The translations under genes were made by a program, and so were the position numbers. From Bacteroides uniformis (GTDB taxonomy: Bacteria > Bacteroidota > Bacteroidia > Bacteroidales > Bacteroidaceae), in contig NZ_CP102263.1 of NCBI RefSeq assembly GCF_025147485.1, forward strand, positions 1,439,501 to 1,503,500: 64,000 bases of DNA. Reading direction: 5' to 3'. The notes under the pieces are model-generated. The model worked only from the letters and a program-made list of their open reading frames with translations. It did no database searches and was not told the DNA's origin. Below, in pieces: positions 1-64,000 of the stretch (the stretch's first letter is position 1; the number at the start of each line of letters is the position of its first letter).

Positions 1-1145
1 TAAAGATTCAGGTAGTCTTTGCGTGCAGGATTCAGGTAGACGGCAGTACGGTAGAGGTCTTTGCAGAAATTCTGTATCGAGCTTTCCCAGCCGCTTATCT
101 GCTGGTAGGGCCATTCACTGAGGCCCTTTCCGACGTAGGAAGCCAGGAAATCCATGGCTTTGTAGAAGTTACGTCCATCGGTAGAGGTGATGTCATCCAG
201 CTTGATTCCAAGATTTTTTGCCATCAGCATGATGTCAATAAAGTGGGTCAGGTTGTACTGTGAGTAGTGGAAGGCAAGGGTACGTTGCAGTTCGTGCGGT
301 TGTCGTCCGTCAGGAGCTATCTGGGGGAAGATACGTTTTTGGGGGAAGTCATTGATGATTTCCTGCGCCAGTTTCTTGTTACCGGTATAGAGGGCGAAAG
401 CTATGATTTGGGCATCGTAGGCTACGCTGTGGTTGTTGGCACTGGCTGCTTCTTCCTTACCTTGCGGACTGGCGAGCATCCAGTCGGTCAGTTTGGAAAA
501 CCATTTCTTCAGTTGTTTGCTGTCCTGGGTAGTAAATGCTTTTGACTGTTCTAGCAGTGCCACAGCATCCAGCATTTCTATGAAGGAGTAGGTGTCTATC
601 AGCCCATAGCAGCGACCTTTGTCGTTATTGTGTCCCGGCATCATTTGTGCATATTCCAGGTTGGGGTTCATTCGGGTGTCTTTGTTCAGAAACCATACGC
701 GGATAAGTTCTGTGGCTTTCCGGGCATACTGCTCTTCTCCGCTGAAGTACCAGACCAGAGCCAGGGTAGTGATGCGGCCGGCTGTTGTTCCCAACCGATT
801 ACGGTCTAGTTTGTTCAGTTCAGGATTGGATACGCCGTCGCGGTTGATGTAAGGCAGGCCGTTTGGCTTTGTCGGGTCGGGCCAATAGTATCGGGCTTGG
901 CTCATATAGTCATGCTTGTCACCGCTGGCAGGTGTTTTTTCTTTCATCATGACAGAAAGGGGCTGGGCGTCCAATAACCTGTCCGCTTCCGCTTTCAATA
1001 TCTCGTAAGTTGTGGCATAGAAAGGCTCGTGAATAGAGTGTTTTACATTTGCGAGGTGTGCTGTGTTCCAAATGGATTGTGCTTGCATACAAGATGCCAG
1101 GAGCAGGAAGGCAAGCGTCCATTGTATTGTTGCTTTCGGTTTCAT
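1..1145 (-). CDS. Alginate-lyase-superfamily polysaccharide lyase (PF05426, PL5/PL38-like), 3' end cut by window
   Basis: Seen: an open frame from the ATG at 1145 runs off the left edge after about 381 codons. It starts with a signal peptide (MKPKATIQWTLAFLLLASC, then MQAQ), so the product is exported. Family marks are the DYMSQARYYWPDP block near residue 80 and the NNHSVAYDAQ block near residue 238, which matches the Asn-His active-site segment of the alginate lyase superfamily (PF05426). Characterised Bacteroides relatives include glucuronan/alginate lyases (PL38); that is family knowledge and substrate is not proven here. The start lies 3 nt after the stop of the WbqC-family gene, so it appears to be the last gene of the dapB-lepB operon, an odd companion for housekeeping genes. 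The C-terminus is missing, so length and the distal domain cannot be judged. Confidence 0.8.
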   Translation of the reverse strand, partial: MKPKATIQWTLAFLLLASCMQAQSIWNTAHLANVKHSIHEPFYATTYEILKAEADRLLDAQPLSVMMKEKTPASGDKHDYMSQARYYWPDPTKPNGLPYINRDGVSNPELNKLDRNRLGTTAGRITTLALVWYFSGEEQYARKATELIRVWFLNKDTRMNPNLEYAQMMPGHNNDKGRCYGLIDTYSFIEMLDAVALLEQSKAFTTQDSKQLKKWFSKLTDWMLASPQGKEEAASANNHSVAYDAQIIAFALYTGNKKLAQEIINDFPQKRIFPQIAPDGRQPHELQRTLAFHYSQYNLTHFIDIMLMAKNLGIKLDDITSTDGRNFYKAMDFLASYVGKGLSEWPYQQISGWESSIQNFCKDLYRTAVYLNPARKDYLNL

Positions 1146-1148
1146 GTC

Positions 1149-1790
1149 TTATTTTAGAGTGATGGACTTCTGTAATACCAATAAGCTCTCCGGTCCCATA
1201 TTGAACAGCAGGTCTATGATGCTCAAGTTGGGCAGAAACCCGAGTCTCTCTTGAAACACTTGATAATAAGGTTGTGGTGAGAATTCTGTATCTTCCAGAG
1301 AAAAATCCTTTTTCGGATGAATGCGTTCGCGGAAATCCGCTTCATTCGGAGTGAATTCAGTCCGGTATTCGGTGGTGCGTGCCATATCGGGCTGTATGTC
1401 TATCAGAGAACAGATAAGATGGCAAAGTTCTTCGTTGAAATCGACTAAAAACTCATACTTCTTTTCATAGAAAGGGCGGAAGTCGTCTTTATAATATTCA
1501 AAGAAAGGAGTGTGGTTGTAGGCAGATTCTATGGCATTCCAGTGCAGATGCCTCCAGTTCCCGTGGTCTGAAATGCGTATATCGCGCATCGGGCATTTTA
1601 GGGTATTCGGTTTGACGGTGGGGATGGAAAGGGCCAGTTCACCGTCCGGTACGGCAATGGTACAACGGTTCCGGTAAGTCTGCTTCATATAGTGGTCATG
1701 CTGTTCGATGAATACTTTATCGTATGCCAGCAATTTGGTATAATATTCTATGGGAGCCAAATAGGCGGAAGAAAGAAAAACTGTTTTCAT
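1149..1790 (-). CDS. WbqC family protein
   Basis: The 213-residue product has the N-terminal signature of the WbqC-like family (PF08889): an opening FLSSAYLAPIEYYTKLL block followed by H-x-x-Y-x-K-Q-T-Y-R-N-R around residues 33-43. No signal peptide or membrane segment is visible, so it is probably cytosolic. WbqC proteins are found in O-antigen and envelope loci, but no reaction is firmly established. In this window it lies 89 nt downstream of the two signal-peptidase genes on the same strand, an arrangement I recall as common in Bacteroidetes. The family call is secure; the function is unknown. Confidence 0.85.
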   Translation of the reverse strand: MKTVFLSSAYLAPIEYYTKLLAYDKVFIEQHDHYMKQTYRNRCTIAVPDGELALSIPTVKPNTLKCPMRDIRISDHGNWRHLHWNAIESAYNHTPFFEYYKDDFRPFYEKKYEFLVDFNEELCHLICSLIDIQPDMARTTEYRTEFTPNEADFRERIHPKKDFSLEDTEFSPQPYYQVFQERLGFLPNLSIIDLLFNMGPESLLVLQKSITLK

Positions 1791-1879
1791 CAGTATATTT
1801 ACGATTAGATGATTTGCGATTTACGATTGAAGCTACTGTGCATTGTTTGTATTTTCATTTTTATTCTTTCATTTGTTTG

Positions 1880-2815
1880 TCATTCCACTCTTTTCCATAT
1901 CCTGCCCCATCGGTAACCGCTGAAAGGTCCTGTTCCCTTTTCTTTGGAGAACCAGATGATAGATGCCTTGCCTATGATGTGGTCTTTGGGGACGAAACCG
2001 AAAAGACGGGAGTCCGAAAGATTGATGGCATTGTTGGCACCTACCCAGTAGTAGTCTTTGGTAAAATGGCAGTGTTGCACGGGTTTGCCTTCCACATAAA
2101 GGGTGTCGTTTTTGATTTCGGCTTGTTTCTTTTCGTGAAGTACCAGGGTATTTCGCAACAAAGTCTTGTTCCACGGATATACGCGCACGGCTTTGCCTTT
2201 GCTGGGGATTATCAGAGGTTTCAGTATCTCCATAGAATCTTCCTTGACAATAGGTTCTATCCAGCAGTTCCCGTTCATGGCTTGTTCCAGCAAGTAGTGT
2301 TCATAACGGCTGAAACTGCGTATATTCTTTGTTGAGTCCTGCCCCAATAGTTTGTTGGGAGCGATGGAAAGTATGGAAAGCAATGAATCCAACTGTCGTT
2401 CCCGTTGTCTGGGGTAAGAATAAAGAAACTTCTGGTCGGGCGCATTCTTTTCGGAAGGAATCACTGAAAAAAGCGAATCTATCAGCAAGGTATCTCCGGG
2501 AATACCGATGCAACGGCTGATGAAGACTTCCCGTCGGTCAATCACGGGTTCTGAAAGATTGGCAGGATTGTTGAATACAAGAATATCCTCTTTCTGCACC
2601 GGACTGTCCGCCCAGCGATGATACCCCCATAACTTCATGAAAGGAAGCCGCAGACCGTAGCTCCACTTGTTTACAAGAATACGCTCACTTTGGTACAGTG
2701 AATTTTCCATGCCGGAAGAGGGGATAAGATAGGAAGTTGCCACACAACCCCGAAGCAGCACCACGACGAGTGCCACTCCAACTATTGTGATTGCTATCTT
2801 ACACCCTTTTTTCAT
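1880..2815 (-). CDS. Signal peptidase I paralogue (S26 family), predicted catalytically inactive
   Basis: The 311-residue protein has one N-terminal membrane segment (residues about 7-27) followed by S26-type box motifs, so the fold should be periplasmic and membrane-anchored. Box B reads IPSSGMENSL at residues 31-40. The residue aligned with the nucleophilic Ser of the canonical P-S-x-S-M motif is Gly35. Box D reads RREVFISRCIGIPGD, and the position of the general-base Lys is Ser100. The neighbouring paralogue keeps Ser and Lys at both sites. I checked both codons on the minus strand (ggc and agc). Box E (YYWVGANNAINLSDSR) is also altered: the MGDNRDxSxDSR consensus has become VGANNAINLSDSR. 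The ATG overlaps the upstream lepB stop (ATGA), so the two are co-translated. A structural or regulatory partner role is inference. Confidence 0.85.
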   Translation of the reverse strand: MKKGCKIAITIVGVALVVVLLRGCVATSYLIPSSGMENSLYQSERILVNKWSYGLRLPFMKLWGYHRWADSPVQKEDILVFNNPANLSEPVIDRREVFISRCIGIPGDTLLIDSLFSVIPSEKNAPDQKFLYSYPRQRERQLDSLLSILSIAPNKLLGQDSTKNIRSFSRYEHYLLEQAMNGNCWIEPIVKEDSMEILKPLIIPSKGKAVRVYPWNKTLLRNTLVLHEKKQAEIKNDTLYVEGKPVQHCHFTKDYYWVGANNAINLSDSRLFGFVPKDHIIGKASIIWFSKEKGTGPFSGYRWGRIWKRVE

Positions 2816-4305
2816 TTAATGCCGTCCACCCACTTGAATATCCGGTTCCAGCGTATCTTACCGTCAAACCAGCCCCGGTCTTTGTCCAGTGACAACCATA
2901 CTACGATAGGCTTTCCTACGACATGGTCTTCCGGCACAAAACCCCAGTATCGGGAGTCGGCGGACTTGTCGCGGTTGTCGCCCATCATCCAGTAGTAGTC
3001 CATATTGAAGGTATAAGAGTCGGTCTTTTCACCATTGATGTAGATGCCGTCTTCCTTGACTTCCAGTTTGTTGCCTTCATAGGCAACGATGCAGCGTTCG
3101 TAGATAGGCAGGTTGTCCTCGGTCAGCTTGATGGTGGCGCCTTTGGCAGGAATCCATATCGGGCCGTAGTTGTTGCGGTCCCATTTAGTGTAAAGGTTCA
3201 GCGGATACATCTGTCCCGAGAATTCTCCCGGTTCAATGATAATATTACTGATGAGTTTCTTGTTGCCCGAAAGGGTCTCGTACATCTTTTTGGTGAGCGG
3301 AAGATGATAGACCGGTGCCAGCCTGCCTTGGGCATCCCGGCGGTCCAATCCCATTTCAATCAGATTCTCTTCCCAGCCCAGACCGTCGGTCATCAGTGTC
3401 TGGTCTTCTTTGCTGATGCCCAGTTCACGGAACATATCATCGGTGATATAAGGACCTGTAGTCTGTACAAAGTAGTTGAACTGCATTTCTGTAGGGTTCT
3501 CGATGGCTTTACCGTCGATGTATACCTGTCCTTTCTTGATTTGCAACGTATCGCCGGGCAGGCCTACGCAACGTTTTACATAGTTTTCACGACGGTCAAC
3601 GGGGCGTATGACAATGTCACCGTACATTCTCGGATTGGAACGGATAAGATTACGTCCGGCATTGTAGTACAGGTCGTAGACAGTACGTTGCTGCTTGCGT
3701 GTCAGGCTGTCCATATTCACCTTGTTGGGATACACGCGTTTTCCTTCTTCGTAAGCAAGGGTATAGAAGTCTGTCTGCTGGAAATTGGTGGCTACCGTGT
3801 CGCCTGCCGGGAAGTTGAACACCACAATGTCATTCAGTTTCACTTTGCCGAAGCCTGGTACACGCTTGTATTCCCATTGGGGCCATTCGATGTACGATTT
3901 GGTGTTGAATACCGGTAGTGTATGTTGTGCCAGCGGCATGGAAAGCGGCGTATTCGGTACGCGCGGACCATAACTCATCTTGCTGACGTAAAGGAAATCG
4001 CCTACCAACAAGGATTTCTCCAATGAGGAAGACGGTATCTGATAATTCTGGAACACATAGATATTTACGAAGTAGACGGCTACCAGCGCAAATACGATGG
4101 CATCCACCCAACTCATGATGCTGCGTACGGCAGGATTCTCCGATTTCTTCCAGAATCCCCAGGGTATCTTCTTACTGATGTAGATGTCAAAAATGAAGGG
4201 TAGTACAATCAGTCCCAGCCAGCTTTTTACCCAAACCAGAAAGGCAAGGTAGAGCAGGGTGACTATACTGAATTTAATCCATTGGGTGCGTGTTGCTTTT
4301 CTCAT
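2812..4305 (-). CDS. lepB: Signal peptidase I
   Basis: The enzyme cleaves Sec/Tat signal peptides on the periplasmic face of the inner membrane. At 497 residues it is much longer than E. coli LepB (about 324), because of a Bacteroidetes-type insertion between boxes B and D and another before box E. Hydrophobic segments lie at about residues 11-40 and 66-85. Box B is IPSSSLEKSLL with nucleophile Ser94 (Leu replaces the usual Met after it). Box D is RRENYVKRCVGLPGD with general-base Lys244. Box E is MGDNRDKSADSRYWG near the C-terminus. It starts 6 nt after dapB and overlaps the next paralogue by 4 nt, which indicates one operon. Confidence 0.95.
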   Translation of the reverse strand: MRKATRTQWIKFSIVTLLYLAFLVWVKSWLGLIVLPFIFDIYISKKIPWGFWKKSENPAVRSIMSWVDAIVFALVAVYFVNIYVFQNYQIPSSSLEKSLLVGDFLYVSKMSYGPRVPNTPLSMPLAQHTLPVFNTKSYIEWPQWEYKRVPGFGKVKLNDIVVFNFPAGDTVATNFQQTDFYTLAYEEGKRVYPNKVNMDSLTRKQQRTVYDLYYNAGRNLIRSNPRMYGDIVIRPVDRRENYVKRCVGLPGDTLQIKKGQVYIDGKAIENPTEMQFNYFVQTTGPYITDDMFRELGISKEDQTLMTDGLGWEENLIEMGLDRRDAQGRLAPVYHLPLTKKMYETLSGNKKLISNIIIEPGEFSGQMYPLNLYTKWDRNNYGPIWIPAKGATIKLTEDNLPIYERCIVAYEGNKLEVKEDGIYINGEKTDSYTFNMDYYWMMGDNRDKSADSRYWGFVPEDHVVGKPIVVWLSLDKDRGWFDGKIRWNRIFKWVDGIK

Positions 4306-4311
4306 GATGTT

Positions 4312-5076
4312 TTAGTCTTTTAAAAATGGAAACAAGTCACTCATTCCCAAAGCACCTTCGTGCTTGGCGGTATATTCGGCAGCAAGGACAGCTCCCAAGG
4401 CAAATCCCCTGCGATTCTTGGCATCGTGGGTGATAGTGATACTGTCGGCTTCGGAGTCGTAGCGGATGCTGTGGATGCCCGGTACTTCTCCTTCGCGGAT
4501 AGAACTTATGGATAGCTCATTGGCTGCACATTCCGTAGAGCCCGAAACGGTTCCGTCGGGAGCTTGGAAAGTCCCTTCTACCCATTTGTCCTTACGGTCG
4601 AGATTCTCCAGAATACCTTCGGCAAGCGTGATGGCCGTTCCGCTCGGAGCGTCCATCTTGTGGATGTGGTGCGTTTCGCTCATTGTCACATCATAGGCAG
4701 GGAATTGGTTCATTATCTTTGCGAGGTACTTGTTGACGGCAGAGAAGATGCTTACTCCCAAGCTGAAGTTGGAAGACCAGAACAGTGTCTTGCCGCCTTC
4801 GGTACAAAGTCTCTTTACTTCGTCTCCATGTTCTGCCATCCATCCCGTACTGCCGGATACCAGTTTGACCCCGGCGCGGAATGCCTTCATATAGTTATTG
4901 TATGCAACCATGGGGTTGGTGAACTCTATGGCAACGTCGGCGCTCTTGAAGGCTGCCGATTCAAAGTCTTCCTGATTGTCGACATCGATGATGCTTACAA
5001 TTTCGTGTCCGCGGCCAAGGGCTATTTTCTCGATTTCCTTGCCCATTTTTCCGTAGCCGATTAATGCGATTTTCAT
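4312..5076 (-). CDS. dapB: 4-hydroxy-tetrahydrodipicolinate reductase
   Basis: DapB reduces 4-hydroxy-tetrahydrodipicolinate with NAD(P)H in the cytosol, a step toward diaminopimelate and lysine. The 254-residue product has the Rossmann motif GYGKMGKEI at residues 7-15. The family signature THHIHKMDAPSGTA at residues 135-148 carries the catalytic His137 and Lys140. It is slightly shorter than E. coli DapB (273), as is usual for Bacteroidetes. It heads the minus-strand operon with both signal-peptidase genes 6 nt downstream. A clear Bacteroides -7 box lies 45 nt upstream of the ATG. Confidence 0.96.
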   Translation of the reverse strand: MKIALIGYGKMGKEIEKIALGRGHEIVSIIDVDNQEDFESAAFKSADVAIEFTNPMVAYNNYMKAFRAGVKLVSGSTGWMAEHGDEVKRLCTEGGKTLFWSSNFSLGVSIFSAVNKYLAKIMNQFPAYDVTMSETHHIHKMDAPSGTAITLAEGILENLDRKDKWVEGTFQAPDGTVSGSTECAANELSISSIREGEVPGIHSIRYDSEADSITITHDAKNRRGFALGAVLAAEYTAKHEGALGMSDLFPFLKD

Positions 5077-5121
5077 TGTTTCTATCTGTTTTTATTTAGT
5101 TTATCAACAAACTATAGGTCG

Positions 5122-5129
5122 CAAAGATA
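5122..5129 (-). promoter_or_regulatory. Promoter -7 box for the dapB-lepB operon
   Basis: On the minus strand the sequence is TATCTTTG, a perfect match to the Bacteroides primary-sigma -7 consensus TAnnTTTG. It ends 45 nt before the dapB ATG. It sits back to back with the plus-strand box at 5140-5147, so this is a compact divergent promoter region. Confidence 0.7.
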
Positions 5130-5139
5130 ATCTTTTTCT

Positions 5140-5147
5140 TACATTTG
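5140..5147 (+). promoter_or_regulatory. Promoter -7 box for the DUF2851 gene
   Basis: TACATTTG matches the TAnnTTTG consensus and ends 25 nt before the ATG at 5173. No convincing TTTG at -33 was seen. Confidence 0.6.
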
Positions 5148-5172
5148 TGCTCAACATTAACGTCTTGTTAAC

Positions 5173-6447
5173 ATGGAACAACTACTGCATTATGTTTGGA
5201 AGCACAAAATATTTCCTTTGTCATTGCTCCAGACAACCTCCGGCCGGCCGGTAGAAGTGATAGATCCCGGTTTGCCGAACATGAATGCAGGCCCCGATTT
5301 TTTTAATGCCAAACTGAAAATAGACGGTACGCTCTGGGTGGGCAACGTCGAAGTGCATACGCAGGCATCAGACTGGCTGCTCCATAGGCACGACCGTGAC
5401 AAGGCGTATGATACCGTCATCCTGCACGTGGTGGGCGAATCGAATTGTGATGTGTACCGCACGAACGGTGAGCTGGTTCCCCAGATGGTGCTCACTTGCC
5501 CCGACACTGTCCGCTTGCGCTATGAAGAGCTTCGGCAGACAGAGATTTATCCTCCCTGCTATTCCATCCTTGCCTCCCTCCCAAAGCTGACCGTCCATTC
5601 CTGGCTGTCCGCTTTGCAGGTAGAGCGTTTTGAGCAGAAAGCATGCGTCATATCCCAGCGGCTCGAACGCTGCAATCATCATTGGGAAGATGTTTTCTTC
5701 ATTACTCTTGCTCGTAACTTCGGCTTCGGGCTGAATGGGGATGCTTTCGAGGCATGGGCAAACCGCCTTCCATTCCGCGCCGTAGACAAGCATCGGGACA
5801 GTCTGTTTCAAGTGGAGGCTTTCTTCCTGGGGCAGGCAGGCCTGCTGGAGGAGGTCTCGGCAGAGGCAGATGATTATTATTTGATACTTCAGAAAGAGTT
5901 CCGCTACCTGCAACACAAGTTCGAGCTGCCAGCTCCCATGTCTGTTGAGCAGTGGCGGTTTCTGCGTCTTCGTCCCGATAACTTTCCACATGTACGCCTC
6001 GCCCAGCTTGCCTGTCTGTATCACAAGGAGCAGTCGCTCTTCTCGCGTGTTATGGAGGCTGAAACGCTGGAGGCGGTGAAGAAGATACTGGCTGCCAAGA
6101 CTTCCGCGTATTGGGAGGAGCACTTCAATTTCAGAAAGGTTTCACCCCGGAGGGAAAAGCGGGTAGGGGACGGTGCCTTGAATCTGATTGCCATCAATAC
6201 GGTCATCCCGTTTCTTTATGCTTATGGCCTGCACAAGGCCGATGACGTTTTGTGTGACCGTGCCACCCGTTTCCTTGAATCCTTGAAGGCCGAAAACAAT
6301 CACGTAACCCGACTTTGGGATGGTGCCGGTTTGCCGGTATCTACCGCTGCCGATTCGCAGGCTCTGCTTCAACTTCAAAAGGAATATTGTGACAAGAAAG
6401 ACTGCTTGCGTTGCCGGTTTGGTTACGAGTATCTGAAACATAGATGA
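5173..6447 (+). CDS. DUF2851 family protein
   Basis: The 424-residue protein belongs to DUF2851, a family found mainly in Bacteroidetes and without a known function. Visible conserved blocks are DPGLPNMNAGPDFFNAKL near residues 35-52, VEVHTQASDW near 60-69, and a His/Asp-rich HRHDRDKAYDTVILHVV. The C-terminus carries a tight cysteine cluster, YCDKKDCLRCRFGYEYLK, that could bind a metal or an iron-sulfur centre (inference). It has no signal peptide, so it is probably cytosolic. It stands alone, divergent from dapB with its own promoter box. The conserved acidic/His residues would fit a nuclease or hydrolase, but I cannot support that choice. Confidence 0.85.
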   Translation: MEQLLHYVWKHKIFPLSLLQTTSGRPVEVIDPGLPNMNAGPDFFNAKLKIDGTLWVGNVEVHTQASDWLLHRHDRDKAYDTVILHVVGESNCDVYRTNGELVPQMVLTCPDTVRLRYEELRQTEIYPPCYSILASLPKLTVHSWLSALQVERFEQKACVISQRLERCNHHWEDVFFITLARNFGFGLNGDAFEAWANRLPFRAVDKHRDSLFQVEAFFLGQAGLLEEVSAEADDYYLILQKEFRYLQHKFELPAPMSVEQWRFLRLRPDNFPHVRLAQLACLYHKEQSLFSRVMEAETLEAVKKILAAKTSAYWEEHFNFRKVSPRREKRVGDGALNLIAINTVIPFLYAYGLHKADDVLCDRATRFLESLKAENNHVTRLWDGAGLPVSTAADSQALLQLQKEYCDKKDCLRCRFGYEYLKHR

Positions 6448-6492
6448 TAATAATTATCGCCCCATAGCCTTAGCATTTTATTACTTTTATAT

Positions 6493-6500
6493 TATCTTTG
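6493..6500 (+). promoter_or_regulatory. Promoter -7 box for the DUF4348 gene
   Basis: TATCTTTG, followed by CGC, is a perfect consensus box ending 24 nt before the ATG at 6525. This is the spacing seen at most promoters in this window. Confidence 0.7.
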
Positions 6501-6524
6501 CGCATTGAAAAATAATCCGAGTAT

Positions 6525-7037
6525 ATGAAGGCTATCCGCTTTGTTTTTTGTCTGTTTGCGGCACTCATGCTGACGACTCTCAATGGTCTGGCTGCCGAAG
6601 AGGAGGATTTCAAGACATTTCTCCAGAAATTCACGTCCAGTGCTTCATTCCAGTATTCCCGAATCAAGTTTCCTTTGAAGTCTCCCATCGCCCTCTTGAA
6701 GGATGACGGTGAGACGGAACAGACTTTTCCCTTCACCCGCGAGAAGTGGGCATTGCTAGACGAAGAAACGCTGAAGGAAGGACGTACTACCGAAGAGGAG
6801 GGAGGTACCTATATTTCTCACTTCACTGTCAATGAGCCTGCCCATAAAGAGTTCGAAGCAGGCTATGATGAATCAGAACCTTCCCTTCGTGTGGTCTTTG
6901 AACTGACGGATGGCAAGTGGTATGTCACCGACTGCTATAACGACTGGTACAACTTCGATCTCCCTATCAATGAACTGGAAGAAACTATTCAGGCGGTACA
7001 AGAGGAAAACAAGGCTTTCGAAGAACTTCATCCTTGA
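6525..7037 (+). CDS. DUF4348 domain-containing exported protein
   Basis: A 170-residue protein with a signal peptide (residues 1-24, ending LNGLAA) followed by a single small globular domain that I recognise as DUF4348, a Bacteroides family of unknown function. The mature part is acidic and rich in Glu, with a conserved-looking segment YVTDCYNDWYNFDLPINELEE near residues 129-149 (FELTDGKWYVTDCYNDW is the core). It has its own promoter and is closed by a strong hairpin terminator at 7098-7128, so it is probably monocistronic. No link to the downstream lyase genes is evident apart from position. Confidence 0.75.
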   Translation: MKAIRFVFCLFAALMLTTLNGLAAEEEDFKTFLQKFTSSASFQYSRIKFPLKSPIALLKDDGETEQTFPFTREKWALLDEETLKEGRTTEEEGGTYISHFTVNEPAHKEFEAGYDESEPSLRVVFELTDGKWYVTDCYNDWYNFDLPINELEETIQAVQEENKAFEELHP

Positions 7038-7097
7038 TGAAGTGGGGGCAGAAATCCGCCTCAATCATTATTTTATCCTTCTTCTGTACGATTTATG

Positions 7098-7128
7098 CCC
7101 CTCTTTTTCCAAAAAGAGGGGTTTCTTT
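7098..7128 (+). terminator. Intrinsic terminator after the DUF4348 gene
   Basis: A perfect 11-bp inverted repeat (CCCCTCTTTTT at 7098-7108, AAAAAGAGGGG at 7111-7121) is followed by TTTCTTTG. The same T-rich tail could act as a weak -7 box (TTTCTTTG, one mismatch) for the gene at 7152, and TTTGTACCGTAC at 7126-7137 resembles the GTAC sites near the other locus promoters. Confidence 0.75.
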
Positions 7129-7151
7129 GTACCGTACTAATACATTGAAAT

Positions 7152-7841
7152 ATGCGGTTACAACTTCTTTTGATGCAACTTCTCTTATGTGTCCTCCCCG
7201 GTATGGAGATGGGCGCTTCCTGCCGGCTTACCGCCTGGGTCGTGGAGGATTCTTCCGGAAAAGTGGAAATTACATGTATCGGCGATACGATGGATATTGT
7301 ATCTCCGGACGGGCTGTCCCTTTGGTATAAGGAACGGTTGACGGGAAACTATGAGATTACCTACCGGGTACAAGTGGTGGTTGAGAATGGTAGCTACGAC
7401 CGTCTCAGTGACTTGAATTGTTTTTGGGGGGCCGATGACCCCCGGCATCCGGATGACTTCTTTGCCCGCAGTGCATGGCGCAACGGCGAGTTCAAGAATT
7501 ACAATACGCTGGACCTTTACTATGTGGGCTACGGCGGTAATGATAATGGAACTACGCGTTTCCGTGAATACCATGGAGAGTATTATGGAGTGGACGATGC
7601 AAAGATTAAACCCATCTTGAAAGAGTATACCGATGCCGCCCACCTTTTGAAGCCCAACCATTGGTATGAAGTTAAAATCCGTGTGGAGAATGGAGCCACC
7701 ACTTATGCCATGGATGGTGAAGAGCTTTTCAGCTTACCGGTTGCCGATGGCAAAGGAGACGGCTATTTCGCCTTACGGTTGTGGCAGAACCACGTACGTT
7801 TTGCAGATTTCCAAGTAGCAAATATCGATAACCTTAAATAA
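7152..7841 (+). CDS. DUF6250-type secreted domain protein linked to PL8 lyase
   Basis: The 229-residue protein has a short hydrophobic leader (LQLLLMQLLLCVLPGMEMG) and one beta-rich domain resembling the DUF6250 module that accompanies polysaccharide lyases and esterases. Typical segments are YDRLSDLNCFWGADDPRHP near residues 82-100, NTLDLYYVGYGGNDNGTTRF near 118-137 and HWYEVKIRVENG near 176-187. The fold is probably a concanavalin-like jelly roll that binds or cleaves sugar; catalysis is unproven. It ends 6 nt before the PL8 lyase, so the two are almost certainly co-transcribed and act on the same polymer. Family assignment is from memory of conserved motifs, hence moderate confidence. Confidence 0.7.
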   Translation: MRLQLLLMQLLLCVLPGMEMGASCRLTAWVVEDSSGKVEITCIGDTMDIVSPDGLSLWYKERLTGNYEITYRVQVVVENGSYDRLSDLNCFWGADDPRHPDDFFARSAWRNGEFKNYNTLDLYYVGYGGNDNGTTRFREYHGEYYGVDDAKIKPILKEYTDAAHLLKPNHWYEVKIRVENGATTYAMDGEELFSLPVADGKGDGYFALRLWQNHVRFADFQVANIDNLK

Positions 7842-7847
7842 ACAGAC

Positions 7848-10800
7848 ATGATGCAATTCAGTAAATGGAAAATAGGAGCGGTAGCGCTCGTTTGCATGTT
7901 GCTGCCGGGCAGTGTACACGCACAAATCGTGAAGAATGAGCGCTTGCTTTCTTTTGAGGAGAAGCAGGTTCCGGCGTTTGTCACTACGGCAGCCGGTTCG
8001 CAGTTGGGCATTAGCGACGAACATTATAGGGACGGCGACCACAGTTTGAGCTGGACTTTCGAGCCGGGTGCCGCACTGTCTATCAAAAAAGACTTGAAAT
8101 TTGAGAAGAAAGACCCGACGGGGAAAGACACCTATCTTTCGGCTTTCATCGTATGGGTGTACAATGAGCAGGCCCAGGACAAGCAGATTCTGTTTGAGTT
8201 CCTGAAGGATGGCAAGGTATGCACCTCTTTTCCTTTTGGCATCAACTTTACCGGTTGGCGCGGAGCATGGGTATGTTATGAACGCGATATGCAAGGTACC
8301 CCGGAAGAAGGGATGGACGAAATCCGAATTGTAGCCCCCGACGTGAAGGGGAAACTCTTTTTCGACCATCTGATTACTGCCAGCAAGGTGGATGCCCGCC
8401 AGCAGACTGCCGACTTGCAGGTACCGTTTGTAAATAAGGGAACCACCAACCACTGGCTGGTTATCTACGAACACTCCTTGTGGAAACCGGACATCCCTCT
8501 GACAGACGTGACCGAGGCGCAGAAGCAGGATATACGGATTATGGAGAAGCGTTTCCGCGGCATGCTCTACACACCTTCCGCGCTTTCGGACAAGGAGATG
8601 CAGTCCATCCGTGAGAAGTATGATTTTTATCGGATTACCTACAAGAACGGCAAGGTAGCAGGACGTCCTATCTATTTCGTACGTCACTCCGAGGCATACG
8701 AACGTATGGTACCCGATTGGGACAAAGATATGTTCTCCAGACTGGGGATAGAGATAAGCGACTATTTCAACCTGATGAAACGCGTCGCCATCGCCTACAA
8801 CAATGCGGAAGATGCGGCGCTGAAACACGAGTTGAAGCAGAAATTCATCGCCATGTACGATAACGCCACCGACCAGGGTATTGCCTACGGCAGTTGCTGG
8901 GGGAATATCCACCATTACGGATATAGTATGCGCGGTCTGTTTGTGGCTTATTTCTTGATGAAGGACGTGTTGCGTGAGGTAGGTAAGCTGGAAGAGGCGG
9001 TACGTACGCTCAACTGGTATGCCATCACCAATGAGGTATATCCCGAACCTGCCGTCAACGGTATTGATATAGATACGTTCAACACCAAGTTGCAAGGCCG
9101 CATAGCCAGCATTCTGATTATGGAGGATACACCGGAGAAACTGCAATACCTGCGTTCCTTCTCCCGTTGGCTGGACAAAGGCTGTCTTCCTGCGCCGGGA
9201 TTGGCCGGTTCTTTCAAGCCGGACGGTGCCTGCTTCCATCATTGCAACAATTATCCTGCTTATGCAGTGGGCGGTCTGGACGGTGCCACTAATATGATTT
9301 ACTTGCTGAGTGGTACCGAGTTCCGCCTGTCCGAGCAGGCACACGAGACGGTGAAGAAAGTGCTTCTCACCATGCGTTTCTATTGCAACCTGAAGCAATG
9401 GTCTCTCTCCATGTCCGGACGCCATCCCAACGGGGGAGGAAGTCTGATACCTATCCAATATGCCACGATGGCCATTGCCGGTACGCCGGATGGCAAGCAG
9501 AAGTATGACCCCGAAATGGCCGCTGCCTATTTGCGCCTGGTTGCCTATACAGAAGCTCCGGACAAGAATGCGCCCGACTATCTGCCGAAGGCTTCCACTC
9601 GCCACGAATTGGAGATGAAGAAGTTGCTTGAAGCCCAAGGCTTCCGTCCGGAACCCGACCCGCAAGGCAATCTGGCTTTGGGTTACGGTTGTGTATCCGT
9701 ACAGCGTCGCAGCAACTGGGCTGCCGTAGTACGCGGACATTCCCGTTACCTCTGGGCTGCCGAGCACTATCTCCCCGCCAATTTCTATGGCCGTTATCTG
9801 GCACATGGCAGCATGCAGATTCTTACCGGAAAAACCGATGAAATGGTTACTTTTGCCACCAGTGGCTGGCAGGAGGCCGGTTTCGACTGGAATCGTATTC
9901 CGGGTGTCACGAGCATTCATTTGCCTTTCGACCAGCTGCGTGCCCGGGTATTGAATGTCGATACCTTCTCCGGCATGGAGGAGATGCTCTATTCCGACGA
10001 AGCTTTTGCCGGCGGTTTGTCCCAAGCACATCTGAACGGTAACTTCGGTATGGTGCTGCATGAACATGATAAGTATAACGGTTCTCACCGTGCCCGCAAG
10101 TCGTTCCATTTCTTCGACGGCACCATTGTATGCCTCGGTACGGACATCGAAAACCTAAATACCGAATATCCAACGGAAACCACCGTGTTCCAGCTTGCCG
10201 CCACCACTCCCGAAACCCGCCGGTACTGGGAGTCCTGTCAGAGTGACGGGCAGACTTATATAGATCCCAACGGCGTAGGTTATTACATTTCCAAAGCCTC
10301 CCGCCCTGATGCCCGCTACGAGAAGAACTTCCCGCAAGTGACCGTGGGCGAGCGTAGCACCAAGCCCACTTCCGGCGACTGGGTGTCCTTGACATTACAG
10401 CATGGCAAAGCCCCGAAAGGCGCTTCCTACGAATATGCCGTGCTACCCCACACGGATGCCGCCGCTTTGGAGGCATTCGCCAAGAAACCCACTTACAAGA
10501 TTCTCCAACAAGACCGCAACGCCCACATTGTGCGTTCTCCGGCAGACGGTCTTACTTCTTACGTCTTGTTTGAGACTCCGCAAGCTCTGCCCGACGGCGG
10601 ATTGTTGCAGAAAGCCGATACATCGTGCCTTGTCATGATACGCGAATATAAGGACAAGCTTCTGCTGACTGTTTCCCAGCCCGACTTGGCCTTGTATCGT
10701 GGTCCGAGTGACGAGGCTTTCGATAAAGACGGAAAACGTATTGAGCGCAGTATCTATTCACGCCCGTGGACTGACAATGAGAGTCAGGAGATTCCCGTAA

Positions 10801-10934
10801 CCGTTACTTTGAAGGGACAGTGGAAGGTTGCCGAGACGCCCTATTGCAAGGTGTTGTCGGCAGACAAGAATCAGACTGTGCTGCGCTTTACTTGCCGGGA
10901 TGCTGCAAGCTTAGAGGTAGAGCTAAAGAGGTAG
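7848..10934 (+). CDS. Chondroitin sulfate ABC lyase-type PL8 enzyme
   Basis: This periplasmic or surface lyase cleaves chondroitin/dermatan sulfate (possibly hyaluronan) by beta-elimination, giving products with a 4,5-unsaturated uronate. The 1028-residue protein has a signal peptide (residues 1-25), an N-terminal jelly-roll domain (about 30-180), an alpha/alpha toroid and a super-sandwich C-terminal half. His465, Tyr472 ([10 protein letters not shown]), Arg525 ([10 protein letters not shown]) and Glu639 (RYLWAAEH) have mutual spacings of 7, 60 and 174. As I recall, these are the spacings of the catalytic residues His454/Tyr461/Arg514/Glu628 of the B. thetaiotaomicron enzyme BT3324. Length is also close (about 1014 there). 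It lies 6 nt after the DUF6250 gene and is followed by a palindromic array that may end transcription. Confidence 0.93.
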
Positions 10935-10956
10935 GGAGAGTATAGGTTAGACATTG

Positions 10957-11092
10957 ATACTGAATACCCACAACACCCGGATGTTTTACCCCATAACATC
11001 CGGGTGTTGTGCTATAAAACATGGGGATGTTTTGGGGTAATACATCCCCATGTTTTGGGTGAATACATCCGGGTGTTGTGGGTATTCGGTAT
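10957..11092. repeat. Array of five palindrome-framed units at exactly 23-nt spacing, enclosed by 28-nt inverted repeats
   Basis: Five 14-nt units of the form (A/T)ACA-N6-TGTT start at 10972, 10995, 11018, 11041 and 11064, exactly 23 nt apart. Their N6 cores are CCCGGA, TCCGGG, TGGGGA, TCCCCA and TCCGGG, so units pair with one another: 1 with 2 or 5, and 3 with 4. The outer arms 10957-10984 and 11065-11092 are complementary at 27 of 28 positions. The element fills the gap between two convergent genes (PL8 lyase and dus) and could work as a bidirectional terminator with competing stems. Confidence 0.85.
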
Positions 11093-11142
11093 AGGAGTCT
11101 TAGCCTTTCTCTCCTATAGAGAAAGATACTGGAAACGGTTGT

Positions 11143-12093
11143 TTAATATGTTCCGAGCAGATTGCTTACTGCTGACTGATAGTTTGCCAGTTTGCTGGTC
11201 TTATGAATGGTCTTTCTCGCTTTGCGGTCTCCGTCCGGCAATAGGTACTCCCAGAAACTTTTCATTTTCATTAATAGCTGTGCCTCACCGCCTTGCAGTA
11301 GCTCTTGATAGGCGTTGAAGACCTCGGTGTGTAGTTGTCCCACTTTTTTCGCCATTTCATCGGAAGAAATCGGGGTTCCTTGCTTGTATTCCAGCGCCAG
11401 GGCAGGATTGGCGAGTAGCCCGCGGCCGATGACGATACCTGCCAATCGGGGGAACCGTGTGGTGATAGAACGGATATCATTCGCGGTATGCAGGTCTCCG
11501 TTGTAGAACAGAGGGTGGGTGCACTCTTTGTAGAAAGCTTCAAATCCCTCCAGGTCTACCTCTCCTTTGTATTGCTGCTTGCCCAGACGCGGGTGCAGGA
11601 TGATGTGTGCGAGGGGGAGTTCGTTGAACAGCGGTAGCAGGGCAAGACACTCCTCTGCCTGCTCCCAGCCCAGACGCAGCTTCACGGAGAAACGGATGTC
11701 GGGATGTCGGTCGATGGCTTCGGAGAGCAGCGCCTTCACTTCTTCGGGATAGGGCAGCATGCCGCAGCCATTGTGGCGCCGGGCCAGCATCGGAAAAGGA
11801 CAACCCAGATTGATGTCCGCTTCCTGGTATCCTTTTTCGATGAAAAGGGACATTATGTGCTCCAGCTTGTCCGCATCCGGAGCAATGAGCTGGGGGATGA
11901 GGTGCAGGTCCGGGTTGTTGTCCGGCTCAATGTCACGGGCATCTTTCCGCCGGATTTCTCCGTGCTCCATGCGTACGAAAGGAGAGTAATAGGTCTCTAT
12001 GCCGCCGAATATGCGTGCATGCGCCCGCCGGTAGACGGCATCGGTGTAGCCTTGCAGCGGGGCGAAGTGGATGGGTAATATGTTCTCGTTCAT
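11143..12093 (-). CDS. dus: tRNA-dihydrouridine synthase
   Basis: This FMN enzyme reduces uridine to dihydrouridine in the D-loop of tRNA. The 316-residue product begins MNENILPIHFAPLQGYTDAV. It has the FMN-binding FAPLQGYTD block (10-18), the catalytic cysteine block NLGCPFP with the following HNGCGML, and GRGLLANP near the C-terminus, all typical of the Dus barrel. The reading frame stays open for 78 codons upstream, but that extension would run through the promoter and into the neighbouring gene and has no Dus similarity, so I set the start at 12093. A perfect -7 box ends only 5 nt before this ATG, suggesting a leaderless transcript. The gene sits inside the glycosaminoglycan locus but is probably unrelated to it. 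Confidence 0.93.
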   Translation of the reverse strand: MNENILPIHFAPLQGYTDAVYRRAHARIFGGIETYYSPFVRMEHGEIRRKDARDIEPDNNPDLHLIPQLIAPDADKLEHIMSLFIEKGYQEADINLGCPFPMLARRHNGCGMLPYPEEVKALLSEAIDRHPDIRFSVKLRLGWEQAEECLALLPLFNELPLAHIILHPRLGKQQYKGEVDLEGFEAFYKECTHPLFYNGDLHTANDIRSITTRFPRLAGIVIGRGLLANPALALEYKQGTPISSDEMAKKVGQLHTEVFNAYQELLQGGEAQLLMKMKSFWEYLLPDGDRKARKTIHKTSKLANYQSAVSNLLGTY

Positions 12094-12098
12094 GGCTG

Positions 12099-12106
12099 CA
12101 AAGATA
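12099..12106 (-). promoter_or_regulatory. Promoter -7 box immediately upstream of dus
   Basis: On the minus strand TATCTTTG, followed by CAGCC, is a perfect consensus box with the same downstream CAGC context seen at several promoters here. Only 5 nt separate it from the dus ATG at 12093, so the predicted start site falls at or beside the start codon. It lies in the 20-nt gap between the glycosidase stop and dus. Confidence 0.65.
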
Positions 12107-12113
12107 CACATTT

Positions 12114-13247
12114 TTACTTCCGATCTTTGATGGGAATCACCATATTCCAAGAACGGGATGCATTTTCGAATCCTCCGGGCCCGTCCATCGTGGCAAAGAA
12201 GATGTAGGCAGGCTTTCCGTCCTCGAAGAGGATGAAGGGGCGTTCCAGTTGTCCTTGCTTCTCCACGCTGCCGTCTTCCCACTCCACAGTGAGCGAGTAG
12301 GCTTTCGGGTCTTTGTCCACCGTCCATTGGATGCCGTCTTTGGAATGTGCCATGACGCCTCCGCCCCGTTCGCCAGTAAACTTGGCTACATGGTCTTTGA
12401 AGATGGCATGATAACCGTTTGCATCTTTCCAGAGGAAAGGGTCTTCCGCTTCGCCCTGACCGTCTACTTCAAAGATGGGACAGTCATTGTTCAGCACTCG
12501 ATAAGGGCCTTCTATGGTAGGAGCATAAGCCATTCCGAGGCTCATGGCCGAGTGCAGGTAACCGTTCGTGTAATGTCGCCCCTTGAATATCATCATCACC
12601 GAACCGTCTTCTTGAATGATAGGCGAGGGATTTGAGGTCAGAAAACTGTAGAAAGTATTGGGCTTGGTCTTCAAGATGGGCTCGTCCAAGCGTTTCCACG
12701 GACCGTAGGGCGAGTCGGCAACGGCCAGTCCCACGCGTTTGTTGGCGCGGGCAACGGTACACCAGGGGCTTTTCAGGGTGAGTTGTTCGTAAGTAGGGTC
12801 GGCAAAGGGGTGGGTGGAACCCATATAGATAAGGTAGTATTTCCCGTTCTGCCTCAAAATGCGTGGATTGTGTGTGGAGCGTCCGTCCCAGTATTGCGCA
12901 CCACGGGCAGGGAGGGCCACTTCGCTGAACCGATAAGGTCCCTGCGGTATCTCGGATACGGCATGTACAATCTCCGAGGCTACCATCCATCCCGGATGGA
13001 ACGGCAAGCTTTTGGGAAAGCGGGAAACGAACATATGGTACTTGCCGTCATCTCCTTTCACTACCGAACTTCCCCAGGCCCAATAGCCTTCGCACTCGAA
13101 AGCTGGTGTACGTGGAGCTTTGTCCAAGTGATGAAACAGTGGGTTTTCCGACTTCTGTTTCAGTTCTACCAGATTGTCCAGCTTCTGGGCAGAAGACGTT
13201 ATAGCTATGAAAGCGGCAAAGAGAAAAAGCAGATGATGTCTTTTCAT
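12114..13247 (-). CDS. Secreted five-bladed beta-propeller glycosidase-like protein (GH43/GH32 superfamily type)
   Basis: The 377-residue product has a signal peptide (MKRHHLLFLFAAFIAITSSA) and repeated beta-propeller strands with Asp/Glu-bearing turns: YWAWGSSVVKGDDGKYHMF near residues 55-73, WDGRSTHNPRI near 121, NPSPIIQEDGSVMMIFKG near 216 and GEAEDPFLWKDANGYHAIFKD near 267. These resemble the five-bladed propeller glycosidases. I cannot name the CAZy family or substrate. The frame extends upstream by 56 codons, but the start at 13247 gives a clean signal peptide and lies downstream of a good promoter box, so I prefer it. It is divergent from the second lyase gene, with a palindromic site between the two promoters, which points to co-regulation within the locus. 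Confidence 0.72.
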   Translation of the reverse strand: MKRHHLLFLFAAFIAITSSAQKLDNLVELKQKSENPLFHHLDKAPRTPAFECEGYWAWGSSVVKGDDGKYHMFVSRFPKSLPFHPGWMVASEIVHAVSEIPQGPYRFSEVALPARGAQYWDGRSTHNPRILRQNGKYYLIYMGSTHPFADPTYEQLTLKSPWCTVARANKRVGLAVADSPYGPWKRLDEPILKTKPNTFYSFLTSNPSPIIQEDGSVMMIFKGRHYTNGYLHSAMSLGMAYAPTIEGPYRVLNNDCPIFEVDGQGEAEDPFLWKDANGYHAIFKDHVAKFTGERGGGVMAHSKDGIQWTVDKDPKAYSLTVEWEDGSVEKQGQLERPFILFEDGKPAYIFFATMDGPGGFENASRSWNMVIPIKDRK

Positions 13248-13281
13248 GGGGAGTGTTGTTAATAAGGTTATTATGATGAAA

Positions 13282-13289
13282 CAAAGATA
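13282..13289 (-). promoter_or_regulatory. Promoter -7 box for the propeller glycosidase gene
   Basis: On the minus strand TATCTTTG is a perfect consensus box, 34 nt before the ATG at 13247. This supports the shorter signal-peptide start over the longer open frame. Confidence 0.65.
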
Positions 13290-13328
13290 GCCAATCTTTT
13301 TATGCCTGTTGCCGCACTCAGCCAGTTC

Positions 13329-13356
13329 CGTACGAAAACTGCATCTGTTTTGTATG
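13329..13356. promoter_or_regulatory. Candidate sensor-regulator site shared by divergent promoters
   Basis: An imperfect inverted repeat, CGTACGAAAAC (13329-13339) and GTTTTGTATG (13347-13356), lies between the two divergent -7 boxes, 40 nt from one and 32 nt from the other. The half-site with its flank, TTCCGTACGAAAACTGC, resembles TTCGTACAAAACTTGC in the palindrome upstream of susC. Binding by the hybrid sensor is inference. Confidence 0.5.
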
Positions 13357-13387
13357 ATTGCCGTCATTTCTTCCCTCTGCCTTTCAT

Positions 13388-13395
13388 TATATTTG
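13388..13395 (+). promoter_or_regulatory. Promoter -7 box for the second lyase gene
   Basis: TATATTTG matches TAnnTTTG and ends 46 nt before the ATG at 13442. The palindromic site 13329-13356 lies about 30 nt further upstream, at a normal activator position. Confidence 0.6.
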
Positions 13396-13441
13396 CTGAA
13401 AATATAATCGGACATTATACAATAACCAATACGATTCTAAT

Positions 13442-15922
13442 ATGCAGAGAAACCTTATTCTGACCATTCTCGGCCTTTGCTTGGCCGCAACCGCTTTTCC
13501 GCAGGAGAAGGAAACGCAGTTTGCTTTCAATAATTATCACCGTTACTACAACGAAGCCCGGCAGCGGGGGGATGCAGAGAAGGAGAAGTCCATCAAGGCT
13601 TTCCGCGCTTCCTTTGCGCAGCATCCTTACCGTTATCATTCCCTGGACACCCGGTTGAGTGCGCAGGAGTGTCTGGCACAACTCACTGCCGACGGTATCT
13701 TTTCTGGTTTAAGGGAGCAGGAAGAGCAATTCCGCAAAGAGAATGCCTTTCAGAAGCCTTACTCCAACCCGCAGGCCGAAATAGGCTTGTTCGTGGCGGA
13801 TGCCTTCAACCGTATCTGGAAAGTAGCGGATGCCTATCGTAAAGGTGAACTGACAGAAGAGCAGGCCTTGTCCGGTAAAGTGCTGAAGGCAATCTTGCAT
13901 TACGGCGGTATCGAGGCAGGACGCCCCAATGACGGTCCCCGTTTCCATGCATCTTGCTTTGCCATACCTACGGCAGCGGTCAATACTTATTTCTGCTATC
14001 TGAAACAGATGGACGATGCTGAAGGTGGGAAAGGCGGCACATTGCTGCAAGAGGCGTGCGATATGTTGAAAACCATTGCCTTACAAGCTTGGACCCAACC
14101 TCTCCGCCACGACGAAACCGATGAGAATGTAGTTTCCATTTCCCGTTTCCGCAACCATGTGTGGTGGGTGGGCGGCAATGCATTGGCCTATCGTTCCCTA
14201 TTGCCCGTGGCCGCCATGTACCGTTCCATTCCTATGATAGACTTGCTGGCGGAAGTTTGCCAGCGCGGTATCAGTATGACCTCCCAAACTACGTATTCCG
14301 ATGCTTTCTGGACTGAGGGATTCACTGCCGACGGGGCAGGTTGGGGACATGGAAAGCAATGCCTGATTTGGGGCTATCCCATTGACGGGACTTCCAATGC
14401 ACTTAAAATGCTGAATATGCTGAAAGGCTCTCCCTGGGCCAAGAATCTGGGCCGGGATAATGTGCAGGCACTTCTTAATTTCCTGCGTGGTGGTGCCTGG
14501 TATTATTATAAGGGATATCGCCTTCCTTGCCTGGACCGTGGCTCGTATGTATATAATCCCACAGAGCTTTCCATCCCTTATGCCGGAATGCTGGATAACC
14601 TTATCGGCAACTGGATGGACTCTTTCACCCCCGAAGAGCAGCGGGAACTGTTGCAATTGCAGCAAGAGGTGAAGAAGAATCGCATCACGATGGAGACGTA
14701 TGCTCCGGGCGTCTATTCCGGTACCCGTTGGTTCTTCAACAACGACGACTTGATAAAGAAGACTCCCGACTATCATATCACGATTAATATGGCCTCTGTC
14801 CGCTGTGACGGACTGGAGAGTGCAGCCAGCTTTGCTGATGCCTACAATTTCTATCCGACGGATGGAATGACGTTGTTCCAGCGCAGCGGCGATGAGTATT
14901 TCCGGATTATGGGCGGTTGGGATGTCACCGCTTCCCCAGGTGTGACTGCACGCGAAGGCATGGACAAACTGGTTCCCGTAGAGAATTGGCGTGGTTATTG
15001 CAGCAGGAGTAATTTTGCTGCCGGTGCTACGGATGGCGGGAGTAATGCCGTTGCAGGATATATCTTCGAAAAGATGAACGCTTCTGCGAAAGAGGGTGTG
15101 AACGACAAGGGGAACAGTGAGGGTTTGAACGAGGTTCTTTATGGCTTCAAGGCATATAAGTCTTATTTCATTCTGGGAGATTACATGGTAGCTTTGGGTG
15201 CGGGCGTAACCAATAAGCGTCTTGAACTGGATGGGGAGATTCGCACCACTATCGACCAGACGGCTTGGACGGATGAAGTTTTCTCGATGAAAAGGGAAAA
15301 AATGGAGCTTGTCGCTTCCGGCACTCACTCGCTTTTGTCGGCAGATGGTACTCCCCTCTGGCTGGTGCAGAAAGGTAAGTTTGCCTATCGGATACTTCCT
15401 GAGTATACCCGTGAAGCATTTGTTACTTGCGAGACTCGTCCCACAGATTGGGTGAAGCGGAACAAGGTGAATGAAAAGAAACAAGGCTTGCCCTCAGAAG
15501 TCAGAATCCTCCGTCTGTGGGCAAATCATGGACAGCGTCCGGTTGATGATACCTATGGCTATGTGGTTTATGCAGGCCGGCAGATACCATCGGATGAACT
15601 GCCGTTCCGGGTATTGCAGAACGATACCCTGGTGCAGGCGGTCTGCTCTATGGATGGAAAGGTGGTGGAAGCTGTCTTGTATCCCGGCAATAAAGGTTTG
15701 CAGGCAGAAGGTTTGTCTCTTTCCGCTTCTGCCCCATGTGCGGTGCTGATAAGGGAAGAAGCAGGGGAGATTGTGGTTTCTGTCACCGATGCTTGCATGA
15801 ATGCGGCTCTGAAAGGGATTCGGATTGTTCTCAATGGAAGGGAAATCAAAGTACCTATGCCGCAGGGGATGCTTTGTGGAAAACCGGCGGTAATACGTGT
15901 GGATAGAATGACAAATCAATGA
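13442..15922 (+). CDS. PL8-superfamily (super-sandwich) polysaccharide lyase, possibly PL29-like
   Basis: The 826-residue protein has a signal peptide (residues 1-20). An alpha-toroid half carries HVWWVGGNALAYR near residue 240 and FTADGAGWGHGKQC near 296-309. A beta-sandwich half carries NWRGYCSRSNFAAGATDGG near 518-536 and an LWLVQKG / CAVLIREE-type C-terminal domain. This architecture is that of the PL8 superfamily of glycosaminoglycan lyases, but the canonical PL8 catalytic tetrad cannot be placed by eye. In B. thetaiotaomicron the chondroitin locus encodes a PL8 and a PL29 lyase; by position this could be the PL29 counterpart (inference). It is followed 8 nt later by the GH2 gene, forming a two-gene operon. 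Confidence 0.75.
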   Translation: MQRNLILTILGLCLAATAFPQEKETQFAFNNYHRYYNEARQRGDAEKEKSIKAFRASFAQHPYRYHSLDTRLSAQECLAQLTADGIFSGLREQEEQFRKENAFQKPYSNPQAEIGLFVADAFNRIWKVADAYRKGELTEEQALSGKVLKAILHYGGIEAGRPNDGPRFHASCFAIPTAAVNTYFCYLKQMDDAEGGKGGTLLQEACDMLKTIALQAWTQPLRHDETDENVVSISRFRNHVWWVGGNALAYRSLLPVAAMYRSIPMIDLLAEVCQRGISMTSQTTYSDAFWTEGFTADGAGWGHGKQCLIWGYPIDGTSNALKMLNMLKGSPWAKNLGRDNVQALLNFLRGGAWYYYKGYRLPCLDRGSYVYNPTELSIPYAGMLDNLIGNWMDSFTPEEQRELLQLQQEVKKNRITMETYAPGVYSGTRWFFNNDDLIKKTPDYHITINMASVRCDGLESAASFADAYNFYPTDGMTLFQRSGDEYFRIMGGWDVTASPGVTAREGMDKLVPVENWRGYCSRSNFAAGATDGGSNAVAGYIFEKMNASAKEGVNDKGNSEGLNEVLYGFKAYKSYFILGDYMVALGAGVTNKRLELDGEIRTTIDQTAWTDEVFSMKREKMELVASGTHSLLSADGTPLWLVQKGKFAYRILPEYTREAFVTCETRPTDWVKRNKVNEKKQGLPSEVRILRLWANHGQRPVDDTYGYVVYAGRQIPSDELPFRVLQNDTLVQAVCSMDGKVVEAVLYPGNKGLQAEGLSLSASAPCAVLIREEAGEIVVSVTDACMNAALKGIRIVLNGREIKVPMPQGMLCGKPAVIRVDRMTNQ

Positions 15923-15930
15923 TATAGATT

Positions 15931-18576
15931 ATGAAAAAGATTCTTTTATTAATTATTTTCTGGGCTTGCATCGGTGTACTGCAAGCACAAGAACACTTTT
16001 CTGCTGCCAGTTTTTATCCGGTGCCCAATTCCGGCCGCGAGGTATTGGACTTTAATCCCGGATGGCGTTTTCATCGGGGGGATATTCCTTTAAAAGCTGA
16101 TCCTTTGCAACTGGATGACAGCAAGTGGGAGCTGGTAAACCTACCGCATACCGTACAGCTGGTTCCTTCCGAGGCGAGCGGTTCTCGCAATTATCAGGGG
16201 CCGGCCTGGTATTCCAAGCGTTTCACTGTCGATACTCGGTATCAAGGTAAGCGGTTGTCCCTCTATTTTGAGGCGGTTATGGGTAAAAGCAGCTTTTATA
16301 TCAATGGTTACAAGGTAAAGGAGCACTTCGGTGGTTTTCTCCCGGTGAGTATAGATTTGACTGCTGTTGGTGTGCGTCCAGGTGATGAGGTAACCGTTGC
16401 CGTATGTGCTGATAACAGTGATGACCCTTCTTTCCCGCCGGGGCGCAAACAGTATACGATGGATTTTTGTGTATTTGGTGGCATCTACCGTGATTGTTAT
16501 CTTATCTGTACCGGTGACGTGCATGTAAGCGATGCCAATGAGGCTGGCCAGGTGGCTGGGGGAGGCGTGTTTGTCAGCTATGAGGATGTGTCGGACCAAA
16601 AGGCTCGGGTGAATGTCAAGACTCATATCGTCAATGATAGAGAGAGTGGTTGCCGGGTGGTAGTGGAGTCAACCCTGCTGGATGCTGTTGGCAAGCAGGT
16701 GGCCAGTACAAGGAAAAGTCTCAGCTTGTCTGCCGGAAGTGATGGACACGTCATGCAGCAGCTCACTGTCAGAAATCCGTCTTTGTGGCATCCCGATACT
16801 CCGAATCTGTATCGGCTCCGCACCTCTGTCTATCTTAACGGCAAGCTGTGCGACGCTGTTGTTTCCCGTATCGGTATCCGAAGCATTGAGTTTCGCGGTG
16901 CCGACGGTCTCTATATCAACGGTAAGCCGTTCGGAGACAAGCTGATGGGGGTAAACCGCCATCAGGACTATGCTTATATCGGGAATGCCGTACCCAACAA
17001 CCTGCATTGGCTGGACGTGAAGAAAATGCGTGATGCTGGTTTCCGGATTATACGCTCGGCACACTATCCCCAAGACCCTGCATTTATGGATGCCTGCGAT
17101 GAACTGGGCATGTTCATTATTGTAGCCACTCCCGGCTGGCAGTACTGGAATCCGGAACCGGTGTTTGAAGAACGTATCCTTTCCGACATCCGTAATATGG
17201 TCCGTCGAGACCGTAATCATCCGTCTGTCCTTCTGTGGGAACCGGTACTTAATGAGACGGCTTTTCCGGAGTCTTTTGCACAGAATGCCTATCGGGCTAC
17301 TCATGAAGAGTATCCGGCTCCGGGTTGCTATGCTGCCATTGATGACAAGAGCAAAGGAGCAATGGGATATGATGTAGTTTATACAGCCCCCAAGAACGAG
17401 GCGTTTTACCGGAATGCAGGCAAATCCTGCTTTACCCGGGAGTATGGTGACTGTGTGGATGACTGGAATTCCCACAATTCTTACAGCCGTGTGGCACGTG
17501 AATGGGGTGAAGAGCCACAGATTCGCCAGGCCCAGCACTATGCCCGCAAGGATTATGGCGGCTCTCTTACGGTTGATCAGTTCTACAAATCTCCTCGGGG
17601 GCATATAGGAGGTGCCTTGTGGCATTCGTTTGACCACCAGCGTGGTTATCATCCTGACCCTTTCTGGGGAGGACTGATGGATATGTTCCGTCAGCCAAAG
17701 TATTCCTATTACATGATGATGAGCCAGCGTGATCCGCACCTGCACTTGGAGCAGGCTGATAGTGGGCCGATGGTGTATATAGCTAATGCCATGACTCCTT
17801 TTTCCCCCGAGGATATAGTGGTTTATACCAACTGTGATAGTGTACGTGTCATTGTGAACGAAAAAGACACCCTTGTGCAAGTGCCGTTGCTGGAGGAGAA
17901 GGGGATTCGTCATCCTCCCGTTGTTTTTAAGGGTGCTTATAGCTTTGTGGATGTCCGGGCACTTCATCGGGCCGGGAAACCGGAACAATGTAGTATTGTG
18001 GCTGAGGGATTCCTGGATGGCAAGATTGTTGCTAGGACCAAGAATATGCCTTCCAAACGTAATGAACAGCTTGTACTGACTGTTGATTCTGGACTGCCCC
18101 TGCGTGCCAATGGTTCGGATATGGTCACGGTGATTGCTTCCATTACCGATAAGGATGGCTATGTAAAGCGCCTTTCTCAAGAAACCGTTATTTTTGAGGT
18201 GGAAGGAGAAGGAGAGTTGGTCGGTGGAAGAGAGGTAGAAGCCAATCCCCGTGTCAGTCGTTGGGGGACTGCACCTGCACTGATCCGTACAACAACGAAA
18301 GCAGGTACTATCAAAATAAAAGCACGTCTTTTGCATCCAGGTATACAGTTCCATCCCCAGGCAGTGATTGAAATAGCTACTTTGCCTGCGGAACGTGTAG
18401 CCTTGTATAGAGAGCTTCCGGTTCCGCAAAAGACGGAAATCTTTGGAAAAACTGAAGTCGGAGAGATTGACTTCAATGAAATAGAGCGCCTTGCCAGGGA
18501 AGAGCAGGAACGTATCAATGAAATGAAGCAGGTGGAACAGCAGCAACGCCACTTTGAAAGTACGGAAAAGAAATAG
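15931..18576 (+). CDS. Glycoside hydrolase family 2 enzyme (beta-glucuronidase/galactosidase type)
   Basis: The 881-residue exported protein has a signal peptide (1-19), an N-terminal jelly roll (about 35-195), an Ig-like domain (about 210-318), a TIM barrel (about 320-600), and C-terminal beta domains ending in a charged helix (residues about 850-881). The acid/base is Glu442 in NHPSVLLWEPVLNE; the usual WSLGNE reads WEPVLNE. The nucleophile is probably Glu504 in CFTREYGD. RSAHYP near 375-380 is the barrel His motif. GH2 enzymes remove beta-linked glucuronic acid, galactose or similar sugars. Here, 8 nt after a lyase gene, it probably trims glycosaminoglycan or proteoglycan linker sugars (inference). 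The B. thetaiotaomicron chondroitin locus lacks a GH2 as far as I recall. Confidence 0.88.
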   Translation: MKKILLLIIFWACIGVLQAQEHFSAASFYPVPNSGREVLDFNPGWRFHRGDIPLKADPLQLDDSKWELVNLPHTVQLVPSEASGSRNYQGPAWYSKRFTVDTRYQGKRLSLYFEAVMGKSSFYINGYKVKEHFGGFLPVSIDLTAVGVRPGDEVTVAVCADNSDDPSFPPGRKQYTMDFCVFGGIYRDCYLICTGDVHVSDANEAGQVAGGGVFVSYEDVSDQKARVNVKTHIVNDRESGCRVVVESTLLDAVGKQVASTRKSLSLSAGSDGHVMQQLTVRNPSLWHPDTPNLYRLRTSVYLNGKLCDAVVSRIGIRSIEFRGADGLYINGKPFGDKLMGVNRHQDYAYIGNAVPNNLHWLDVKKMRDAGFRIIRSAHYPQDPAFMDACDELGMFIIVATPGWQYWNPEPVFEERILSDIRNMVRRDRNHPSVLLWEPVLNETAFPESFAQNAYRATHEEYPAPGCYAAIDDKSKGAMGYDVVYTAPKNEAFYRNAGKSCFTREYGDCVDDWNSHNSYSRVAREWGEEPQIRQAQHYARKDYGGSLTVDQFYKSPRGHIGGALWHSFDHQRGYHPDPFWGGLMDMFRQPKYSYYMMMSQRDPHLHLEQADSGPMVYIANAMTPFSPEDIVVYTNCDSVRVIVNEKDTLVQVPLLEEKGIRHPPVVFKGAYSFVDVRALHRAGKPEQCSIVAEGFLDGKIVARTKNMPSKRNEQLVLTVDSGLPLRANGSDMVTVIASITDKDGYVKRLSQETVIFEVEGEGELVGGREVEANPRVSRWGTAPALIRTTTKAGTIKIKARLLHPGIQFHPQAVIEIATLPAERVALYRELPVPQKTEIFGKTEVGEIDFNEIERLAREEQERINEMKQVEQQQRHFESTEKK

Positions 18577-18981
18577 CATTTACTGGTATTTTTGTTTCTA
18601 CACAAAAAAATAAAAACATCTGTCACGCTATCACGCAAAGGAGTATATATGTGATTATAAATTTATTAGGGTGTGATAGGTGTTTTTTCATACCTATCTA
18701 TCACGCTCTAATGAGAGTATTGGAAATAGAGTGATATCGTTGTTTTATCTATTAGGGATAGTCTTATATTGTTAGTTTTCAGCATGAAGCTTTTAGTTTC
18801 CAGCTGGATGTCTTTTCCCTGATTTAGTTGGATGTTGTTTGGGTAGTATTACATTGTATTGATAAATAAAAGGGAGGAACCTCACGGCCCCTCCCTTTCG
18901 TACATATCAAATTGATTAAGGTCTATTTGATTTCTTGATAAATAAGGTTAGAAGTTTTGTGTTATTACGTTTTTATCAGTA
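18577..18981. other. Non-coding gap of 405 nt between convergent GH2 and susD genes
   Basis: I see no gene here. Part of it (18621-18740) repeats TATCAC/GTGATA words on both strands: TATCAC at 18629 and 18699, GTGATT at 18651, GTGATA at 18673 and 18731. The first steps are 22 nt, then the spacing drifts, so this may be a degraded relative of the 22-23-nt arrays elsewhere in the window. The pair GATAGG / CCTATC around 18676-18698 with a T-run in the loop could terminate the GH2 transcript. The rest (about 18760-18860) is AT-rich with loosely repeated TTAGTTT and TGGATG words. Confidence 0.6.
18869..18898 (-). terminator. Intrinsic terminator after susD
   Basis: AAAGGGAGG (18869-18877) pairs with CCTCCCTTT (18890-18898). 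Read on the minus strand the stem is followed by TATTTATC, a T-rich tail, about 84 nt past the susD stop. Confidence 0.75.
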
Positions 18982-20472
18982 TTAGTAGCCTGCATTATTA
19001 GTCCACTGTGTCAGACGGATTTGCTGATAAGGTATGGGGAAGTAATAATGGTTGTTGCTTTGGAAAAGCGAACCATTCCAAGTCTCGGCTCTAACTTCAC
19101 TTACCTTTTCCAGACGAACAAGTTCGAACCAACGTTTCATTTCTGCAAAGAATTCCCAACCGCGTTCGTTGAATACAGCTGTTGTGAAAGCTGTAGGATC
19201 AGTAGTTGTGGTCAGCTGGTCTTGTGCATAACCGGCACGTTTCTGTACTTTCTGAATGGCATCCAAAGCTTGTGCGTTTACACTGTTTGTGGCACGGGTG
19301 GAAGCTTCTGCGTACATCAGCAGGACATCGGCGTAACGGTAGATACAAGTGATACCATTAGCTTGGGCACTCTTACCGGGTGCGCCGTTGTCATAGTCAT
19401 AATACTTGGAAATGGCGGGAAGCTTATCGGCACTTTCTTTATAAGTGACATGACCGTTTTTAGTTTCCCATTCTGTCATATAATTCCACTCTTTACGTGC
19501 ATCATCCGGATAATTTAGAAAGAAGCTTTCGTTTGCATAGTAGTCAGACCAACCGGCATTGGGGGCAAAATCGCTGGGGTAGTAAGACTTTCCATAGTTA
19601 CTTGCCGTCTTCATCTTCGCATTATGGTGGATGGCAAACATTACTTCATTGGGTTGTGCTTTATTGGCTTCTTTCCACAATTCTGCATATTCTTCGGTCA
19701 GGTACAAACCAGAGTTGTCTATGATGTCTTTAGCTGCAGCCGCTGCCAGTGAGTAATACTCTTGTCCTCTTTTCAAAGGCCAACCGGCCATTGTCATGTA
19801 AGCGTCTGCCAGACAAGCTTCGGCTGCCCATTTGGAAGGAGTAGAGCTGAAGCCGCTGCGACTTTTTGCCGGTAATATTTCTACTGCTTTTTTCAAGCTA
19901 GGAATAATCGCTTGATCATAGATTTCTGCAACAGCAGTTCTCGGCATGTACGTTGAAGCGTCTGTTTCTGCTAGAATTAGGGGTACATCACCATACATGC
20001 GTACCAAATAAAAATAAGAAAGTCCACGGAGGAAGTAAGCTTCTCCTAATACTTCTTCAAACTTCTTGGCTTGGTCTGCATTTTCCGGTAATACCGTCTT
20101 ATTAATAAGTGTATTGGAGTGGTTGATAACGGCAAAAAATAGTGACCAAGTAGTATCGAAATCTGCAGTGTTGGCTGTGATATTGGGAGATAGTCTATAG
20201 TAATTGGCCAATTCATTATTTGCTTTTGCCGCACGATAAGTAATATCATCTGCACATACATTTATGCGTTGTAAACGGCAGTTAAAACCATAGTTCCCAT
20301 TCCATAAATCGTTATAAAGTCCTGTTGCAGCTTGTTGAAGACCTGTTAGGTCCATGCTGGCAATGTAATCTTCATCAGTAATGAAAGACTGTGGCTCTTG
20401 GGTCAGGTCTACACAAGAAGTTGTCAGGAACATACTGCAGGCTATTGTTGCTATATATGCTAATTTTTTCAT
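18982..20472 (-). CDS. SusD-like glycan-binding outer-membrane lipoprotein
   Basis: The 496-residue protein has a lipoprotein signal (MKKLAYIATIACSMFLTTSC, lipid on Cys20) and the typical SusD course: an N-terminal TQEPQSFITDEDY segment, TPR-like helices, an RGLSYFYLVRMYGDVPLI block near residue 140, and a C-terminal helix ending FPIPYQQIRLTQWTNNAGY. SusD proteins cap their SusC partner on the cell surface and help capture oligosaccharides. The start at 20472 is chosen because it gives the signal peptide; an upstream in-frame start would overlap susC. It follows susC by 26 nt in one operon. No separate surface glycan-binding protein is encoded after it, unlike many such loci. Confidence 0.95.
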   Translation of the reverse strand: MKKLAYIATIACSMFLTTSCVDLTQEPQSFITDEDYIASMDLTGLQQAATGLYNDLWNGNYGFNCRLQRINVCADDITYRAAKANNELANYYRLSPNITANTADFDTTWSLFFAVINHSNTLINKTVLPENADQAKKFEEVLGEAYFLRGLSYFYLVRMYGDVPLILAETDASTYMPRTAVAEIYDQAIIPSLKKAVEILPAKSRSGFSSTPSKWAAEACLADAYMTMAGWPLKRGQEYYSLAAAAAKDIIDNSGLYLTEEYAELWKEANKAQPNEVMFAIHHNAKMKTASNYGKSYYPSDFAPNAGWSDYYANESFFLNYPDDARKEWNYMTEWETKNGHVTYKESADKLPAISKYYDYDNGAPGKSAQANGITCIYRYADVLLMYAEASTRATNSVNAQALDAIQKVQKRAGYAQDQLTTTTDPTAFTTAVFNERGWEFFAEMKRWFELVRLEKVSEVRAETWNGSLFQSNNHYYFPIPYQQIRLTQWTNNAGY

Positions 20473-20498
20473 ATTATTCTTGTTTAAAAGGTAAATCA

Positions 20499-23400
20499 TT
20501 AGAATGCAAAATTTAAACCAATCAGATAATTACGGCTGTTAGGATATGAGCCCCAATCAACACCTTGTATCAGTGGGCTTCCCATTGTTGCTTCAGGATC
20601 CAGACCGGAATAGTTGGTGATATGGAACGGATTCTGGATGGAAACATAAAGTCGGAGATTGCTGATACCAAGTGATTTGCAGGCTAATTCGGGCAAAGTG
20701 TAACCCAAGGTGATACTTTTCATCTTGATAAAGCTTCCATTTTCTACAAAACGACTGCTGAATACTTTGTTTTCTGTGCCTCCTTGTACGAAACCCGGTA
20801 CATCTGTATTTGTATTGGTTGGCGTCCAACGGTTCAAGAAGTCACGCATTGGAGTTACTGCAGCCATGTTCTGACCGGAAACTGTATTGAATCCCATTTG
20901 ATGAGTTGCATTGTATATATCAAAGCCATGGAAACCTACCATAAAGAATGAGAAATCAAAATTCTTGTAATTGAAGCTATTGTTCCAACCCCAGTTAAAT
21001 GTCGGTTGACCACAGCCGATGATACCTTGGTCTGCATCATTCAGTACTCCGTCTTTATTGGTATCTACATATTTAGAGTTACCAGCTACGACTTTATAGA
21101 CTTCACCGTTTGTTTTGCCATTTGTTTGACCGTTGGCGTCTACGAATGGAGCGTTCACTTCATCTTCCTGCCAGATACCTCCGAAAGTATATCCCCAGAA
21201 TGTACCTAATTTTTCACCTTCAATCATCTGGAATAATTGATTTTGGAAACTTCCGGCTTGCTGTTGGCGATGGTTAGCTGTAGGTATGCTGTTGAAAGTT
21301 CCTTTATTATGCGATAAAGTAACGTCGGTATGCCAGCTGAAGCCTTTACCGGTAAATGGGTCTGCACTGATTGTGAACTCTATACCAGTATTCTTGATTT
21401 CGCCAGAGTTCATCAACAATGAGGGAAATCCCATGTGTGTTGGTTGTGCCAGATCCAACAAAATATCTTTGGATAATTTGCTATACCAATCGGCAGTCAA
21501 GCGTATGCGACCGTTGAGTATACCAAAATCAACACCTGCATTGAACTGGTCGTTACGTTCCCATTTTAGGTAAGGAGCAGCAGGGCGGTCTACTTTATAA
21601 GAGGTGGAGCCATCACTATTTCTTATTGGAGTACGTTTGGAATAGGGGCGGTAAGCTTCTACAGCTTGGTTACCTACAGAACCATAACCGAGGCGAAGTT
21701 TCAATTGGTCGATAAAGCTGTTGTCTTTCAAAAAACTTTCTTGTTTCAAGTCCCAAGCCAAAGCTGCAGATGGGAAATAGCTCCATTTATCAACAAGACG
21801 TGAAGAACCATCTGCGCGAATAGATGCAGTAACCATGTAACGGTTCATAAATACGTAGTTTACACGTAACATACCTGACATTAATGTATTGATAACACGG
21901 TCGGAGCTATTGGTAGCAAGCTCTGCATTTGACCATGCCAAGTTGTTTATACCGATCCTATCAATATAATCCAAACCATAAGCAGTACCGGTATGATTGA
22001 AATTATTATCATAAGACTGTTCGAAAACAGCAGTTGCGTTGACACGATGATTAGCATTAAATTCTTTTACATAACTTAATGTGTTGGTGTTTAACCAGGA
22101 AGTGTTCCAGTAACTACGTGCTTGACCTTGCGATAAATTGCTATTCTTGAAAGCATAGTAACTTTTGTCATTTTGTACGGAAGTGTTTAGTCTATTGTCA
22201 AGCAGAACTCCCAGTTGTGAGCGGAAGCTCAAACCGTCCATGATGTCAAACTGGACATAACCTTGTATACGATTATTTATTGTCTTGTTGGCATTGTCTG
22301 CTTCCCAAATATGCCCCATTGGATTGTAAGTTGAACTACCCTCAAAAAATGAATTATTGTAGTTTCCATCTTCATCTTGCGGTTCAATAGTACTGGGAAA
22401 GTACATTGCTTGTTGGATTAAACCATCATATTCATTGACACGTGGAGTACTTGTTTCTCTGTAGTGACCATAGATGTTCATACCAGCTTTCAGCCACTTC
22501 TTGATTTTGGTATCTACTTTCAAACGCCAGCTGTAGATTTGGCTACTTGACTCCTTGATGATACCTTCATCGTTTTGATAGCGGAGAGATGCCAGGAAAG
22601 TAGTCTTTTCGCCACCACCTGCAATAGACATTTCATAGTTCTGTGTAACGGCAGGGCTGCGGAAGATTTCTCTTGAGTAATCATAACCTGCTTTGCCAGA
22701 CTTGAAGGCTGCTAATTGCTCTGCACTATAATAGTGATTGTCGCCGTATCCAAAATATTCCTTACCATAGTCATTAACCAGGTTGGCATATTCATAGGTA
22801 GAAAGATTATCAGCATACTTGGCTACAGTCTTGATGTTGGCAAATGCATTAAAAGATACGGTCAATTTGTCTTGGGATGGGTTTTTGGTAGTAACCAAGA
22901 TTACACCGTTTGCACCGCGAGAACCGTAAACAGCTGTTGCAGATGCGTCTTTCAATACTTCGATAGATTGAATATCGGAAGGATTCAACGACTGAAGGGA
23001 ACCACCGATGAAACCGTCGATAACAACCAAAGGACCGGTTTCTGCTGTGATAGAGTTGATACCACGTACACGGATGGTATTGTCTTCAGTAGGATTACCG
23101 GAACCAGAGAGAACTGATACACCGGCCATACGTCCCTGCAATGCATCGGATACATTACCGGTCGGGGTATTCTTCAATGCATCTGCTGCTTTTACAGAAG
23201 CAACTGCACCGGTCAGGTCACTCTTACGTTGAACGCCGTAACCCACTACGACAACTTCCTGCAGCAATTGGCTGTCTTCTGCCAGTTTTACGTCGATTTT
23301 GGTCTTTCCGCCTACGGCAATCTTTTGTGTCTGATATCCGATATAGGAGAATACGAGAGTTGCGTTTGCCGGAACATTGGGAAGGGTGTAGTTTCCGTCA

Positions 23401-23579
23401 ATGTCTGTGATACATCCGTTACTTGTTCCTTCCACCTGGATAGAAGCACCAATCACCGGACCTAAGTTGTCAGTCACTGTACCTGTTACTGTGAGATTCT
23501 GTGCATTGGCCTGCGTGGCAAATAGGACAGAAAGCAACATAATACCTAATGCTTTAAAGAAGCTGGATTTCTGTTTCAT
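20499..23579 (-). CDS. SusC-like TonB-dependent outer-membrane transporter
   Basis: The 1026-residue protein imports oligosaccharides across the outer membrane with energy from TonB. It has a signal peptide (1-26, ending TQANAQ), a carboxypeptidase-like regulatory domain (about 29-110), the TonB box and plug starting at EVVVVGYGVQRKSDLTGAV near residues 113-131, and a barrel ending in RNYLIGLNFAF. The SusC start-of-plug block VIDGFIGGSLQSLNPSDIQ and the IEVLKDASATAVYGSRGANG segment are canonical. It is paired with SusD. A promoter box and a striking palindrome lie upstream, separating it from the sulfatase gene; the sensor gene and context predict glycosaminoglycan oligosaccharides as cargo. 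Confidence 0.97.
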   Translation of the reverse strand: MKQKSSFFKALGIMLLSVLFATQANAQNLTVTGTVTDNLGPVIGASIQVEGTSNGCITDIDGNYTLPNVPANATLVFSYIGYQTQKIAVGGKTKIDVKLAEDSQLLQEVVVVGYGVQRKSDLTGAVASVKAADALKNTPTGNVSDALQGRMAGVSVLSGSGNPTEDNTIRVRGINSITAETGPLVVIDGFIGGSLQSLNPSDIQSIEVLKDASATAVYGSRGANGVILVTTKNPSQDKLTVSFNAFANIKTVAKYADNLSTYEYANLVNDYGKEYFGYGDNHYYSAEQLAAFKSGKAGYDYSREIFRSPAVTQNYEMSIAGGGEKTTFLASLRYQNDEGIIKESSSQIYSWRLKVDTKIKKWLKAGMNIYGHYRETSTPRVNEYDGLIQQAMYFPSTIEPQDEDGNYNNSFFEGSSTYNPMGHIWEADNANKTINNRIQGYVQFDIMDGLSFRSQLGVLLDNRLNTSVQNDKSYYAFKNSNLSQGQARSYWNTSWLNTNTLSYVKEFNANHRVNATAVFEQSYDNNFNHTGTAYGLDYIDRIGINNLAWSNAELATNSSDRVINTLMSGMLRVNYVFMNRYMVTASIRADGSSRLVDKWSYFPSAALAWDLKQESFLKDNSFIDQLKLRLGYGSVGNQAVEAYRPYSKRTPIRNSDGSTSYKVDRPAAPYLKWERNDQFNAGVDFGILNGRIRLTADWYSKLSKDILLDLAQPTHMGFPSLLMNSGEIKNTGIEFTISADPFTGKGFSWHTDVTLSHNKGTFNSIPTANHRQQQAGSFQNQLFQMIEGEKLGTFWGYTFGGIWQEDEVNAPFVDANGQTNGKTNGEVYKVVAGNSKYVDTNKDGVLNDADQGIIGCGQPTFNWGWNNSFNYKNFDFSFFMVGFHGFDIYNATHQMGFNTVSGQNMAAVTPMRDFLNRWTPTNTNTDVPGFVQGGTENKVFSSRFVENGSFIKMKSITLGYTLPELACKSLGISNLRLYVSIQNPFHITNYSGLDPEATMGSPLIQGVDWGSYPNSRNYLIGLNFAF

Positions 23580-23653
23580 AAATATTAATTTAATTAGTTA
23601 TTAATAAAGGTTGTTTCTTTGTTTTGTACTCACTTCAGAGTTGAATCACATCG

Positions 23654-23661
23654 CAAATGTA
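23654..23661 (-). promoter_or_regulatory. Promoter -7 box for susC-susD
   Basis: On the minus strand TACATTTG matches TAnnTTTG. It ends 74 nt before the susC ATG, a longer leader than at other genes here. The palindrome at 23691-23734 begins 29 nt upstream of it. Confidence 0.6.
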
Positions 23662-23690
23662 GGGGATGGAATATACAAATGCATTAGTTA

Positions 23691-23734
23691 ATAGTTCGCA
23701 AAAAGTACGAATTCGTACAAAACTTGCGAACTAT
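23691..23734. promoter_or_regulatory. Nested palindrome upstream of susC, candidate binding site of the hybrid sensor
   Basis: Outer perfect 11-bp arms ATAGTTCGCAA (23691-23701) and TTGCGAACTAT (23724-23734) enclose a perfect 14-bp palindrome GTACGAATTCGTAC (23705-23718). The element lies just upstream of the expected -33 region of the susC promoter, where an AraC-type activator would bind. Further TTGTAC words occur at 23742 and 23624. Confidence 0.65.
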
Positions 23735-23749
23735 ACCACTCTTGTACTT

Positions 23750-25309
23750 TTATTCCCTTTCACTTTGGTTCTTTGCTTCCTTCACCTCTTCCAGTAGGGC
23801 AGAGAGCGTTTTTACCTTGTCCGGATGGGCTTCTGCCACATTGTCTTTTTCGGACGGATCAATGGAAAGATTGTACAGTTGGGGCTGCGGGGCGTTGCCC
23901 ATTTCTATTTTCGTCCAATACTCCAGTGCCGGCTTGTCGCTGGGCTCTATGTATTTCCAGTCTCCTTGGATAATGGAGAGTGTATTGTCCAGATTCTGTT
24001 GTACAATATAGTCACATCCGGCAGTGTCGGTTCCCAGAAAGTTGTTGAGCTGGTCGCGGCTGTCGGGAGCGATGCCTGCTTCCAGCGGATGGTCCAGCAG
24101 GGCGGCGAGTGAAGCGTATACATCAATCATGGAGAAGGGGGCTTGTTGTTTGCCGGGCTTGATGCCATTGGGCCAGCGTACAATGAAGGGAATGCGGGTA
24201 CCGGCATCGAAAGCGCTGTACTTCCCGCCGCGGTAGTGCTTCATGGGAGTATGGCCGTTCAGCAGTTCGCGTGCCTGGTCCTGATAGCCGTCGTCTATGA
24301 CGGGACCGTTGTCACTGCAGAATACAAAAATGGTGTTGTCGGCAATGCCGAGGCTGTCCAAAGTGTGCATGATTTCACCCACGGTCCAGTCCAGCTGGAG
24401 GATGACGTCGCCACGTACGCCCAAACCACTCTTGCCGGCGAAACGCGGATGTGGCACGCGGGGAACATGTACATCTTGCGTACCCATATAAAGGAAGAAA
24501 GGTTCGTCTTTATGGGCTGTGATGAAGTTCTTAGCTTTGTCTGTAATCACGTCGGCAATGTCTTCGTCTGTCCAAAGGGCGGATTTGCCGCCGGTCATCC
24601 AGCCGATGCGGGGGATGCCGTTGATGATGGTGTTATTGTGCCCCTGGCTGGGTTTCATCTTGACGAGTTCGGGGTTTTCGAGACCGGTGGGCCAGTCACC
24701 GACCTTGTGGTCGTAGCTCACAGTGATAGGGTCGTTGGGGTCGAGACCCACTACATGTCCGTTCTCTACAAAGACGCAGGGAACGCGGTCGACGGTAGCG
24801 GGGATGATGTATTCATAGTCAAAGCCGATGTCTTGGGTGTTCGGTTTGATGGAGTGGTTGAAGTCTGTACCGCCTTTAGGACCCAGGCCGAGGTGCCACT
24901 TGCCCACTGCTGCAGTGGCGTAGCCTTCTTCCTTGAACATATCGGCCATAGTGACGCAGGCGGTATCGATGATGAGTTCGGAATTGCCCGGAGCAATGCC
25001 GGTATTCTTCTGTCGCCAGGGATACATGCCTGTCAGCAGGCCGAAGCGGGAAGGGGTGCTGGTGGAAGAAGTGGCATAAGCGTTGGTAAACTGCATGCCT
25101 TGTCCGGCAAGGCGGTCAATGTTGGGAGTGCTTACTTTGGTGGCACCGTAACAGCTCAGGTCGCCGATACCCAGGTCATCAGCAATCAGATATACTACAT
25201 TGGGCTTCTGCGGCGAGTGCTCCGAAGTCTTGTCTTTAGGTTGGCTTCCGCATCCCGCTATCAGGGCTGCACCGGGAATCAGAGACCACAAGGGGGAAAA
25301 ATGCTTCAT
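23750..25309 (-). CDS. Serine-type arylsulfatase of the S1 family, candidate GalNAc-6-O-sulfatase
   Basis: The 519-residue protein has a lipoprotein signal (LIPGAALIAGC, Cys20), metal-binding Asp44-Asp45 (LIADDLGIGD) and the sulfatase motif S84-T-P-S-R88 followed by FGLLTG. Ser84 would be converted to formylglycine by an anaerobic sulfatase-maturating enzyme, not encoded in this window. VGKWHLG and FVFCSDNGPV are further family marks. It lies between the hybrid sensor and susC, the same position as BT3333 of B. thetaiotaomicron, reported as an N-acetylgalactosamine-6-O-sulfatase (recalled, so specificity is inference). It has its own promoter box and a cluster of GTACAA words upstream. Confidence 0.92.
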   Translation of the reverse strand: MKHFSPLWSLIPGAALIAGCGSQPKDKTSEHSPQKPNVVYLIADDLGIGDLSCYGATKVSTPNIDRLAGQGMQFTNAYATSSTSTPSRFGLLTGMYPWRQKNTGIAPGNSELIIDTACVTMADMFKEEGYATAAVGKWHLGLGPKGGTDFNHSIKPNTQDIGFDYEYIIPATVDRVPCVFVENGHVVGLDPNDPITVSYDHKVGDWPTGLENPELVKMKPSQGHNNTIINGIPRIGWMTGGKSALWTDEDIADVITDKAKNFITAHKDEPFFLYMGTQDVHVPRVPHPRFAGKSGLGVRGDVILQLDWTVGEIMHTLDSLGIADNTIFVFCSDNGPVIDDGYQDQARELLNGHTPMKHYRGGKYSAFDAGTRIPFIVRWPNGIKPGKQQAPFSMIDVYASLAALLDHPLEAGIAPDSRDQLNNFLGTDTAGCDYIVQQNLDNTLSIIQGDWKYIEPSDKPALEYWTKIEMGNAPQPQLYNLSIDPSEKDNVAEAHPDKVKTLSALLEEVKEAKNQSERE

Positions 25310-25341
25310 AGTTCTTTGACTTTAGATTGTAATTCTGAGGT

Positions 25342-25349
25342 CAAAGGTA
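25342..25349 (-). promoter_or_regulatory. Promoter -7 box for the sulfatase gene
   Basis: On the minus strand TACCTTTG matches TAnnTTTG and ends 32 nt before the ATG at 25309. Confidence 0.6.
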
Positions 25350-25380
25350 AGAGGTTTTATGGAATCGGGTGTATAAGGAA

Positions 25381-25436
25381 GTACAAGGGAAGGGAGAAAA
25401 AGTACAAACCGTATCATGCGATGGCTTGATGTACAA
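25381..25436. promoter_or_regulatory. Cluster of three GTACAA words upstream of the sulfatase promoter
   Basis: GTACAA occurs at 25381-25386, 25402-25407 and 25431-25436 in direct orientation, the first two exactly 21 nt apart in the longer word AAGTACAA. The cluster starts 31 nt upstream of the -7 box. The same word is found at the susC and sensor-gene promoters. A random 6-mer is expected far less than once in this gap. Confidence 0.5.
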
Positions 25437-25438
25437 TA

Positions 25439-28400
25439 TTAAGATGTCTCTTCACTGTCTTCCGTACTTTCCTCTCCTCCATTCTCTCCTTTGCGGTAGG
25501 CCAGTGGGCTGACATGGTAAATGTCCTTGAAGCATTTGGAGAAATAGCGTGAAGAACTGAAACCGATCCGGTCCGCAATTTCAGTGATATTCAGCTCCGG
25601 ATTGTTGCGCAGCATCAGAGCGCCTTTCTTCAGGCGGATGGTCAGGATAAAGTCGTTCGGAGTTTGTCCGGTGATAGCCTTCAGCTTGGTGAACAGATTG
25701 GTGCGTGCCATTGCCATTTCACGGGCAAAGACGTTGACGTTGAATTCCGTATCGTCCAGATGTTGCTCGATGACTGCCATGGCACGGTCCAGAATCTCCT
25801 TGTCTATGGGGTTGGTGGCAAGCATCTGTACAAAGGCTTGCGGCTGCTTGCTGAACTTCTCCTGCAGGAGGATGCGCGAGTTCACGAGGTTGTTGCAGCG
25901 CGAAATCAATAGATTGGTGTTGAACGGCTTGGTGATATAGTCATCCGCACCGATGCGCAGTCCCTCGATATTCTGTTCGATGGCAGTACGTGCCGTGAGC
26001 AGTACCACGGGAATATGGCAGGTGTTGAAGTCGCTCTTTATCTGTTTGCACAGTTCCGTTCCCGACATGTTGGGCATCACCACGTCGCTGACTACGATAT
26101 TGGGCATTTCGCTGCGCACCAGTGCAAGTCCTTCCGCTCCGTCGGCCGCAGTCAGCACTTCGTAGAAGGGCTTGAAGATACCTGCCAGCATGTCGCGGAT
26201 GGAGTCGTTGTCTTCCACTATCAGGATTTTTGCATCCGGGAGTCGTTTGATGGGAGCACTCTCTTCCAGCTCCGCCTTGAGCAGGGCATCGTTTTCCGGT
26301 TTGGGAATTTCTATTTGTTGCACACTGTCTGCATTCTTATTTATTTGCTCTTCGTCAAACTGTGCGTTCCCCAATTGCAGGTTTACGATGAAGCTGCTAC
26401 CTTTGCCCAGTTCGCTTTCCACACGGATGGTGCCGTGATGGAGCTCCACGATACCCTTCGTCAATGCCAGGCCGATACCCGTACCCGTCTTGCTTGCATC
26501 CGTAGAGTCCATTTGGTCTATCTGGTAGAAGCGGTCGAATATCTTGTCCACTTCCCGGGCATCTATGCCGCTGCCGGTATCGGTTACGCGGATGACGGCA
26601 TTGCTGCCTTCGGTCTTGATGCTGAGGGTGATGCTGTCTTCCGCCTTGGTATGCTTGACGGCGTTGGACAGCAGGTTGTTTATCACTTTCTGCATCTGTT
26701 TTTGGTCATACCATACTTCGAGGCTGTCTGTTTCCTTCTCGAAGTAGAGGCTGATTTGTTTGGCGCTGGCATATTCCAGGAAAAGCAGATAGTTTTCGTA
26801 TAGGAAGTTCACGATGTTGTGTGGACTTACCTTTATCTTCATGTGCCCTTGTTCCTGCTTGCGGAAGTCGAGCAGCTCGGTGATGAGTTCCCGTAGCTGT
26901 ATGCTGTTCTTGTAGATGCCCAGTACCTTGTTATATATGGCAGGCGTGAAGTTCTGGAGTTGCATCAGCGTTTCCACTTGGGCCACGATGAGTGTCAGCG
27001 GGGTGCGGAATTCATGGGAAATGTTGGTGAAGAAACGTAGCTTTGACTGGTTCAGGGCCTCTACGTCACGGATGTGCTTCTGTTCGTACTTCAGTGATTC
27101 ACGCAACTTGATTCTGGACTTGTAGGTACGCACCAGATACCAGAGCAGGATTCCCGTCACTATCAGGTAGATAAGATAGGCAAGGGGAGTCTTGTAGTAG
27201 GGAGGCAACACGTGTATGGTCAGGTGGACTTGCGGACAAAGGCTCTCGTCTTTTCCGTTGGGCTTTATAATCAAGTTATAGGTTCCGGCGTTCAGGTTGG
27301 TATAGGTGATGTTGTGCAGTCCACGGGCACTGTTCCAGTCGTTGGAGAAGCCTTCCAGCTTATAGATGATGTCGTCTTTGTTGGCGGCTACATAGTTTGA
27401 AGTGGCAAACTCTATGCTGAACATGGACTGGTCAGCGTTGAGCGTAATCTCGGGGGTGCAGTACAAGGCTTGCTGCAGGATACCGGTCTCATCTCCCACT
27501 TGTATTTCCGTTCCGTTCACAATGAGGCGGGAGAGGATGATTTTGTAGGGTTTCGGCGTGAAGTTCAACTCCATTTCATGGAAGGAAATCATTCCCTGCG
27601 TGCCTCCCAGGAATATCTCTCCGTCACGGGTCACGCAAAGGGCATTCTCGTTGACGGCAGTCATCGGGAAACCGTTTTCGGCGCTGTAGTTCAGGAATGC
27701 CTTTTGCCGGTAGTCGAAGATGGAGAAGCCCTCGTTGGTGATGAGCAGCAGTTTGCCGCTGGTGGGGGATTCCTCCGTCTCATAGATACAGTCGCTGGAA
27801 AGGCCGTTCTTCGCTTGGTCAAAGTTCTCGAAGTCGTTGCTGGCAGGGCGGTATAAATCCAGTCCGCTGCCCGAAGTGGCGAACCACAGATTGCCTTTGC
27901 TGTCTTGGGTAATGTTGTTTACATTGTTGTTGCTGATGCTGTGTGGGTCGGCAGTATCATGGCGGTAGTTGGTCAGTTTGCCGGTATCGAAACGGTAGCT
28001 GAACACACCTTCGCCCGTGGCTGCAATCCAGAGCGTACCGTTGCTGTCGAAAGTGACATCTGCCACCATCTTGATTTTTTTGCCTTCTTTGCTGTCCTGG
28101 AACAGTTGTTGGCATTTCCCGTTGGCAGGGTCGAAGAGGCAGATTCCGTTTTGGGTGGCTATCACCAGGTGGTCTTGGTAAGGCGCGATATCGCGGATGA
28201 TGTCGGAAGGCAAGGTCTCCGGATTACCTGCTTCCATGCGGTAGTGTGTGAATCGCCCCGAGCGTATGTCCAGTCTGTTCAGTCCGCCCAGATGGGTTCC
28301 TATCCAGATGATGTCTTTGGAGGCATCATAATAGAGAGCCTTGATGTTGTTATGGGAAATACTGTTGGGACCGATTTCCGGGCGGAACCATTTGAACTCA

Positions 28401-29512
28401 CGGGTACGGCGGTTGTAATAGTTCAGTCCGCCCCCTTCGGTGCCAATCCACAGATTGCCGTCCTTGTCTTCGATGGTGCGGCCTACAACCGGATTGCTCA
28501 GCCCCTTCTTTTCGATGGGCGAATACATATAGCGGCTGTATATCTCGTACTCGGGGTTGAAGTAGTTGACGCCGCCAAAGTAGGTCCCCAGCCACAGCGT
28601 TCCTTGGTTGTCCTTTACGATGCACCAGATGGAAGAGTGTGTCAGTCCGTCGCTCTGGGCATCACTGGCAGTGTGGTTCTGGAAGAGTCCCGTACTTTTG
28701 TCATACCGGTTCAATCCGTTGAATGTCCCAATCCAGATGTTTCCCAGATTGTCTTCACAGCAGGCTCGCACGAAGTTGGAAGAGATGCTGTAAGGGTTCT
28801 TTGCGTCGTATTCAAAGATTTCGATGGTTCCGTCGGTCTTTACATGGTGCAGCCCTTCTTCCCAGCTGCCAATCCATAACTCGCCTTCGCTGTCTTGGTA
28901 TATGCTGGTGATGTTGCCTTTCAGGATGGGGTGGGTCAGCTCGTTCTTGTCCAGTTGCAGGCGGTATGCTCCGTCGGTGGTCGTTCCAATCCACATTTGT
29001 CCTTTGTCCAGATGCATACAGCAGATTTCCAGACTTTTTCCGGGAAGCTGGTAATAGAGGTCAAAGTTCCCGGTCTGCTCGTTATAGCGGTAGATTTCAT
29101 TCTGTTTTCCGATGAAAAGGGCCTCTTTGTAATATATGCTGTGTACATTTCCTTGCAGCAGGGTGGTGAATCTTTGGGTGGCAAGATTGAACTCGGCTAC
29201 TCCTTCCGTACAGAGCAGGTAGATTTTTCCGTTACGGTTGCCGGCCATGCGCAGCACGGTGTTGCAGAAAAGGCTGTAAGGGTCGTTCTTCTGCAGCTTG
29301 TAAGTTTGTATGTCTTCTCCGTCATAACGGTTCAAGCCTTCTCGGGTTCCAATCCATAAGACACCGTTTTCATCGATGTAAAGGCTGTTCACGGAGAATT
29401 GTGACAGACCGTCGTCGGTTGTCAGATGGTTGAAGGTGATGTTCTGCGCCTGCAGGGTTGCAGCAATCATGCTTACTGAAACAAGAAGCAGCCGGATGAT
29501 AAACGTTCGCAC
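25439..29512 (-). CDS. Hybrid two-component system sensor-regulator (HTCS)
   Basis: The 1357-residue membrane protein senses a glycan fragment in the periplasm and activates transcription. In order: signal peptide (1-22), two tandem ligand-binding propellers of Reg_prop repeats (about 25-690; many ENGVLWIGTREGLNRYD-like units), a Y_Y_Y domain (about 690-765), one transmembrane helix (about 772-795), HisKA with the phospho-acceptor His near residue 830 in TNISHEFRTPL, HATPase with DTGSGID and GTGIGLALTKG (about 935-1040), a receiver domain with ILIVEDND and phospho-acceptor Asp near 1140 in VVSDVVMP, and an AraC-type DNA-binding domain (about 1250-1340). In B. thetaiotaomicron the equivalent BT3334 responds to chondroitin disaccharides (recalled). 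Its own promoter carries a TTGTACAA word, which suggests autoregulation. Confidence 0.96.
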   Translation of the reverse strand: MRTFIIRLLLVSVSMIAATLQAQNITFNHLTTDDGLSQFSVNSLYIDENGVLWIGTREGLNRYDGEDIQTYKLQKNDPYSLFCNTVLRMAGNRNGKIYLLCTEGVAEFNLATQRFTTLLQGNVHSIYYKEALFIGKQNEIYRYNEQTGNFDLYYQLPGKSLEICCMHLDKGQMWIGTTTDGAYRLQLDKNELTHPILKGNITSIYQDSEGELWIGSWEEGLHHVKTDGTIEIFEYDAKNPYSISSNFVRACCEDNLGNIWIGTFNGLNRYDKSTGLFQNHTASDAQSDGLTHSSIWCIVKDNQGTLWLGTYFGGVNYFNPEYEIYSRYMYSPIEKKGLSNPVVGRTIEDKDGNLWIGTEGGGLNYYNRRTREFKWFRPEIGPNSISHNNIKALYYDASKDIIWIGTHLGGLNRLDIRSGRFTHYRMEAGNPETLPSDIIRDIAPYQDHLVIATQNGICLFDPANGKCQQLFQDSKEGKKIKMVADVTFDSNGTLWIAATGEGVFSYRFDTGKLTNYRHDTADPHSISNNNVNNITQDSKGNLWFATSGSGLDLYRPASNDFENFDQAKNGLSSDCIYETEESPTSGKLLLITNEGFSIFDYRQKAFLNYSAENGFPMTAVNENALCVTRDGEIFLGGTQGMISFHEMELNFTPKPYKIILSRLIVNGTEIQVGDETGILQQALYCTPEITLNADQSMFSIEFATSNYVAANKDDIIYKLEGFSNDWNSARGLHNITYTNLNAGTYNLIIKPNGKDESLCPQVHLTIHVLPPYYKTPLAYLIYLIVTGILLWYLVRTYKSRIKLRESLKYEQKHIRDVEALNQSKLRFFTNISHEFRTPLTLIVAQVETLMQLQNFTPAIYNKVLGIYKNSIQLRELITELLDFRKQEQGHMKIKVSPHNIVNFLYENYLLFLEYASAKQISLYFEKETDSLEVWYDQKQMQKVINNLLSNAVKHTKAEDSITLSIKTEGSNAVIRVTDTGSGIDAREVDKIFDRFYQIDQMDSTDASKTGTGIGLALTKGIVELHHGTIRVESELGKGSSFIVNLQLGNAQFDEEQINKNADSVQQIEIPKPENDALLKAELEESAPIKRLPDAKILIVEDNDSIRDMLAGIFKPFYEVLTAADGAEGLALVRSEMPNIVVSDVVMPNMSGTELCKQIKSDFNTCHIPVVLLTARTAIEQNIEGLRIGADDYITKPFNTNLLISRCNNLVNSRILLQEKFSKQPQAFVQMLATNPIDKEILDRAMAVIEQHLDDTEFNVNVFAREMAMARTNLFTKLKAITGQTPNDFILTIRLKKGALMLRNNPELNITEIADRIGFSSSRYFSKCFKDIYHVSPLAYRKGENGGEESTEDSEETS

Positions 29513-29541
29513 TTTTCGGGTAGTTTTTAAGGTTTCAGTTA

Positions 29542-29565
29542 CAAATATAGGTATATTTTGTACAA
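29542..29565 (-). promoter_or_regulatory. Promoter of the hybrid sensor with a TTGTACAA palindrome
   Basis: On the minus strand a -7 box TATATTTG lies at 29542-29549, 29 nt before the ATG. The perfect 8-bp palindrome TTGTACAA at 29558-29565 lies 8 nt upstream of it, inside the promoter spacer, where a bound protein could repress or tune expression. Confidence 0.5.
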
Positions 29566-29668
29566 GACTTCTTATTTATTAGGCAGTTTTTGCGGCTATG
29601 TTTGGATAAATGTATAATTTTGGAAGCGCGCCGAACGATACTTGTCTTTTGATAGATGGCAATCGGCG

Positions 29669-29676
29669 TATCTTTG
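29669..29676 (+). promoter_or_regulatory. Promoter -7 box for the kinase gene
   Basis: TATCTTTG ends 25 nt before the ATG at 29702. A TTTG at 29648-29651 gives a 17-nt spacer and could be the -33 element, making this one of the better two-part promoters in the window. Confidence 0.7.
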
Positions 29677-29701
29677 TAAACAAATTAATTCATTTATTAT
29701 C

Positions 29702-30784
29702 ATGAAAGACCTTTTATCTATTGTATCTCATTTTCAAATGCAGGGTACGGTTCGTGAAATCAAGCCTTTAGGCTCAGGCCTGATTAACGATACGTACAAA
29801 GTGACCACCGTTGAGGCCGATGCGCCGGACTATGTTCTGCAACGTATCAATCATGCCATTTTCCAGAATGTAGAGATGTTACAGTCTAATATCGAGGCTG
29901 TGACCGGGCATATCCGTAAGAAGCTGGAAGAGAAAGGAGAGGCCGATGTCGAGCGTAAAGTGCTTCATTTCATCCCCACGGCCGAAGGGAAAACCTATTG
30001 GTATGACGGTGAGAACTACTGGCGTATCATGACTTTTATTCCCCGTGCCAAGACTTACGAGACGGTGAACCCCGAATATTCCTATTATGCGGGAACTGCC
30101 TTCGGTAATTTCCAGGCTATGCTTGCCGACATTCCAGATACATTGGGCGAGACAATTCCCGATTTCCACAACATGGAGTTCCGCCTGAAGCAACTCCGTG
30201 ACGCTGTGGCTGCCGATGCTGCGGGACGTGTGCAGGAGGTGCGGTATTTTCTGGATGAGATAGAAAAACGCGCTGATGAAATGTGTAAGGCAGAACGTCT
30301 GTACCGTGAAGGCAAACTGCCCAAACGGGTATGCCACTGTGATACGAAAGTAAACAACATGATGTTCGACGAAGACGGTACGGTGCTTTGTGTCATTGAC
30401 CTGGATACGGTGATGCCCAGCTTCATCTTCTCCGATTATGGCGATTTCCTTCGCTCAGGTGCCAACACGGGGTTGGAAGACGACAAGAATCTGGATAATG
30501 TGAACTTCAATATGGAAATATTCCAGGCATTTACCAAGGGTTATCTGGAATCGGGCAAATCCTTCTTGTTGCCGATAGAGATTGAGAATCTGCCTTATGC
30601 GGCTGCCTTGTTCCCATACATGCAGTGCGTACGCTTCCTGGCAGATTATATCAACGGTGATACTTATTATAAAATCCTGTATCCGGAGCACAATCTTGTG
30701 CGTACCAAGGCTCAGTTCAAACTGTTGCAGAGCGTGGAGGAGCATACACCGGAGATGAAAAAATTCATTGACTCATGTATCTGA
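29702..30784 (+). CDS. APH-fold sugar kinase resembling N-acetylhexosamine 1-kinase (NahK)
   Basis: The 360-residue cytosolic protein belongs to the aminoglycoside-phosphotransferase fold. It has a glycine-rich start (LGSGLINDTYKV, residues about 21-32), the Brenner catalytic motif CHCDTKVNNMMFD near 210-222 and the metal motif VIDLDTV near 230-236. Length, the GLIN-D-T-Y start and the HCDTKxxN motif match the N-acetylhexosamine 1-kinase family (NahK of bifidobacteria is 359 residues), which phosphorylates GlcNAc or GalNAc at C1. Next to a chondroitin/hyaluronan locus such activity would activate the amino sugar released by GH88 (inference). An upstream in-frame TTG lies before the promoter box, so the start at 29702 is preferred. 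It overlaps the next gene by 10 nt. Confidence 0.82.
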   Translation: MKDLLSIVSHFQMQGTVREIKPLGSGLINDTYKVTTVEADAPDYVLQRINHAIFQNVEMLQSNIEAVTGHIRKKLEEKGEADVERKVLHFIPTAEGKTYWYDGENYWRIMTFIPRAKTYETVNPEYSYYAGTAFGNFQAMLADIPDTLGETIPDFHNMEFRLKQLRDAVAADAAGRVQEVRYFLDEIEKRADEMCKAERLYREGKLPKRVCHCDTKVNNMMFDEDGTVLCVIDLDTVMPSFIFSDYGDFLRSGANTGLEDDKNLDNVNFNMEIFQAFTKGYLESGKSFLLPIEIENLPYAAALFPYMQCVRFLADYINGDTYYKILYPEHNLVRTKAQFKLLQSVEEHTPEMKKFIDSCI

Positions 30785-31509
30785 AAAAGTTTTTAATGAC
30801 GATAGCGGCAGCTCTTTGCATGTTGCCGCTATCTGCAATTAATCCCCAAAATAGTAAAATGAAAGAATTGAATGTAAAGAAAGTAAGTGCGGCCAATATA
30901 CCGGTAGAGTCGGTTCCGGCTCTTCTGGATGAAGAGAAGGTGGCGTTTCAGCCCGTAAACACAGTGAATTGGGCTGCTTTTCCTTATACTCCCGATGTGG
31001 AATTCCGCATAGCGCATACGGAAGATGCCATTCTGCTGCATTTCAAGGTAAGGGAAGCGAGTGTACGCGCAGTTGCAGGCCACGATAACGGTCCGGTTTG
31101 GGAAGATGCGTGTGTAGAGTTCTTCTCTGTGCCTGCCGATGACGGAGTGTACTACAATATGGAGTGTAATTGTGCCGGGACTCTGCTTATTGGGGCAGGT
31201 GCCGGACGTGGAAACCGCCAGCATGCCCCGCAAGAGGTGCTCGATAAAGTACAGCGTTGGGCTTCTTTGGGACGTGAGGCTTTCGACGAAAGAGTAGGTG
31301 AGTGTGCCTGGGAAGTGGCCCTGGTCATCCCTTATTCCGCTTTCTTCCTGCATGACATCACTTCGTTGGATGGAAAGACGCTCCGTGCCAATTTTTATAA
31401 ATGCGGTGACAAGCTCCAGACTCCCCATTTCCTTTCCTGGAATCCGATAGGTCTGGAGAAGCCGAACTTCCATTGCCCGGAGTTCTTCGGTACCCTGCAT
31501 TTCGAGTAG
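30775..31509 (+). CDS. CBM9-like carbohydrate-binding secreted protein
   Basis: The 244-residue product has a signal peptide (KKFLMTIAAALCMLPLSA) and one beta-sandwich domain resembling the family-9 carbohydrate-binding/DOMON-like proteins of Bacteroides. Typical blocks are WAAFPYTPDVEFRIAHTEDA near residues 66-85, VWEDACVEFFSVP near 113-125 and LRANFYKCGDKLQTPHFLSW near 204-223. It could bind sugars in the periplasm or at the surface; no catalytic residue set is known. The ATG at 30775 overlaps the kinase stop by 10 nt, which implies translational coupling; a second ATG at 30796 is possible but would shorten the signal peptide. It is the last protein gene of this block, followed by long repeat-bearing DNA. 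Confidence 0.8.
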   Translation: MYLKKFLMTIAAALCMLPLSAINPQNSKMKELNVKKVSAANIPVESVPALLDEEKVAFQPVNTVNWAAFPYTPDVEFRIAHTEDAILLHFKVREASVRAVAGHDNGPVWEDACVEFFSVPADDGVYYNMECNCAGTLLIGAGAGRGNRQHAPQEVLDKVQRWASLGREAFDERVGECAWEVALVIPYSAFFLHDITSLDGKTLRANFYKCGDKLQTPHFLSWNPIGLEKPNFHCPEFFGTLHFE

Positions 31510-31533
31510 TAGTAGAACAAAAAATTACTCAAC

Positions 31534-31640
31534 CTGCCCTCACCACTATCACCGCTTTTCTGAAACTCCCTATTCATCGCCCTTTCAAGGGTGAGTGAGA
31601 GCAAATAAAAAGGGTGAGGGCAAATTCTACCCTCACCCTT
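31534..31640. repeat. 107-nt stem-loop element, copy A
   Basis: CTGCCCTCACC at 31534 can pair with GGGTGAGGGCA at 31612-31622, and the latter can pair instead with CCCTCACCC at 31630-31638, giving mutually exclusive stems. A copy of identical length lies at 60377-60483, with about 83 of 107 positions identical by ungapped hand alignment. The shared minus-strand open frame (PHPF-x-LLS) is not conserved as protein: most differences fall at first and second codon positions. Confidence 0.85.
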
Positions 31641-31763
31641 CCGAGCGTACCCGGTTGCTTCCTGCTTCTTTCCCCGTCTTTTATAGGACAAGACAGACCA
31701 TTGTCTACAGAAACAGTATAATAAATACCCTTTATATACTTAATCCGTTAGTTCACAACACTG

Positions 31764-31909
31764 AACACTTTGTTCCAGCATTAGAGAACACTTTGTTTCA
31801 GTATAGAAAAACACTTTGTTTTCATATAATGGAACGAACTGTTTTGTTAAGGGAAACAAAGTGTTTTCTATAAGGAAACAAAATGTTTAGTTAAAGGAAA
31901 CAGTTTGTT
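31764..31909. repeat. Array of seven AAC-N5-GTT units at 22-23-nt spacing
   Basis: Units start at 31764, 31787, 31810, 31833, 31855, 31877 and 31899, with steps of 23, 23, 23, 22, 22 and 22. Cores are ACTTT three times, then GAACT, AAAGT, AAAAT and AGTTT. The first three are complementary to the fifth and (nearly) sixth, and the fourth nearly to the seventh. The region can fold as one long stack or be read as a regularly phased array of palindromic sites, two helical turns apart. Confidence 0.85.
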
Positions 31910-31989
31910 TAGCATACTGCCTGGAATGAATATGCATCAAAAAATAGTAAAAGACAATGCAGGAACTATTGTAGAGGAATATAGAAAAA

Positions 31990-32054
31990 GGCACGAACTA
32001 CGCAGACTTACAGAAAAGAATTTATTCATCCGTATTGTCTGCGTGATTCGTGCC
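31990..32054 (-). terminator. Long imperfect hairpin downstream of lpxA
   Basis: Arms 31990-32007 and 32037-32054 are complementary at 16 of 18 positions (GGCACGAA...ACGCAGAC). It begins 14 nt past the lpxA stop and is the likely end of that transcript, though no strong T-run follows. Confidence 0.5.
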
Positions 32055-32067
32055 CGAAGAAGGGTGT

Positions 32068-32835
32068 TTACTTCACGATTCCTTTGGAATTCTTGATGAA
32101 GTTGATGATATTGTGTATCTCGTCACTCATCGGTACTTGGTCTTCAATCTTCTGCAAGGCATCCTGCACGCTGAAGTTTCCCTGGTATACCAGACGGTAG
32201 GCATTTACGATATGGCGCAATACACGTTCGCTCACCTGGTGTTTGTGTTGAAGCACAGCAGCGTTGATACCGTGGTATTCCGCCGGATTACCGTTCATGA
32301 TGATATAGGGCGGCACATCCTTTGATATGCGGCAGCCAGCTTGAATCAGTACCCAACTTCCAATGTGGCAGTATTGGTGCAGAATGACGTTGCTACTCAG
32401 AATGGTGCAGTCGTCTATCTGACATTCTCCGGCTACGGTAGTCTTGATACCCAGTACACAATGGTTGCCTATCTGCACGTCGTGGCAGAGGTGTACACCA
32501 TCCATCAGGTAGTTTTCATTGCCGATGCGGGTGGCGCTTCCTGCATGGGTAGCACGGCTGACAACCACGTTCTCGCGGATGTCGTTATTATCACCGATAA
32601 TCAGCATGCTGTTCTCTCCCGTATAATGGAAGTCTTGCGGTTCGGCACCCAGAACGGCATTGTGATGCACCTTGTTCCCTTTTCCCATGCGGGTACCGTG
32701 CAGAATTTTTGCCCCCGACATAATAATACAGTCATCACCGATTTCCACGTTCCCTTCGATAAATGCAAAGGGCTGGATGGTTACATTCTTGCCGATTTTT
32801 GCGGTAGAATCTACATAAGCTAACGGACTTATCAT
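32068..32835 (-). CDS. lpxA: Acyl-ACP--UDP-N-acetylglucosamine O-acyltransferase
   Basis: LpxA transfers a hydroxyacyl chain from acyl carrier protein to UDP-GlcNAc, the first step of lipid A synthesis. The 255-residue product is a left-handed beta-helix with many hexapeptide repeats (such as IGKNVTIQPFAFIEG). The catalytic His118 lies in GVHLCHDVQIGN, matching His125 of the E. coli enzyme, with His115 matching His122. A C-terminal helical region is present. It stands alone here, outside the usual lpxD-lpxC/fabZ-lpxA cluster, so it may be a second copy (inference). A hexapeptide acyltransferase with another substrate is less likely given the motif match. Confidence 0.88.
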   Translation of the reverse strand: MISPLAYVDSTAKIGKNVTIQPFAFIEGNVEIGDDCIIMSGAKILHGTRMGKGNKVHHNAVLGAEPQDFHYTGENSMLIIGDNNDIRENVVVSRATHAGSATRIGNENYLMDGVHLCHDVQIGNHCVLGIKTTVAGECQIDDCTILSSNVILHQYCHIGSWVLIQAGCRISKDVPPYIIMNGNPAEYHGINAAVLQHKHQVSERVLRHIVNAYRLVYQGNFSVQDALQKIEDQVPMSDEIHNIINFIKNSKGIVK

Positions 32836-32932
32836 AGTAATTAGCGATTAATGATTAATGATTAGTGATAAATGGTTAGTGATTAGGATTTACTATTTCA
32901 TTAATCGCTAATCACTAATCACTTATCGCTCA
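32836..32932. repeat. TAATGATTA-type microrepeats between the efflux operon and lpxA
   Basis: This short gap contains runs of ATTAGCGATTAATGATTA-like words (32839-32885) and their complement ATTAATCGCTAATCACTAAT (32899-32918), so it forms a long imperfect hairpin. Related words occur at 34319-34341 and 42481-42510. The lpxA promoter was not identified in it. Confidence 0.6.
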
Positions 32933-32934
32933 TT

Positions 32935-34320
32935 TTATTCTCTTCCTCCTCCAAGCGCTTGATACAGACTGATGACTGCCTGCATGCTGCTGAAGGTGTC
33001 GGATACTTCTGCAAGCTGTGCGCTGAGGTAAGACTGCTCGGCAGACAAGACTTCCAGATAGGTCGACGTGCCTAAGTTAAACAATTCTTTTGTATCTGAG
33101 GCAGCTTGGCGGGCAGAATTTACTTGAATAGTGCGTGAAACGGCTTTGTCCTTCTCCATTTGATACAGGTGCAGGGCGTTGCTCACTTCATTTCCGGCAT
33201 TCAGCAGGGCGGTTTGGAACTGAATCTTAGCCTGCTCCTCTTGTGCCTTGGCTTGTTTCAGACGGGCAATGTTGGCACCGCGATAGAACAAGGGTTGCGT
33301 CAGCGAACCGATGGCGGAAGCCAGCAGTTTACCCGGGTTGACGATACCTGCACCGGAGTTATTGGTCCAGCCTCCCGAACCGCTCAATGTAATCTGCGGG
33401 TAGAAAGCGGCACGGGCGCTGTTGGTATTATAGTAGCTGGCAGCCAGTGACATCTCGGCAGCTTTCACGTCCGGACGGTTGGATAGCAACTGCAAGGGGA
33501 TACCTACTGAAAATTCCGTAGGAAGCTGTTGCTCTTCCAGTACACCGCGTGCGATGCTCTGTGCCGGTTGGTGCAACATCAGGCAGAGGGCGTTTTCGGT
33601 TTCGCGTATGCTCTGGCGTATGTCGGGCAGTGATGCCATGACTTGAGCGTAGGCAGTGCGGCTCTGCTCTACGGCAGCAGAAGTGGTTCCGTAGATGCCT
33701 GCATCTTTCATGGCTTGCACGGTCTCCAGGTTCTTTTTCAGAATCTCGACGGTGCCTTCGGTGATTTGCAGTTGGCGGTCCAGCATCAGCAGGGTGTAGT
33801 ACATGTTGGCTACGCCGGCGATGACTTGCGTCTGAACGGCTTGTTCGTAGAATTGCGTCTGCTTCAAGCTAACCTTTGCTTGTCGCTTCGGGTTCAGCAG
33901 TTGACCGAAGAGGTCGACTTGCCAGCTTGCGGTGACGGGCAGGGAGTAGATTTGTGTAGCCTTTCCCTTGTCCCAGCTGCTGACGGTTCCTTGAGGAGAC
34001 AAGGCAAGCATCGGAGCATAGGCAAGGCGGGCAGACATCAGTGCGGCTTGTGCTTGTTTCACGTTCAAGGCGGCACTGCGCAGGTCACCGTTGTTGGTGA
34101 GTGCTTGCTCGATAAGTGTCTGCAGCTGTGGGTCTGTGAACACTTCTCTCCAAGGCAGATTACCGAAGTTGGCCGTATCTGCGGCTAATGTATCGTTCAC
34201 GGACGCCGTGTCGCGATACAGTCCGGCAGTTGTCATGTCTTCGGGTCTGTCGTATGATTTGTAGATGTGGCAACTGCTCAATAAAGCAGTTGCGCACATC
34301 AGGCATATTATTTTCTTCAT
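32935..34320 (-). CDS. TolC/OprM-type outer-membrane efflux lipoprotein
   Basis: The 461-residue protein is the outer-membrane exit duct of an RND pump. It has a lipoprotein signal (MKKIICLMCATALLSSC, Cys17), then two repeats of the outer-membrane efflux domain with long alpha-helical hairpins (for example TNNGDLRSAALNVKQAQAAL near residues 75-94 and SNRPDVKAAEMSLAASYYN near 281-299). The C-terminal helix AVISLYQALGGGRE is typical. It follows the RND gene by 19 nt and is the last gene of the adaptor-pump-duct operon. Confidence 0.95.
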   Translation of the reverse strand: MKKIICLMCATALLSSCHIYKSYDRPEDMTTAGLYRDTASVNDTLAADTANFGNLPWREVFTDPQLQTLIEQALTNNGDLRSAALNVKQAQAALMSARLAYAPMLALSPQGTVSSWDKGKATQIYSLPVTASWQVDLFGQLLNPKRQAKVSLKQTQFYEQAVQTQVIAGVANMYYTLLMLDRQLQITEGTVEILKKNLETVQAMKDAGIYGTTSAAVEQSRTAYAQVMASLPDIRQSIRETENALCLMLHQPAQSIARGVLEEQQLPTEFSVGIPLQLLSNRPDVKAAEMSLAASYYNTNSARAAFYPQITLSGSGGWTNNSGAGIVNPGKLLASAIGSLTQPLFYRGANIARLKQAKAQEEQAKIQFQTALLNAGNEVSNALHLYQMEKDKAVSRTIQVNSARQAASDTKELFNLGTSTYLEVLSAEQSYLSAQLAEVSDTFSSMQAVISLYQALGGGRE

Positions 34321-34339
34321 AATCGCTAATCGTTAATCA

Positions 34340-37300
34340 CTATTTTGTATATTGTTCAATCTCCGGTTCTGCATCCGAGTTGTCCACATCTTCCCATTCC
34401 ATCGGCTTGAATTTCTCCTGCAGGTACTGGAATGCCACGAACAGTGCGGGCACTATGAAGATTTGCAGAATCATACCGATTAACATACCGCCGATGGCAG
34501 ACGTACCCAGCGTACGGTTACCGTTGGCACCCGCACCGGAAGCAAACATCAGCGGGAGCAGACCGACAATCATTGCCAACGACGTCATCAAGATAGGACG
34601 CAGACGGGCTGCGGCACCCAATACGGCTGCCCAGGTGATACTCATACCCATTCTGCGGCGTTCGAGGGCAAACTCTACAATCAAGATGGCATTCTTGGCC
34701 AACAGACCCATCAACATGATGAGGGCAATCTGCATATAGATGTCATTGGACATCGTACCCAGAATCATTTTCAGTGCCGGGATGCTGCCCAATGCGCCTA
34801 TACCGCCTACAAAGAGGAAGCTACCCAGCAGACCGAACGGCACGGACAGCAATACGGATAAAGGCAGGATGTAGCTTTCGTACTGGGCACTCAGCAACAG
34901 ATAAACGAATACGAAGCACAATATGAAGATGAGTCCCGTAGTGCTGCCACTCGTTTCGGCCTCTTCACGCGCCATACCTCCCAACTCATAACCGAAACCG
35001 GCAGGCAGGTTTTCCTGCGCCACTTCGGCAATGGCTTGCAGAGCCTGACCGGAAGTGTAGCCTGATGCGGGAGCCACCATCACCTTCATGGAGGTGTAGA
35101 GGTTGAAACGGCTGATGACGTCAGGACCATATACTTTCTTGATGGAGATGAACTGCGTGATAGGTGCCATCTCGTTGCCGTTGCGCACCTTGATGCTTTG
35201 CAGTGTTTCCATATTCTTGGTAGCATCAGGTTCGGCTTGTACCATTACGCGGTACATCTTACCGAAGCTGTTGAAGTTGGAAGCATACAAACCACCGTAA
35301 TATCCCTGCAAGGTAGTCAAGATATCATTGGGGCTGATGCCTGCTTTCTTACAAGCGGCAGCATCAATGTCCAGCTGGTATTGCGGGAAGTGGGGGTTGA
35401 AGGAGGTCTTGGCGGAGTTGATTTCCGGACGCGCTTCCAGGGCAGCAGTATAGTTGTTCACCACGTCGAAGAAGTGGTTCAAATCACCACCCGTCTTGTC
35501 CTGCATGTTCAACTCGATGTCGCTTGAAGCCGAGTAACCCGGAATCATAGGTGGCGCGAAGAACAATACCTGCGCTTCCTTGATAATCTTTTGGGCGCGC
35601 ATGTACAAGGTGGCGTACACAATCGTGGAGTTCTGCATCGTGGAACGTTCTTCCCAGTTCTTCAGCTTGATGATGAGTGAACCGTAGGAGGGGCCTTGAC
35701 CGCCCAAGAAGCTATAACCTGAGATAACGGTACGTGACTGTACGGCAGGGTCTGCAGCAACCAAGCTGTCCACACGGTTCAAAATCTCTTGTGCGCGTTC
35801 TTGTGAAGTGCCCGGAGGCAGTGTCACAGCGCCCATGATGGTACCGGTGTCTTCGTTGGGCACCATACCGGTCGGGGTTATCTGCATGAATACGCCCAAC
35901 AGTACAATAGAGCCGATAACCAGTCCTGCCGATATCCAGCGTTTCTGGATGAAGAACAGCACTTGTTTCTTATACTTGCCCAGGATACCGTTGTATGAGT
36001 CATTGAAGGATTGTTTGAACTTGTCGGTAGTCATACCTGCCAACGCCAGCACACTGATGATAATCATCAAGCTACACAGAATGGGGTGTTCGCTGAAGCT
36101 GAACAGACCGAAAATCATGCCCAGGATAGCTACCGTCACGAAGAGCAGTGTAATGCCGGGACGCATCAACCGGCCTATAGAGTCGGCATAACGTGCAATC
36201 ATAATTTTGCGCGCTTCCTTGGCGGCAACGCCTACACGCTCTTTCAGACTTTCGTGTCCTCCATTATGAGGTTTCAAGAAGATGGCACACAGCGCAGGAC
36301 TCAAGGTCAGGGCGTTCAGAGCCGAGAAACCGATGGCAATCGCCATGGTCAAACCGAACTGACGGTAGAAAGTACCTGCCGTACCTCCCATGAAGCTCAC
36401 GGGAACGAATACGGACATCATCACCAACGTAATGGAGACGATGGCACCACCCAGTTCACTCATGGCGTCGATGGAAGCTGTACGGGCCGATTTGTAGCCC
36501 TGGTCCAGCTTGGCATGGACGCCCTCGACGACGACGATGGCATCATCGACCACAATCGCAATGGCAAGCACCATGGCCGAAAGGGTCAGCAAGTTGATAC
36601 TGAAGCCAATCAGTTTCAATACGAAGAAGGTGGCAATCAACGCCACGGGAATGGCGATGGCGGGAATCAACGTGGAGCGCATATCCTGCAGGAAGATATA
36701 CACTACGATGAACACCAGGATAAAGGCCTCGATCAATGTCTTGATTACCTCATGTATGGAAGCGAAGAGGAAGTCGTTGGCACTCTGTGCAATGTTTATC
36801 TTCAAGCCGGCGGGCAGTTTGCTGGAATAGTCGTCCAGTAGGGCCTCGATATCCGAGATGGTCTGCGTGGCATTACTGCCTGCCATCTGGAAAATGATAC
36901 AACTCACGGCTTTATGTCCGTTTACCATATTGTTGAATCCGTATGACAGACGGCCCAGTTCCACATTTGCTACATCCTTCAGACGGAGTATTTCACCGTT
37001 CTCCAAGGCCTTGATGACAATGTTCTCGAACTCCGTAGTCTGTTGCAGACGTCCTTTGTAGCGCAGGGTATACTGGTAGGTTTGGTTACCGCGCTCACCC
37101 AACTGGCCGGGAGCCGCTTCGATGTTCTGTTCGCTCAAGGCGGCAACCACATCGTTGGGGATAAGTTTGTATTGGGCCATTACATCAGGTTTCAGCCAGA
37201 TACGCATGGAGTAGTCTTGTCCCAATACCATGGCATCGCCCACACCGTTGACACGTTTCACCTCAGGGATAAGGTTGATGTTGGCGTAGTTTTCCAGGAA

Positions 37301-37759
37301 CTCGATGTTGTACTGGTCTTTTTCATCATAGATGGAGAATACCATCAACATGGAAGTCTGGCGTTTACGGGTGGTTACACCGATTTTGGTAACTTCGGCA
37401 GGCAGCAAGCCTTGCGCCATGGAAACGCGGTTCTGTACGTTCACCGCTGCCATATCGGGGTCGGTACCTTGCTTGAAGTAGATGGAGATGTCGCCCGAAC
37501 CGCTGTTGGTGGCGCTCGAACTCATATACATCATATTTTCCACACCGTTAATCTGGTCCTCCAGCGGAGCGATAACGGAGTTAAGCACCGTTTGGGCATT
37601 GGCACCTTGGTAAGTCGCACTTACCGATACGGTGGGAGGTGCAATGTCCGGGTATTGGGTGATAGGCAAGGTAGCCAGACCAATAACTCCTAAGATTACT
37701 ATCAGGATGGAAATTACCGTTGATAGTACCGGACGGTTAATAAATCTATCTAATTTCAT
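34340..37759 (-). CDS. RND multidrug efflux transporter, AcrB/MexB type (HAE1)
   Basis: The 1139-residue inner-membrane pump exports hydrophobic compounds with proton motive force. It starts MKLDRFINRPVLSTVISILI (first helix) and contains the PDIAPPTVSVSATYQGANA porter motif. The proton-relay pair Asp405-Asp406 lies in IAIVVDDAIVVVEG, and PVSFMGGTAGTFYRQFGLTMA and the C-terminal SLAMIVGLLPLMFASGAG repeat are present. It is longer than AcrB (1049) because of an extended segment around residues 500-600 in the middle of the protein, common in Bacteroidetes. The adaptor gene lies upstream by 54 nt. Confidence 0.96.
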   Translation of the reverse strand: MKLDRFINRPVLSTVISILIVILGVIGLATLPITQYPDIAPPTVSVSATYQGANAQTVLNSVIAPLEDQINGVENMMYMSSSATNSGSGDISIYFKQGTDPDMAAVNVQNRVSMAQGLLPAEVTKIGVTTRKRQTSMLMVFSIYDEKDQYNIEFLENYANINLIPEVKRVNGVGDAMVLGQDYSMRIWLKPDVMAQYKLIPNDVVAALSEQNIEAAPGQLGERGNQTYQYTLRYKGRLQQTTEFENIVIKALENGEILRLKDVANVELGRLSYGFNNMVNGHKAVSCIIFQMAGSNATQTISDIEALLDDYSSKLPAGLKINIAQSANDFLFASIHEVIKTLIEAFILVFIVVYIFLQDMRSTLIPAIAIPVALIATFFVLKLIGFSINLLTLSAMVLAIAIVVDDAIVVVEGVHAKLDQGYKSARTASIDAMSELGGAIVSITLVMMSVFVPVSFMGGTAGTFYRQFGLTMAIAIGFSALNALTLSPALCAIFLKPHNGGHESLKERVGVAAKEARKIMIARYADSIGRLMRPGITLLFVTVAILGMIFGLFSFSEHPILCSLMIIISVLALAGMTTDKFKQSFNDSYNGILGKYKKQVLFFIQKRWISAGLVIGSIVLLGVFMQITPTGMVPNEDTGTIMGAVTLPPGTSQERAQEILNRVDSLVAADPAVQSRTVISGYSFLGGQGPSYGSLIIKLKNWEERSTMQNSTIVYATLYMRAQKIIKEAQVLFFAPPMIPGYSASSDIELNMQDKTGGDLNHFFDVVNNYTAALEARPEINSAKTSFNPHFPQYQLDIDAAACKKAGISPNDILTTLQGYYGGLYASNFNSFGKMYRVMVQAEPDATKNMETLQSIKVRNGNEMAPITQFISIKKVYGPDVISRFNLYTSMKVMVAPASGYTSGQALQAIAEVAQENLPAGFGYELGGMAREEAETSGSTTGLIFILCFVFVYLLLSAQYESYILPLSVLLSVPFGLLGSFLFVGGIGALGSIPALKMILGTMSNDIYMQIALIMLMGLLAKNAILIVEFALERRRMGMSITWAAVLGAAARLRPILMTSLAMIVGLLPLMFASGAGANGNRTLGTSAIGGMLIGMILQIFIVPALFVAFQYLQEKFKPMEWEDVDNSDAEPEIEQYTK

Positions 37760-37813
37760 TTCATGAACAATTAAGGAATTAAAAATTGAAGAATTTTTTT
37801 ATTTTTCATTCTT

Positions 37814-38992
37814 TCATTGAAACGCAGTCTGAATATTGCCTTCTTTCTGGTCTTTTAGGGCCTTCTGGTATTCGGCTTCCTTTTCAGCAGGCGTGATGGG
37901 CGTGATGGACTGTCCGTCCTTCAGGTTCTGTACCCCTTCGATAACGATTTTTTCGCCTGCTTTCAAACCTTCCGTCACGTAATAATACTTGCCGTCGTCT
38001 AAGCTGAACACTTTAACTTCGGTATTTTTCAGCGTGTTGTCCGGTTGCAGTACGAATACGAACTGCTTGTCCTGGATTTCGGTAGTGGCAGACTGTGGAA
38101 TCATGATGACATCATGCAGCGGGTTGGGGAATACCACATTGCCGGTGCTTCCACTACGCAGCACGTTGTGCTTGTTGGGGAAGAGGGCACGCATGGTTAC
38201 CGAACCGGTAGTCTGGTCAATGACTCCGCTGATTGTCTCCACGCGGCCACTGTCGGCATACATGGTTCCGTCGATGAGCTGCAACTGTACATCCGGCATC
38301 TTTTCCAGAATTTCCTTGGTGCTACCGCCTTCACGAATCTGTGACAAGAGTTGGCGTTCGGTCATGGAGAAGTAGGCGTACATTTCGGAGATGTCGGCAA
38401 CGGTAGTCAGCGGGCTGGCTACGGAAGGACTAACCAAGCTACCTACGCGGTAGGGAATGCTACCTACTACACCGTCACTGGGGCTGGTTACACTGGTGTA
38501 TGACAAGTTGTTCTTGGCATTGACCAATTGGGCATTGGCTTGTGCTAGTTGTGCCTTTGTCTGTGCCAGCTGGTTTTCGGCCATTTGCAAATCGTAGTCA
38601 CTGATGATGTTTTTCTTGTTCAGTTCACGTTTGTTGTTTACAGTCAGTTCTTGTGTGTTTACGGCAGCTTTGGCTGTTTCAACAGCAGCTTTGGCCGAAT
38701 TTACGGCTGCCTGATACTGTTGTACGGGGTCGATGCTGAACAACACTTGTCCTTTGCGCACTGTTGCGCCTTCATCCACGTGCAATTTTGTGATGAACCC
38801 ACTCACCATCGGGCGGATTTCTACATCTTGTTTACCCTTGATAGTAGCAGGGTAGCTGTTTGTCAAGTTGGCAGTGGTGGTCTTTGCCTCAATCACTGCA
38901 AATTCGGGAGCTTTACCCGTTCCTTTGTCGCCTTGTCCGCAACTGCTGAGCAGTGCCAGGCAACATGCCAATAATACTAATCTACTCTTCAT
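37814..38992 (-). CDS. Periplasmic adaptor (membrane fusion) lipoprotein of the RND pump
   Basis: The 392-residue protein links the RND pump to the outer-membrane duct. It has a lipoprotein signal (LVLLACCLALLSSC, Cys18). The lipoyl halves are VEIRPMVSGFITKLHVDEG (about 61-79) and a TSPSDGVVGSIPYRVG block. A long alpha-hairpin lies between them (about 85-165, rich in Ala/Lys/Gln and predicted coiled coil), followed by a beta-barrel and a C-terminal membrane-proximal domain. It is the first gene of the efflux operon. A perfect 11-bp palindrome lies at the predicted transcription start. Confidence 0.95.
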   Translation of the reverse strand: MKSRLVLLACCLALLSSCGQGDKGTGKAPEFAVIEAKTTTANLTNSYPATIKGKQDVEIRPMVSGFITKLHVDEGATVRKGQVLFSIDPVQQYQAAVNSAKAAVETAKAAVNTQELTVNNKRELNKKNIISDYDLQMAENQLAQTKAQLAQANAQLVNAKNNLSYTSVTSPSDGVVGSIPYRVGSLVSPSVASPLTTVADISEMYAYFSMTERQLLSQIREGGSTKEILEKMPDVQLQLIDGTMYADSGRVETISGVIDQTTGSVTMRALFPNKHNVLRSGSTGNVVFPNPLHDVIMIPQSATTEIQDKQFVFVLQPDNTLKNTEVKVFSLDDGKYYYVTEGLKAGEKIVIEGVQNLKDGQSITPITPAEKEAEYQKALKDQKEGNIQTAFQ

Positions 38993-39094
38993 ACTCTTTT
39001 TTGTTCTCTGTATAATTTTATATTCTTCTTTTTTTCGATTCTTGAAAGGCGTTTTTGTGTGTAATTCATGATTTAGAAATAAGGCAGGAAAAAG

Positions 39095-39120
39095 AAAACT
39101 GAATACTCCTATTCAGTTTT
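39095..39120. promoter_or_regulatory. Perfect palindrome at the efflux operon start: operator or 5' hairpin
   Basis: AAAACTGAATA (39095-39105) and TATTCAGTTTT (39110-39120) are perfect complements with a 4-nt loop. The minus-strand -7 box ends 6 nt before it, so the predicted start falls at the edge of the palindrome. It could be a repressor site overlapping the start, or a stem at the extreme 5' end of the mRNA. On the minus strand it is followed by a T-rich tract, so it could also act as an attenuator. Confidence 0.5.
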
Positions 39121-39126
39121 CGTCTG

Positions 39127-39134
39127 CAAAAATA
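39127..39134 (-). promoter_or_regulatory. Promoter -7 box for the RND efflux operon
   Basis: On the minus strand TATTTTTG matches TAnnTTTG. The leader to the adaptor ATG would be about 125-130 nt. Confidence 0.55.
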
Positions 39135-39261
39135 TTCTTTTCTTAGTATATAAGGTGTGAAACACTTCCTTTTTTAACTATGTTTCATACATAGATGAGA
39201 ACGAAAGGACATTTTTTGATTAAAATACTGTAAAGCATACCGCTAATTGGCAGATAACCTT

Positions 39262-39269
39262 TATTTTTG
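39262..39269 (+). promoter_or_regulatory. Promoter -7 box for the Ig-like lipoprotein gene
   Basis: TATTTTTG followed by CAGC matches consensus and context. An in-frame ATG occurs only 4 nt later (39274) and a second at 39301. The box makes any start further upstream impossible. Confidence 0.65.
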
Positions 39270-39300
39270 CAGCATGTTAGAACGTAAACGCCATACTAAA

Positions 39301-41256
39301 ATGAAGCCGCTTTTCCGCAGGTTGTTGGGGGGTGTTGCCATAGCTGCCGCACTGTATTCTTGTGCCAGTGTAGGCCGCATTGAAGGAGGACCTTATGATG
39401 AGACTCCTCCGCGTTTTATTTCCGGTACTCCCACGCCCGGCGCACTCCATCACAATAAAAATAAACTTTCCATTGAGTTCGACGAATTTATCAAGCTTGA
39501 CAAGCCGAATGAGAAGATTGTAATATCCCCTCCGCAGGTGCAGCAGCCCGAAATTAAGTCTAATGGGAAGAAGGTGGTCATCACCCTGCAGGATACATTG
39601 AAACCCAATACCACTTATACATTCGATTTTGGTGATGCCATCCAGGATAATAATGAGGGGAATCCCTTGGAGAATTTCTTCTATTCTTTCTCTACGGGCG
39701 ACCGTCTCGACTCTATGGCTGTGGCCGGTACAGTACTGAATGCGGCCAATCTTGAACCGGTGAAAGGAATGCTGGTCGGTCTGCATGCCAATCTGGCCGA
39801 CTCCGCTTTTACCAAACTTCCTTTTGAGCGGGTGGGGCGTACGGACAGTCGCGGACGCTTCTCTATCCGTGGAGTGGCTCCCGGCAAGTATCGCATTTAT
39901 GCCTTGCAGGATGCCGACCAGAATTTTGCCTATTCCCAGCCGACGGAAGTGATAGCTTTTAATGACTCTATCATCATTCCTTCCATGGAAGAGCGCATGC
40001 GCCAGGATACGACCTGGATAGACTCGCTGACAGTAGATACGATTGTAGAACGTCAATATACCCACTACCTTCCGGATGATGTTCTGCTGCGTGCTTTCAA
40101 GGAGCTTTCCTTCTCGCAACGTTTTTTGAAGGCCGAACGGTTGACTCCGGAGAAGTTTTCGCTCTATTTCACTGCTCCGGCAGACACGTTGCCTTTATTG
40201 AAAGGATTGAACTTTAATGAGGAAGATGCGTTTGTTATAGAACAGCCTACCGGCCGGAACGATACGATTCATTATTGGATAAAGGATTCTCTGCTCTATA
40301 AGCAGGATTCCCTGAAAATGAGTATCACCTATTTGTATACGGATAGCCTGAAACGATTGGTACCCCGTACCGATACTTTGAATGTGCTGGCGAAGTTGAC
40401 ATACGACAAGCAGCAGAAGCAGAAGCAGGAAGCGAAGGAAAAGGAACAGAAAGAGCGTGAGAAGAAAAAGAAGAAGTTGAAGGAAGGTGAGGTGGAAGAG
40501 CCCGAGCCGACGGAATTCCTGGCTGTAGATGTGTATGCCCCTTCTGCAATCGATGTATATGATTATCTTACTCTGTCGTTTACGGAGCCGGTGGCAAGCA
40601 TAGATACCACCGCTTTCCATCTGAAACTGAAAGTGGACTCGTTGTGGCAGGATATCCCGTTCGACTTTATGCGCGACTCTTTGGACTTGAAGCGTTATAA
40701 TCTGTTTGCCGAATGGGCACCCGGCGAAAGCTATACATTTGAAGTGGATTCTGCTGCCATACGCGGGTTGTACGGGTTGTTCTCCGACAAGATAAAGAAG
40801 GACTTCAAGGCCAAGAAGCTGGAAGAGTACGGGCAGATATTCTTTAATGTGCATGGAGCGGACTCTCTGGCTTTTGTGGAACTACTGGACGGTCAGGACA
40901 AAGTGCTGCGCACGGTGCCGGTGGTGGATGGGAAAGCCGATTTCTATTTCCTCAATCCGGGCAAATATGGAGCGCGGCTGATAAATGATACGAATGGGAA
41001 TGGCGTCTGGGATACGGGAAACTATGCCGAGAAGCGCCAGCCTGAAATGGTTTACTATTATCCGATGGTTCTGGAGCTTAAAGCGAACTTTGATTTGACC
41101 CAGGAATGGGATATTAAGGCCAAGTCCCTGGATAGGCAGAAGCCGGACGAACTAAAAAAACAAAAACCAGATGAAGACAAGAAAAAGCAAAACAGGAACA
41201 AAAATAACCGCAGTGGCAATAGCAGCCGCAACAGTGGTAGAGGCCATAGCTATTAG
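39301..41256 (+). CDS. Ig-like (Big_5/SbsA-type) domain lipoprotein
   Basis: The 651-residue protein has a lipoprotein signal (MKPLFRRLLGGVAIAAALYSC). It opens with a Bacteroidetes Big_5-type Ig domain (ETPPRFISGTPTPGALHHN and KPNTTYTFDFGDAIQDNNEGN). It continues with a carboxypeptidase-like insertion (RGRFSIRGVAPGKYRIYALQD) and further Ig-like strands. A highly charged Lys/Glu coiled-coil stretch (about residues 375-410) and a basic Asn/Arg/Lys/Ser-rich tail complete it. It is probably anchored in the outer membrane and involved in envelope structure; no function is known to me. The start at 39301 leaves a normal 31-nt leader. An ATG at 39274 would add nine residues and be leaderless, and cannot be excluded. 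Confidence 0.8.
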   Translation: MKPLFRRLLGGVAIAAALYSCASVGRIEGGPYDETPPRFISGTPTPGALHHNKNKLSIEFDEFIKLDKPNEKIVISPPQVQQPEIKSNGKKVVITLQDTLKPNTTYTFDFGDAIQDNNEGNPLENFFYSFSTGDRLDSMAVAGTVLNAANLEPVKGMLVGLHANLADSAFTKLPFERVGRTDSRGRFSIRGVAPGKYRIYALQDADQNFAYSQPTEVIAFNDSIIIPSMEERMRQDTTWIDSLTVDTIVERQYTHYLPDDVLLRAFKELSFSQRFLKAERLTPEKFSLYFTAPADTLPLLKGLNFNEEDAFVIEQPTGRNDTIHYWIKDSLLYKQDSLKMSITYLYTDSLKRLVPRTDTLNVLAKLTYDKQQKQKQEAKEKEQKEREKKKKKLKEGEVEEPEPTEFLAVDVYAPSAIDVYDYLTLSFTEPVASIDTTAFHLKLKVDSLWQDIPFDFMRDSLDLKRYNLFAEWAPGESYTFEVDSAAIRGLYGLFSDKIKKDFKAKKLEEYGQIFFNVHGADSLAFVELLDGQDKVLRTVPVVDGKADFYFLNPGKYGARLINDTNGNGVWDTGNYAEKRQPEMVYYYPMVLELKANFDLTQEWDIKAKSLDRQKPDELKKQKPDEDKKKQNRNKNNRSGNSSRNSGRGHSY

Positions 41257-42085
41257 GCGGAAGCAATTGTTCATTCTATTAATGGTGGGAGCGGTCTGTT
41301 TGGGAACCTCCCAGTCTGTTCAGGCCCAATGTACTGCAAAGAATGAAGCTTTCCAGTCGGGCGAGCATGTCATGTACGATTTATATTTCAATTGGAAGTT
41401 CATTTGGAAGAAGGTGGGTCTGGCAAGCCTCACTACCAATGCCACGACTTACCATTCCGAGCCTGCATTTCGCTTTAACTTGCTTTGTGTAGGCAGTAAA
41501 AAGACCGATTTTTTCTTCAAGATGCGTGATACGTTGACTTGTTATGTCAGCGATAGGTTGGAGCCGCTCTACTTCCGTAAAGCGGCAGAGGAGGGAAGCC
41601 GCCATACGGTGGACGAGGCTTGGTTCTCCTACTCGGACGGACTGGCGAATGTAAAGCAGAGACGCACCTGGCACAATCCCGTGCGTGAGGCTCAGGAGAT
41701 GGAATACAGTGATAGTCGCTGTATCTTCGATATGTTGAGCATTTTGGCGCAGGCGCGCTCTTATGACCCTAAAGACTACAAGGTAGGGCAGAAGATACTC
41801 TTTCCCATGGCCACAGGACGCAGGGTGGAAGAGCAGACGTTGATTTACCGCGGCAAGGAGGAGGTCAAGGCGAATAACGACACCGTTTACCGCTGCTTGG
41901 TATTCTCTTTCGTAGAGTACAAGAAAGGTAAGGAGAAGGAGGTCATCACCTTCTTCGTATCCGATGATAAGAACCACCTTCCCATTCGCTTGGACATGTA
42001 TTTGAATTTCGGTTCGGCCAAGGCATTCTTCAAGAGTGTCCGGGGCAACCGCTATCCGATGACGTCTGTGGTAAGGAAAAAGTGA
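41171..42085 (+). CDS. DUF3108 domain-containing exported protein
   Basis: A protein of up to 304 residues with a DUF3108 domain (YDLYFNWKFIWKKVGLASL near residue 69, then DTLTCYVSDRLEPLYFRKAAEEG and KNHLPIRLDMYLNFGSAKAFFK). The first ATG at 41171 overlaps the upstream gene by 86 nt and gives a 33-residue lead before the hydrophobic signal FILLMVGAVCLGTSQSVQA. A TTG at 41268 or the ATG at 41282 would give a shorter leader. The domain call is good but the start is uncertain. Its end overlaps the convergent thioesterase gene by 56 nt. The family is periplasmic and of unknown function. Confidence 0.78.
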   Translation: MKTRKSKTGTKITAVAIAAATVVEAIAIRRKQLFILLMVGAVCLGTSQSVQAQCTAKNEAFQSGEHVMYDLYFNWKFIWKKVGLASLTTNATTYHSEPAFRFNLLCVGSKKTDFFFKMRDTLTCYVSDRLEPLYFRKAAEEGSRHTVDEAWFSYSDGLANVKQRRTWHNPVREAQEMEYSDSRCIFDMLSILAQARSYDPKDYKVGQKILFPMATGRRVEEQTLIYRGKEEVKANNDTVYRCLVFSFVEYKKGKEKEVITFFVSDDKNHLPIRLDMYLNFGSAKAFFKSVRGNRYPMTSVVRKK

Positions 42086-42473
42086 TGTTATCCCCTTTTC
42101 TAAATACACTGGATTCGAAAGTGGCAATCAGTTTTCCCTCCTGGTTGGTGACGTCGATCTGGTAATATCCGGTGGTGCGGCCGATGTAGCGTTCGCGTGC
42201 TTCGGCATACAGTACATCGCCCGGTCCGCTGCTGCGCAGGAAGGTGATATTGGACGAAAGAGAGAAGGCCAATGTTCCGTGGGAGTTGGCTGCTGCTGCC
42301 AGTGCCAGGTCGGCAAGGGTGAAGATGGCACCCCCTTGCGTACGGCCTCCCGCATTGAGATGCTCTGCCGTGATAACCAGGCGTGCCTTGCTGTATCCTT
42401 CCTTTATTTCTATCAGTTCTACACCTGCATTCGTGGCGAAGCGGTCGTTCTTAAAAAACTCTTGTGCGGTCAT
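42030..42473 (-). CDS. PaaI-type hotdog-fold thioesterase
   Basis: The 147-residue cytosolic protein is a single hotdog domain. HLNAGGRTQGGAIFTLADLA at residues about 38-57 is the family's active-site helix region (HxNxxGxxxGGxxFxLAD, with Asp54 catalytic). Such enzymes hydrolyse acyl-CoA thioesters, classically phenylacetyl-CoA intermediates. The C-terminal tail after residue 128 (KGDNITFSLPQTSSDSGC) is encoded antisense to the end of the DUF3108 gene, a 56-bp convergent coding overlap. It looks complete and intact, and is probably monocistronic. Confidence 0.88.
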   Translation of the reverse strand: MTAQEFFKNDRFATNAGVELIEIKEGYSKARLVITAEHLNAGGRTQGGAIFTLADLALAAAANSHGTLAFSLSSNITFLRSSGPGDVLYAEARERYIGRTTGYYQIDVTNQEGKLIATFESSVFRKGDNITFSLPQTSSDSGCPGHS

Positions 42474-42600
42474 GGGGAGTAATGATTAATGTTTAGTGAT
42501 TAATGATTAATGGGTGGAAAATATGTGCTTCCGGACGCAAAAGTAACGATTTTAGCCATTAATTGAATTATTTAGGCGGGTCAAATCTGTACACTTGCTC

Positions 42601-42608
42601 TACTTTTG
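42601..42608 (+). promoter_or_regulatory. Promoter -7 box for the GH88-sulfatase operon
   Basis: TACTTTTG followed by CAGC matches consensus and local context and ends 43 nt before the ATG at 42652. A GTACAC lies 16 nt upstream but not a full GTACAA word. Confidence 0.65.
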
Positions 42609-42651
42609 CAGCAGGAAAAATCATAAACTCTTAATAAATAAATCCCTTATT

Positions 42652-43851
42652 ATGAAAACAGTCCTCACTACATTGGGAATCTCCCTCCTTGTATTGGCAG
42701 GTTGCGCAGGGCAAAAGCAGGCTGAAAGCAACTTTATCCAAGAAAACATTGATAATGCTGTGGCTCAGGAGACAATTCAGACAGACATTATCGAAAAATC
42801 CGGTAAAATCCTTAATCCCCGTACCATTGATAAGGATGGGAACATTGTCTATGTACCTATCGACGATTGGTGTTCCGGCTTCTTCCCCGGTAATATCTGG
42901 CATATGTACGAGTTGACCGGTGACCAGAAGTGGCTGCCGCTGGCAGAGAAGTATACCGAGGATTTGGATTCGGTACAATACCTTACCTGGCACCATGATG
43001 TGGGCTTTATGATTGGCAGCAGCTACCTGAACGGATACCGTTTTGCGGGTAAGGAGGAGTACAAGCCGGTCATCATACAGACAGCCAAATCATTGTCTAC
43101 CCGTTTCCGCCCTGCAGCAGGCGTACTTCAGTCATGGGATGCAGACAAGGGGTGGCAGGCTGAACGTGGCTGGAAATGTCCCGTTATCATTGATAATATG
43201 ATGAACCTCGAACTGCTGTTCGAAGCTTCCAAGCTGTCCGGCGACTCCACTTTCTATAACATAGCCCGGAAGCACGCCGATACGACTATGGCTAACCATT
43301 TCCGTGAGGACAACAGCTGCTATCATGTGGTGGATTATGACCCCGAAACCGGTGAAGTCCGTAAGAGACAGACTGCACAAGGCTATGCCGACGAGTCTGC
43401 TTGGGCACGTGGACAAGCGTGGGCCTTGTACGGCTATACCATGTGCTATCGCTATACACACGATGCCAAATACCTGGAACAGGCTGAAAAGGTCTACAAC
43501 TTTATCTTCAACAACAAGAATCTTCCGGAAGACTTGGTTCCCTACTGGGATTTCGATGCTCCCAATATCCCGAATGAACCTCGCGATGCTTCGGCAGCTG
43601 CCTGCACGGCGTCCGCCCTTTACGAGCTGAGTACTTATCTGCCGGATAAGGGATACAAGGAAACCGCCGACCGGATTATGGAAAGCCTCGCTTCTCCTTC
43701 CTACCGTGCCAAGGTGGGTACCAACGGCAACTTCATCCTGATGCACTCTGTGGGCAGTATTCCTCACGGTGCGGAGATTGATGTACCGCTGAATTATGCC
43801 GACTATTACTTCCTGGAAGGATTGATGCGTAAAAGAGACTTGGAAAAATGA
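42652..43851 (+). CDS. GH88 unsaturated glucuronyl hydrolase
   Basis: The enzyme removes the 4,5-unsaturated uronate left at the non-reducing end by glycosaminoglycan lyases, by vinyl-ether hydration. The 399-residue protein has a lipoprotein signal (LGISLLVLAGC, Cys18) and an alpha/alpha toroid. The Asp pair matching the known unsaturated glucuronyl hydrolase residues is probably Asp116 (HHDVGFM) and Asp181 (VIIDNMMN). DESAWARGQAWALYGY near 255 and SAAACTASALYEL near 325 are family blocks. It overlaps the sulfatase gene by 4 nt (ATGA). The order GH88-sulfatase matches BT3348-BT3349 of the B. thetaiotaomicron chondroitin locus (recalled), so although 11 kb away from the main locus it belongs to the same pathway. 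Confidence 0.93.
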   Translation: MKTVLTTLGISLLVLAGCAGQKQAESNFIQENIDNAVAQETIQTDIIEKSGKILNPRTIDKDGNIVYVPIDDWCSGFFPGNIWHMYELTGDQKWLPLAEKYTEDLDSVQYLTWHHDVGFMIGSSYLNGYRFAGKEEYKPVIIQTAKSLSTRFRPAAGVLQSWDADKGWQAERGWKCPVIIDNMMNLELLFEASKLSGDSTFYNIARKHADTTMANHFREDNSCYHVVDYDPETGEVRKRQTAQGYADESAWARGQAWALYGYTMCYRYTHDAKYLEQAEKVYNFIFNNKNLPEDLVPYWDFDAPNIPNEPRDASAAACTASALYELSTYLPDKGYKETADRIMESLASPSYRAKVGTNGNFILMHSVGSIPHGAEIDVPLNYADYYFLEGLMRKRDLEK

Positions 43852-45392
43852 AAACTCAATTAAATATTTTGTTAGGTGGTTTAGGTTTGTTCGCCTTGCA
43901 GGGCTGTAAAGCCCCGCAGGCGGAACAATCCGTCCAGCCGAATGTCATTTACGTTTTTCCCGACCAATACCGTAATCAGGCGATGGAGTTCTGGGGCCAG
44001 GAAGGTTTTCGCGAGAAAGTGAACTTTCGGAATGACCCGGTGCATACCCCACGCTTGAATGATTTTGCCCGGGAGTCGGTGGTATTGACATCTGCCATGA
44101 GCAACTGCCCGTTGAGCAGTCCCCACCGTGGTTCTCTGTTGACGGGAATGTATCCTAATAAGAGTGGTATTCCATTGAATTGCAATTCGAGCCGTCCCAT
44201 CAGCTCCCTGCGTGAGGATGCTGTGTGTGTGAGTGATGTTTTCTGCAATGCCGGATATGACTGTGCCTACTTTGGCAAACTGCATGCCGACTTTCCTACC
44301 CCCAACGACCCCGAACGTCCCGGACAGTATGTGGAAGACCGTGTACCTGCATGGGATGCCTATACGCCGAAAGAACGTCGTCATGGGTTCAATTACTGGT
44401 ATTCTTACGGTACCTTTGACGAACACAAGAATCCGCATTACTGGGATACGGAAGGCCGTCGCCACGACCCGCGCGAGTGGTCACCGTTACACGAATCGGG
44501 CAAGGTGGTGTCTTATCTGAAGAACGAGGGGAATGTACGCGACCCGAAGAAACCTTTCTTCATTATGGTAGGCATGAATCCTCCCCATAGTCCGTACCGT
44601 TCTTTGGACGACTGTATGGAGGAAGATTTCAATCTCTATAAAAACCAGCCTCTGGACAGCTTGCTCGTCCGTCCGAATGCCGACTCCAAGATGCTCAAGG
44701 CAGAGAGTGCACGCTACTACTTTGCTTCTGTGACGGGTGTCGACCGTGCTTTCGGTCAGATACTTGATGCCTTGAAGGAACTCGGGCTGGACAAGAATAC
44801 CATTGTCGTGTTTGCCTCCGACCATGGAGAGACCATGTGTAGCCAGCATACGGAAGACCCGAAGAATTCCCCGTACTCCGAGTCCATGAACGTTCCTTTC
44901 TTGGTGCGTTTTCCCGATAAGATTAAGCCTCGCGTGGACGACTTGATGCTTTCCTCGCCGGACATCATGCCTACCTTGTTGGGGCTTGCCGGTCTTGCCG
45001 ACTCCATTCCGGCCGAGGTGCAGGGGCGCAACTATGCACCGCTTTTCTTCGATGAAAAGGCGGATATTGTACGTCCCACCGGCGCTCTCTACATCCAGAA
45101 CCTGGACGGTGAGAAGGATGCGGAAGGCATGGTCCGTTCCTACTTCCCTTCGTCGCGCGGCTTTAAATCGGCGCGCTACACGCTGGCGCTCTACATTGAC
45201 CGCGAAAACCATAAGCTGGTCAAAAGTTTGTTGTTTGACGATGAAAAGGACCCGTATCAGATGAATAACCTTTCTTTGGAAGAAAACCAAGAAGTCGTAA
45301 AAGACCTTTGCGCAGAGATGGGCAAAGTGTTGAAAGAGATTGATGATCCTTGGTATAAGGAAGGTATCTTGAAGGATATGATACCTTATTGA
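43848..45392 (+). CDS. Serine-type sulfatase, candidate GalNAc-4-O-sulfatase
   Basis: The 514-residue protein has a lipoprotein signal (LGLFALQGC, Cys20), a metal-binding FPDQYR block near residue 37 and the sulfatase motif S90-S-P-H-R94 followed by GSLLTG; Ser90 is the formylglycine precursor. YFGKLHADFP and VFASDHGETM are further active-site blocks. It differs strongly from the sulfatase beside susC, so it should cut another sulfate position. Position after GH88 matches BT3349, reported as an N-acetylgalactosamine-4-O-sulfatase (recalled; inference here). Translation is coupled to GH88 by the ATGA overlap, and a hairpin terminator follows. Confidence 0.92.
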   Translation: MKTQLNILLGGLGLFALQGCKAPQAEQSVQPNVIYVFPDQYRNQAMEFWGQEGFREKVNFRNDPVHTPRLNDFARESVVLTSAMSNCPLSSPHRGSLLTGMYPNKSGIPLNCNSSRPISSLREDAVCVSDVFCNAGYDCAYFGKLHADFPTPNDPERPGQYVEDRVPAWDAYTPKERRHGFNYWYSYGTFDEHKNPHYWDTEGRRHDPREWSPLHESGKVVSYLKNEGNVRDPKKPFFIMVGMNPPHSPYRSLDDCMEEDFNLYKNQPLDSLLVRPNADSKMLKAESARYYFASVTGVDRAFGQILDALKELGLDKNTIVVFASDHGETMCSQHTEDPKNSPYSESMNVPFLVRFPDKIKPRVDDLMLSSPDIMPTLLGLAGLADSIPAEVQGRNYAPLFFDEKADIVRPTGALYIQNLDGEKDAEGMVRSYFPSSRGFKSARYTLALYIDRENHKLVKSLLFDDEKDPYQMNNLSLEENQEVVKDLCAEMGKVLKEIDDPWYKEGILKDMIPY

Positions 45393-45442
45393 TTGGAAAT
45401 GGGTTATAGATAATCCTCCATAAATTGCTTGAACGTTTTTTG

Positions 45443-45490
45443 CGACCCGCTTCGACTGATAGTGAACTATTTGTCGGAGCGGGTTGTTTG
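45443..45490 (+). terminator. Hairpin terminator after the GH88-sulfatase operon
   Basis: ACCCGCTTCGAC (45445-45456) pairs with GTCGGAGCGGGT (45473-45484) with one mismatch, followed by TGTTTG. It lies about 50 nt past the sulfatase stop. Confidence 0.65.
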
Positions 45491-45528
45491 ATTCAGAGTG
45501 GAATAAATTACCAATACGTATTAAGTAA

Positions 45529-47568
45529 ATGATGGAGATGAAGTATAGACTATGGGCTTGTTTGTTGTTTTTGCCGATGGTCCTTTGGGCGTCCGGGCGT
45601 CCGAAAGTGGCTGTCGTACTCAGTGGGGGTGGCGCCAAAGGGACGGCGCATATCGGTGCTCTGAAAGTAATTGAAGAAGCGGGTATCCCTATAGATTATG
45701 TGGTGGGCACTAGTATGGGGGCCATTGTGGGCGGTTTGTATTCTATCGGATATACCCCGCAGCAATTGGACAGTATGGTGAATGCCCAGAACTGGAAATT
45801 CTTGCTCTCGGATGCCCCCAATCCTAAGGATGTGTTGCTGGATGACCGGTTGAAGTCGGAGCGCTATGTACTCTCCATTCCGTTTTCTTTGAAATCTGCC
45901 GCTGTTTCGGATGCGGGTATCATAAAAGGGAAGAACCTGGCACGTTTGTTCTCCACGTTGACAGAAGGTTACCAGGATTCTGTGGATTTTAGCCGTCTTC
46001 CTATTCCATTTGCCTGCGTGTCGGAAAATCTGGTGAATGGCAGCGAAGTAGTGTTCCATGAGGGAATACTGGCCACTGCCATGCGTTCCAGCATGTCCAT
46101 TCCCGGTGTGTTTGCTCCGGTAGACCTGGATGGAATGGTGTTGGTGGACGGTGGAATGGTGAATAACTATCCGGTAGATGTGGCGCTTGCCATGGGGGCC
46201 GACTACATTATCGGGGTGGATGTGCAGAGTCCGCTGCTTAAGGCTTCCGAGCTGAAATCGGTGAAAGACATCTTCGGGCAAATCATCAATCTGCAAGGAG
46301 AGAAGAAATACCGTGAGAATCTGCGTAATACCGACGTGTTGATAAAGGTGGATGTCACCGGCTATTCGGCTGCAAGTTTCACCAAAGAGGCCATCGACAC
46401 TTTGATGGTGCGGGGAGAGCGTGCTGCCATGGACAGTTGGGACGGACTGCTTGCCCTGAAACGGAAGCTGGGACTTGCAGAAGATTATCAGCCTCGCCGC
46501 CCGGGACCTTTCCGCTTGCCCGGCGCGGCTGTTGATAGGGAGATTCCCGTTGATTCCCAAATAGCCGCCCCTGCTGTACGGGAGAACAAGCTGAATGTCG
46601 GTTTTCGTTTTGATACGGAAGAACTGGCGGCGTTGCAGGCAAATACGGACTTCTATTTCGGCCGGCAGCGGGAGTCGCTGGCCAGCCTCACCGCCCGTCT
46701 GGGCAAGCGTACTCTGGCACGACTCGGATATAGTTATCAGTGGGACGGTGGATGGCAGGCAGGACTTGCCTATCAGTTCGACTATAAAGATATGAATATT
46801 TATAATGAAGGCAAACGGGCGCTGGATTTGACTTTTACACATCAGCTGGTCCGTATGGGGGCGGCGAAGGACTGGAACAATATCCAGGTCAGTTTGGGCA
46901 TTGACTTTGATTACTACCACTATCATGATTTGCTGTCGCTCGACCCGTTGGCTTCGGCACTGTTTGAGAATTCGTCCTTATTCAGTTACTTTGCCGGACT
47001 TGTGTTCAACAACTTGAATGAGAGGAGCGCCCCTACAAAAGGCATGTCGTGGGCGGTATCCTACCATCTCTATACGGATAACCTCTTCCAGTATAAAGAC
47101 AACAATCCTATTTCTGTTTTCGATGTCCGTTGGCAGGGATGTTTCTCTCCGTCGAGTAAGCTCACTGTCACTCCTTCGTTTTATGGACGCGTATTGTCCG
47201 GAAGCGATAATTATCCTTTTGCCATCATCAATATGGTGGGGGGGACCATACCGGGGCGCTATATGCCACAGCAGATACCGTTTACGGGCATCAACCGTGC
47301 GGAACTGTCACAAGCCGCATTGCTGGTTGCAGGGCTGAACCTCAGACAGCGTATCTTGAAAAACCAGTATATATCAGTGATGGGCAGTTATGGGCGAAAC
47401 TCCGGGAAGTTTCATCAGATTCTTGACTCTTCCGAATCGGTTGATATGGCAGGGGTAGGCATCGGCTATATGTACAAGAGTTTTCTGGGACCAGTGGAGA
47501 TACAATTGAATTGGTCCAACCAGACGAAGAAAGTAGGGTGGTATGCCGGGTTCGGATTCGTATTCTAA
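45529..47568 (+). CDS. Patatin-like phospholipase with C-terminal outer-membrane barrel
   Basis: The 679-residue protein has a signal peptide (residues about 4-23) and an N-terminal patatin domain with the oxyanion motif SGGGAKGTAHIGAL (about 33-46), nucleophile Ser64 in GTSMG and catalytic Asp in VDGGMVNN near 205. After residue about 350 it continues as a BamA/surface-antigen-type barrel that ends in WYAGFGFVF with the terminal Phe expected for barrel insertion. This is the PlpD-like type V autotransporter plan: a lipase delivered to the periplasmic or surface side of the outer membrane. Substrate lipids are unknown. Three closely spaced ATGs (45529, 45532, 45538) are possible; the call is unaffected. 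Confidence 0.92.
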   Translation: MMEMKYRLWACLLFLPMVLWASGRPKVAVVLSGGGAKGTAHIGALKVIEEAGIPIDYVVGTSMGAIVGGLYSIGYTPQQLDSMVNAQNWKFLLSDAPNPKDVLLDDRLKSERYVLSIPFSLKSAAVSDAGIIKGKNLARLFSTLTEGYQDSVDFSRLPIPFACVSENLVNGSEVVFHEGILATAMRSSMSIPGVFAPVDLDGMVLVDGGMVNNYPVDVALAMGADYIIGVDVQSPLLKASELKSVKDIFGQIINLQGEKKYRENLRNTDVLIKVDVTGYSAASFTKEAIDTLMVRGERAAMDSWDGLLALKRKLGLAEDYQPRRPGPFRLPGAAVDREIPVDSQIAAPAVRENKLNVGFRFDTEELAALQANTDFYFGRQRESLASLTARLGKRTLARLGYSYQWDGGWQAGLAYQFDYKDMNIYNEGKRALDLTFTHQLVRMGAAKDWNNIQVSLGIDFDYYHYHDLLSLDPLASALFENSSLFSYFAGLVFNNLNERSAPTKGMSWAVSYHLYTDNLFQYKDNNPISVFDVRWQGCFSPSSKLTVTPSFYGRVLSGSDNYPFAIINMVGGTIPGRYMPQQIPFTGINRAELSQAALLVAGLNLRQRILKNQYISVMGSYGRNSGKFHQILDSSESVDMAGVGIGYMYKSFLGPVEIQLNWSNQTKKVGWYAGFGFVF

Positions 47569-47591
47569 CAGGGATGTATCAAAATACACAA

Positions 47592-47711
47592 TCACCATAG
47601 GATTATACAGATTTTATTTTTCAGTTAAAAGAACAGAAGAACAAGAGAGAGAAATATGTTCTTTTGTTCTTCTGTCTAAAACTTACCCCAATCTGTATGA
47701 TTCTGTGGTGA
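47592..47711. terminator. Nested bidirectional hairpin between convergent patatin and cysS genes
   Basis: Outer arms 47592-47613 and 47690-47711 are complementary at 19 of 22 positions. Inside them ACAGAAGAACAA (47633-47644) and TTGTTCTTCTGT (47664-47675) are perfect complements. Both strands carry T-rich stretches. It probably ends transcription from both sides. Confidence 0.65.
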
Positions 47712-47726
47712 GTTATGATACCTTCG

Positions 47727-49202
47727 TTATTTATTCAGCTTCCATTCGCTTCCGTCCTTACCGTCCTTAATCTCGAAACCGAGCGCGGTGAGTTCATTGC
47801 GGATTTTGTCGGATGTAGCCCAATCTTTGTTGGCTTTTGCCTTTGAACGCTCTTCCAATAGCATGTCCACTACTTTGCCGAAGGCGGCTTCACGCTCTTC
47901 GTTGGAGGCGTTGTCTTCTTGTAATCCTAAGATGTCGAAGCAGAAGAGGTGGAAGGTTTCCTTCAATTCTTTCAGGTCTTCGGCTGTGATGGAATCGTTT
48001 CCAGCTAGGATATTGTTTACCATCTTGGCGCCGTCGAAGAGGTGGGCGATGACAATCGGTGAGTTCAAGTCATCATTCATGGCTTCGTAACACTTGGCAC
48101 GCAGGGTTTTCACGTCTATGGTGGAGGTTGCAGCAGGGGTAATCTTGTCCAGTCCATGTACAGCATCCATCAGTCTTGCCAATCCCTTTTCGGCGGCTTG
48201 CAGAGCTTCGTTGCTGAAGTCTACCGTACTGCGGTAGTGGGCTTGCAGGGTGAAGAAGCGGATGGTCATTGGGCTGTAGGCTTGCTCCAGCATGGGGTGT
48301 GTGCCTTTGAAGAGCTCTTCCAATGTGATGAAGTTACCGTAAGACTTACCCATTTTCTGTCCGTTCACGGTCAGCATGTTGTTGTGCATCCAATAATGTA
48401 CCATATCTTCCCCTTGGGAAGCTACGGATTGTGCAATCTCGCATTCGTGATGCGGGAAGATAAGGTCCATACCGCCACCATGAATGTCGAAGTGCTCGCC
48501 CAAGTATTTCTTTCCCATGGCTGTACATTCGGCGTGCCAGCCGGGGAAGCCGTCGCTCCACGGGGAAGGCCAACGCATGATGTGTTCCGGTTGCGCACAT
48601 TTCCAGAGGGCAAAGTCTGCGGGGTTGTGCTTCTCGCTCTGTCCGTCCAGTTCGCGGGTGGTGTTGAGAACATCATCCAGGTTGCGTCCGGAGAGCTTGC
48701 CGTAGTGATGGTCCTTATTGTATTTTTCTACATCGAAATAAACGGAACCTTCACTTTCGTAGGCATATCCGTTCTTCAATATCTCCTTTACAAGTTCTAT
48801 CTGTTCGATGATGTGGCCGCTGGCATGTGGCTCGATACTGGGAGACAGCACATTCAATGCATCCATCGCCTTATGATAGCGGTTGATGTAGTACTGTGCC
48901 ACTTCCATTGGTTCCAGTTGTTCCAGACGGGCTTTTTTCGCAATCTTGTCTTCACCTTCGTCGGCATCGTGCTCCAGATGGCCCACGTCGGTAATGTTGC
49001 GGACATAGCGCACCTTGTAGCCGATGTGCGTCAGGTAGCGGAACAGCAGGTCGAAAGTGATGGCAGGGCGTGCATGTCCCAAGTGCGGGTCACCGTACAC
49101 GGTCGGTCCGCAGACATACATGCCTACATGCGGTGCATGCAGCGGTACGAACAGCTCTTTTTTTCTATTTAAAGTGTTGTAAATGGTCAGTTGATGTTCC
49201 AT
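47727..49202 (-). CDS. cysS: Cysteine--tRNA ligase
   Basis: A class I aminoacyl-tRNA synthetase that charges tRNA-Cys. The 491-residue product shows the zinc-binding [12 protein letters not shown] segment, the HIGH-type motif HLGH ([11 protein letters not shown], residues about 37-47), the long [15 protein letters not shown] / [16 protein letters not shown] zinc and substrate blocks, and the KMSKS-type motif KMGKS in [11 protein letters not shown]. The C-terminal anticodon region and short DALR domain are complete. It has its own promoter box and is divergent from mnmA. Confidence 0.97.
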
Positions 49203-49232
49203 AACAGTTGATTATTAGTTCTTTTAGGAGTA

Positions 49233-49240
49233 CAAAGGTA
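49233..49240 (-). promoter_or_regulatory. Promoter -7 box for cysS
   Basis: On the minus strand TACCTTTG matches TAnnTTTG and ends 30 nt before the cysS ATG. Confidence 0.65.
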
Positions 49241-49314
49241 TAATAAATCTGTGAAAATCTATAATGATATTCTGTTTTATAAGAGTAAATGCAACGGATT
49301 TCACCTTCGTTTAT

Positions 49315-49322
49315 TACTTTTG
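49315..49322 (+). promoter_or_regulatory. Promoter -7 box immediately upstream of mnmA
   Basis: TACTTTTG matches consensus and ends 5 nt before the ATG at 49328, the same spacing as at dus. A leaderless transcript is predicted. Confidence 0.5.
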
Positions 49323-49327
49323 TATCC

Positions 49328-50380
49328 ATGAAGTCAGATAAACGTGTATTGCTTGGCATGAGTGGCGGCACGGATAGTTCCGTGGCCGCCATGAGGTTGC
49401 AGGAAGCCGGTTATGAGGTGACTGGCGTGACTTTCCGTTTCTATGAGGCAGGAGATGAGACCGGGTATTTGGAAGATGCACGGGCTCTGGCCCTGAAGCT
49501 GGGGATGAAACACATTACCTATGATGCACGCGAGCTTTTCCGTTCGCGTATTATCCGCTATTTTGTGGAAGAGTATCTAAGGGGGCGTACTCCCGTTCCT
49601 TGCACGGTCTGTAATAATGAGCTGAAGTGGGCGTTGTTGGCTAAAATAGCCGATGAAAAGGGGATTTATTGGATTTCTACCGGACATTATGTGCGTAAAG
49701 TCTTGTCCGGAGGAAAGTATTATATAGCTCCTGCTGCAGATAAGGACAAAGACCAGACTTTCTTTCTGTGGGGATTGAAGCAGGACATCCTGCAGCGTAT
49801 GTTGCTTCCGATGGGAGATATTACGAAAAATGAGGCGCGCTCGTATGCGGCGGAGCGTGGTTTCGGGCAGGTGGCTGCGAAGAAAGACAGTATAGGTGTG
49901 TGCTTTTGCCCTTTGGATTACCGTTCCTTTTTGAAGCGTGAGGTTCCTGAAACACTATTACCCGGTAAAGGTAGATTCGTCGATGAAAAGGGGGATTTCT
50001 TGGGATGGCATGAGGGCTATCCGTTTTATACCGTAGGGCAACGTAGGGGCTTGGGTATCCATCTGAACAAGGCTGTTTTTGTGAAAGAGACAAGAGTGGA
50101 AAGCAATGAAGTCGTTTTAGCTCCGCTCTCTTCCCTCTACAAGCAGGAAATGTGGCTGGGAGAGTGGAACCTGGTGGAGAATAGTCGTGTGCTGGGTGCA
50201 AACGAGGTTATTGTGAAGATACGCTACCGTAAGCAGGCAAACCGGTGCAGGGTGACTCTTACGGTGGAAGGTCTGTTACGTGTCCGTCTGATAGAGCCGC
50301 TGGAATCCATTGCACCCGGGCAGGCAGCGGCTTTCTATGATAAGGACGGATACTTGTTGGGCGGTGGCATTATTCTTTGA
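49328..50380 (+). CDS. mnmA: tRNA-specific 2-thiouridylase MnmA
   Basis: MnmA adds sulfur to C2 of the wobble uridine of tRNA-Lys, -Glu and -Gln. The 350-residue product has the ATP-pyrophosphatase P-loop SGGTDSS (residues 12-18), the catalytic Cys in [14 protein letters not shown] near residue 95, and the second Cys in DSIGVCF near 190, with the C-terminal beta-barrel domain. An in-frame ATG 13 codons upstream (49289) lies before the promoter box, so 49328 is chosen. It is complete. Bacteroides often carry two MnmA paralogues; only this one is in the window. Confidence 0.94.
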
Positions 50381-50479
50381 ACCTTACATTCGTTTTATAG
50401 CTTCTCGAACAAAAGATAGTAAATGTTGTTAATTTTATGAGACGTCTTTTTATGAGAAACTTTTAAAACGAACTGTAAT

Positions 50480-51361
50480 ATGAAAAGGATATATATTGTA
50501 ATGTTGTTTGCTGCTTTAGCAACTATAACTTATGCCCAGACGGATGATAAGGGTTATCAGGAGGGAGCTTGGGTATTGAAAGGAGTGACTGGTCTTAATA
50601 TGTCACAGACTGCCATGGCCAACTGGTCGGCAGGAGGTGAGAATTCCATTGCTGGAAATGCCTACTTGAATGCATCACTGACACACAAGAAAGGAAACTG
50701 GCTCTGGGTCACCAACATGGTGCTGGACTATGGCTTGTCGAAAACCAAATCTCAGGGGATGAGGAAAAGTAGTGATAAAATAGGGCTTTCCACTCAGTTG
50801 GGATATTCTACAGACAACGTCTGGTTCTATACACTGATGGGTGATTTGAATACCCAGTTTGCCAAAGGATATGACTATCCCGACAAAGAGCACCAGATTT
50901 CCAATTTCTTTGCTCCTGCCTATTCGAATATCGCCCTGGGTATGGAATGGAGGCCTAAGAGTAACTATTCTCTACTGCTTTCACCCGTTTCCACCAAGAT
51001 GACTTTCGTGACTGATGACTATCTTTCCGATTTGGGCGCTTTTGGTGTAGACCCGGGTGACCACTTCAAGATAGAGGGTGGCGCTTTTGTGAAAGCCCGT
51101 GCTGAATTGCCCGTGATGGAGAATGTGAATCTGATTACTACGGCTGATTTCTTTACTCCTTACAGCAAAGATTTTGGAAACATAGATGTGAATTGGGATG
51201 TACTTATCAGCATGAAAATCAATAAAGTATTGTCGGCTACCATCAATACAACTCTGAAGTATGACAATGATGTGAAAACGTTTGATGACAATGGAGTGAA
51301 GAAGGGCGCCAAGGTGCAGTTTAAGGAAGTGCTGGGAATTGGGCTGGCATATAATTTCTAA
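50480..51361 (+). CDS. DUF3078 domain-containing exported protein
   Basis: The 293-residue protein has a signal peptide (MKRIYIVMLFAALATITYAQ) and a beta-rich DUF3078 domain, a Bacteroidetes family thought to be a small outer-membrane barrel. Recognisable blocks are GLNMSQTAMANWSAGGENS (about residues 41-59), LDYGLSKTKSQGMRKSSDKIG near 82-102 (SDKIGLSTQLGY core) and a C-terminal YNF ending with terminal Phe. The repeated amphipathic strands fit a barrel. No function is known. It is probably monocistronic, with a palindromic hairpin downstream shared with the convergent GH3 gene. Confidence 0.85.
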   Translation: MKRIYIVMLFAALATITYAQTDDKGYQEGAWVLKGVTGLNMSQTAMANWSAGGENSIAGNAYLNASLTHKKGNWLWVTNMVLDYGLSKTKSQGMRKSSDKIGLSTQLGYSTDNVWFYTLMGDLNTQFAKGYDYPDKEHQISNFFAPAYSNIALGMEWRPKSNYSLLLSPVSTKMTFVTDDYLSDLGAFGVDPGDHFKIEGGAFVKARAELPVMENVNLITTADFFTPYSKDFGNIDVNWDVLISMKINKVLSATINTTLKYDNDVKTFDDNGVKKGAKVQFKEVLGIGLAYNF

Positions 51362-51424
51362 TCCTTGAGGCTGATTGTTGAAATGAAAAAGTAAAGTCAA
51401 AACGTACTGACTGATTTGTAAAAC

Positions 51425-51482
51425 GCGGATTACGCAGATTACATGGATTTATTAATTTATCCGCGTAATTTGCGTAATCCGC
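51425..51482. terminator. Bidirectional hairpin between convergent DUF3078 and GH3 genes
   Basis: Arms 51425-51448 and 51459-51482 are complementary at 21 of 24 positions; the half-site begins GCGGATTACGCAGATTAC. On the plus strand TTGATTTTTAT follows. The word GCGGATTACGC is a recurring Bacteroides intergenic sequence (recalled). Confidence 0.65.
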
Positions 51483-51506
51483 GCTTGATTTTTATGATAT
51501 AGTAAT

Positions 51507-53018
51507 TTACCGGTTCAGTTCCAGCATTTCCTCTATATACTCCCTCGTGTTGCTGAGCCGGGGCACCTTATGCTGTCCGCCGAGTTTCCCCTTGCTATCC
51601 AGCCAGTTATGGAAGAGGTTGGGACGGGCGACGATGATTTCCAGCGGTTGCAGCGCCAGGTTATTCTGCCTTTTAGCTTCATAGTCGGAGTTCACCTCTT
51701 TCAGGGTGTCGTCCAATACTTTGGCGAACTTCTCCAGGCTGTCCGGCATTTGTGCAAACTCTATCAGCCACTGGTGGCGGCATTTGGCATGCTTGTCCAT
51801 AAACACGGGAGCAGCAGAGTAATCTACTACTTGTGCACCGGTCTCGGCACATGCCCTGGCAAGTCCTCTTTCCGCGTTATCCACAATCAGTTCTTCGCCG
51901 AACGCGTTGATAAAGTGCTTGGTACGTCCGGTGATGACGAACTTATAGGGGTTCTTCGATGTGAACTTCACCGTATCTCCAATCATATATCGCCACAAAC
52001 CGGCAGAAGTGGAGATTACCATGGCGTAGTTTTTGTTCAGCTCCACCTCCTCGAGGCAGAAGGTACGCGGATTCTCCTTGCCTACATCTTCAAGCGGGAT
52101 GAACTCGTAGAAGATACCGTAGTCAATCATCAGCAACATGGCAGGGTCGGCAGGGTCGTTCTGCGTGCCGAAGTAGCCTTCGGAGGCGTTATAAGTCTCT
52201 ACATAATGCATCTTGCTGCTGCGGATCACGTCTTTGTATTGCTCGCGGTAGGGAGTGAAGGCAACGCCGCCGTGGAAGAATACCTCCAGGTTGGGCCATA
52301 TCTCCTCAAGGCTCTGCTTTCCCGTCTTTTCCAGTATATGTTTGATGAGTACAAGCATCCAGGACGGTACACCGGAAAGGTTGCTTACATTTGCATGGAT
52401 GGTTTCGCGGGCAATGGCCTCCATTTTGGGCTCGAAGTGCTCCATCAAGGCTGTCTGCTTGCTGGGTACGCGGACAAAGTTTACCAGCGGGTTGATATTT
52501 TCTATGAGGATGGCGGAGAGGTCGCCTACAAGACTGTGGTTGGTGTTCAGGTTGGGAGCGTGGCTGCCTCCAAGGATAAGCCCTTTACCGGAAAAGAAAC
52601 GGCTTTCGGGATTCTGTCCCAGATAGATGGCAACGGCATCCCGGCCTCCCTTGTAATGCGTGTCGTGCAAGGACTCCCGGCTGACGGGCAGGAACTTGCT
52701 CTTGTCGTTGGTGGTACCCGATGATTTGGCAAACCAACGTATTTCCGAAGGCCAAAGCAGATTTTGCTCACCGGCACGCAGGCGGGTTACATAAGGTTTT
52801 ACTTCTTCATAAGTTTGTATGGGAAGGCGCTTCTTGAAATCTTCATAAGTACGGATAGAGGCATAGTCATGCTTCTTTCCCCATTCCGTGTTTGCCGCTG
52901 TCCGGACGAGGCGCTGCAGTACAAGCTGTTGCAATTCACCGGCATGGCTGGTGTATTGTTCGATTTCTTTCAGACGGGGAGCAAAATATACCTTATTCAG
53001 AAACTTTGTAATATTCAT
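51507..53018 (-). CDS. GH3 auxin-responsive-promoter family (adenylate-forming) protein
   Basis: The 503-residue cytosolic protein belongs to the GH3 branch of adenylate-forming enzymes, which in plants join acyl acids to amino acids. ATP-binding motif SSGTTNDKSKFLPVS lies near residues 94-108, YNASEGYFGTQ near 275-285 and the hinge block FVITGRTKHFINAFGEEL near 358-375. Bacterial members have no established substrate; a small carboxylate conjugation is plausible (inference). It has its own promoter box at 53048-53055 and is divergent from pfkA. Confidence 0.92.
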   Translation of the reverse strand: MNITKFLNKVYFAPRLKEIEQYTSHAGELQQLVLQRLVRTAANTEWGKKHDYASIRTYEDFKKRLPIQTYEEVKPYVTRLRAGEQNLLWPSEIRWFAKSSGTTNDKSKFLPVSRESLHDTHYKGGRDAVAIYLGQNPESRFFSGKGLILGGSHAPNLNTNHSLVGDLSAILIENINPLVNFVRVPSKQTALMEHFEPKMEAIARETIHANVSNLSGVPSWMLVLIKHILEKTGKQSLEEIWPNLEVFFHGGVAFTPYREQYKDVIRSSKMHYVETYNASEGYFGTQNDPADPAMLLMIDYGIFYEFIPLEDVGKENPRTFCLEEVELNKNYAMVISTSAGLWRYMIGDTVKFTSKNPYKFVITGRTKHFINAFGEELIVDNAERGLARACAETGAQVVDYSAAPVFMDKHAKCRHQWLIEFAQMPDSLEKFAKVLDDTLKEVNSDYEAKRQNNLALQPLEIIVARPNLFHNWLDSKGKLGGQHKVPRLSNTREYIEEMLELNR

Positions 53019-53047
53019 CGTTCTTTGTGAAATCTTATTTTAAACCG

Positions 53048-53055
53048 CAAAAATA
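53048..53055 (-). promoter_or_regulatory. Promoter -7 box for the GH3-family gene
   Basis: On the minus strand TATTTTTG matches TAnnTTTG, 29 nt before the ATG at 53018. Confidence 0.55.
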
Positions 53056-53097
53056 ATCTTATTTATCGGCATCTCTATCTTTTTTCTCTTTTTTTTC

Positions 53098-53105
53098 TAT
53101 CTTTA
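53098..53105 (+). promoter_or_regulatory. Likely -7 box for pfkA
   Basis: TATCTTTA, one mismatch from TAnnTTTG, ends 35 nt before the ATG at 53141. Confidence 0.45.
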
Positions 53106-53140
53106 CGGACCTATAGAACAATAATTCAAACAAAAATATC

Positions 53141-54151
53141 ATGAGAATAGGTATTTTGACTTCAGGAGGCGACTGTCCCGGCATCAACGCTACCATTCGC
53201 GGTGTATGTAAAACAGCTATCAACCATTATGGAATGGAAGTAATTGGCATTCACAGCGGTTTTCAGGGGCTGCTGACCAAGGATGTGGAGTCGTTTACCG
53301 AAAAATCCTTATCCGGTTTGCTGAACTTGGGAGGTACGATGCTCGGTACTTCGCGCGAGAAGCCCTTTAAGAAGAACGGCGTGATGTCCGGCGTGGACAA
53401 ACCGGCACTGATAGCGCGGAATATCGAAGAGATGGGGCTTGATTGTGTAGTCTGTATCGGCGGGAACGGTACGCAGAAGACAGCCGCCAAACTCTCTGCT
53501 ATGGGGCTGAACATTGTGTCTGTACCTAAAACCATAGACAACGATATTTGGGGAACTGATTTCTCCTTCGGATTCGATTCTGCCGTCAGCATTGCTACGG
53601 ATGCCATCGACCGGTTGCACAGCACGGCCAGCTCGCACAAGCGGGTGATGGTGATTGAGGTGATGGGGCACAAGGCAGGTTGGATAGCCTTATACTCCGG
53701 TATGGCAGGCGGTGGTGACGTGATTCTGATTCCGGAGATTCCCTATAATATCCACCGTATCGGAGAAACGATTCTGAATCGGCTGAAGAAAGGAAAGCCT
53801 TACTCCATCGTGGTGGTAGCCGAAGGTATACAGACGGACGGGCGGAAGCGTGCCGCCGAGTATATAGCTCAGGAGATAGAGTATGAGACGGGTATCGAGA
53901 CCCGTGAGACTGTGTTGGGTTATATTCAGCGGGGCGGCTCACCCACACCTTTTGACCGTAACCTTTCCACACGTATGGGTGGACATGCCACGGAACTGAT
54001 TGCCAACGGGCAGTTCGGGCGGATGATTACCTTGAAGGGGAATGAAATAGCTTCTGCACCGCTGGAGGAGATTGCGGGCAAGTTGAAGCTGGTGACGGAA
54101 GACAATGACTTAGTTGTCCAGGGACGTCGGATGGGAATCTGTTTCGGCTAA
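53141..54151 (+). CDS. pfkA: 6-phosphofructokinase
   Basis: The enzyme phosphorylates fructose 6-phosphate in glycolysis. The 336-residue product has TSGGDCPGINATIRG (residues 8-22), IGGNGT with Gly110 at the position that favours ATP over pyrophosphate, and the PKTIDNDIWGTDFSFGFDSA block with catalytic Asp of the group III (mixed) phosphofructokinases. EVMGHKAGWIALYSG and YIQRGGSPTPFDRN are fructose-phosphate-binding blocks. Substrate donor is inferred from Gly110. Its last 42 bases overlap the 3' end of rnc on the opposite strand. Confidence 0.94.
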   Translation: MRIGILTSGGDCPGINATIRGVCKTAINHYGMEVIGIHSGFQGLLTKDVESFTEKSLSGLLNLGGTMLGTSREKPFKKNGVMSGVDKPALIARNIEEMGLDCVVCIGGNGTQKTAAKLSAMGLNIVSVPKTIDNDIWGTDFSFGFDSAVSIATDAIDRLHSTASSHKRVMVIEVMGHKAGWIALYSGMAGGGDVILIPEIPYNIHRIGETILNRLKKGKPYSIVVVAEGIQTDGRKRAAEYIAQEIEYETGIETRETVLGYIQRGGSPTPFDRNLSTRMGGHATELIANGQFGRMITLKGNEIASAPLEEIAGKLKLVTEDNDLVVQGRRMGICFG

Positions 54152-54988
54152 TTTTTCTTGTGGGGATTCTTCAACAGCTTCTGCCATGGGATTTTCTTCT
54201 GTGGAGGTTTCTGTTGCATGGTTTCGCTCCTTGGCTGCCTGGACTTCCTCCTTGAAAGCGGCATCCTTAATTTTTTTCAATGCCATCTGTGCCGCATTTT
54301 GTTGCGACTCCTTCTTGGAATAACCGGTGCCGGTACCTGCCGATATCCCTTCGATGCGGACTTCGGTGTGGAACATCGGATTGTATTCTTCGTCGAGAAA
54401 CTGCTCGATAAGCTCGAATGACACCTCCATTTTGTTCTTCTGGCTCCATTCGATGAGTTTTGACTTGAAGTTGACCTCTTTGCGAGACATCTTGTCGAGG
54501 TCGATATAGTTTTTGAAAATCTTCTCTTCCATGAACTGCTTGCAGCGGTCGTAGCCCTGGTCCAGATAAATGGCGCCGATGAAGGCTTCGAATGCATTGC
54601 CGTACATGTAGCTGTTGTGGGATGAGGAGCGGGTGGAGTATTTCACCAGTTTGTCCAGTCCGATTTCCACGGCCAGTTTGTTGAGTGTTTCCCGCTGTAC
54701 AATTTTGGAACGGGTATTGGTAAGGAAACCTTCGCGGCGTCCTTCGAAATGGCGGTAGACAATATCTCCTACAATGGCGTCGAGGATAGCATCGCCCAAG
54801 AATTCCAGCCGTTCGTTGTTGATGGGACGTCCTTTTTCGGAGCGCATGGAGATGGATTTATGCAGCAAAGCCTGCTGATAGACCTTGATGTCACGTGGAA
54901 AGAAGCCGAGAATTCTGTAAAAACAAAAATAAGACTCTCTATCCTTGCGGAACAAGAGCCTTATTTTATCTATTTGGTTACGTAACAC
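54110..54988 (-). CDS. rnc: Ribonuclease III
   Basis: RNase III cuts double-stranded RNA in rRNA and mRNA processing. The product has the nuclease signature NNERLEFLGDAILD with the metal-binding Glu/Asp, a second acidic site in NAFEAFIGAIYLDQGY, and a C-terminal double-stranded RNA-binding domain ending QQNAAQMALKKIKD. After it comes an acidic, low-complexity tail of about 50 residues. The frame is open from 55048, but that would overlap fabF by 53 nt. A GTG at 54988, 7 nt after the fabF stop, gives 292 residues beginning LRNQIDKIRLLF and is preferred. It follows acpP-fabF, the usual Bacteroidetes order. Confidence 0.92.
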   Translation of the reverse strand: MLRNQIDKIRLLFRKDRESYFCFYRILGFFPRDIKVYQQALLHKSISMRSEKGRPINNERLEFLGDAILDAIVGDIVYRHFEGRREGFLTNTRSKIVQRETLNKLAVEIGLDKLVKYSTRSSSHNSYMYGNAFEAFIGAIYLDQGYDRCKQFMEEKIFKNYIDLDKMSRKEVNFKSKLIEWSQKNKMEVSFELIEQFLDEEYNPMFHTEVRIEGISAGTGTGYSKKESQQNAAQMALKKIKDAAFKEEVQAAKERNHATETSTEENPMAEAVEESPQEKLAETDSHPTSLDN

Positions 54989-54995
54989 GACCTTA

Positions 54996-56261
54996 TTATT
55001 CTGCGTATTTCTTGAAAATGACACACGCATTATGACCACCGAATCCAAAAGTATTGGACAAAGCTACGTTCACTTCGCGCTTTTGTGCTTTGTTGAACGT
55101 GAAGTTCAGGTCATAGTCGATGTTTTCGTCGTTATCACCCTCTTCGTGGTTGATGGTCGGAGGAACAATGCCATTCTTGATGGCGAGGATGCTTGCAATG
55201 GATTCTACCGCACCGGCAGCGCCCAGCAAGTGGCCGGTCATGGATTTTGTCGAACTGATGTTCAACTCATACGCATGCTGTCCGAATACCTCTTTGATTG
55301 CTTTTGCTTCCGAAATATCACCTACGGGAGTAGATGTACCGTGAACATTGATATAATCTACTTCTTCGGGTTTCATTTCTGCATCTTCCAACGCATTCAG
55401 CATCACTAACTTGGCTCCCAAACCTTCGGGGTGAGAGGCTGTCAGGTGATGAGCGTCGGCAGACATTCCTACGCCGGCAACTTCCGCATAGATTTTGGCA
55501 CCGCGTGCCTTGGCGTGTTCCAGTTCCTCGAGAACGAGACAACCGCCACCTTCACCCATGATGAATCCGTCACGGCTTGCGCTGAACGGACGGGATGCAG
55601 TTTCGGGAGAATCATTGCGGGTTGACAATGCATGCATGGCATTGAAACCACCTACACCGCAAGCGGCGATGGCAGCTTCCGAACCACCGGACACGATAAC
55701 ATTTGCCTTACCCAAACGGATGAGGTTAAACGCATCGGCAATAGCATTTGTGGAAGTGGCACATGCAGAACAAGTTGCGTAGTTGGGACCATGGAAACCA
55801 TACATGATGGAAATTTGTCCGGCAGCAATGTCCGAAATCATCTTGGGGATGAAGAACGGATTGAATTTGGGGCCGTTTTCCTTACCGGTCAGGGCATAGT
55901 TGCCCGCCTCTTCTTCGAATGTACGGATGCCACCGATACCGGCGCCGAAGATGACACCGATTCTGTTTAAATCCTCATTTTCGACGTCAAGCCCAGAGTC
56001 ACCTACCGCTTCTTTGGCTACTGCAATGGCATATTGTGTGTACAAGTCCATCTTGCGGGCCTCTTTGCGGTCTATATATTTGGTAGCATCGAAGCCTTTT
56101 ACTTCGCATGCAAACTGAGTCTTGAAAAGCGATGCATCGAAATGAGTAATAGGTCCTGCTCCACTAACCCCATTCACAAGATTTTCCCAGAATTCGGGAA
56201 CACTGTTGCCAATGGGAGTAATGGCGCCGAGACCTGTTACTACAACTCTTTTTAATTCCAT
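54996..56261 (-). CDS. fabF: Beta-ketoacyl-ACP synthase II
   Basis: FabF elongates fatty acids by condensing malonyl-ACP with acyl-ACP. The 421-residue product has the Cys-His-His triad in NYATCSACATSTNAIAD, INVHGTSTPVGD and STKSMTGHLLGAAGAVES, and the thiolase-fold N-terminus RVVVTGLGAITPIGNSV. It lies 21 nt after acpP and 7 nt before rnc in a conserved operon. All catalytic residues are intact. Confidence 0.97.
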   Translation of the reverse strand: MELKRVVVTGLGAITPIGNSVPEFWENLVNGVSGAGPITHFDASLFKTQFACEVKGFDATKYIDRKEARKMDLYTQYAIAVAKEAVGDSGLDVENEDLNRIGVIFGAGIGGIRTFEEEAGNYALTGKENGPKFNPFFIPKMISDIAAGQISIMYGFHGPNYATCSACATSTNAIADAFNLIRLGKANVIVSGGSEAAIAACGVGGFNAMHALSTRNDSPETASRPFSASRDGFIMGEGGGCLVLEELEHAKARGAKIYAEVAGVGMSADAHHLTASHPEGLGAKLVMLNALEDAEMKPEEVDYINVHGTSTPVGDISEAKAIKEVFGQHAYELNISSTKSMTGHLLGAAGAVESIASILAIKNGIVPPTINHEEGDNDENIDYDLNFTFNKAQKREVNVALSNTFGFGGHNACVIFKKYAE

Positions 56262-56282
56262 GTTATAAACGAATGGATAAGA

Positions 56283-56519
56283 TTACTTAGCGTGTTCTTC
56301 GATGTAAGATACAGCATCACCTACAGTACCAATCTTTTCAGCCTGGTCATCGGGAATAGAGATACCGAATTCCTTTTCGAATTCCATGATAAGTTCTACA
56401 GTGTCAAGAGAATCAGCTCCCAGGTCGTTAGTGAAGCTAGCTTCGTTAGTAACTTCTGATTCTTCTACGCCTAATTTATCGACGATAATCGCTTTCACTC
56501 TTGATGCAATTTCAGACAT
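56283..56519 (-). CDS. acpP: Acyl carrier protein
   Basis: The 78-residue acidic helical protein carries growing fatty acyl chains on a phosphopantetheine arm attached to Ser37 in [16 protein letters not shown]. It has no other domain. It heads the acpP-fabF-rnc operon; a near-consensus -7 box TTCCTTTG lies on the minus strand at 56571-56578, and purN is transcribed divergently. Confidence 0.97.
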
Positions 56520-56659
56520 AACTTTAAGTTTTTAATTAATAATTAGTTTTATTTCTTTAAATTTGCGGTGCAAAGGAATGAATATTTATCATTCCTCGCA
56601 AATATTTGATGAATTAAATGCACCTTTTTGCACATTTTTCACGGTTTTGTGCAGTAATT

Positions 56660-56665
56660 GGAGGG
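56660..56665 (+). promoter_or_regulatory. Shine-Dalgarno site of purN
   Basis: GGAGGG lies 3 nt before the ATG at 56669. Strong Shine-Dalgarno sites are rare in this window, and this one decides the purN start against the in-frame ATG at 56618. Confidence 0.6.
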
Positions 56666-56668
56666 ATT

Positions 56669-57256
56669 ATGGGAAAAAATATCGCAGTTTTAGCGTCGGG
56701 AAGTGGTACGAATGCCGAGAATATCATCCGTTATTTCCGGGAAAAAGGTTCGGCATGTGTGGCTCTGGTTTTGACTAACCGGCAGAATGCGTTTGTTTTA
56801 GAGCGTGCCAAGGGGCTGGGAGTGCCTTGTGTCTGGTTTGCCAAGAGCGATTGGGAAAGTGGAGAGCTTGTTTTGTCGACGCTTCGAGAGCATGATATTG
56901 ATTTTGTGGTATTGGCAGGATTCCTGGCACGTGTGCCGGACAATATTCTGCATGCTTATCCCAATAAAATGATAAATATACATCCTTCGTTGCTGCCCAA
57001 GTTCGGTGGAAAGGGAATGTACGGCGACCGTGTGCACGAGGCAGTGATTGCTTCCGGCGAAAAGGAAAGCGGTATTACCATCCATTATACGAATGAGCAT
57101 TATGACGAAGGCGGCATTATCTGCCAGCAGAAATGCCCCGTATTGCCGGGCGATACGCCGGAGGAGCTGGCGCAACGCATCCACCGGCTGGAGTATGAAT
57201 ACTATCCGAAGGTGATAGAGGAGTTGGTGGAAGGCCTCTCTCCCAGTTATTTATAG
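56669..57256 (+). CDS. purN: Phosphoribosylglycinamide formyltransferase
   Basis: PurN formylates GAR with 10-formyl-tetrahydrofolate in purine synthesis. The 195-residue product has the ASGSGTNAENI nucleotide loop (residues about 9-19) and the catalytic Asn-His pair in NIHPSLLPKFGGKGMYG, with Asp in YDEGGIICQQ further on. The Shine-Dalgarno site and family length favour the start at 56669. Its end overlaps the convergent YejM-like gene by 10 nt. Confidence 0.95.
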   Translation: MGKNIAVLASGSGTNAENIIRYFREKGSACVALVLTNRQNAFVLERAKGLGVPCVWFAKSDWESGELVLSTLREHDIDFVVLAGFLARVPDNILHAYPNKMINIHPSLLPKFGGKGMYGDRVHEAVIASGEKESGITIHYTNEHYDEGGIICQQKCPVLPGDTPEELAQRIHRLEYEYYPKVIEELVEGLSPSYL

Positions 57257-59100
57257 AATCGGTTAAGGGAGAGGATGGCCTCGTTCAGCTTACGGTTGTC
57301 TATCTTGTAGTTTTCCAGGGGATTCAATGCACTGTCGCTGATTTCTATATATCCGGAAGGGTGTTTTTCCAGAATAGTATGATTTTCTACGATAAAGGCA
57401 TAATTGAGATTGTCGCCCACGATATGCCAGTTCCGTGGACAAGTATCGGTTATTAAATGCCCCATACTGTAATCGGAAGGCGGATTGGTTACACCCAGCA
57501 CTTTATTCATTAGGGTTGGTGCAAAATCATAGTGCGTGGTACGGTGATGGTAGGTATGTGGCTGTTCTCCCGGTTCATATAATAGGAAGGGGATATGTGT
57601 TTGTACCGGTGAATAATTACTGCCGTGGCCCCAATAATTTTTATGATTCTCATTGAATTCTTGTCCATGGTCTCCGGTAATGATGACCAGGGTATTGTCT
57701 AGCAGTTTCTTTTCCTCAAGTTTGTGGAGGACGCATCCCACCAGTGAGTCGGCTTCCGCCACGCAGTTGTAGTAGAGGTTCAGGAAAGGAGTAGGGTCTA
57801 TGTCGTTGTTCAGTTTCATATAGTCGGCGAACTCCCAGGACGGTTGGAAACGATAAAGCTTGTCCTTCGGCACTTCATATCCGTGTGCCAAATCATAGAA
57901 GAGAAAGGAAAAGAAAGGTTTTGTACCGCTGCCCAGCGTATCGAGTGCTTGCAGATAATCTGCTGTAATACGGCAGTCGCGGTCATAAACGGTTTTTCCT
58001 TCGGTATGGGTACGCAAGTCGGGTACCTTTGAGAAAAGTATTTTGGCAAATGGCGGGTTGACGATTGTAGCACTGGGATAAATACCTATCTGATAATTCT
58101 GCTTCAATAGTTCTTCTATGAGCAGGGGCTGTATGCCCGATACCTCAAAATCAGTCCAGTAGATGGATGAGAGACTGAAGAAAAGCCCGAAGATACTTCC
58201 ACGTGTGCCATTGCTGCTGCTTAGATGGGAGGTGAATCTGCTGCAACTGTCGGCAAAGTGGCTGATATGAGGTGTAATGTCCTGGTTAAAGGCGCGGTAG
58301 TTCCATGAGTCTATGGCTATCAGCACTACATTCTTGGGGTTGGAATGGACTTCGTATTTCAAAGAATCTATCGGATAGTTGAGGTCAGCAGACTGCTTTT
58401 TGTTGTTGAAGTTCATTTTAATGACATCCTTGGATGAGACCACTCCTAACTTCATCATCAGGCGGGTTGCCGTAAGCGGGAAGTAATAGGGCAGGCAGGG
58501 GGCGCTGCGAATCACTGAAGTCTTTTGCGCTACAGCGGCATAGGCATGATAAAAGTTAGAGAATAGTGCAAACAAAATCAGAGTGGCAAGTACAGGACGG
58601 AAGCCACAGCGGTGAAAGCGGGTATAACAATGGCCTGCAAGTATTCTTAGCAAAGTATTGGCGGCAAATATACCCACTAATACTCCTGCAATCTTCAGAT
58701 AAAGCCAGAAGCTGAATGTGAAAATCTCACTGTTGCCCTCTCCAACCAGGAGATTCAGTACAAAACCATTGATATGGAACTTGTAAAGACTGTACACACT
58801 GCCGTCTATGTAAGCAAGTATATTGAGTAATGATACAAGAATAATGTGTGTGATGGCGGCGGCTTGATGGCGCCGGACGGTAATGGCTACGATTAAGGAT
58901 ATGATGTAAGGAATAAGTGCCCACAAGGCGGCATGTGAGCAAGCGGCCGTTATATAAAACATCCAGCCTCCCACGTCCATCATGGCGAGCCGGGGACTGT
59001 GAATCAGATAAAACAGAAATTGTATGGCAATCGTCAGAGTTGAAATTGCATAAAAAATAAATCCTTCACTGAGTGATTTCTCTAACTGTATTTTTTGCAT
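57247..59100 (-). CDS. YejM/PbgA-like inner-membrane sulfatase-fold protein
   Basis: The 617-residue protein has about five N-terminal membrane helices (residues about 15-195) and a periplasmic alkaline-phosphatase/sulfatase-fold domain (about 250-570). It keeps VVLIAIDSWNYRAF and ITGDHGQEFNENH metal-site blocks, but the nucleophile region SSNGTRGSIFGLF has Thr in NGTRG, as in YejM-type proteins and phosphoethanolamine transferases, not a formylglycine Cys/Ser motif. In enterobacteria YejM controls lipopolysaccharide amounts; a similar envelope role is inference. It could alternatively be a phosphoethanolamine or phosphoglycerol transferase. It overlaps purN by 10 nt tail to tail. Confidence 0.85.
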   Translation of the reverse strand: MQKIQLEKSLSEGFIFYAISTLTIAIQFLFYLIHSPRLAMMDVGGWMFYITAACSHAALWALIPYIISLIVAITVRRHQAAAITHIILVSLLNILAYIDGSVYSLYKFHINGFVLNLLVGEGNSEIFTFSFWLYLKIAGVLVGIFAANTLLRILAGHCYTRFHRCGFRPVLATLILFALFSNFYHAYAAVAQKTSVIRSAPCLPYYFPLTATRLMMKLGVVSSKDVIKMNFNNKKQSADLNYPIDSLKYEVHSNPKNVVLIAIDSWNYRAFNQDITPHISHFADSCSRFTSHLSSSNGTRGSIFGLFFSLSSIYWTDFEVSGIQPLLIEELLKQNYQIGIYPSATIVNPPFAKILFSKVPDLRTHTEGKTVYDRDCRITADYLQALDTLGSGTKPFFSFLFYDLAHGYEVPKDKLYRFQPSWEFADYMKLNNDIDPTPFLNLYYNCVAEADSLVGCVLHKLEEKKLLDNTLVIITGDHGQEFNENHKNYWGHGSNYSPVQTHIPFLLYEPGEQPHTYHHRTTHYDFAPTLMNKVLGVTNPPSDYSMGHLITDTCPRNWHIVGDNLNYAFIVENHTILEKHPSGYIEISDSALNPLENYKIDNRKLNEAILSLNRFYK

Positions 59101-59216
59101 TGATATTGTAATGTTTTGCCTATAGTTTCCTCTGATTCGGCATTGATAGTAAAGGCGTGAGGAGCTTATATAGTGACGTCTTTTGTATTATCGGGCTGTA
59201 TCTCTAAATGTATGTG

Positions 59217-60260
59217 CTACTTTGGGATATAAGTGTAAGCATCTTTTTCTCTTCGTAGCGGGTAGTCTCCCCGCAATTTTTCAAATTGTTCGGGATGTGT
59301 TTTCAGTGTTTCGCTGTCCCTTCTCGGGTCATACATTTGCAGATATGCTTCTGCCAGGCTGTCGGCGGTAATAATCGGGTTCCGGGGTTGGGGGGGAGCG
59401 ATGCGGTAGTCGGCTTTGATGTGAAAGAAACGGCAAAGGGCATCCAGGGACATACGGGTGGCATTGGCTTTTCCGTCGGCTGAATAACCGGCTATATGGG
59501 GAGTTCCAAGGAACACTCTATTTAATAAGGTAAGATTGATATCAGGCTCGTTCTCCCATACATCAATGATGGCATCGGAAATCAGTCCGTCTTCTAAGGC
59601 ATTCAGGAGCGCATTGGTTTCAATCACCTCTCCACGTGAGGTATTGATAATGACGGGACAGCGTTTTAATGACCGGAAGAAAGTATGGTCTGCCAAATGG
59701 AATGTTTTGTATGGCCCTTCCTTATATAAAGGTACGTGGAAGGTGAGGATATCACATTCTGCTGCGAGTGCTTGCAAGGAACTGAAATCTCTCTCTCCTT
59801 CCTTGTCTTGCCGGGGCAGGTCATTCTTCAGGACACGCATGCCTAGTTCTTGCCCTACTTGGGCTATTTTGCTACCCACATTGCCTACGCCGATGATGCC
59901 TAATGTCAATTCGGACAGTTGTACTCCTTTGAGTTGTTGCAATAATAGTAAGGCTGATTGCACGTATTGGGCTACGGATGCTGAATTGCATCCGGGGGCA
60001 TTGGTCCAAGCGATGCCTGCTTCACGGCAATATTCCGTATCTATATGGTCGAAGCCTATGGTGGCGGTAGCAATGAAGCGGACTTTACTGCCTTCCAGCA
60101 ATTCCTTGTTGCAGCGGGTGCGGGTACGTATAATCAGTGCATCGGCATCTTTTACCAACTCCGGAGTGAAGTCTCTGCCGGGAGTATAAATCACGCTGTC
60201 GGCTATTTTTTCGATGGCTTCTTTAATGAAAGGTATTTTGTTGTCAACAATGACTCTCAT
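59217..60260 (-). CDS. pdxB: 4-phosphoerythronate dehydrogenase
   Basis: PdxB oxidises 4-phosphoerythronate with NAD in pyridoxal-phosphate synthesis. The 347-residue product has the D-isomer-specific 2-hydroxyacid dehydrogenase fold, with NAD-binding GIIGVGNVGSKIA near residue 117, INTSRGEVIETNALL with the catalytic Arg near 210, and HIAGYSADGKANATRM with the active His near 255. The last block and the C-terminal dimerisation domain distinguish PdxB from SerA-type enzymes. A near-consensus -7 box (TATCTTCG on the minus strand, 60295-60302) lies upstream. It is divergent from the envelope-decoration operon. Confidence 0.93.
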   Translation of the reverse strand: MRVIVDNKIPFIKEAIEKIADSVIYTPGRDFTPELVKDADALIIRTRTRCNKELLEGSKVRFIATATIGFDHIDTEYCREAGIAWTNAPGCNSASVAQYVQSALLLLQQLKGVQLSELTLGIIGVGNVGSKIAQVGQELGMRVLKNDLPRQDKEGERDFSSLQALAAECDILTFHVPLYKEGPYKTFHLADHTFFRSLKRCPVIINTSRGEVIETNALLNALEDGLISDAIIDVWENEPDINLTLLNRVFLGTPHIAGYSADGKANATRMSLDALCRFFHIKADYRIAPPQPRNPIITADSLAEAYLQMYDPRRDSETLKTHPEQFEKLRGDYPLRREKDAYTYIPK

Positions 60261-60376
60261 AATGCTGCTGTTCTTTTCGACGATTTTCCATCGTGCGAAG
60301 ATACGACTAATCCGTCAAAGTGGCTAAGTAATGCCCGGAAAATAATTTGACTCTTTCCGTTTTTAAGTTTGCATTT

Positions 60377-60483
60377 CTGCCCTCACCGCTCTCACTCTTT
60401 TCTTCAACTTCCCTATTCAACGGCATTGCAGGGGTGGGTGAGAGCAATCGAAAAGGGTGAGGGTAAATTTTGCTCTCACCCGT
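60377..60483. repeat. 107-nt stem-loop element, copy B
   Basis: Homologous to 31534-31640 over its whole length without gaps. CTGCCCTCACC (60377-60387), GGGTGAGGG (60455-60463) and CTCTCACCC (60473-60481) repeat the three-arm arrangement in which the middle arm can pair with either neighbour. Confidence 0.85.
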
Positions 60484-60564
60484 GTTTTCTTCCGTTCCGC
60501 ATCCTTCTTTCTTCTGTTGCATCCTTTTCATTCTTTCGTTTTACTTTTGGATTCTTCAGCAGCC

Positions 60565-60640
60565 CACGTTAGTGAGCCGTGATGTTCACTTGAGTGAACT
60601 AAACAGCTCACTAGTGTGGTTGAATTGGTTCATAACAGTG
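60565..60640. repeat. Array of four CAC-N4-GTG units at exactly 22-nt spacing
   Basis: CACGTTAGTG (60565), CACTTGAGTG (60587), CACTAGTGTG (60609) and CATAACAGTG (60631) start exactly 22 nt apart. Concentric inverted repeats run across them: GCCCAC/GTGGGC, AGTGAGC/GCTCACT and GTTCACT/AGTGAAC, centred near 60592-60602. Confidence 0.8.
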
Positions 60641-60862
60641 GGCCGATGATGAATAAAGTAGTTTTCGGGAAGGAGATAAGGTGTTTGAAGGATAAAACAA
60701 TGGGCCAGTACGGATTGAACAATGGGGATGTGCCCGATTCCGTACTTGGTTTTTGTAACAGACAGCAAGTGATTGCTCATCTCTATCTTATGTTTTATAG
60801 GTGAATTTGTGTTTTTGTCAAAAAAGGAAAGCGAAATAGACTGCTATATGAGGATTATCTTG

Positions 60863-60870
60863 TACATTTG
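60863..60870 (+). promoter_or_regulatory. Promoter -7 box for the GT4-HisC-LicC-LicD operon
   Basis: TACATTTG followed by CAGC matches consensus and context; it ends 19 nt before the ATG at 60890. No invertible-promoter inverted repeats flank it. Confidence 0.65.
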
Positions 60871-60889
60871 CAGCTGAAACTTTTTAGAG

Positions 60890-62035
60890 ATGAGAATAGG
60901 ATACGACGGAAAACGGGCTGTGCAGAATTTTACGGGATTGGGCAATTACAGCCGGTATGTGGTGCAGTCATTGTCAGCCTTTGCTCCGGAAAACGAGTAT
61001 TGGTTGTATGCTCCGGTACACCGTGAAAATCAGCAACTCTCGTCGATGGTGGCCGAAAGCCGGGGAACGGTATCGGTACATTATCCATCTTATTGGCTCT
61101 GGAGAGGAATGACTTCGTTGTGGCGCGTGGGAGGTATACGCAGGACTTTGAAACGGGACAACATACGGCTGTTCCACGGATTGAGTAACGAACTTCCCCT
61201 GACCATCCATCGGGTACGGGAAGTAAAGAGTGTGGTGACTGTTCACGACCTTATTTTCCTGAGACTTTCACATTGTTTTTCGTTGGTCGACCGCTTGATT
61301 TATAACTACAAATGCCGCTATGCATGCAAGCATGCAGACCACATCATTGCTGTGAGTGAGTGTACCAAGCGTGACATCATACATTATTATGGAATTCCTG
61401 CGGATAAAATTTCCGTTATTTACCAAGGGTGTAGTTCTCTGTATGCCTGTCGTGTCGGTAAGGATAAGCGCAAGGAGGTGATGCGGAGTTATCGGTTGCC
61501 CGAACGCTATATCTTGTCGGTGGGCACCATTGAGGAGCGTAAAAATGCGCTGGCCATTGTGAAGGCTTTGGAGTATCTGCCCGATGAACTGCATTTTGTT
61601 CTGGTAGGGAGACCCACAGCCTATATCCATCAGCTGAAAGAGTTTATGACAAAAGCCGGATTGCAAGACAGAGTACATTTTCTGCATGGTATCCCTTCGG
61701 ACGATTTACCTGCCATTTATCAGTCGGCCGAGACTTTTGTATACCCATCCGTTTACGAAGGTTTTGGCATCCCTATTCTTGAGGCTTTGCATTCCGGCAT
61801 TCCGGTGGTAGCAGCAACCGGCTCTTGTCTTGAAGAAGCGGGGGGGGAGCATTCATTGTATGTGCGTCCCTATGATGTGGAGGGATTGGCGGCAGCGATT
61901 GCCCGTACACAAGAGCCTTCTTTGCGTGCCACCATGATTGAGGAGGGGCTGAAGTGGGCACAGCGTTTCACGGAGGAGCAGATGGCGCGTGAGACGATGG
62001 AGTGTTATCGGAAAGTATTAACAAAAGAAACCTAA
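60890..62035 (+). CDS. GT4-family glycosyltransferase
   Basis: The 381-residue cytosolic protein is a GT-B retaining glycosyltransferase. The N-terminal half has the glycine-rich FTGLGNYSRYVVQSL (about residues 15-29). The C-terminal half has ILSVGTIEERKNALAIV near 205 and the E-x7-E donor-site motif YEGFGIPILEALHSGIPVV near 290. Donor and acceptor sugars cannot be read from sequence. It is first in an operon with an aminotransferase 3 nt downstream, then a LicC-like and a LicD gene, so it probably builds or extends a surface glycan that is then decorated. Confidence 0.9.
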   Translation: MRIGYDGKRAVQNFTGLGNYSRYVVQSLSAFAPENEYWLYAPVHRENQQLSSMVAESRGTVSVHYPSYWLWRGMTSLWRVGGIRRTLKRDNIRLFHGLSNELPLTIHRVREVKSVVTVHDLIFLRLSHCFSLVDRLIYNYKCRYACKHADHIIAVSECTKRDIIHYYGIPADKISVIYQGCSSLYACRVGKDKRKEVMRSYRLPERYILSVGTIEERKNALAIVKALEYLPDELHFVLVGRPTAYIHQLKEFMTKAGLQDRVHFLHGIPSDDLPAIYQSAETFVYPSVYEGFGIPILEALHSGIPVVAATGSCLEEAGGEHSLYVRPYDVEGLAAAIARTQEPSLRATMIEEGLKWAQRFTEEQMARETMECYRKVLTKET

Positions 62036-62038
62036 GAT

Positions 62039-63076
62039 ATGAATTATTTGGACCGCAATGAGTTTAACTACGCACCTTCGCAAGAGGTGGTGGAGGCTCT
62101 GAAGAATTTTGATATAAACAAACTCTGTTTCTATACCCGTATCTACGACGAAGGCAAGAAGAGTATTCTGTCTGTTTATCTATCTGAATCTTACGGAATT
62201 GATGAACCGCAGGTACTGTTGGGTTATGGTGGAGAAGATATATTGAAACAAGCAGTCCACTATTTCCTGACCCAAGAGGATGGGAACAAGACGATGCTCA
62301 TTCCTAAATTCTCGTGGTGGTACTATAAATCCATTGCTGATGAAGTGGACGGGCATACGTTGCAGTATCCATTGTATGAGGATGGCAATACCTTTAAATA
62401 TGATTTCGCTGCCATGAAAGAGATGGTACAGCGTGAGAATCCCAAGGTCTTATTAATCGCTTCGCCCAATAATCCCACCGGTAACGGTCTGACCCCCGCA
62501 GAATTGGACGCTTTGTTGGCTGAGTTGCCCGTAACAACCATCGTTTTGGTGGACGAAGCCTATGCCTCTTTCGTATCTACTGATACGGACTATATTAAAA
62601 TGCTGGTTGATAAATATCCCAACCTGATTATTTCACGCACGCTTTCCAAGTTCTACGGATTGCCCGGATTGCGCATGGGGTTTGGGTTTATGAGTAAGGA
62701 GTTGGCCAGCTTTGGCAAATACAGCAACAAATATCTGGGTTATAACCGTATCTCTGAGGATATTGCTATTGCCGCACTGAAATCGGATGCGCATTACCGG
62801 AATATAGCACGGCTGATGAATGAGAGTCGCGCCTGCTTTGAAGCGGAGATAGGGACGTTGCCTGGTTTCAAGGTATATGAGTCGGTGGCGAACTTTGTCC
62901 TTATAAAATATCCGATTGTCTTGAAAGAACGCTTACAGAAAGCTTTTGCCGACGAGGATTATAAGGTGAAGTTCATGAATGAACCAGACATCAATACCCA
63001 TTTGCGTATTACCTTGGGGCGTCCTGAACAGAACCGTATTGTCATTGACACCATTAAAAAAATTGCATTACAATGA
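62039..63076 (+). CDS. HisC-like PLP-dependent aminotransferase (fold type I)
   Basis: The 345-residue protein has aminotransferase class I/II blocks: LGYGGEDILKQAVHYFL near 61-77 (the GGEDIL cofactor-phosphate loop), ASPNNPTGNGLTP near 140-152, LVDEAYASFV with the PLP-ring Asp near 170-179 and SRTLSKFYGLPGLRMGF with the Schiff-base Lys near 204. It resembles histidinol-phosphate aminotransferase and CobD-type decarboxylases. It is not in a his operon but between a glycosyltransferase and a LicC-like gene, overlapping the latter by 4 nt, so a role in making an amino-bearing head group is more likely than histidine synthesis (inference). Confidence 0.85.
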   Translation: MNYLDRNEFNYAPSQEVVEALKNFDINKLCFYTRIYDEGKKSILSVYLSESYGIDEPQVLLGYGGEDILKQAVHYFLTQEDGNKTMLIPKFSWWYYKSIADEVDGHTLQYPLYEDGNTFKYDFAAMKEMVQRENPKVLLIASPNNPTGNGLTPAELDALLAELPVTTIVLVDEAYASFVSTDTDYIKMLVDKYPNLIISRTLSKFYGLPGLRMGFGFMSKELASFGKYSNKYLGYNRISEDIAIAALKSDAHYRNIARLMNESRACFEAEIGTLPGFKVYESVANFVLIKYPIVLKERLQKAFADEDYKVKFMNEPDINTHLRITLGRPEQNRIVIDTIKKIALQ

Positions 63077-63804
63077 AAGCGGTTATATTGGCTGCAGGGA
63101 TAGCTTCGCGTTTGCGTCCGTTGACTGATACCACTCCAAAATGTCTGTTGAAAGTTGGAGAGCGTTGTTTGCTGCAAAGAGCCTTTGATGCATTGCTGCA
63201 GAATGGCTTTCGGGAGTTTGTCATTGTCACCGGTTATAGACAGCAGCAGATTGTGAACTTTCTGGAAGCTCATTATCCGGCATTGGAGGTTACGTTTATC
63301 TATAATGAGAAATATGCTTCTACCAATAATATCTACTCTTTATGGCTTACACGGCCTTATGTAGATAAAGAGGACATTCTGTTGCTGGACAGCGATATCC
63401 TTTTTGACCCGCAGATTGTAGCCAAGTTGCTTGGATATGGTCAAGCGGATGCGTTGGCTCTGAACCATCATACATTGGGGGAAGAGGAAATCAAGGTAAT
63501 AGCGGACAATGATGGCAAGGTGTTGGAAATCAGTAAGACGTGCTCCATATCCCGAGCTATTGGCGAGTCTATTGGCATCGAGAAGATGTCTGCCGCTTAT
63601 ACAGAAGCGCTTTTCCGGGAATTGGAGGTTATGATTACCAAAGAAGGTTTGGATAATATCTTCTATGAACGTGCTTTTGAGCGTCTCATACCGCAAGGAC
63701 ACTCTTTCTATGCGCTTGACACTACCGAATATTTTTCTGTGGAGCTTGATACGGTGAATGACTTTGAACAAGCACAGCGGTTGATTCCTTCACAACTTTA
63801 TTAA
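63073..63804 (+). CDS. LicC-like sugar/phosphocholine-type nucleotidyltransferase
   Basis: The 243-residue protein has the nucleotidyltransferase start [19 protein letters not shown] (residues 1-19), [20 protein letters not shown], and the metal-site Asp in [10 protein letters not shown] near 113. [15 protein letters not shown] near 77-91 is typical of LicC-type CTP:phosphocholine cytidylyltransferases and related phosphonate cytidylyltransferases. It would activate a phosphorylated small alcohol or sugar as the CDP or NDP form. The ATGA overlap with the aminotransferase gene and the following licD gene support a head-group transfer pathway. Confidence 0.85.
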
Positions 63805-63821
63805 TTAATGGGCTGATTTTT

Positions 63822-64000
63822 ATGGCAGATTATGATATACGTCCTTTGCAGCTTCGTATTTTGAAGATATTGCTTGCTGTGGATAAAGTTTGTAAAGAAC
63901 ATGGTTTGCGCTATTATATAATGGCCGGTACTATGCTTGGTGCAGTCCGTCATAAGGGATTTATCCCTTGGGACGATGATTTGGATATCGGTATGCCGAG
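63822..64000 (+). CDS. LicD family phosphotransferase, 3' end cut by window
   Basis: The 59 visible codons begin [20 protein letters not shown]. They contain the LicD signature [20 protein letters not shown] followed by DDDLDIGMP ([21 protein letters not shown]), whose Asp residues bind the metal. LicD proteins transfer phosphocholine, or in other members ribitol phosphate or similar groups, from a nucleotide donor to a surface glycan. The start at 63822 is preferred over the ATG at 63808, which meets a stop after two codons. It is 17 nt downstream of the LicC-like gene. Confidence 0.9.

Follow-up and report, generated by a model that had tools for sequence, protein, structure and literature searches.

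Porphyromonas gingivalis is a member of the order Bacteroidales. Its BrickBuilt element, a MITE present in 19 copies, has been described as intergenic and composed of 23-nt tandem units (up to 22.8 of them) with a leader and a tail, predicted stem-loops and IS5-like terminal inverted repeats (TIRs) such as GAGACCTTTGCA; the string "palindrom" is absent from the main text of that report (PMC4596501). In Escherichia coli, BIMEs are extragenic and consist of alternating inverted units and linkers; they bind gyrase and IHF, and a role at transcript ends has been proposed (PMC2817692). The 11-bp periodic class A flexible patterns display a helical-turn periodicity, and protein sites have been proposed for them; they are described as diffuse and genome-wide, in coding and non-coding DNA alike, whereas the repeats reported here are discrete intergenic arrays with a period of 22 nt (PMC1242344). 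Among the open-licence literature matches listed, the titles and abstract beginnings do not describe a 22-nt palindrome class in Bacteroides.

Here, we analysed a 64,000-nt stretch of the Bacteroides uniformis chromosome (the window; positions 1439501-1503500 of contig C1, the single 4.63-Mb contig of genome G000). The original prediction claimed seven AAC-N5-GTT units at 22-23-nt spacing, and direct reading of the sequence places them at 31764, 31787, 31810, 31833, 31855, 31877 and 31899, that is, with steps of 23, 23, 23, 22, 22 and 22 nt. Two convergent genes flank the array, one encoding a CBM9_2 domain protein and the other lpxA (Table 1). Among the named LpxA sequences compared, from which records of the own species may be missing, that of Bacteroides rodentium is nearest (97%). 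As far as the published description goes, BrickBuilt is a close analogue: it is likewise intergenic with a one-sided leader, and its tandem unit is given as 23 nt; the AAC family differs from it in its 6-9 units per copy, its switch from 23- to 22-nt steps, its palindromic frame and the lack of an IS5-type TIR. With the BIME and REP elements, as described, the AAC arrays share inverted palindromic units and an extragenic position; a further mark of REP/BIME elements is the binding of gyrase, IHF or Pol I. The hairpin and T-run on the lpxA side of the array, which a terminator scan with a loop limit of 8 did not report, are probably the lpxA terminator. A search of the 64-kb window against Rfam gave 0 matches at the gathering score. 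We also noticed a second dispersed element of approximately 120 nt, with CCCTCACC/GGTGAGGG hairpins, at 31520-31640 and 60376-60485 of the window, where it adjoins both the array at 31764 and the candidate array at 60565; a third copy lies elsewhere in the chromosome (L139, G000 about 2091836).

Table 1. Features of the window, in window coordinates
Feature	Position	Strand	Basis or remark
Second array, 5 units ACA-N6-TGT, 23-nt steps, within a longer inverted repeat	10973..11076	none	
Gene of a CBM9_2 domain protein, directed at the array	30775..31509	+	Pfam PF16011, E 5.5e-105
Terminator-like hairpin, on the other side of the array from lpxA	31608..31642	-	terminator scan
Leader word TTAGTTCACA, conserved	31748..31757	+	starts 15 nt 5' of the 13-nt unit 1
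Units 1-4 (RAACR-N3-YGTTY, 13 nt each), 23-nt steps	31763..31844	+	
Whole seven-unit AAC-N5-GTT array	31764..31909	none	unit starts; genome-wide triplet excess over control
Units 4-7, 22-nt steps; 23/22 junction at unit 4	31832..31910	+	
Hairpin followed by T-run, between the lpxA 3' end and the array	31990..32054	-	by eye
lpxA (UDP-GlcNAc acyltransferase)	32068..32835	-	PF00132 and PF13720; convergent with the CBM9_2 gene
Possible third array, 3 units CAC-N4-GTG, 22-nt steps (weak)	60565..60618	none	frame scan

The array is not a single occurrence. Three AAC-N5-GTT units in a row (gaps of 10-14 nt) were found 67 times in the 4.63-Mb genome, while the reversed-pattern control gave 0, and a 401-bp array query had 30 matches in the same chromosome. 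From the query matches and the pattern search we parsed 13 arrays, i.e., that of the window and 12 further places. The array at 31764 belongs to an intergenic repeat family that is dispersed over the B. uniformis chromosome in at least 13 copies. The leader TTAGTTCACA, with 0-1 mismatch, stands exactly 15 nt before unit 1 in 11 of the 13 copies, the exceptions being L123 and L129. When copies are oriented with the leader first, 10 of the 11 run through all their 23-nt steps before any 22-nt step (L130 is the exception); the two leaderless copies also have a single 23/22 switch, but for want of a leader they were oriented by that very switch. The numbers of 23- and 22-nt steps differ by at most one in 10/13 arrays, against about 20% expected under a uniform split (nominal P 1.6e-5, with copies that share descent), so that 23- and 22-nt steps are about equally frequent in those arrays, compared with the 23-nt repeat by which BrickBuilt is described. 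All 11 arrays with a leader have ACTTT as the core of unit 1, and the cores vary at later positions; between copies, core identity is 0.657 at the same unit position versus 0.516 at different positions.

Next to the constancy of the frame, little else in a unit is fixed. Across 97 units of the 13 arrays, AAC was present in 97/97 and the three bases of GTT in 95, 95 and 96; this constancy is partly ascertainment, because a unit was accepted within an array if it had 4 or more of these 6 bases, and at an array end if it had 5, although hardly any of the two misses permitted inside arrays were used. Three degenerate end units (in L131, L134 and the window array) were left out of this count. AAC and GTT are flanked mostly by R and Y, respectively, and the N3 core and the linkers vary, which leaves a dyad-symmetric frame with freer cores and linkers. 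This layout (a 13-nt frame with a variable core, linkers of 9-10 nt and no long unique spacers) is the ground on which CRISPR was rejected, as the original prediction had it. Within the units of G000, variation at the purine end is independent of that at the pyrimidine end (Fisher P 0.37 and 1.0), and across linkers the association of ends (P 0.03) runs in the direction against pairing. Two other genomes have two kinds of half-site side by side, and there the dyad symmetry of the core ends is retained when one kind replaces the other (40 vs 23.1 expected in G106, 13 vs 6.6 in G120); G118 shows no such excess (27 vs 26.5).

Placement of the arrays relative to genes was assessed in four genomes. 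Among 46 AAC arrays, 15 lie in convergent, 28 in tandem and 3 in divergent gaps, and the corresponding numbers for 67 other gaps are 11, 39 and 17. Divergent gaps are avoided (P 0.012) and the enrichment in convergent gaps is weak (P 0.07), both values being obtained with a crude gene caller and from array copies that share descent. G000 also has 13 array calls outside the AAC family for which both flanking genes are present, and 3 of them are in divergent gaps. ORFs of at least 100 aa overlap more than 35% of 3/46 AAC arrays (ORFs of 105-119 aa, no ORF having been removed), 3/15 other array calls in G000 and 1/16 arrays in the 62 lpxA loci introduced below (L102, 369 aa); the ORFs of 105-119 aa which overlap two of the 13 own-genome arrays (L127 and L130) are probably spurious. 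The AAC arrays are therefore intergenic and avoid divergent gaps. They are also dispersed and non-coding, as BrickBuilt is.

The kept frame, the free core, the spacing of about two helical turns and the placement between the ends of genes are what successive dimer sites on double-stranded DNA would show. We tentatively favour, by analogy, a BIME-like intergenic element, the dyad units of which, two helical turns apart, would be putative sites for a dimeric DNA protein. Each unit might then be bound by one homodimer and, since the units are about two turns apart, the dimers would all face the same side of the helix and cover 100-200 bp of DNA between the ends of genes. Such arrays could act as the E. 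coli BIMEs do in gathering gyrase or IHF, with a likely effect on supercoiling or nucleoid structure at the ends of transcription and not on mRNA. If gyrase or a nucleoid protein is indeed recruited to gene ends by the arrays, they would be a Bacteroides counterpart of BIMEs. Against dimer sites stands the independent variation of the two unit ends in G000 and G118. Two turns of relaxed B-DNA correspond to 21 nt, and 22-23 nt is not exactly that.

Complementarity within the array had been proposed between units of its first and second half, together with compensation between partner units. In the window copy the complementarity is literally present, as the cores of units 1-3 (ACTTT) are complementary to that of unit 5 (AAAGT); it is, however, no greater than family composition gives. 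Single copies can look paired (11/15 mirrored bases in the window array, 10/10 in L134), but over the 13 arrays there are 28 complementary core pairs versus 31.3 in shuffles (P 0.80). Around the 23/22 junction, complementarity is 0.506 vs 0.517 for mirrored units (P 0.67) and 0.402 vs 0.398 for mirrored linkers (P 0.42). Compensation is thus not supported, and at the lpxA and dapA loci we found no orthologous arrays suited to a comparison of compensation between species. These data bear on the possibility that the arrays are RNA elements, i.e., 3'-end hairpins which stop transcription or protect mRNA. Raw folding energies would speak for it, being far beyond those of shuffles (z -6.7, -5.2 and -11.6; the strand of the array at 31764 folds at -53.1 kcal/mol, z -6.7), and so would the palindromic units, the rarity of arrays in divergent gaps, and the terminator-like matches that some arrays contain or overlap. 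However, the fold is no better than that of chimeras of the same units (mean z 0.03 vs in-array reshuffles and -0.13 vs between-array reshuffles), the predicted folds differ from copy to copy, and pairing covariation is missing in G000; the lack of conserved partner pairing speaks against an RNA fold. Moreover, hairpins do not need a fixed 22-nt period, and the array at dapA lies between two outward terminators. We thus consider an RNA element unlikely.

We searched the window for chains of any palindromic trinucleotide frame (at least 3 units, steps of 18-30 nt, plus or minus one). Chains occurred at only three places, 10973, 31764 and 60565, and five doublet-shuffled windows had no palindromic-frame chains at these steps. 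When steps of 14-41 nt were allowed, one more chain was found (step 33, at 1431), and a shuffled window gave one chain, with steps of 40-41. The ACA-N6-TGT array at 10973 has four further genomic places and folds at -89.5 kcal/mol (z -11.6). The claim that these arrays are unlike ordinary dispersed repeats is therefore only partly right, as both this second array and the array at 31764 (at least 13 recognisable copies) are members of dispersed families. In the 10973-11076 array and its relatives L135-L138, units such as ACATCCGGATGT, ACATGGGGATGT and ACATCCCCATGT are repeated at 23 nt and flanked by words like those of the TCAGT...ACTGA family, and the window copy is a near-perfect long hairpin.

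The same scan was applied to 464 kb of G000, namely the window and 20 evenly spaced stretches (chains of at least 3 units, steps of 14-41 nt allowed). The steps were 22 nt in 31 cases, 23 in 18, 21 in 5 and any other value in 9; without the AAC copies (two stretches) and the window array, the numbers are 22, 9, 5 and 9. The families include TCAGT-N5-ACTGA, TGCAG-N5-CTGCA, TGCCA...TGGCA, AACG..CGTTACCCTATATTG and AATAAAGG..TTATTCTTAAG, so the 22-nt period recurs with differing arm lengths and words. Two chains, L151 at 19381 and L152 at 494, are inside ORFs of 306 and 184 aa, respectively, and probably arose by chance. Autocorrelation of the 464 kb gave 9 places at lag 22, 2 at 44, 1 at 23, 2 at 21 and 6 at other lags, and none in the shuffled set. 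Both the excess at 22-23 nt and the single architecture with locus-specific sequence, which the original prediction put forward, are thus borne out in the DNA sampled, with several unrelated palindromic words at 21-23 nt, mostly 22.

The period is also found outside this genome. A set of 62 lpxA loci was taken from Bacteroides, Prevotella and their relatives (452 kb, 92% of which is covered by ORFs of at least 100 aa); in these loci autocorrelation gave 11 places at lag 22, 4 at 21 and 1 each at 23 and 44; other lags were 14 (6 places), 54 (8, inside the lpxA gene itself) and others (3). Small control samples gave no arrays at lags 21-23 in E. coli (200 kb), a 22-nt array (L217) as well as a single lag-21 match in other families of the class (165 kb), and, in 163 kb from other classes of the phylum, nothing at lag 22 but two matches at lag 21, one of which is a clear array (L234). 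Three AAC-N5-GTT units in a row are present in 36/60 genomes of the genus, the own genome included (713 forward matches vs 8 with the reversed pattern), and in 0/60 other genomes of the phylum. The AAC family is part of a broad class of palindrome arrays that occurs in several Bacteroidales and has a period of 21-23 nt, most often 22. Genomes G106, G118 and G120 together supplied 33 AAC arrays, in which the steps (21-24 allowed) were 22 in 143, 23 in 13 and 21 in 3 cases. Their linkers form a mosaic of reused words; ACACCGA and AAGGCAT, for example, each occur in 14/33 arrays, across the three genomes. Flipping of units is not claimed, as the mixed orientation of linker words looks mostly like that of whole arrays.

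Of the 16 arrays in the lpxA loci, 15 are outside ORFs, which in this sample amounts to about one array in every 2.4 kb of the DNA left uncovered by ORFs; if this density holds more widely, such arrays would be among the commoner non-coding features of these gut bacteria. A selected position at lpxA was rejected, since 8/16 arrays lie in the gap downstream of the gene, which makes up 39% of the intergenic DNA (P 0.26). In B. clarus and B. gallinarum this gap holds a differing 21-nt array (L067 about 4408-4494, L106 about 4417-4503), bounded in L067 by the inverted words GCAATCTTA and TAAGATTGC. Conservation of position downstream of dapA is suggestive only: a strict detector (21-23 nt) reported an array just downstream in 10 of the 30 loci fetched, out of 56 genomes matched, and a tRNA-Arg was recognised beyond the array in 5/10 of them. 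The array is flanked on both sides by outward terminators, with one terminator-like match inside it; two of the calls, L241 and L245, are weak and coincide with a terminator hairpin. The array words downstream of dapA mostly differ between species, which indicates that, beside an orthologous gene, entire arrays are replaced and only their spacing persists. Few interspersed repeats hold a constant period without a constant sequence, and this feature predicts a factor or a copying mechanism that counts helical turns. Because the half-sites differ, one protein could not read all families by sequence. The shared spacing of unrelated-looking arrays points to a common way of being made or used. It is possible, if speculative, that the repeat class is set by geometry and that one common machine working in two-turn steps makes or keeps all of the arrays, whose words would be wholly exchanged from one species to the next, even where the neighbouring gene is orthologous.

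A close rival to the dimer sites, and one compatible with their later use, is a selfish origin: an element comparable to BrickBuilt, either MITE-like or a minisatellite, that spreads as whole copies, the period being a by-product of copying without host function. Its dispersed copies with one conserved end and the positional homology of the cores (0.657 vs 0.516) would agree with this, as would BrickBuilt itself, which is described as an intergenic 23-nt tandem repeat with leader and tail (PMC4596501). In L130 (G000 about 2641900-2642180) a direct repeat, GAAAATATAG, of 9-10 nt is found on both sides of the array and is either a possible target duplication or chance; the other 12 copies have direct repeats of 5-6 nt at scattered places (8 copies) or none (4), with no fixed place. 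No inverted leader copy beyond the null was found at the far end of the 13 arrays, and the best matches to the BrickBuilt TIR in the flanks of 13/13 copies have 3-5 mismatches in 12, as in random flanks. A transposon with terminal inverted repeats was thus rejected. The frame is kept while the cores drift, and several unrelated families have the same period, which likewise argues against a selfish element; we regard it as rather doubtful.

REP units are about 35 nt long. As described, they are longer than those found here and RAYT-linked, whereas the present palindromic unit is of about 10-17 nt at a 22-nt period. Formation of the arrays as REP/BIME elements by a RAYT (Y1) transposase would account for inverted half-sites, reused linker words and intergenic place, and some array-rich genomes (G018, G012, G107) have one PF01797 match. 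That profile, however, reached the cut-off in only 11/60 genus genomes, with no match at that level in the array-rich G106, G118, G001 and G021 and 0 matches in G000 at E 0.001; on the latter ground a RAYT origin, which is very improbable, was rejected.

Database records were also searched for the arrays. Plasmids gave no match to the array, and 14 IMG/VR contigs matching a unit pair contained only one chain of 3 units. Four records labelled Bacteriophage sp. (MT839571, MT836348, MT836022 and MT837093) match chromosome loci at 97-99.9% over the compared 1.6-4.1 kb and are B. uniformis-like bacterial chromosome contigs. In three of them the arrays are identical or differ by one base. There are 0 differences between L270 and L123 in the array; because the left flank is nearly identical too, extra conservation of the array is not claimed. 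MT837093 (L271/L288) follows the L126 locus into the array as far as unit 4 and diverges immediately beyond that unit, where the 23-nt steps give way to 22-nt steps; the DNA from there on is absent from G000 and encodes a PbeA-like helicase and an SMC-type ATPase, whose best PADLOC matches are LmuB and PbeC. The record could possibly be a chimeric assembly. The array of the L126 locus, broken at its centre in MT837093, adjoins tRNA-Leu/tRNA-Gly.
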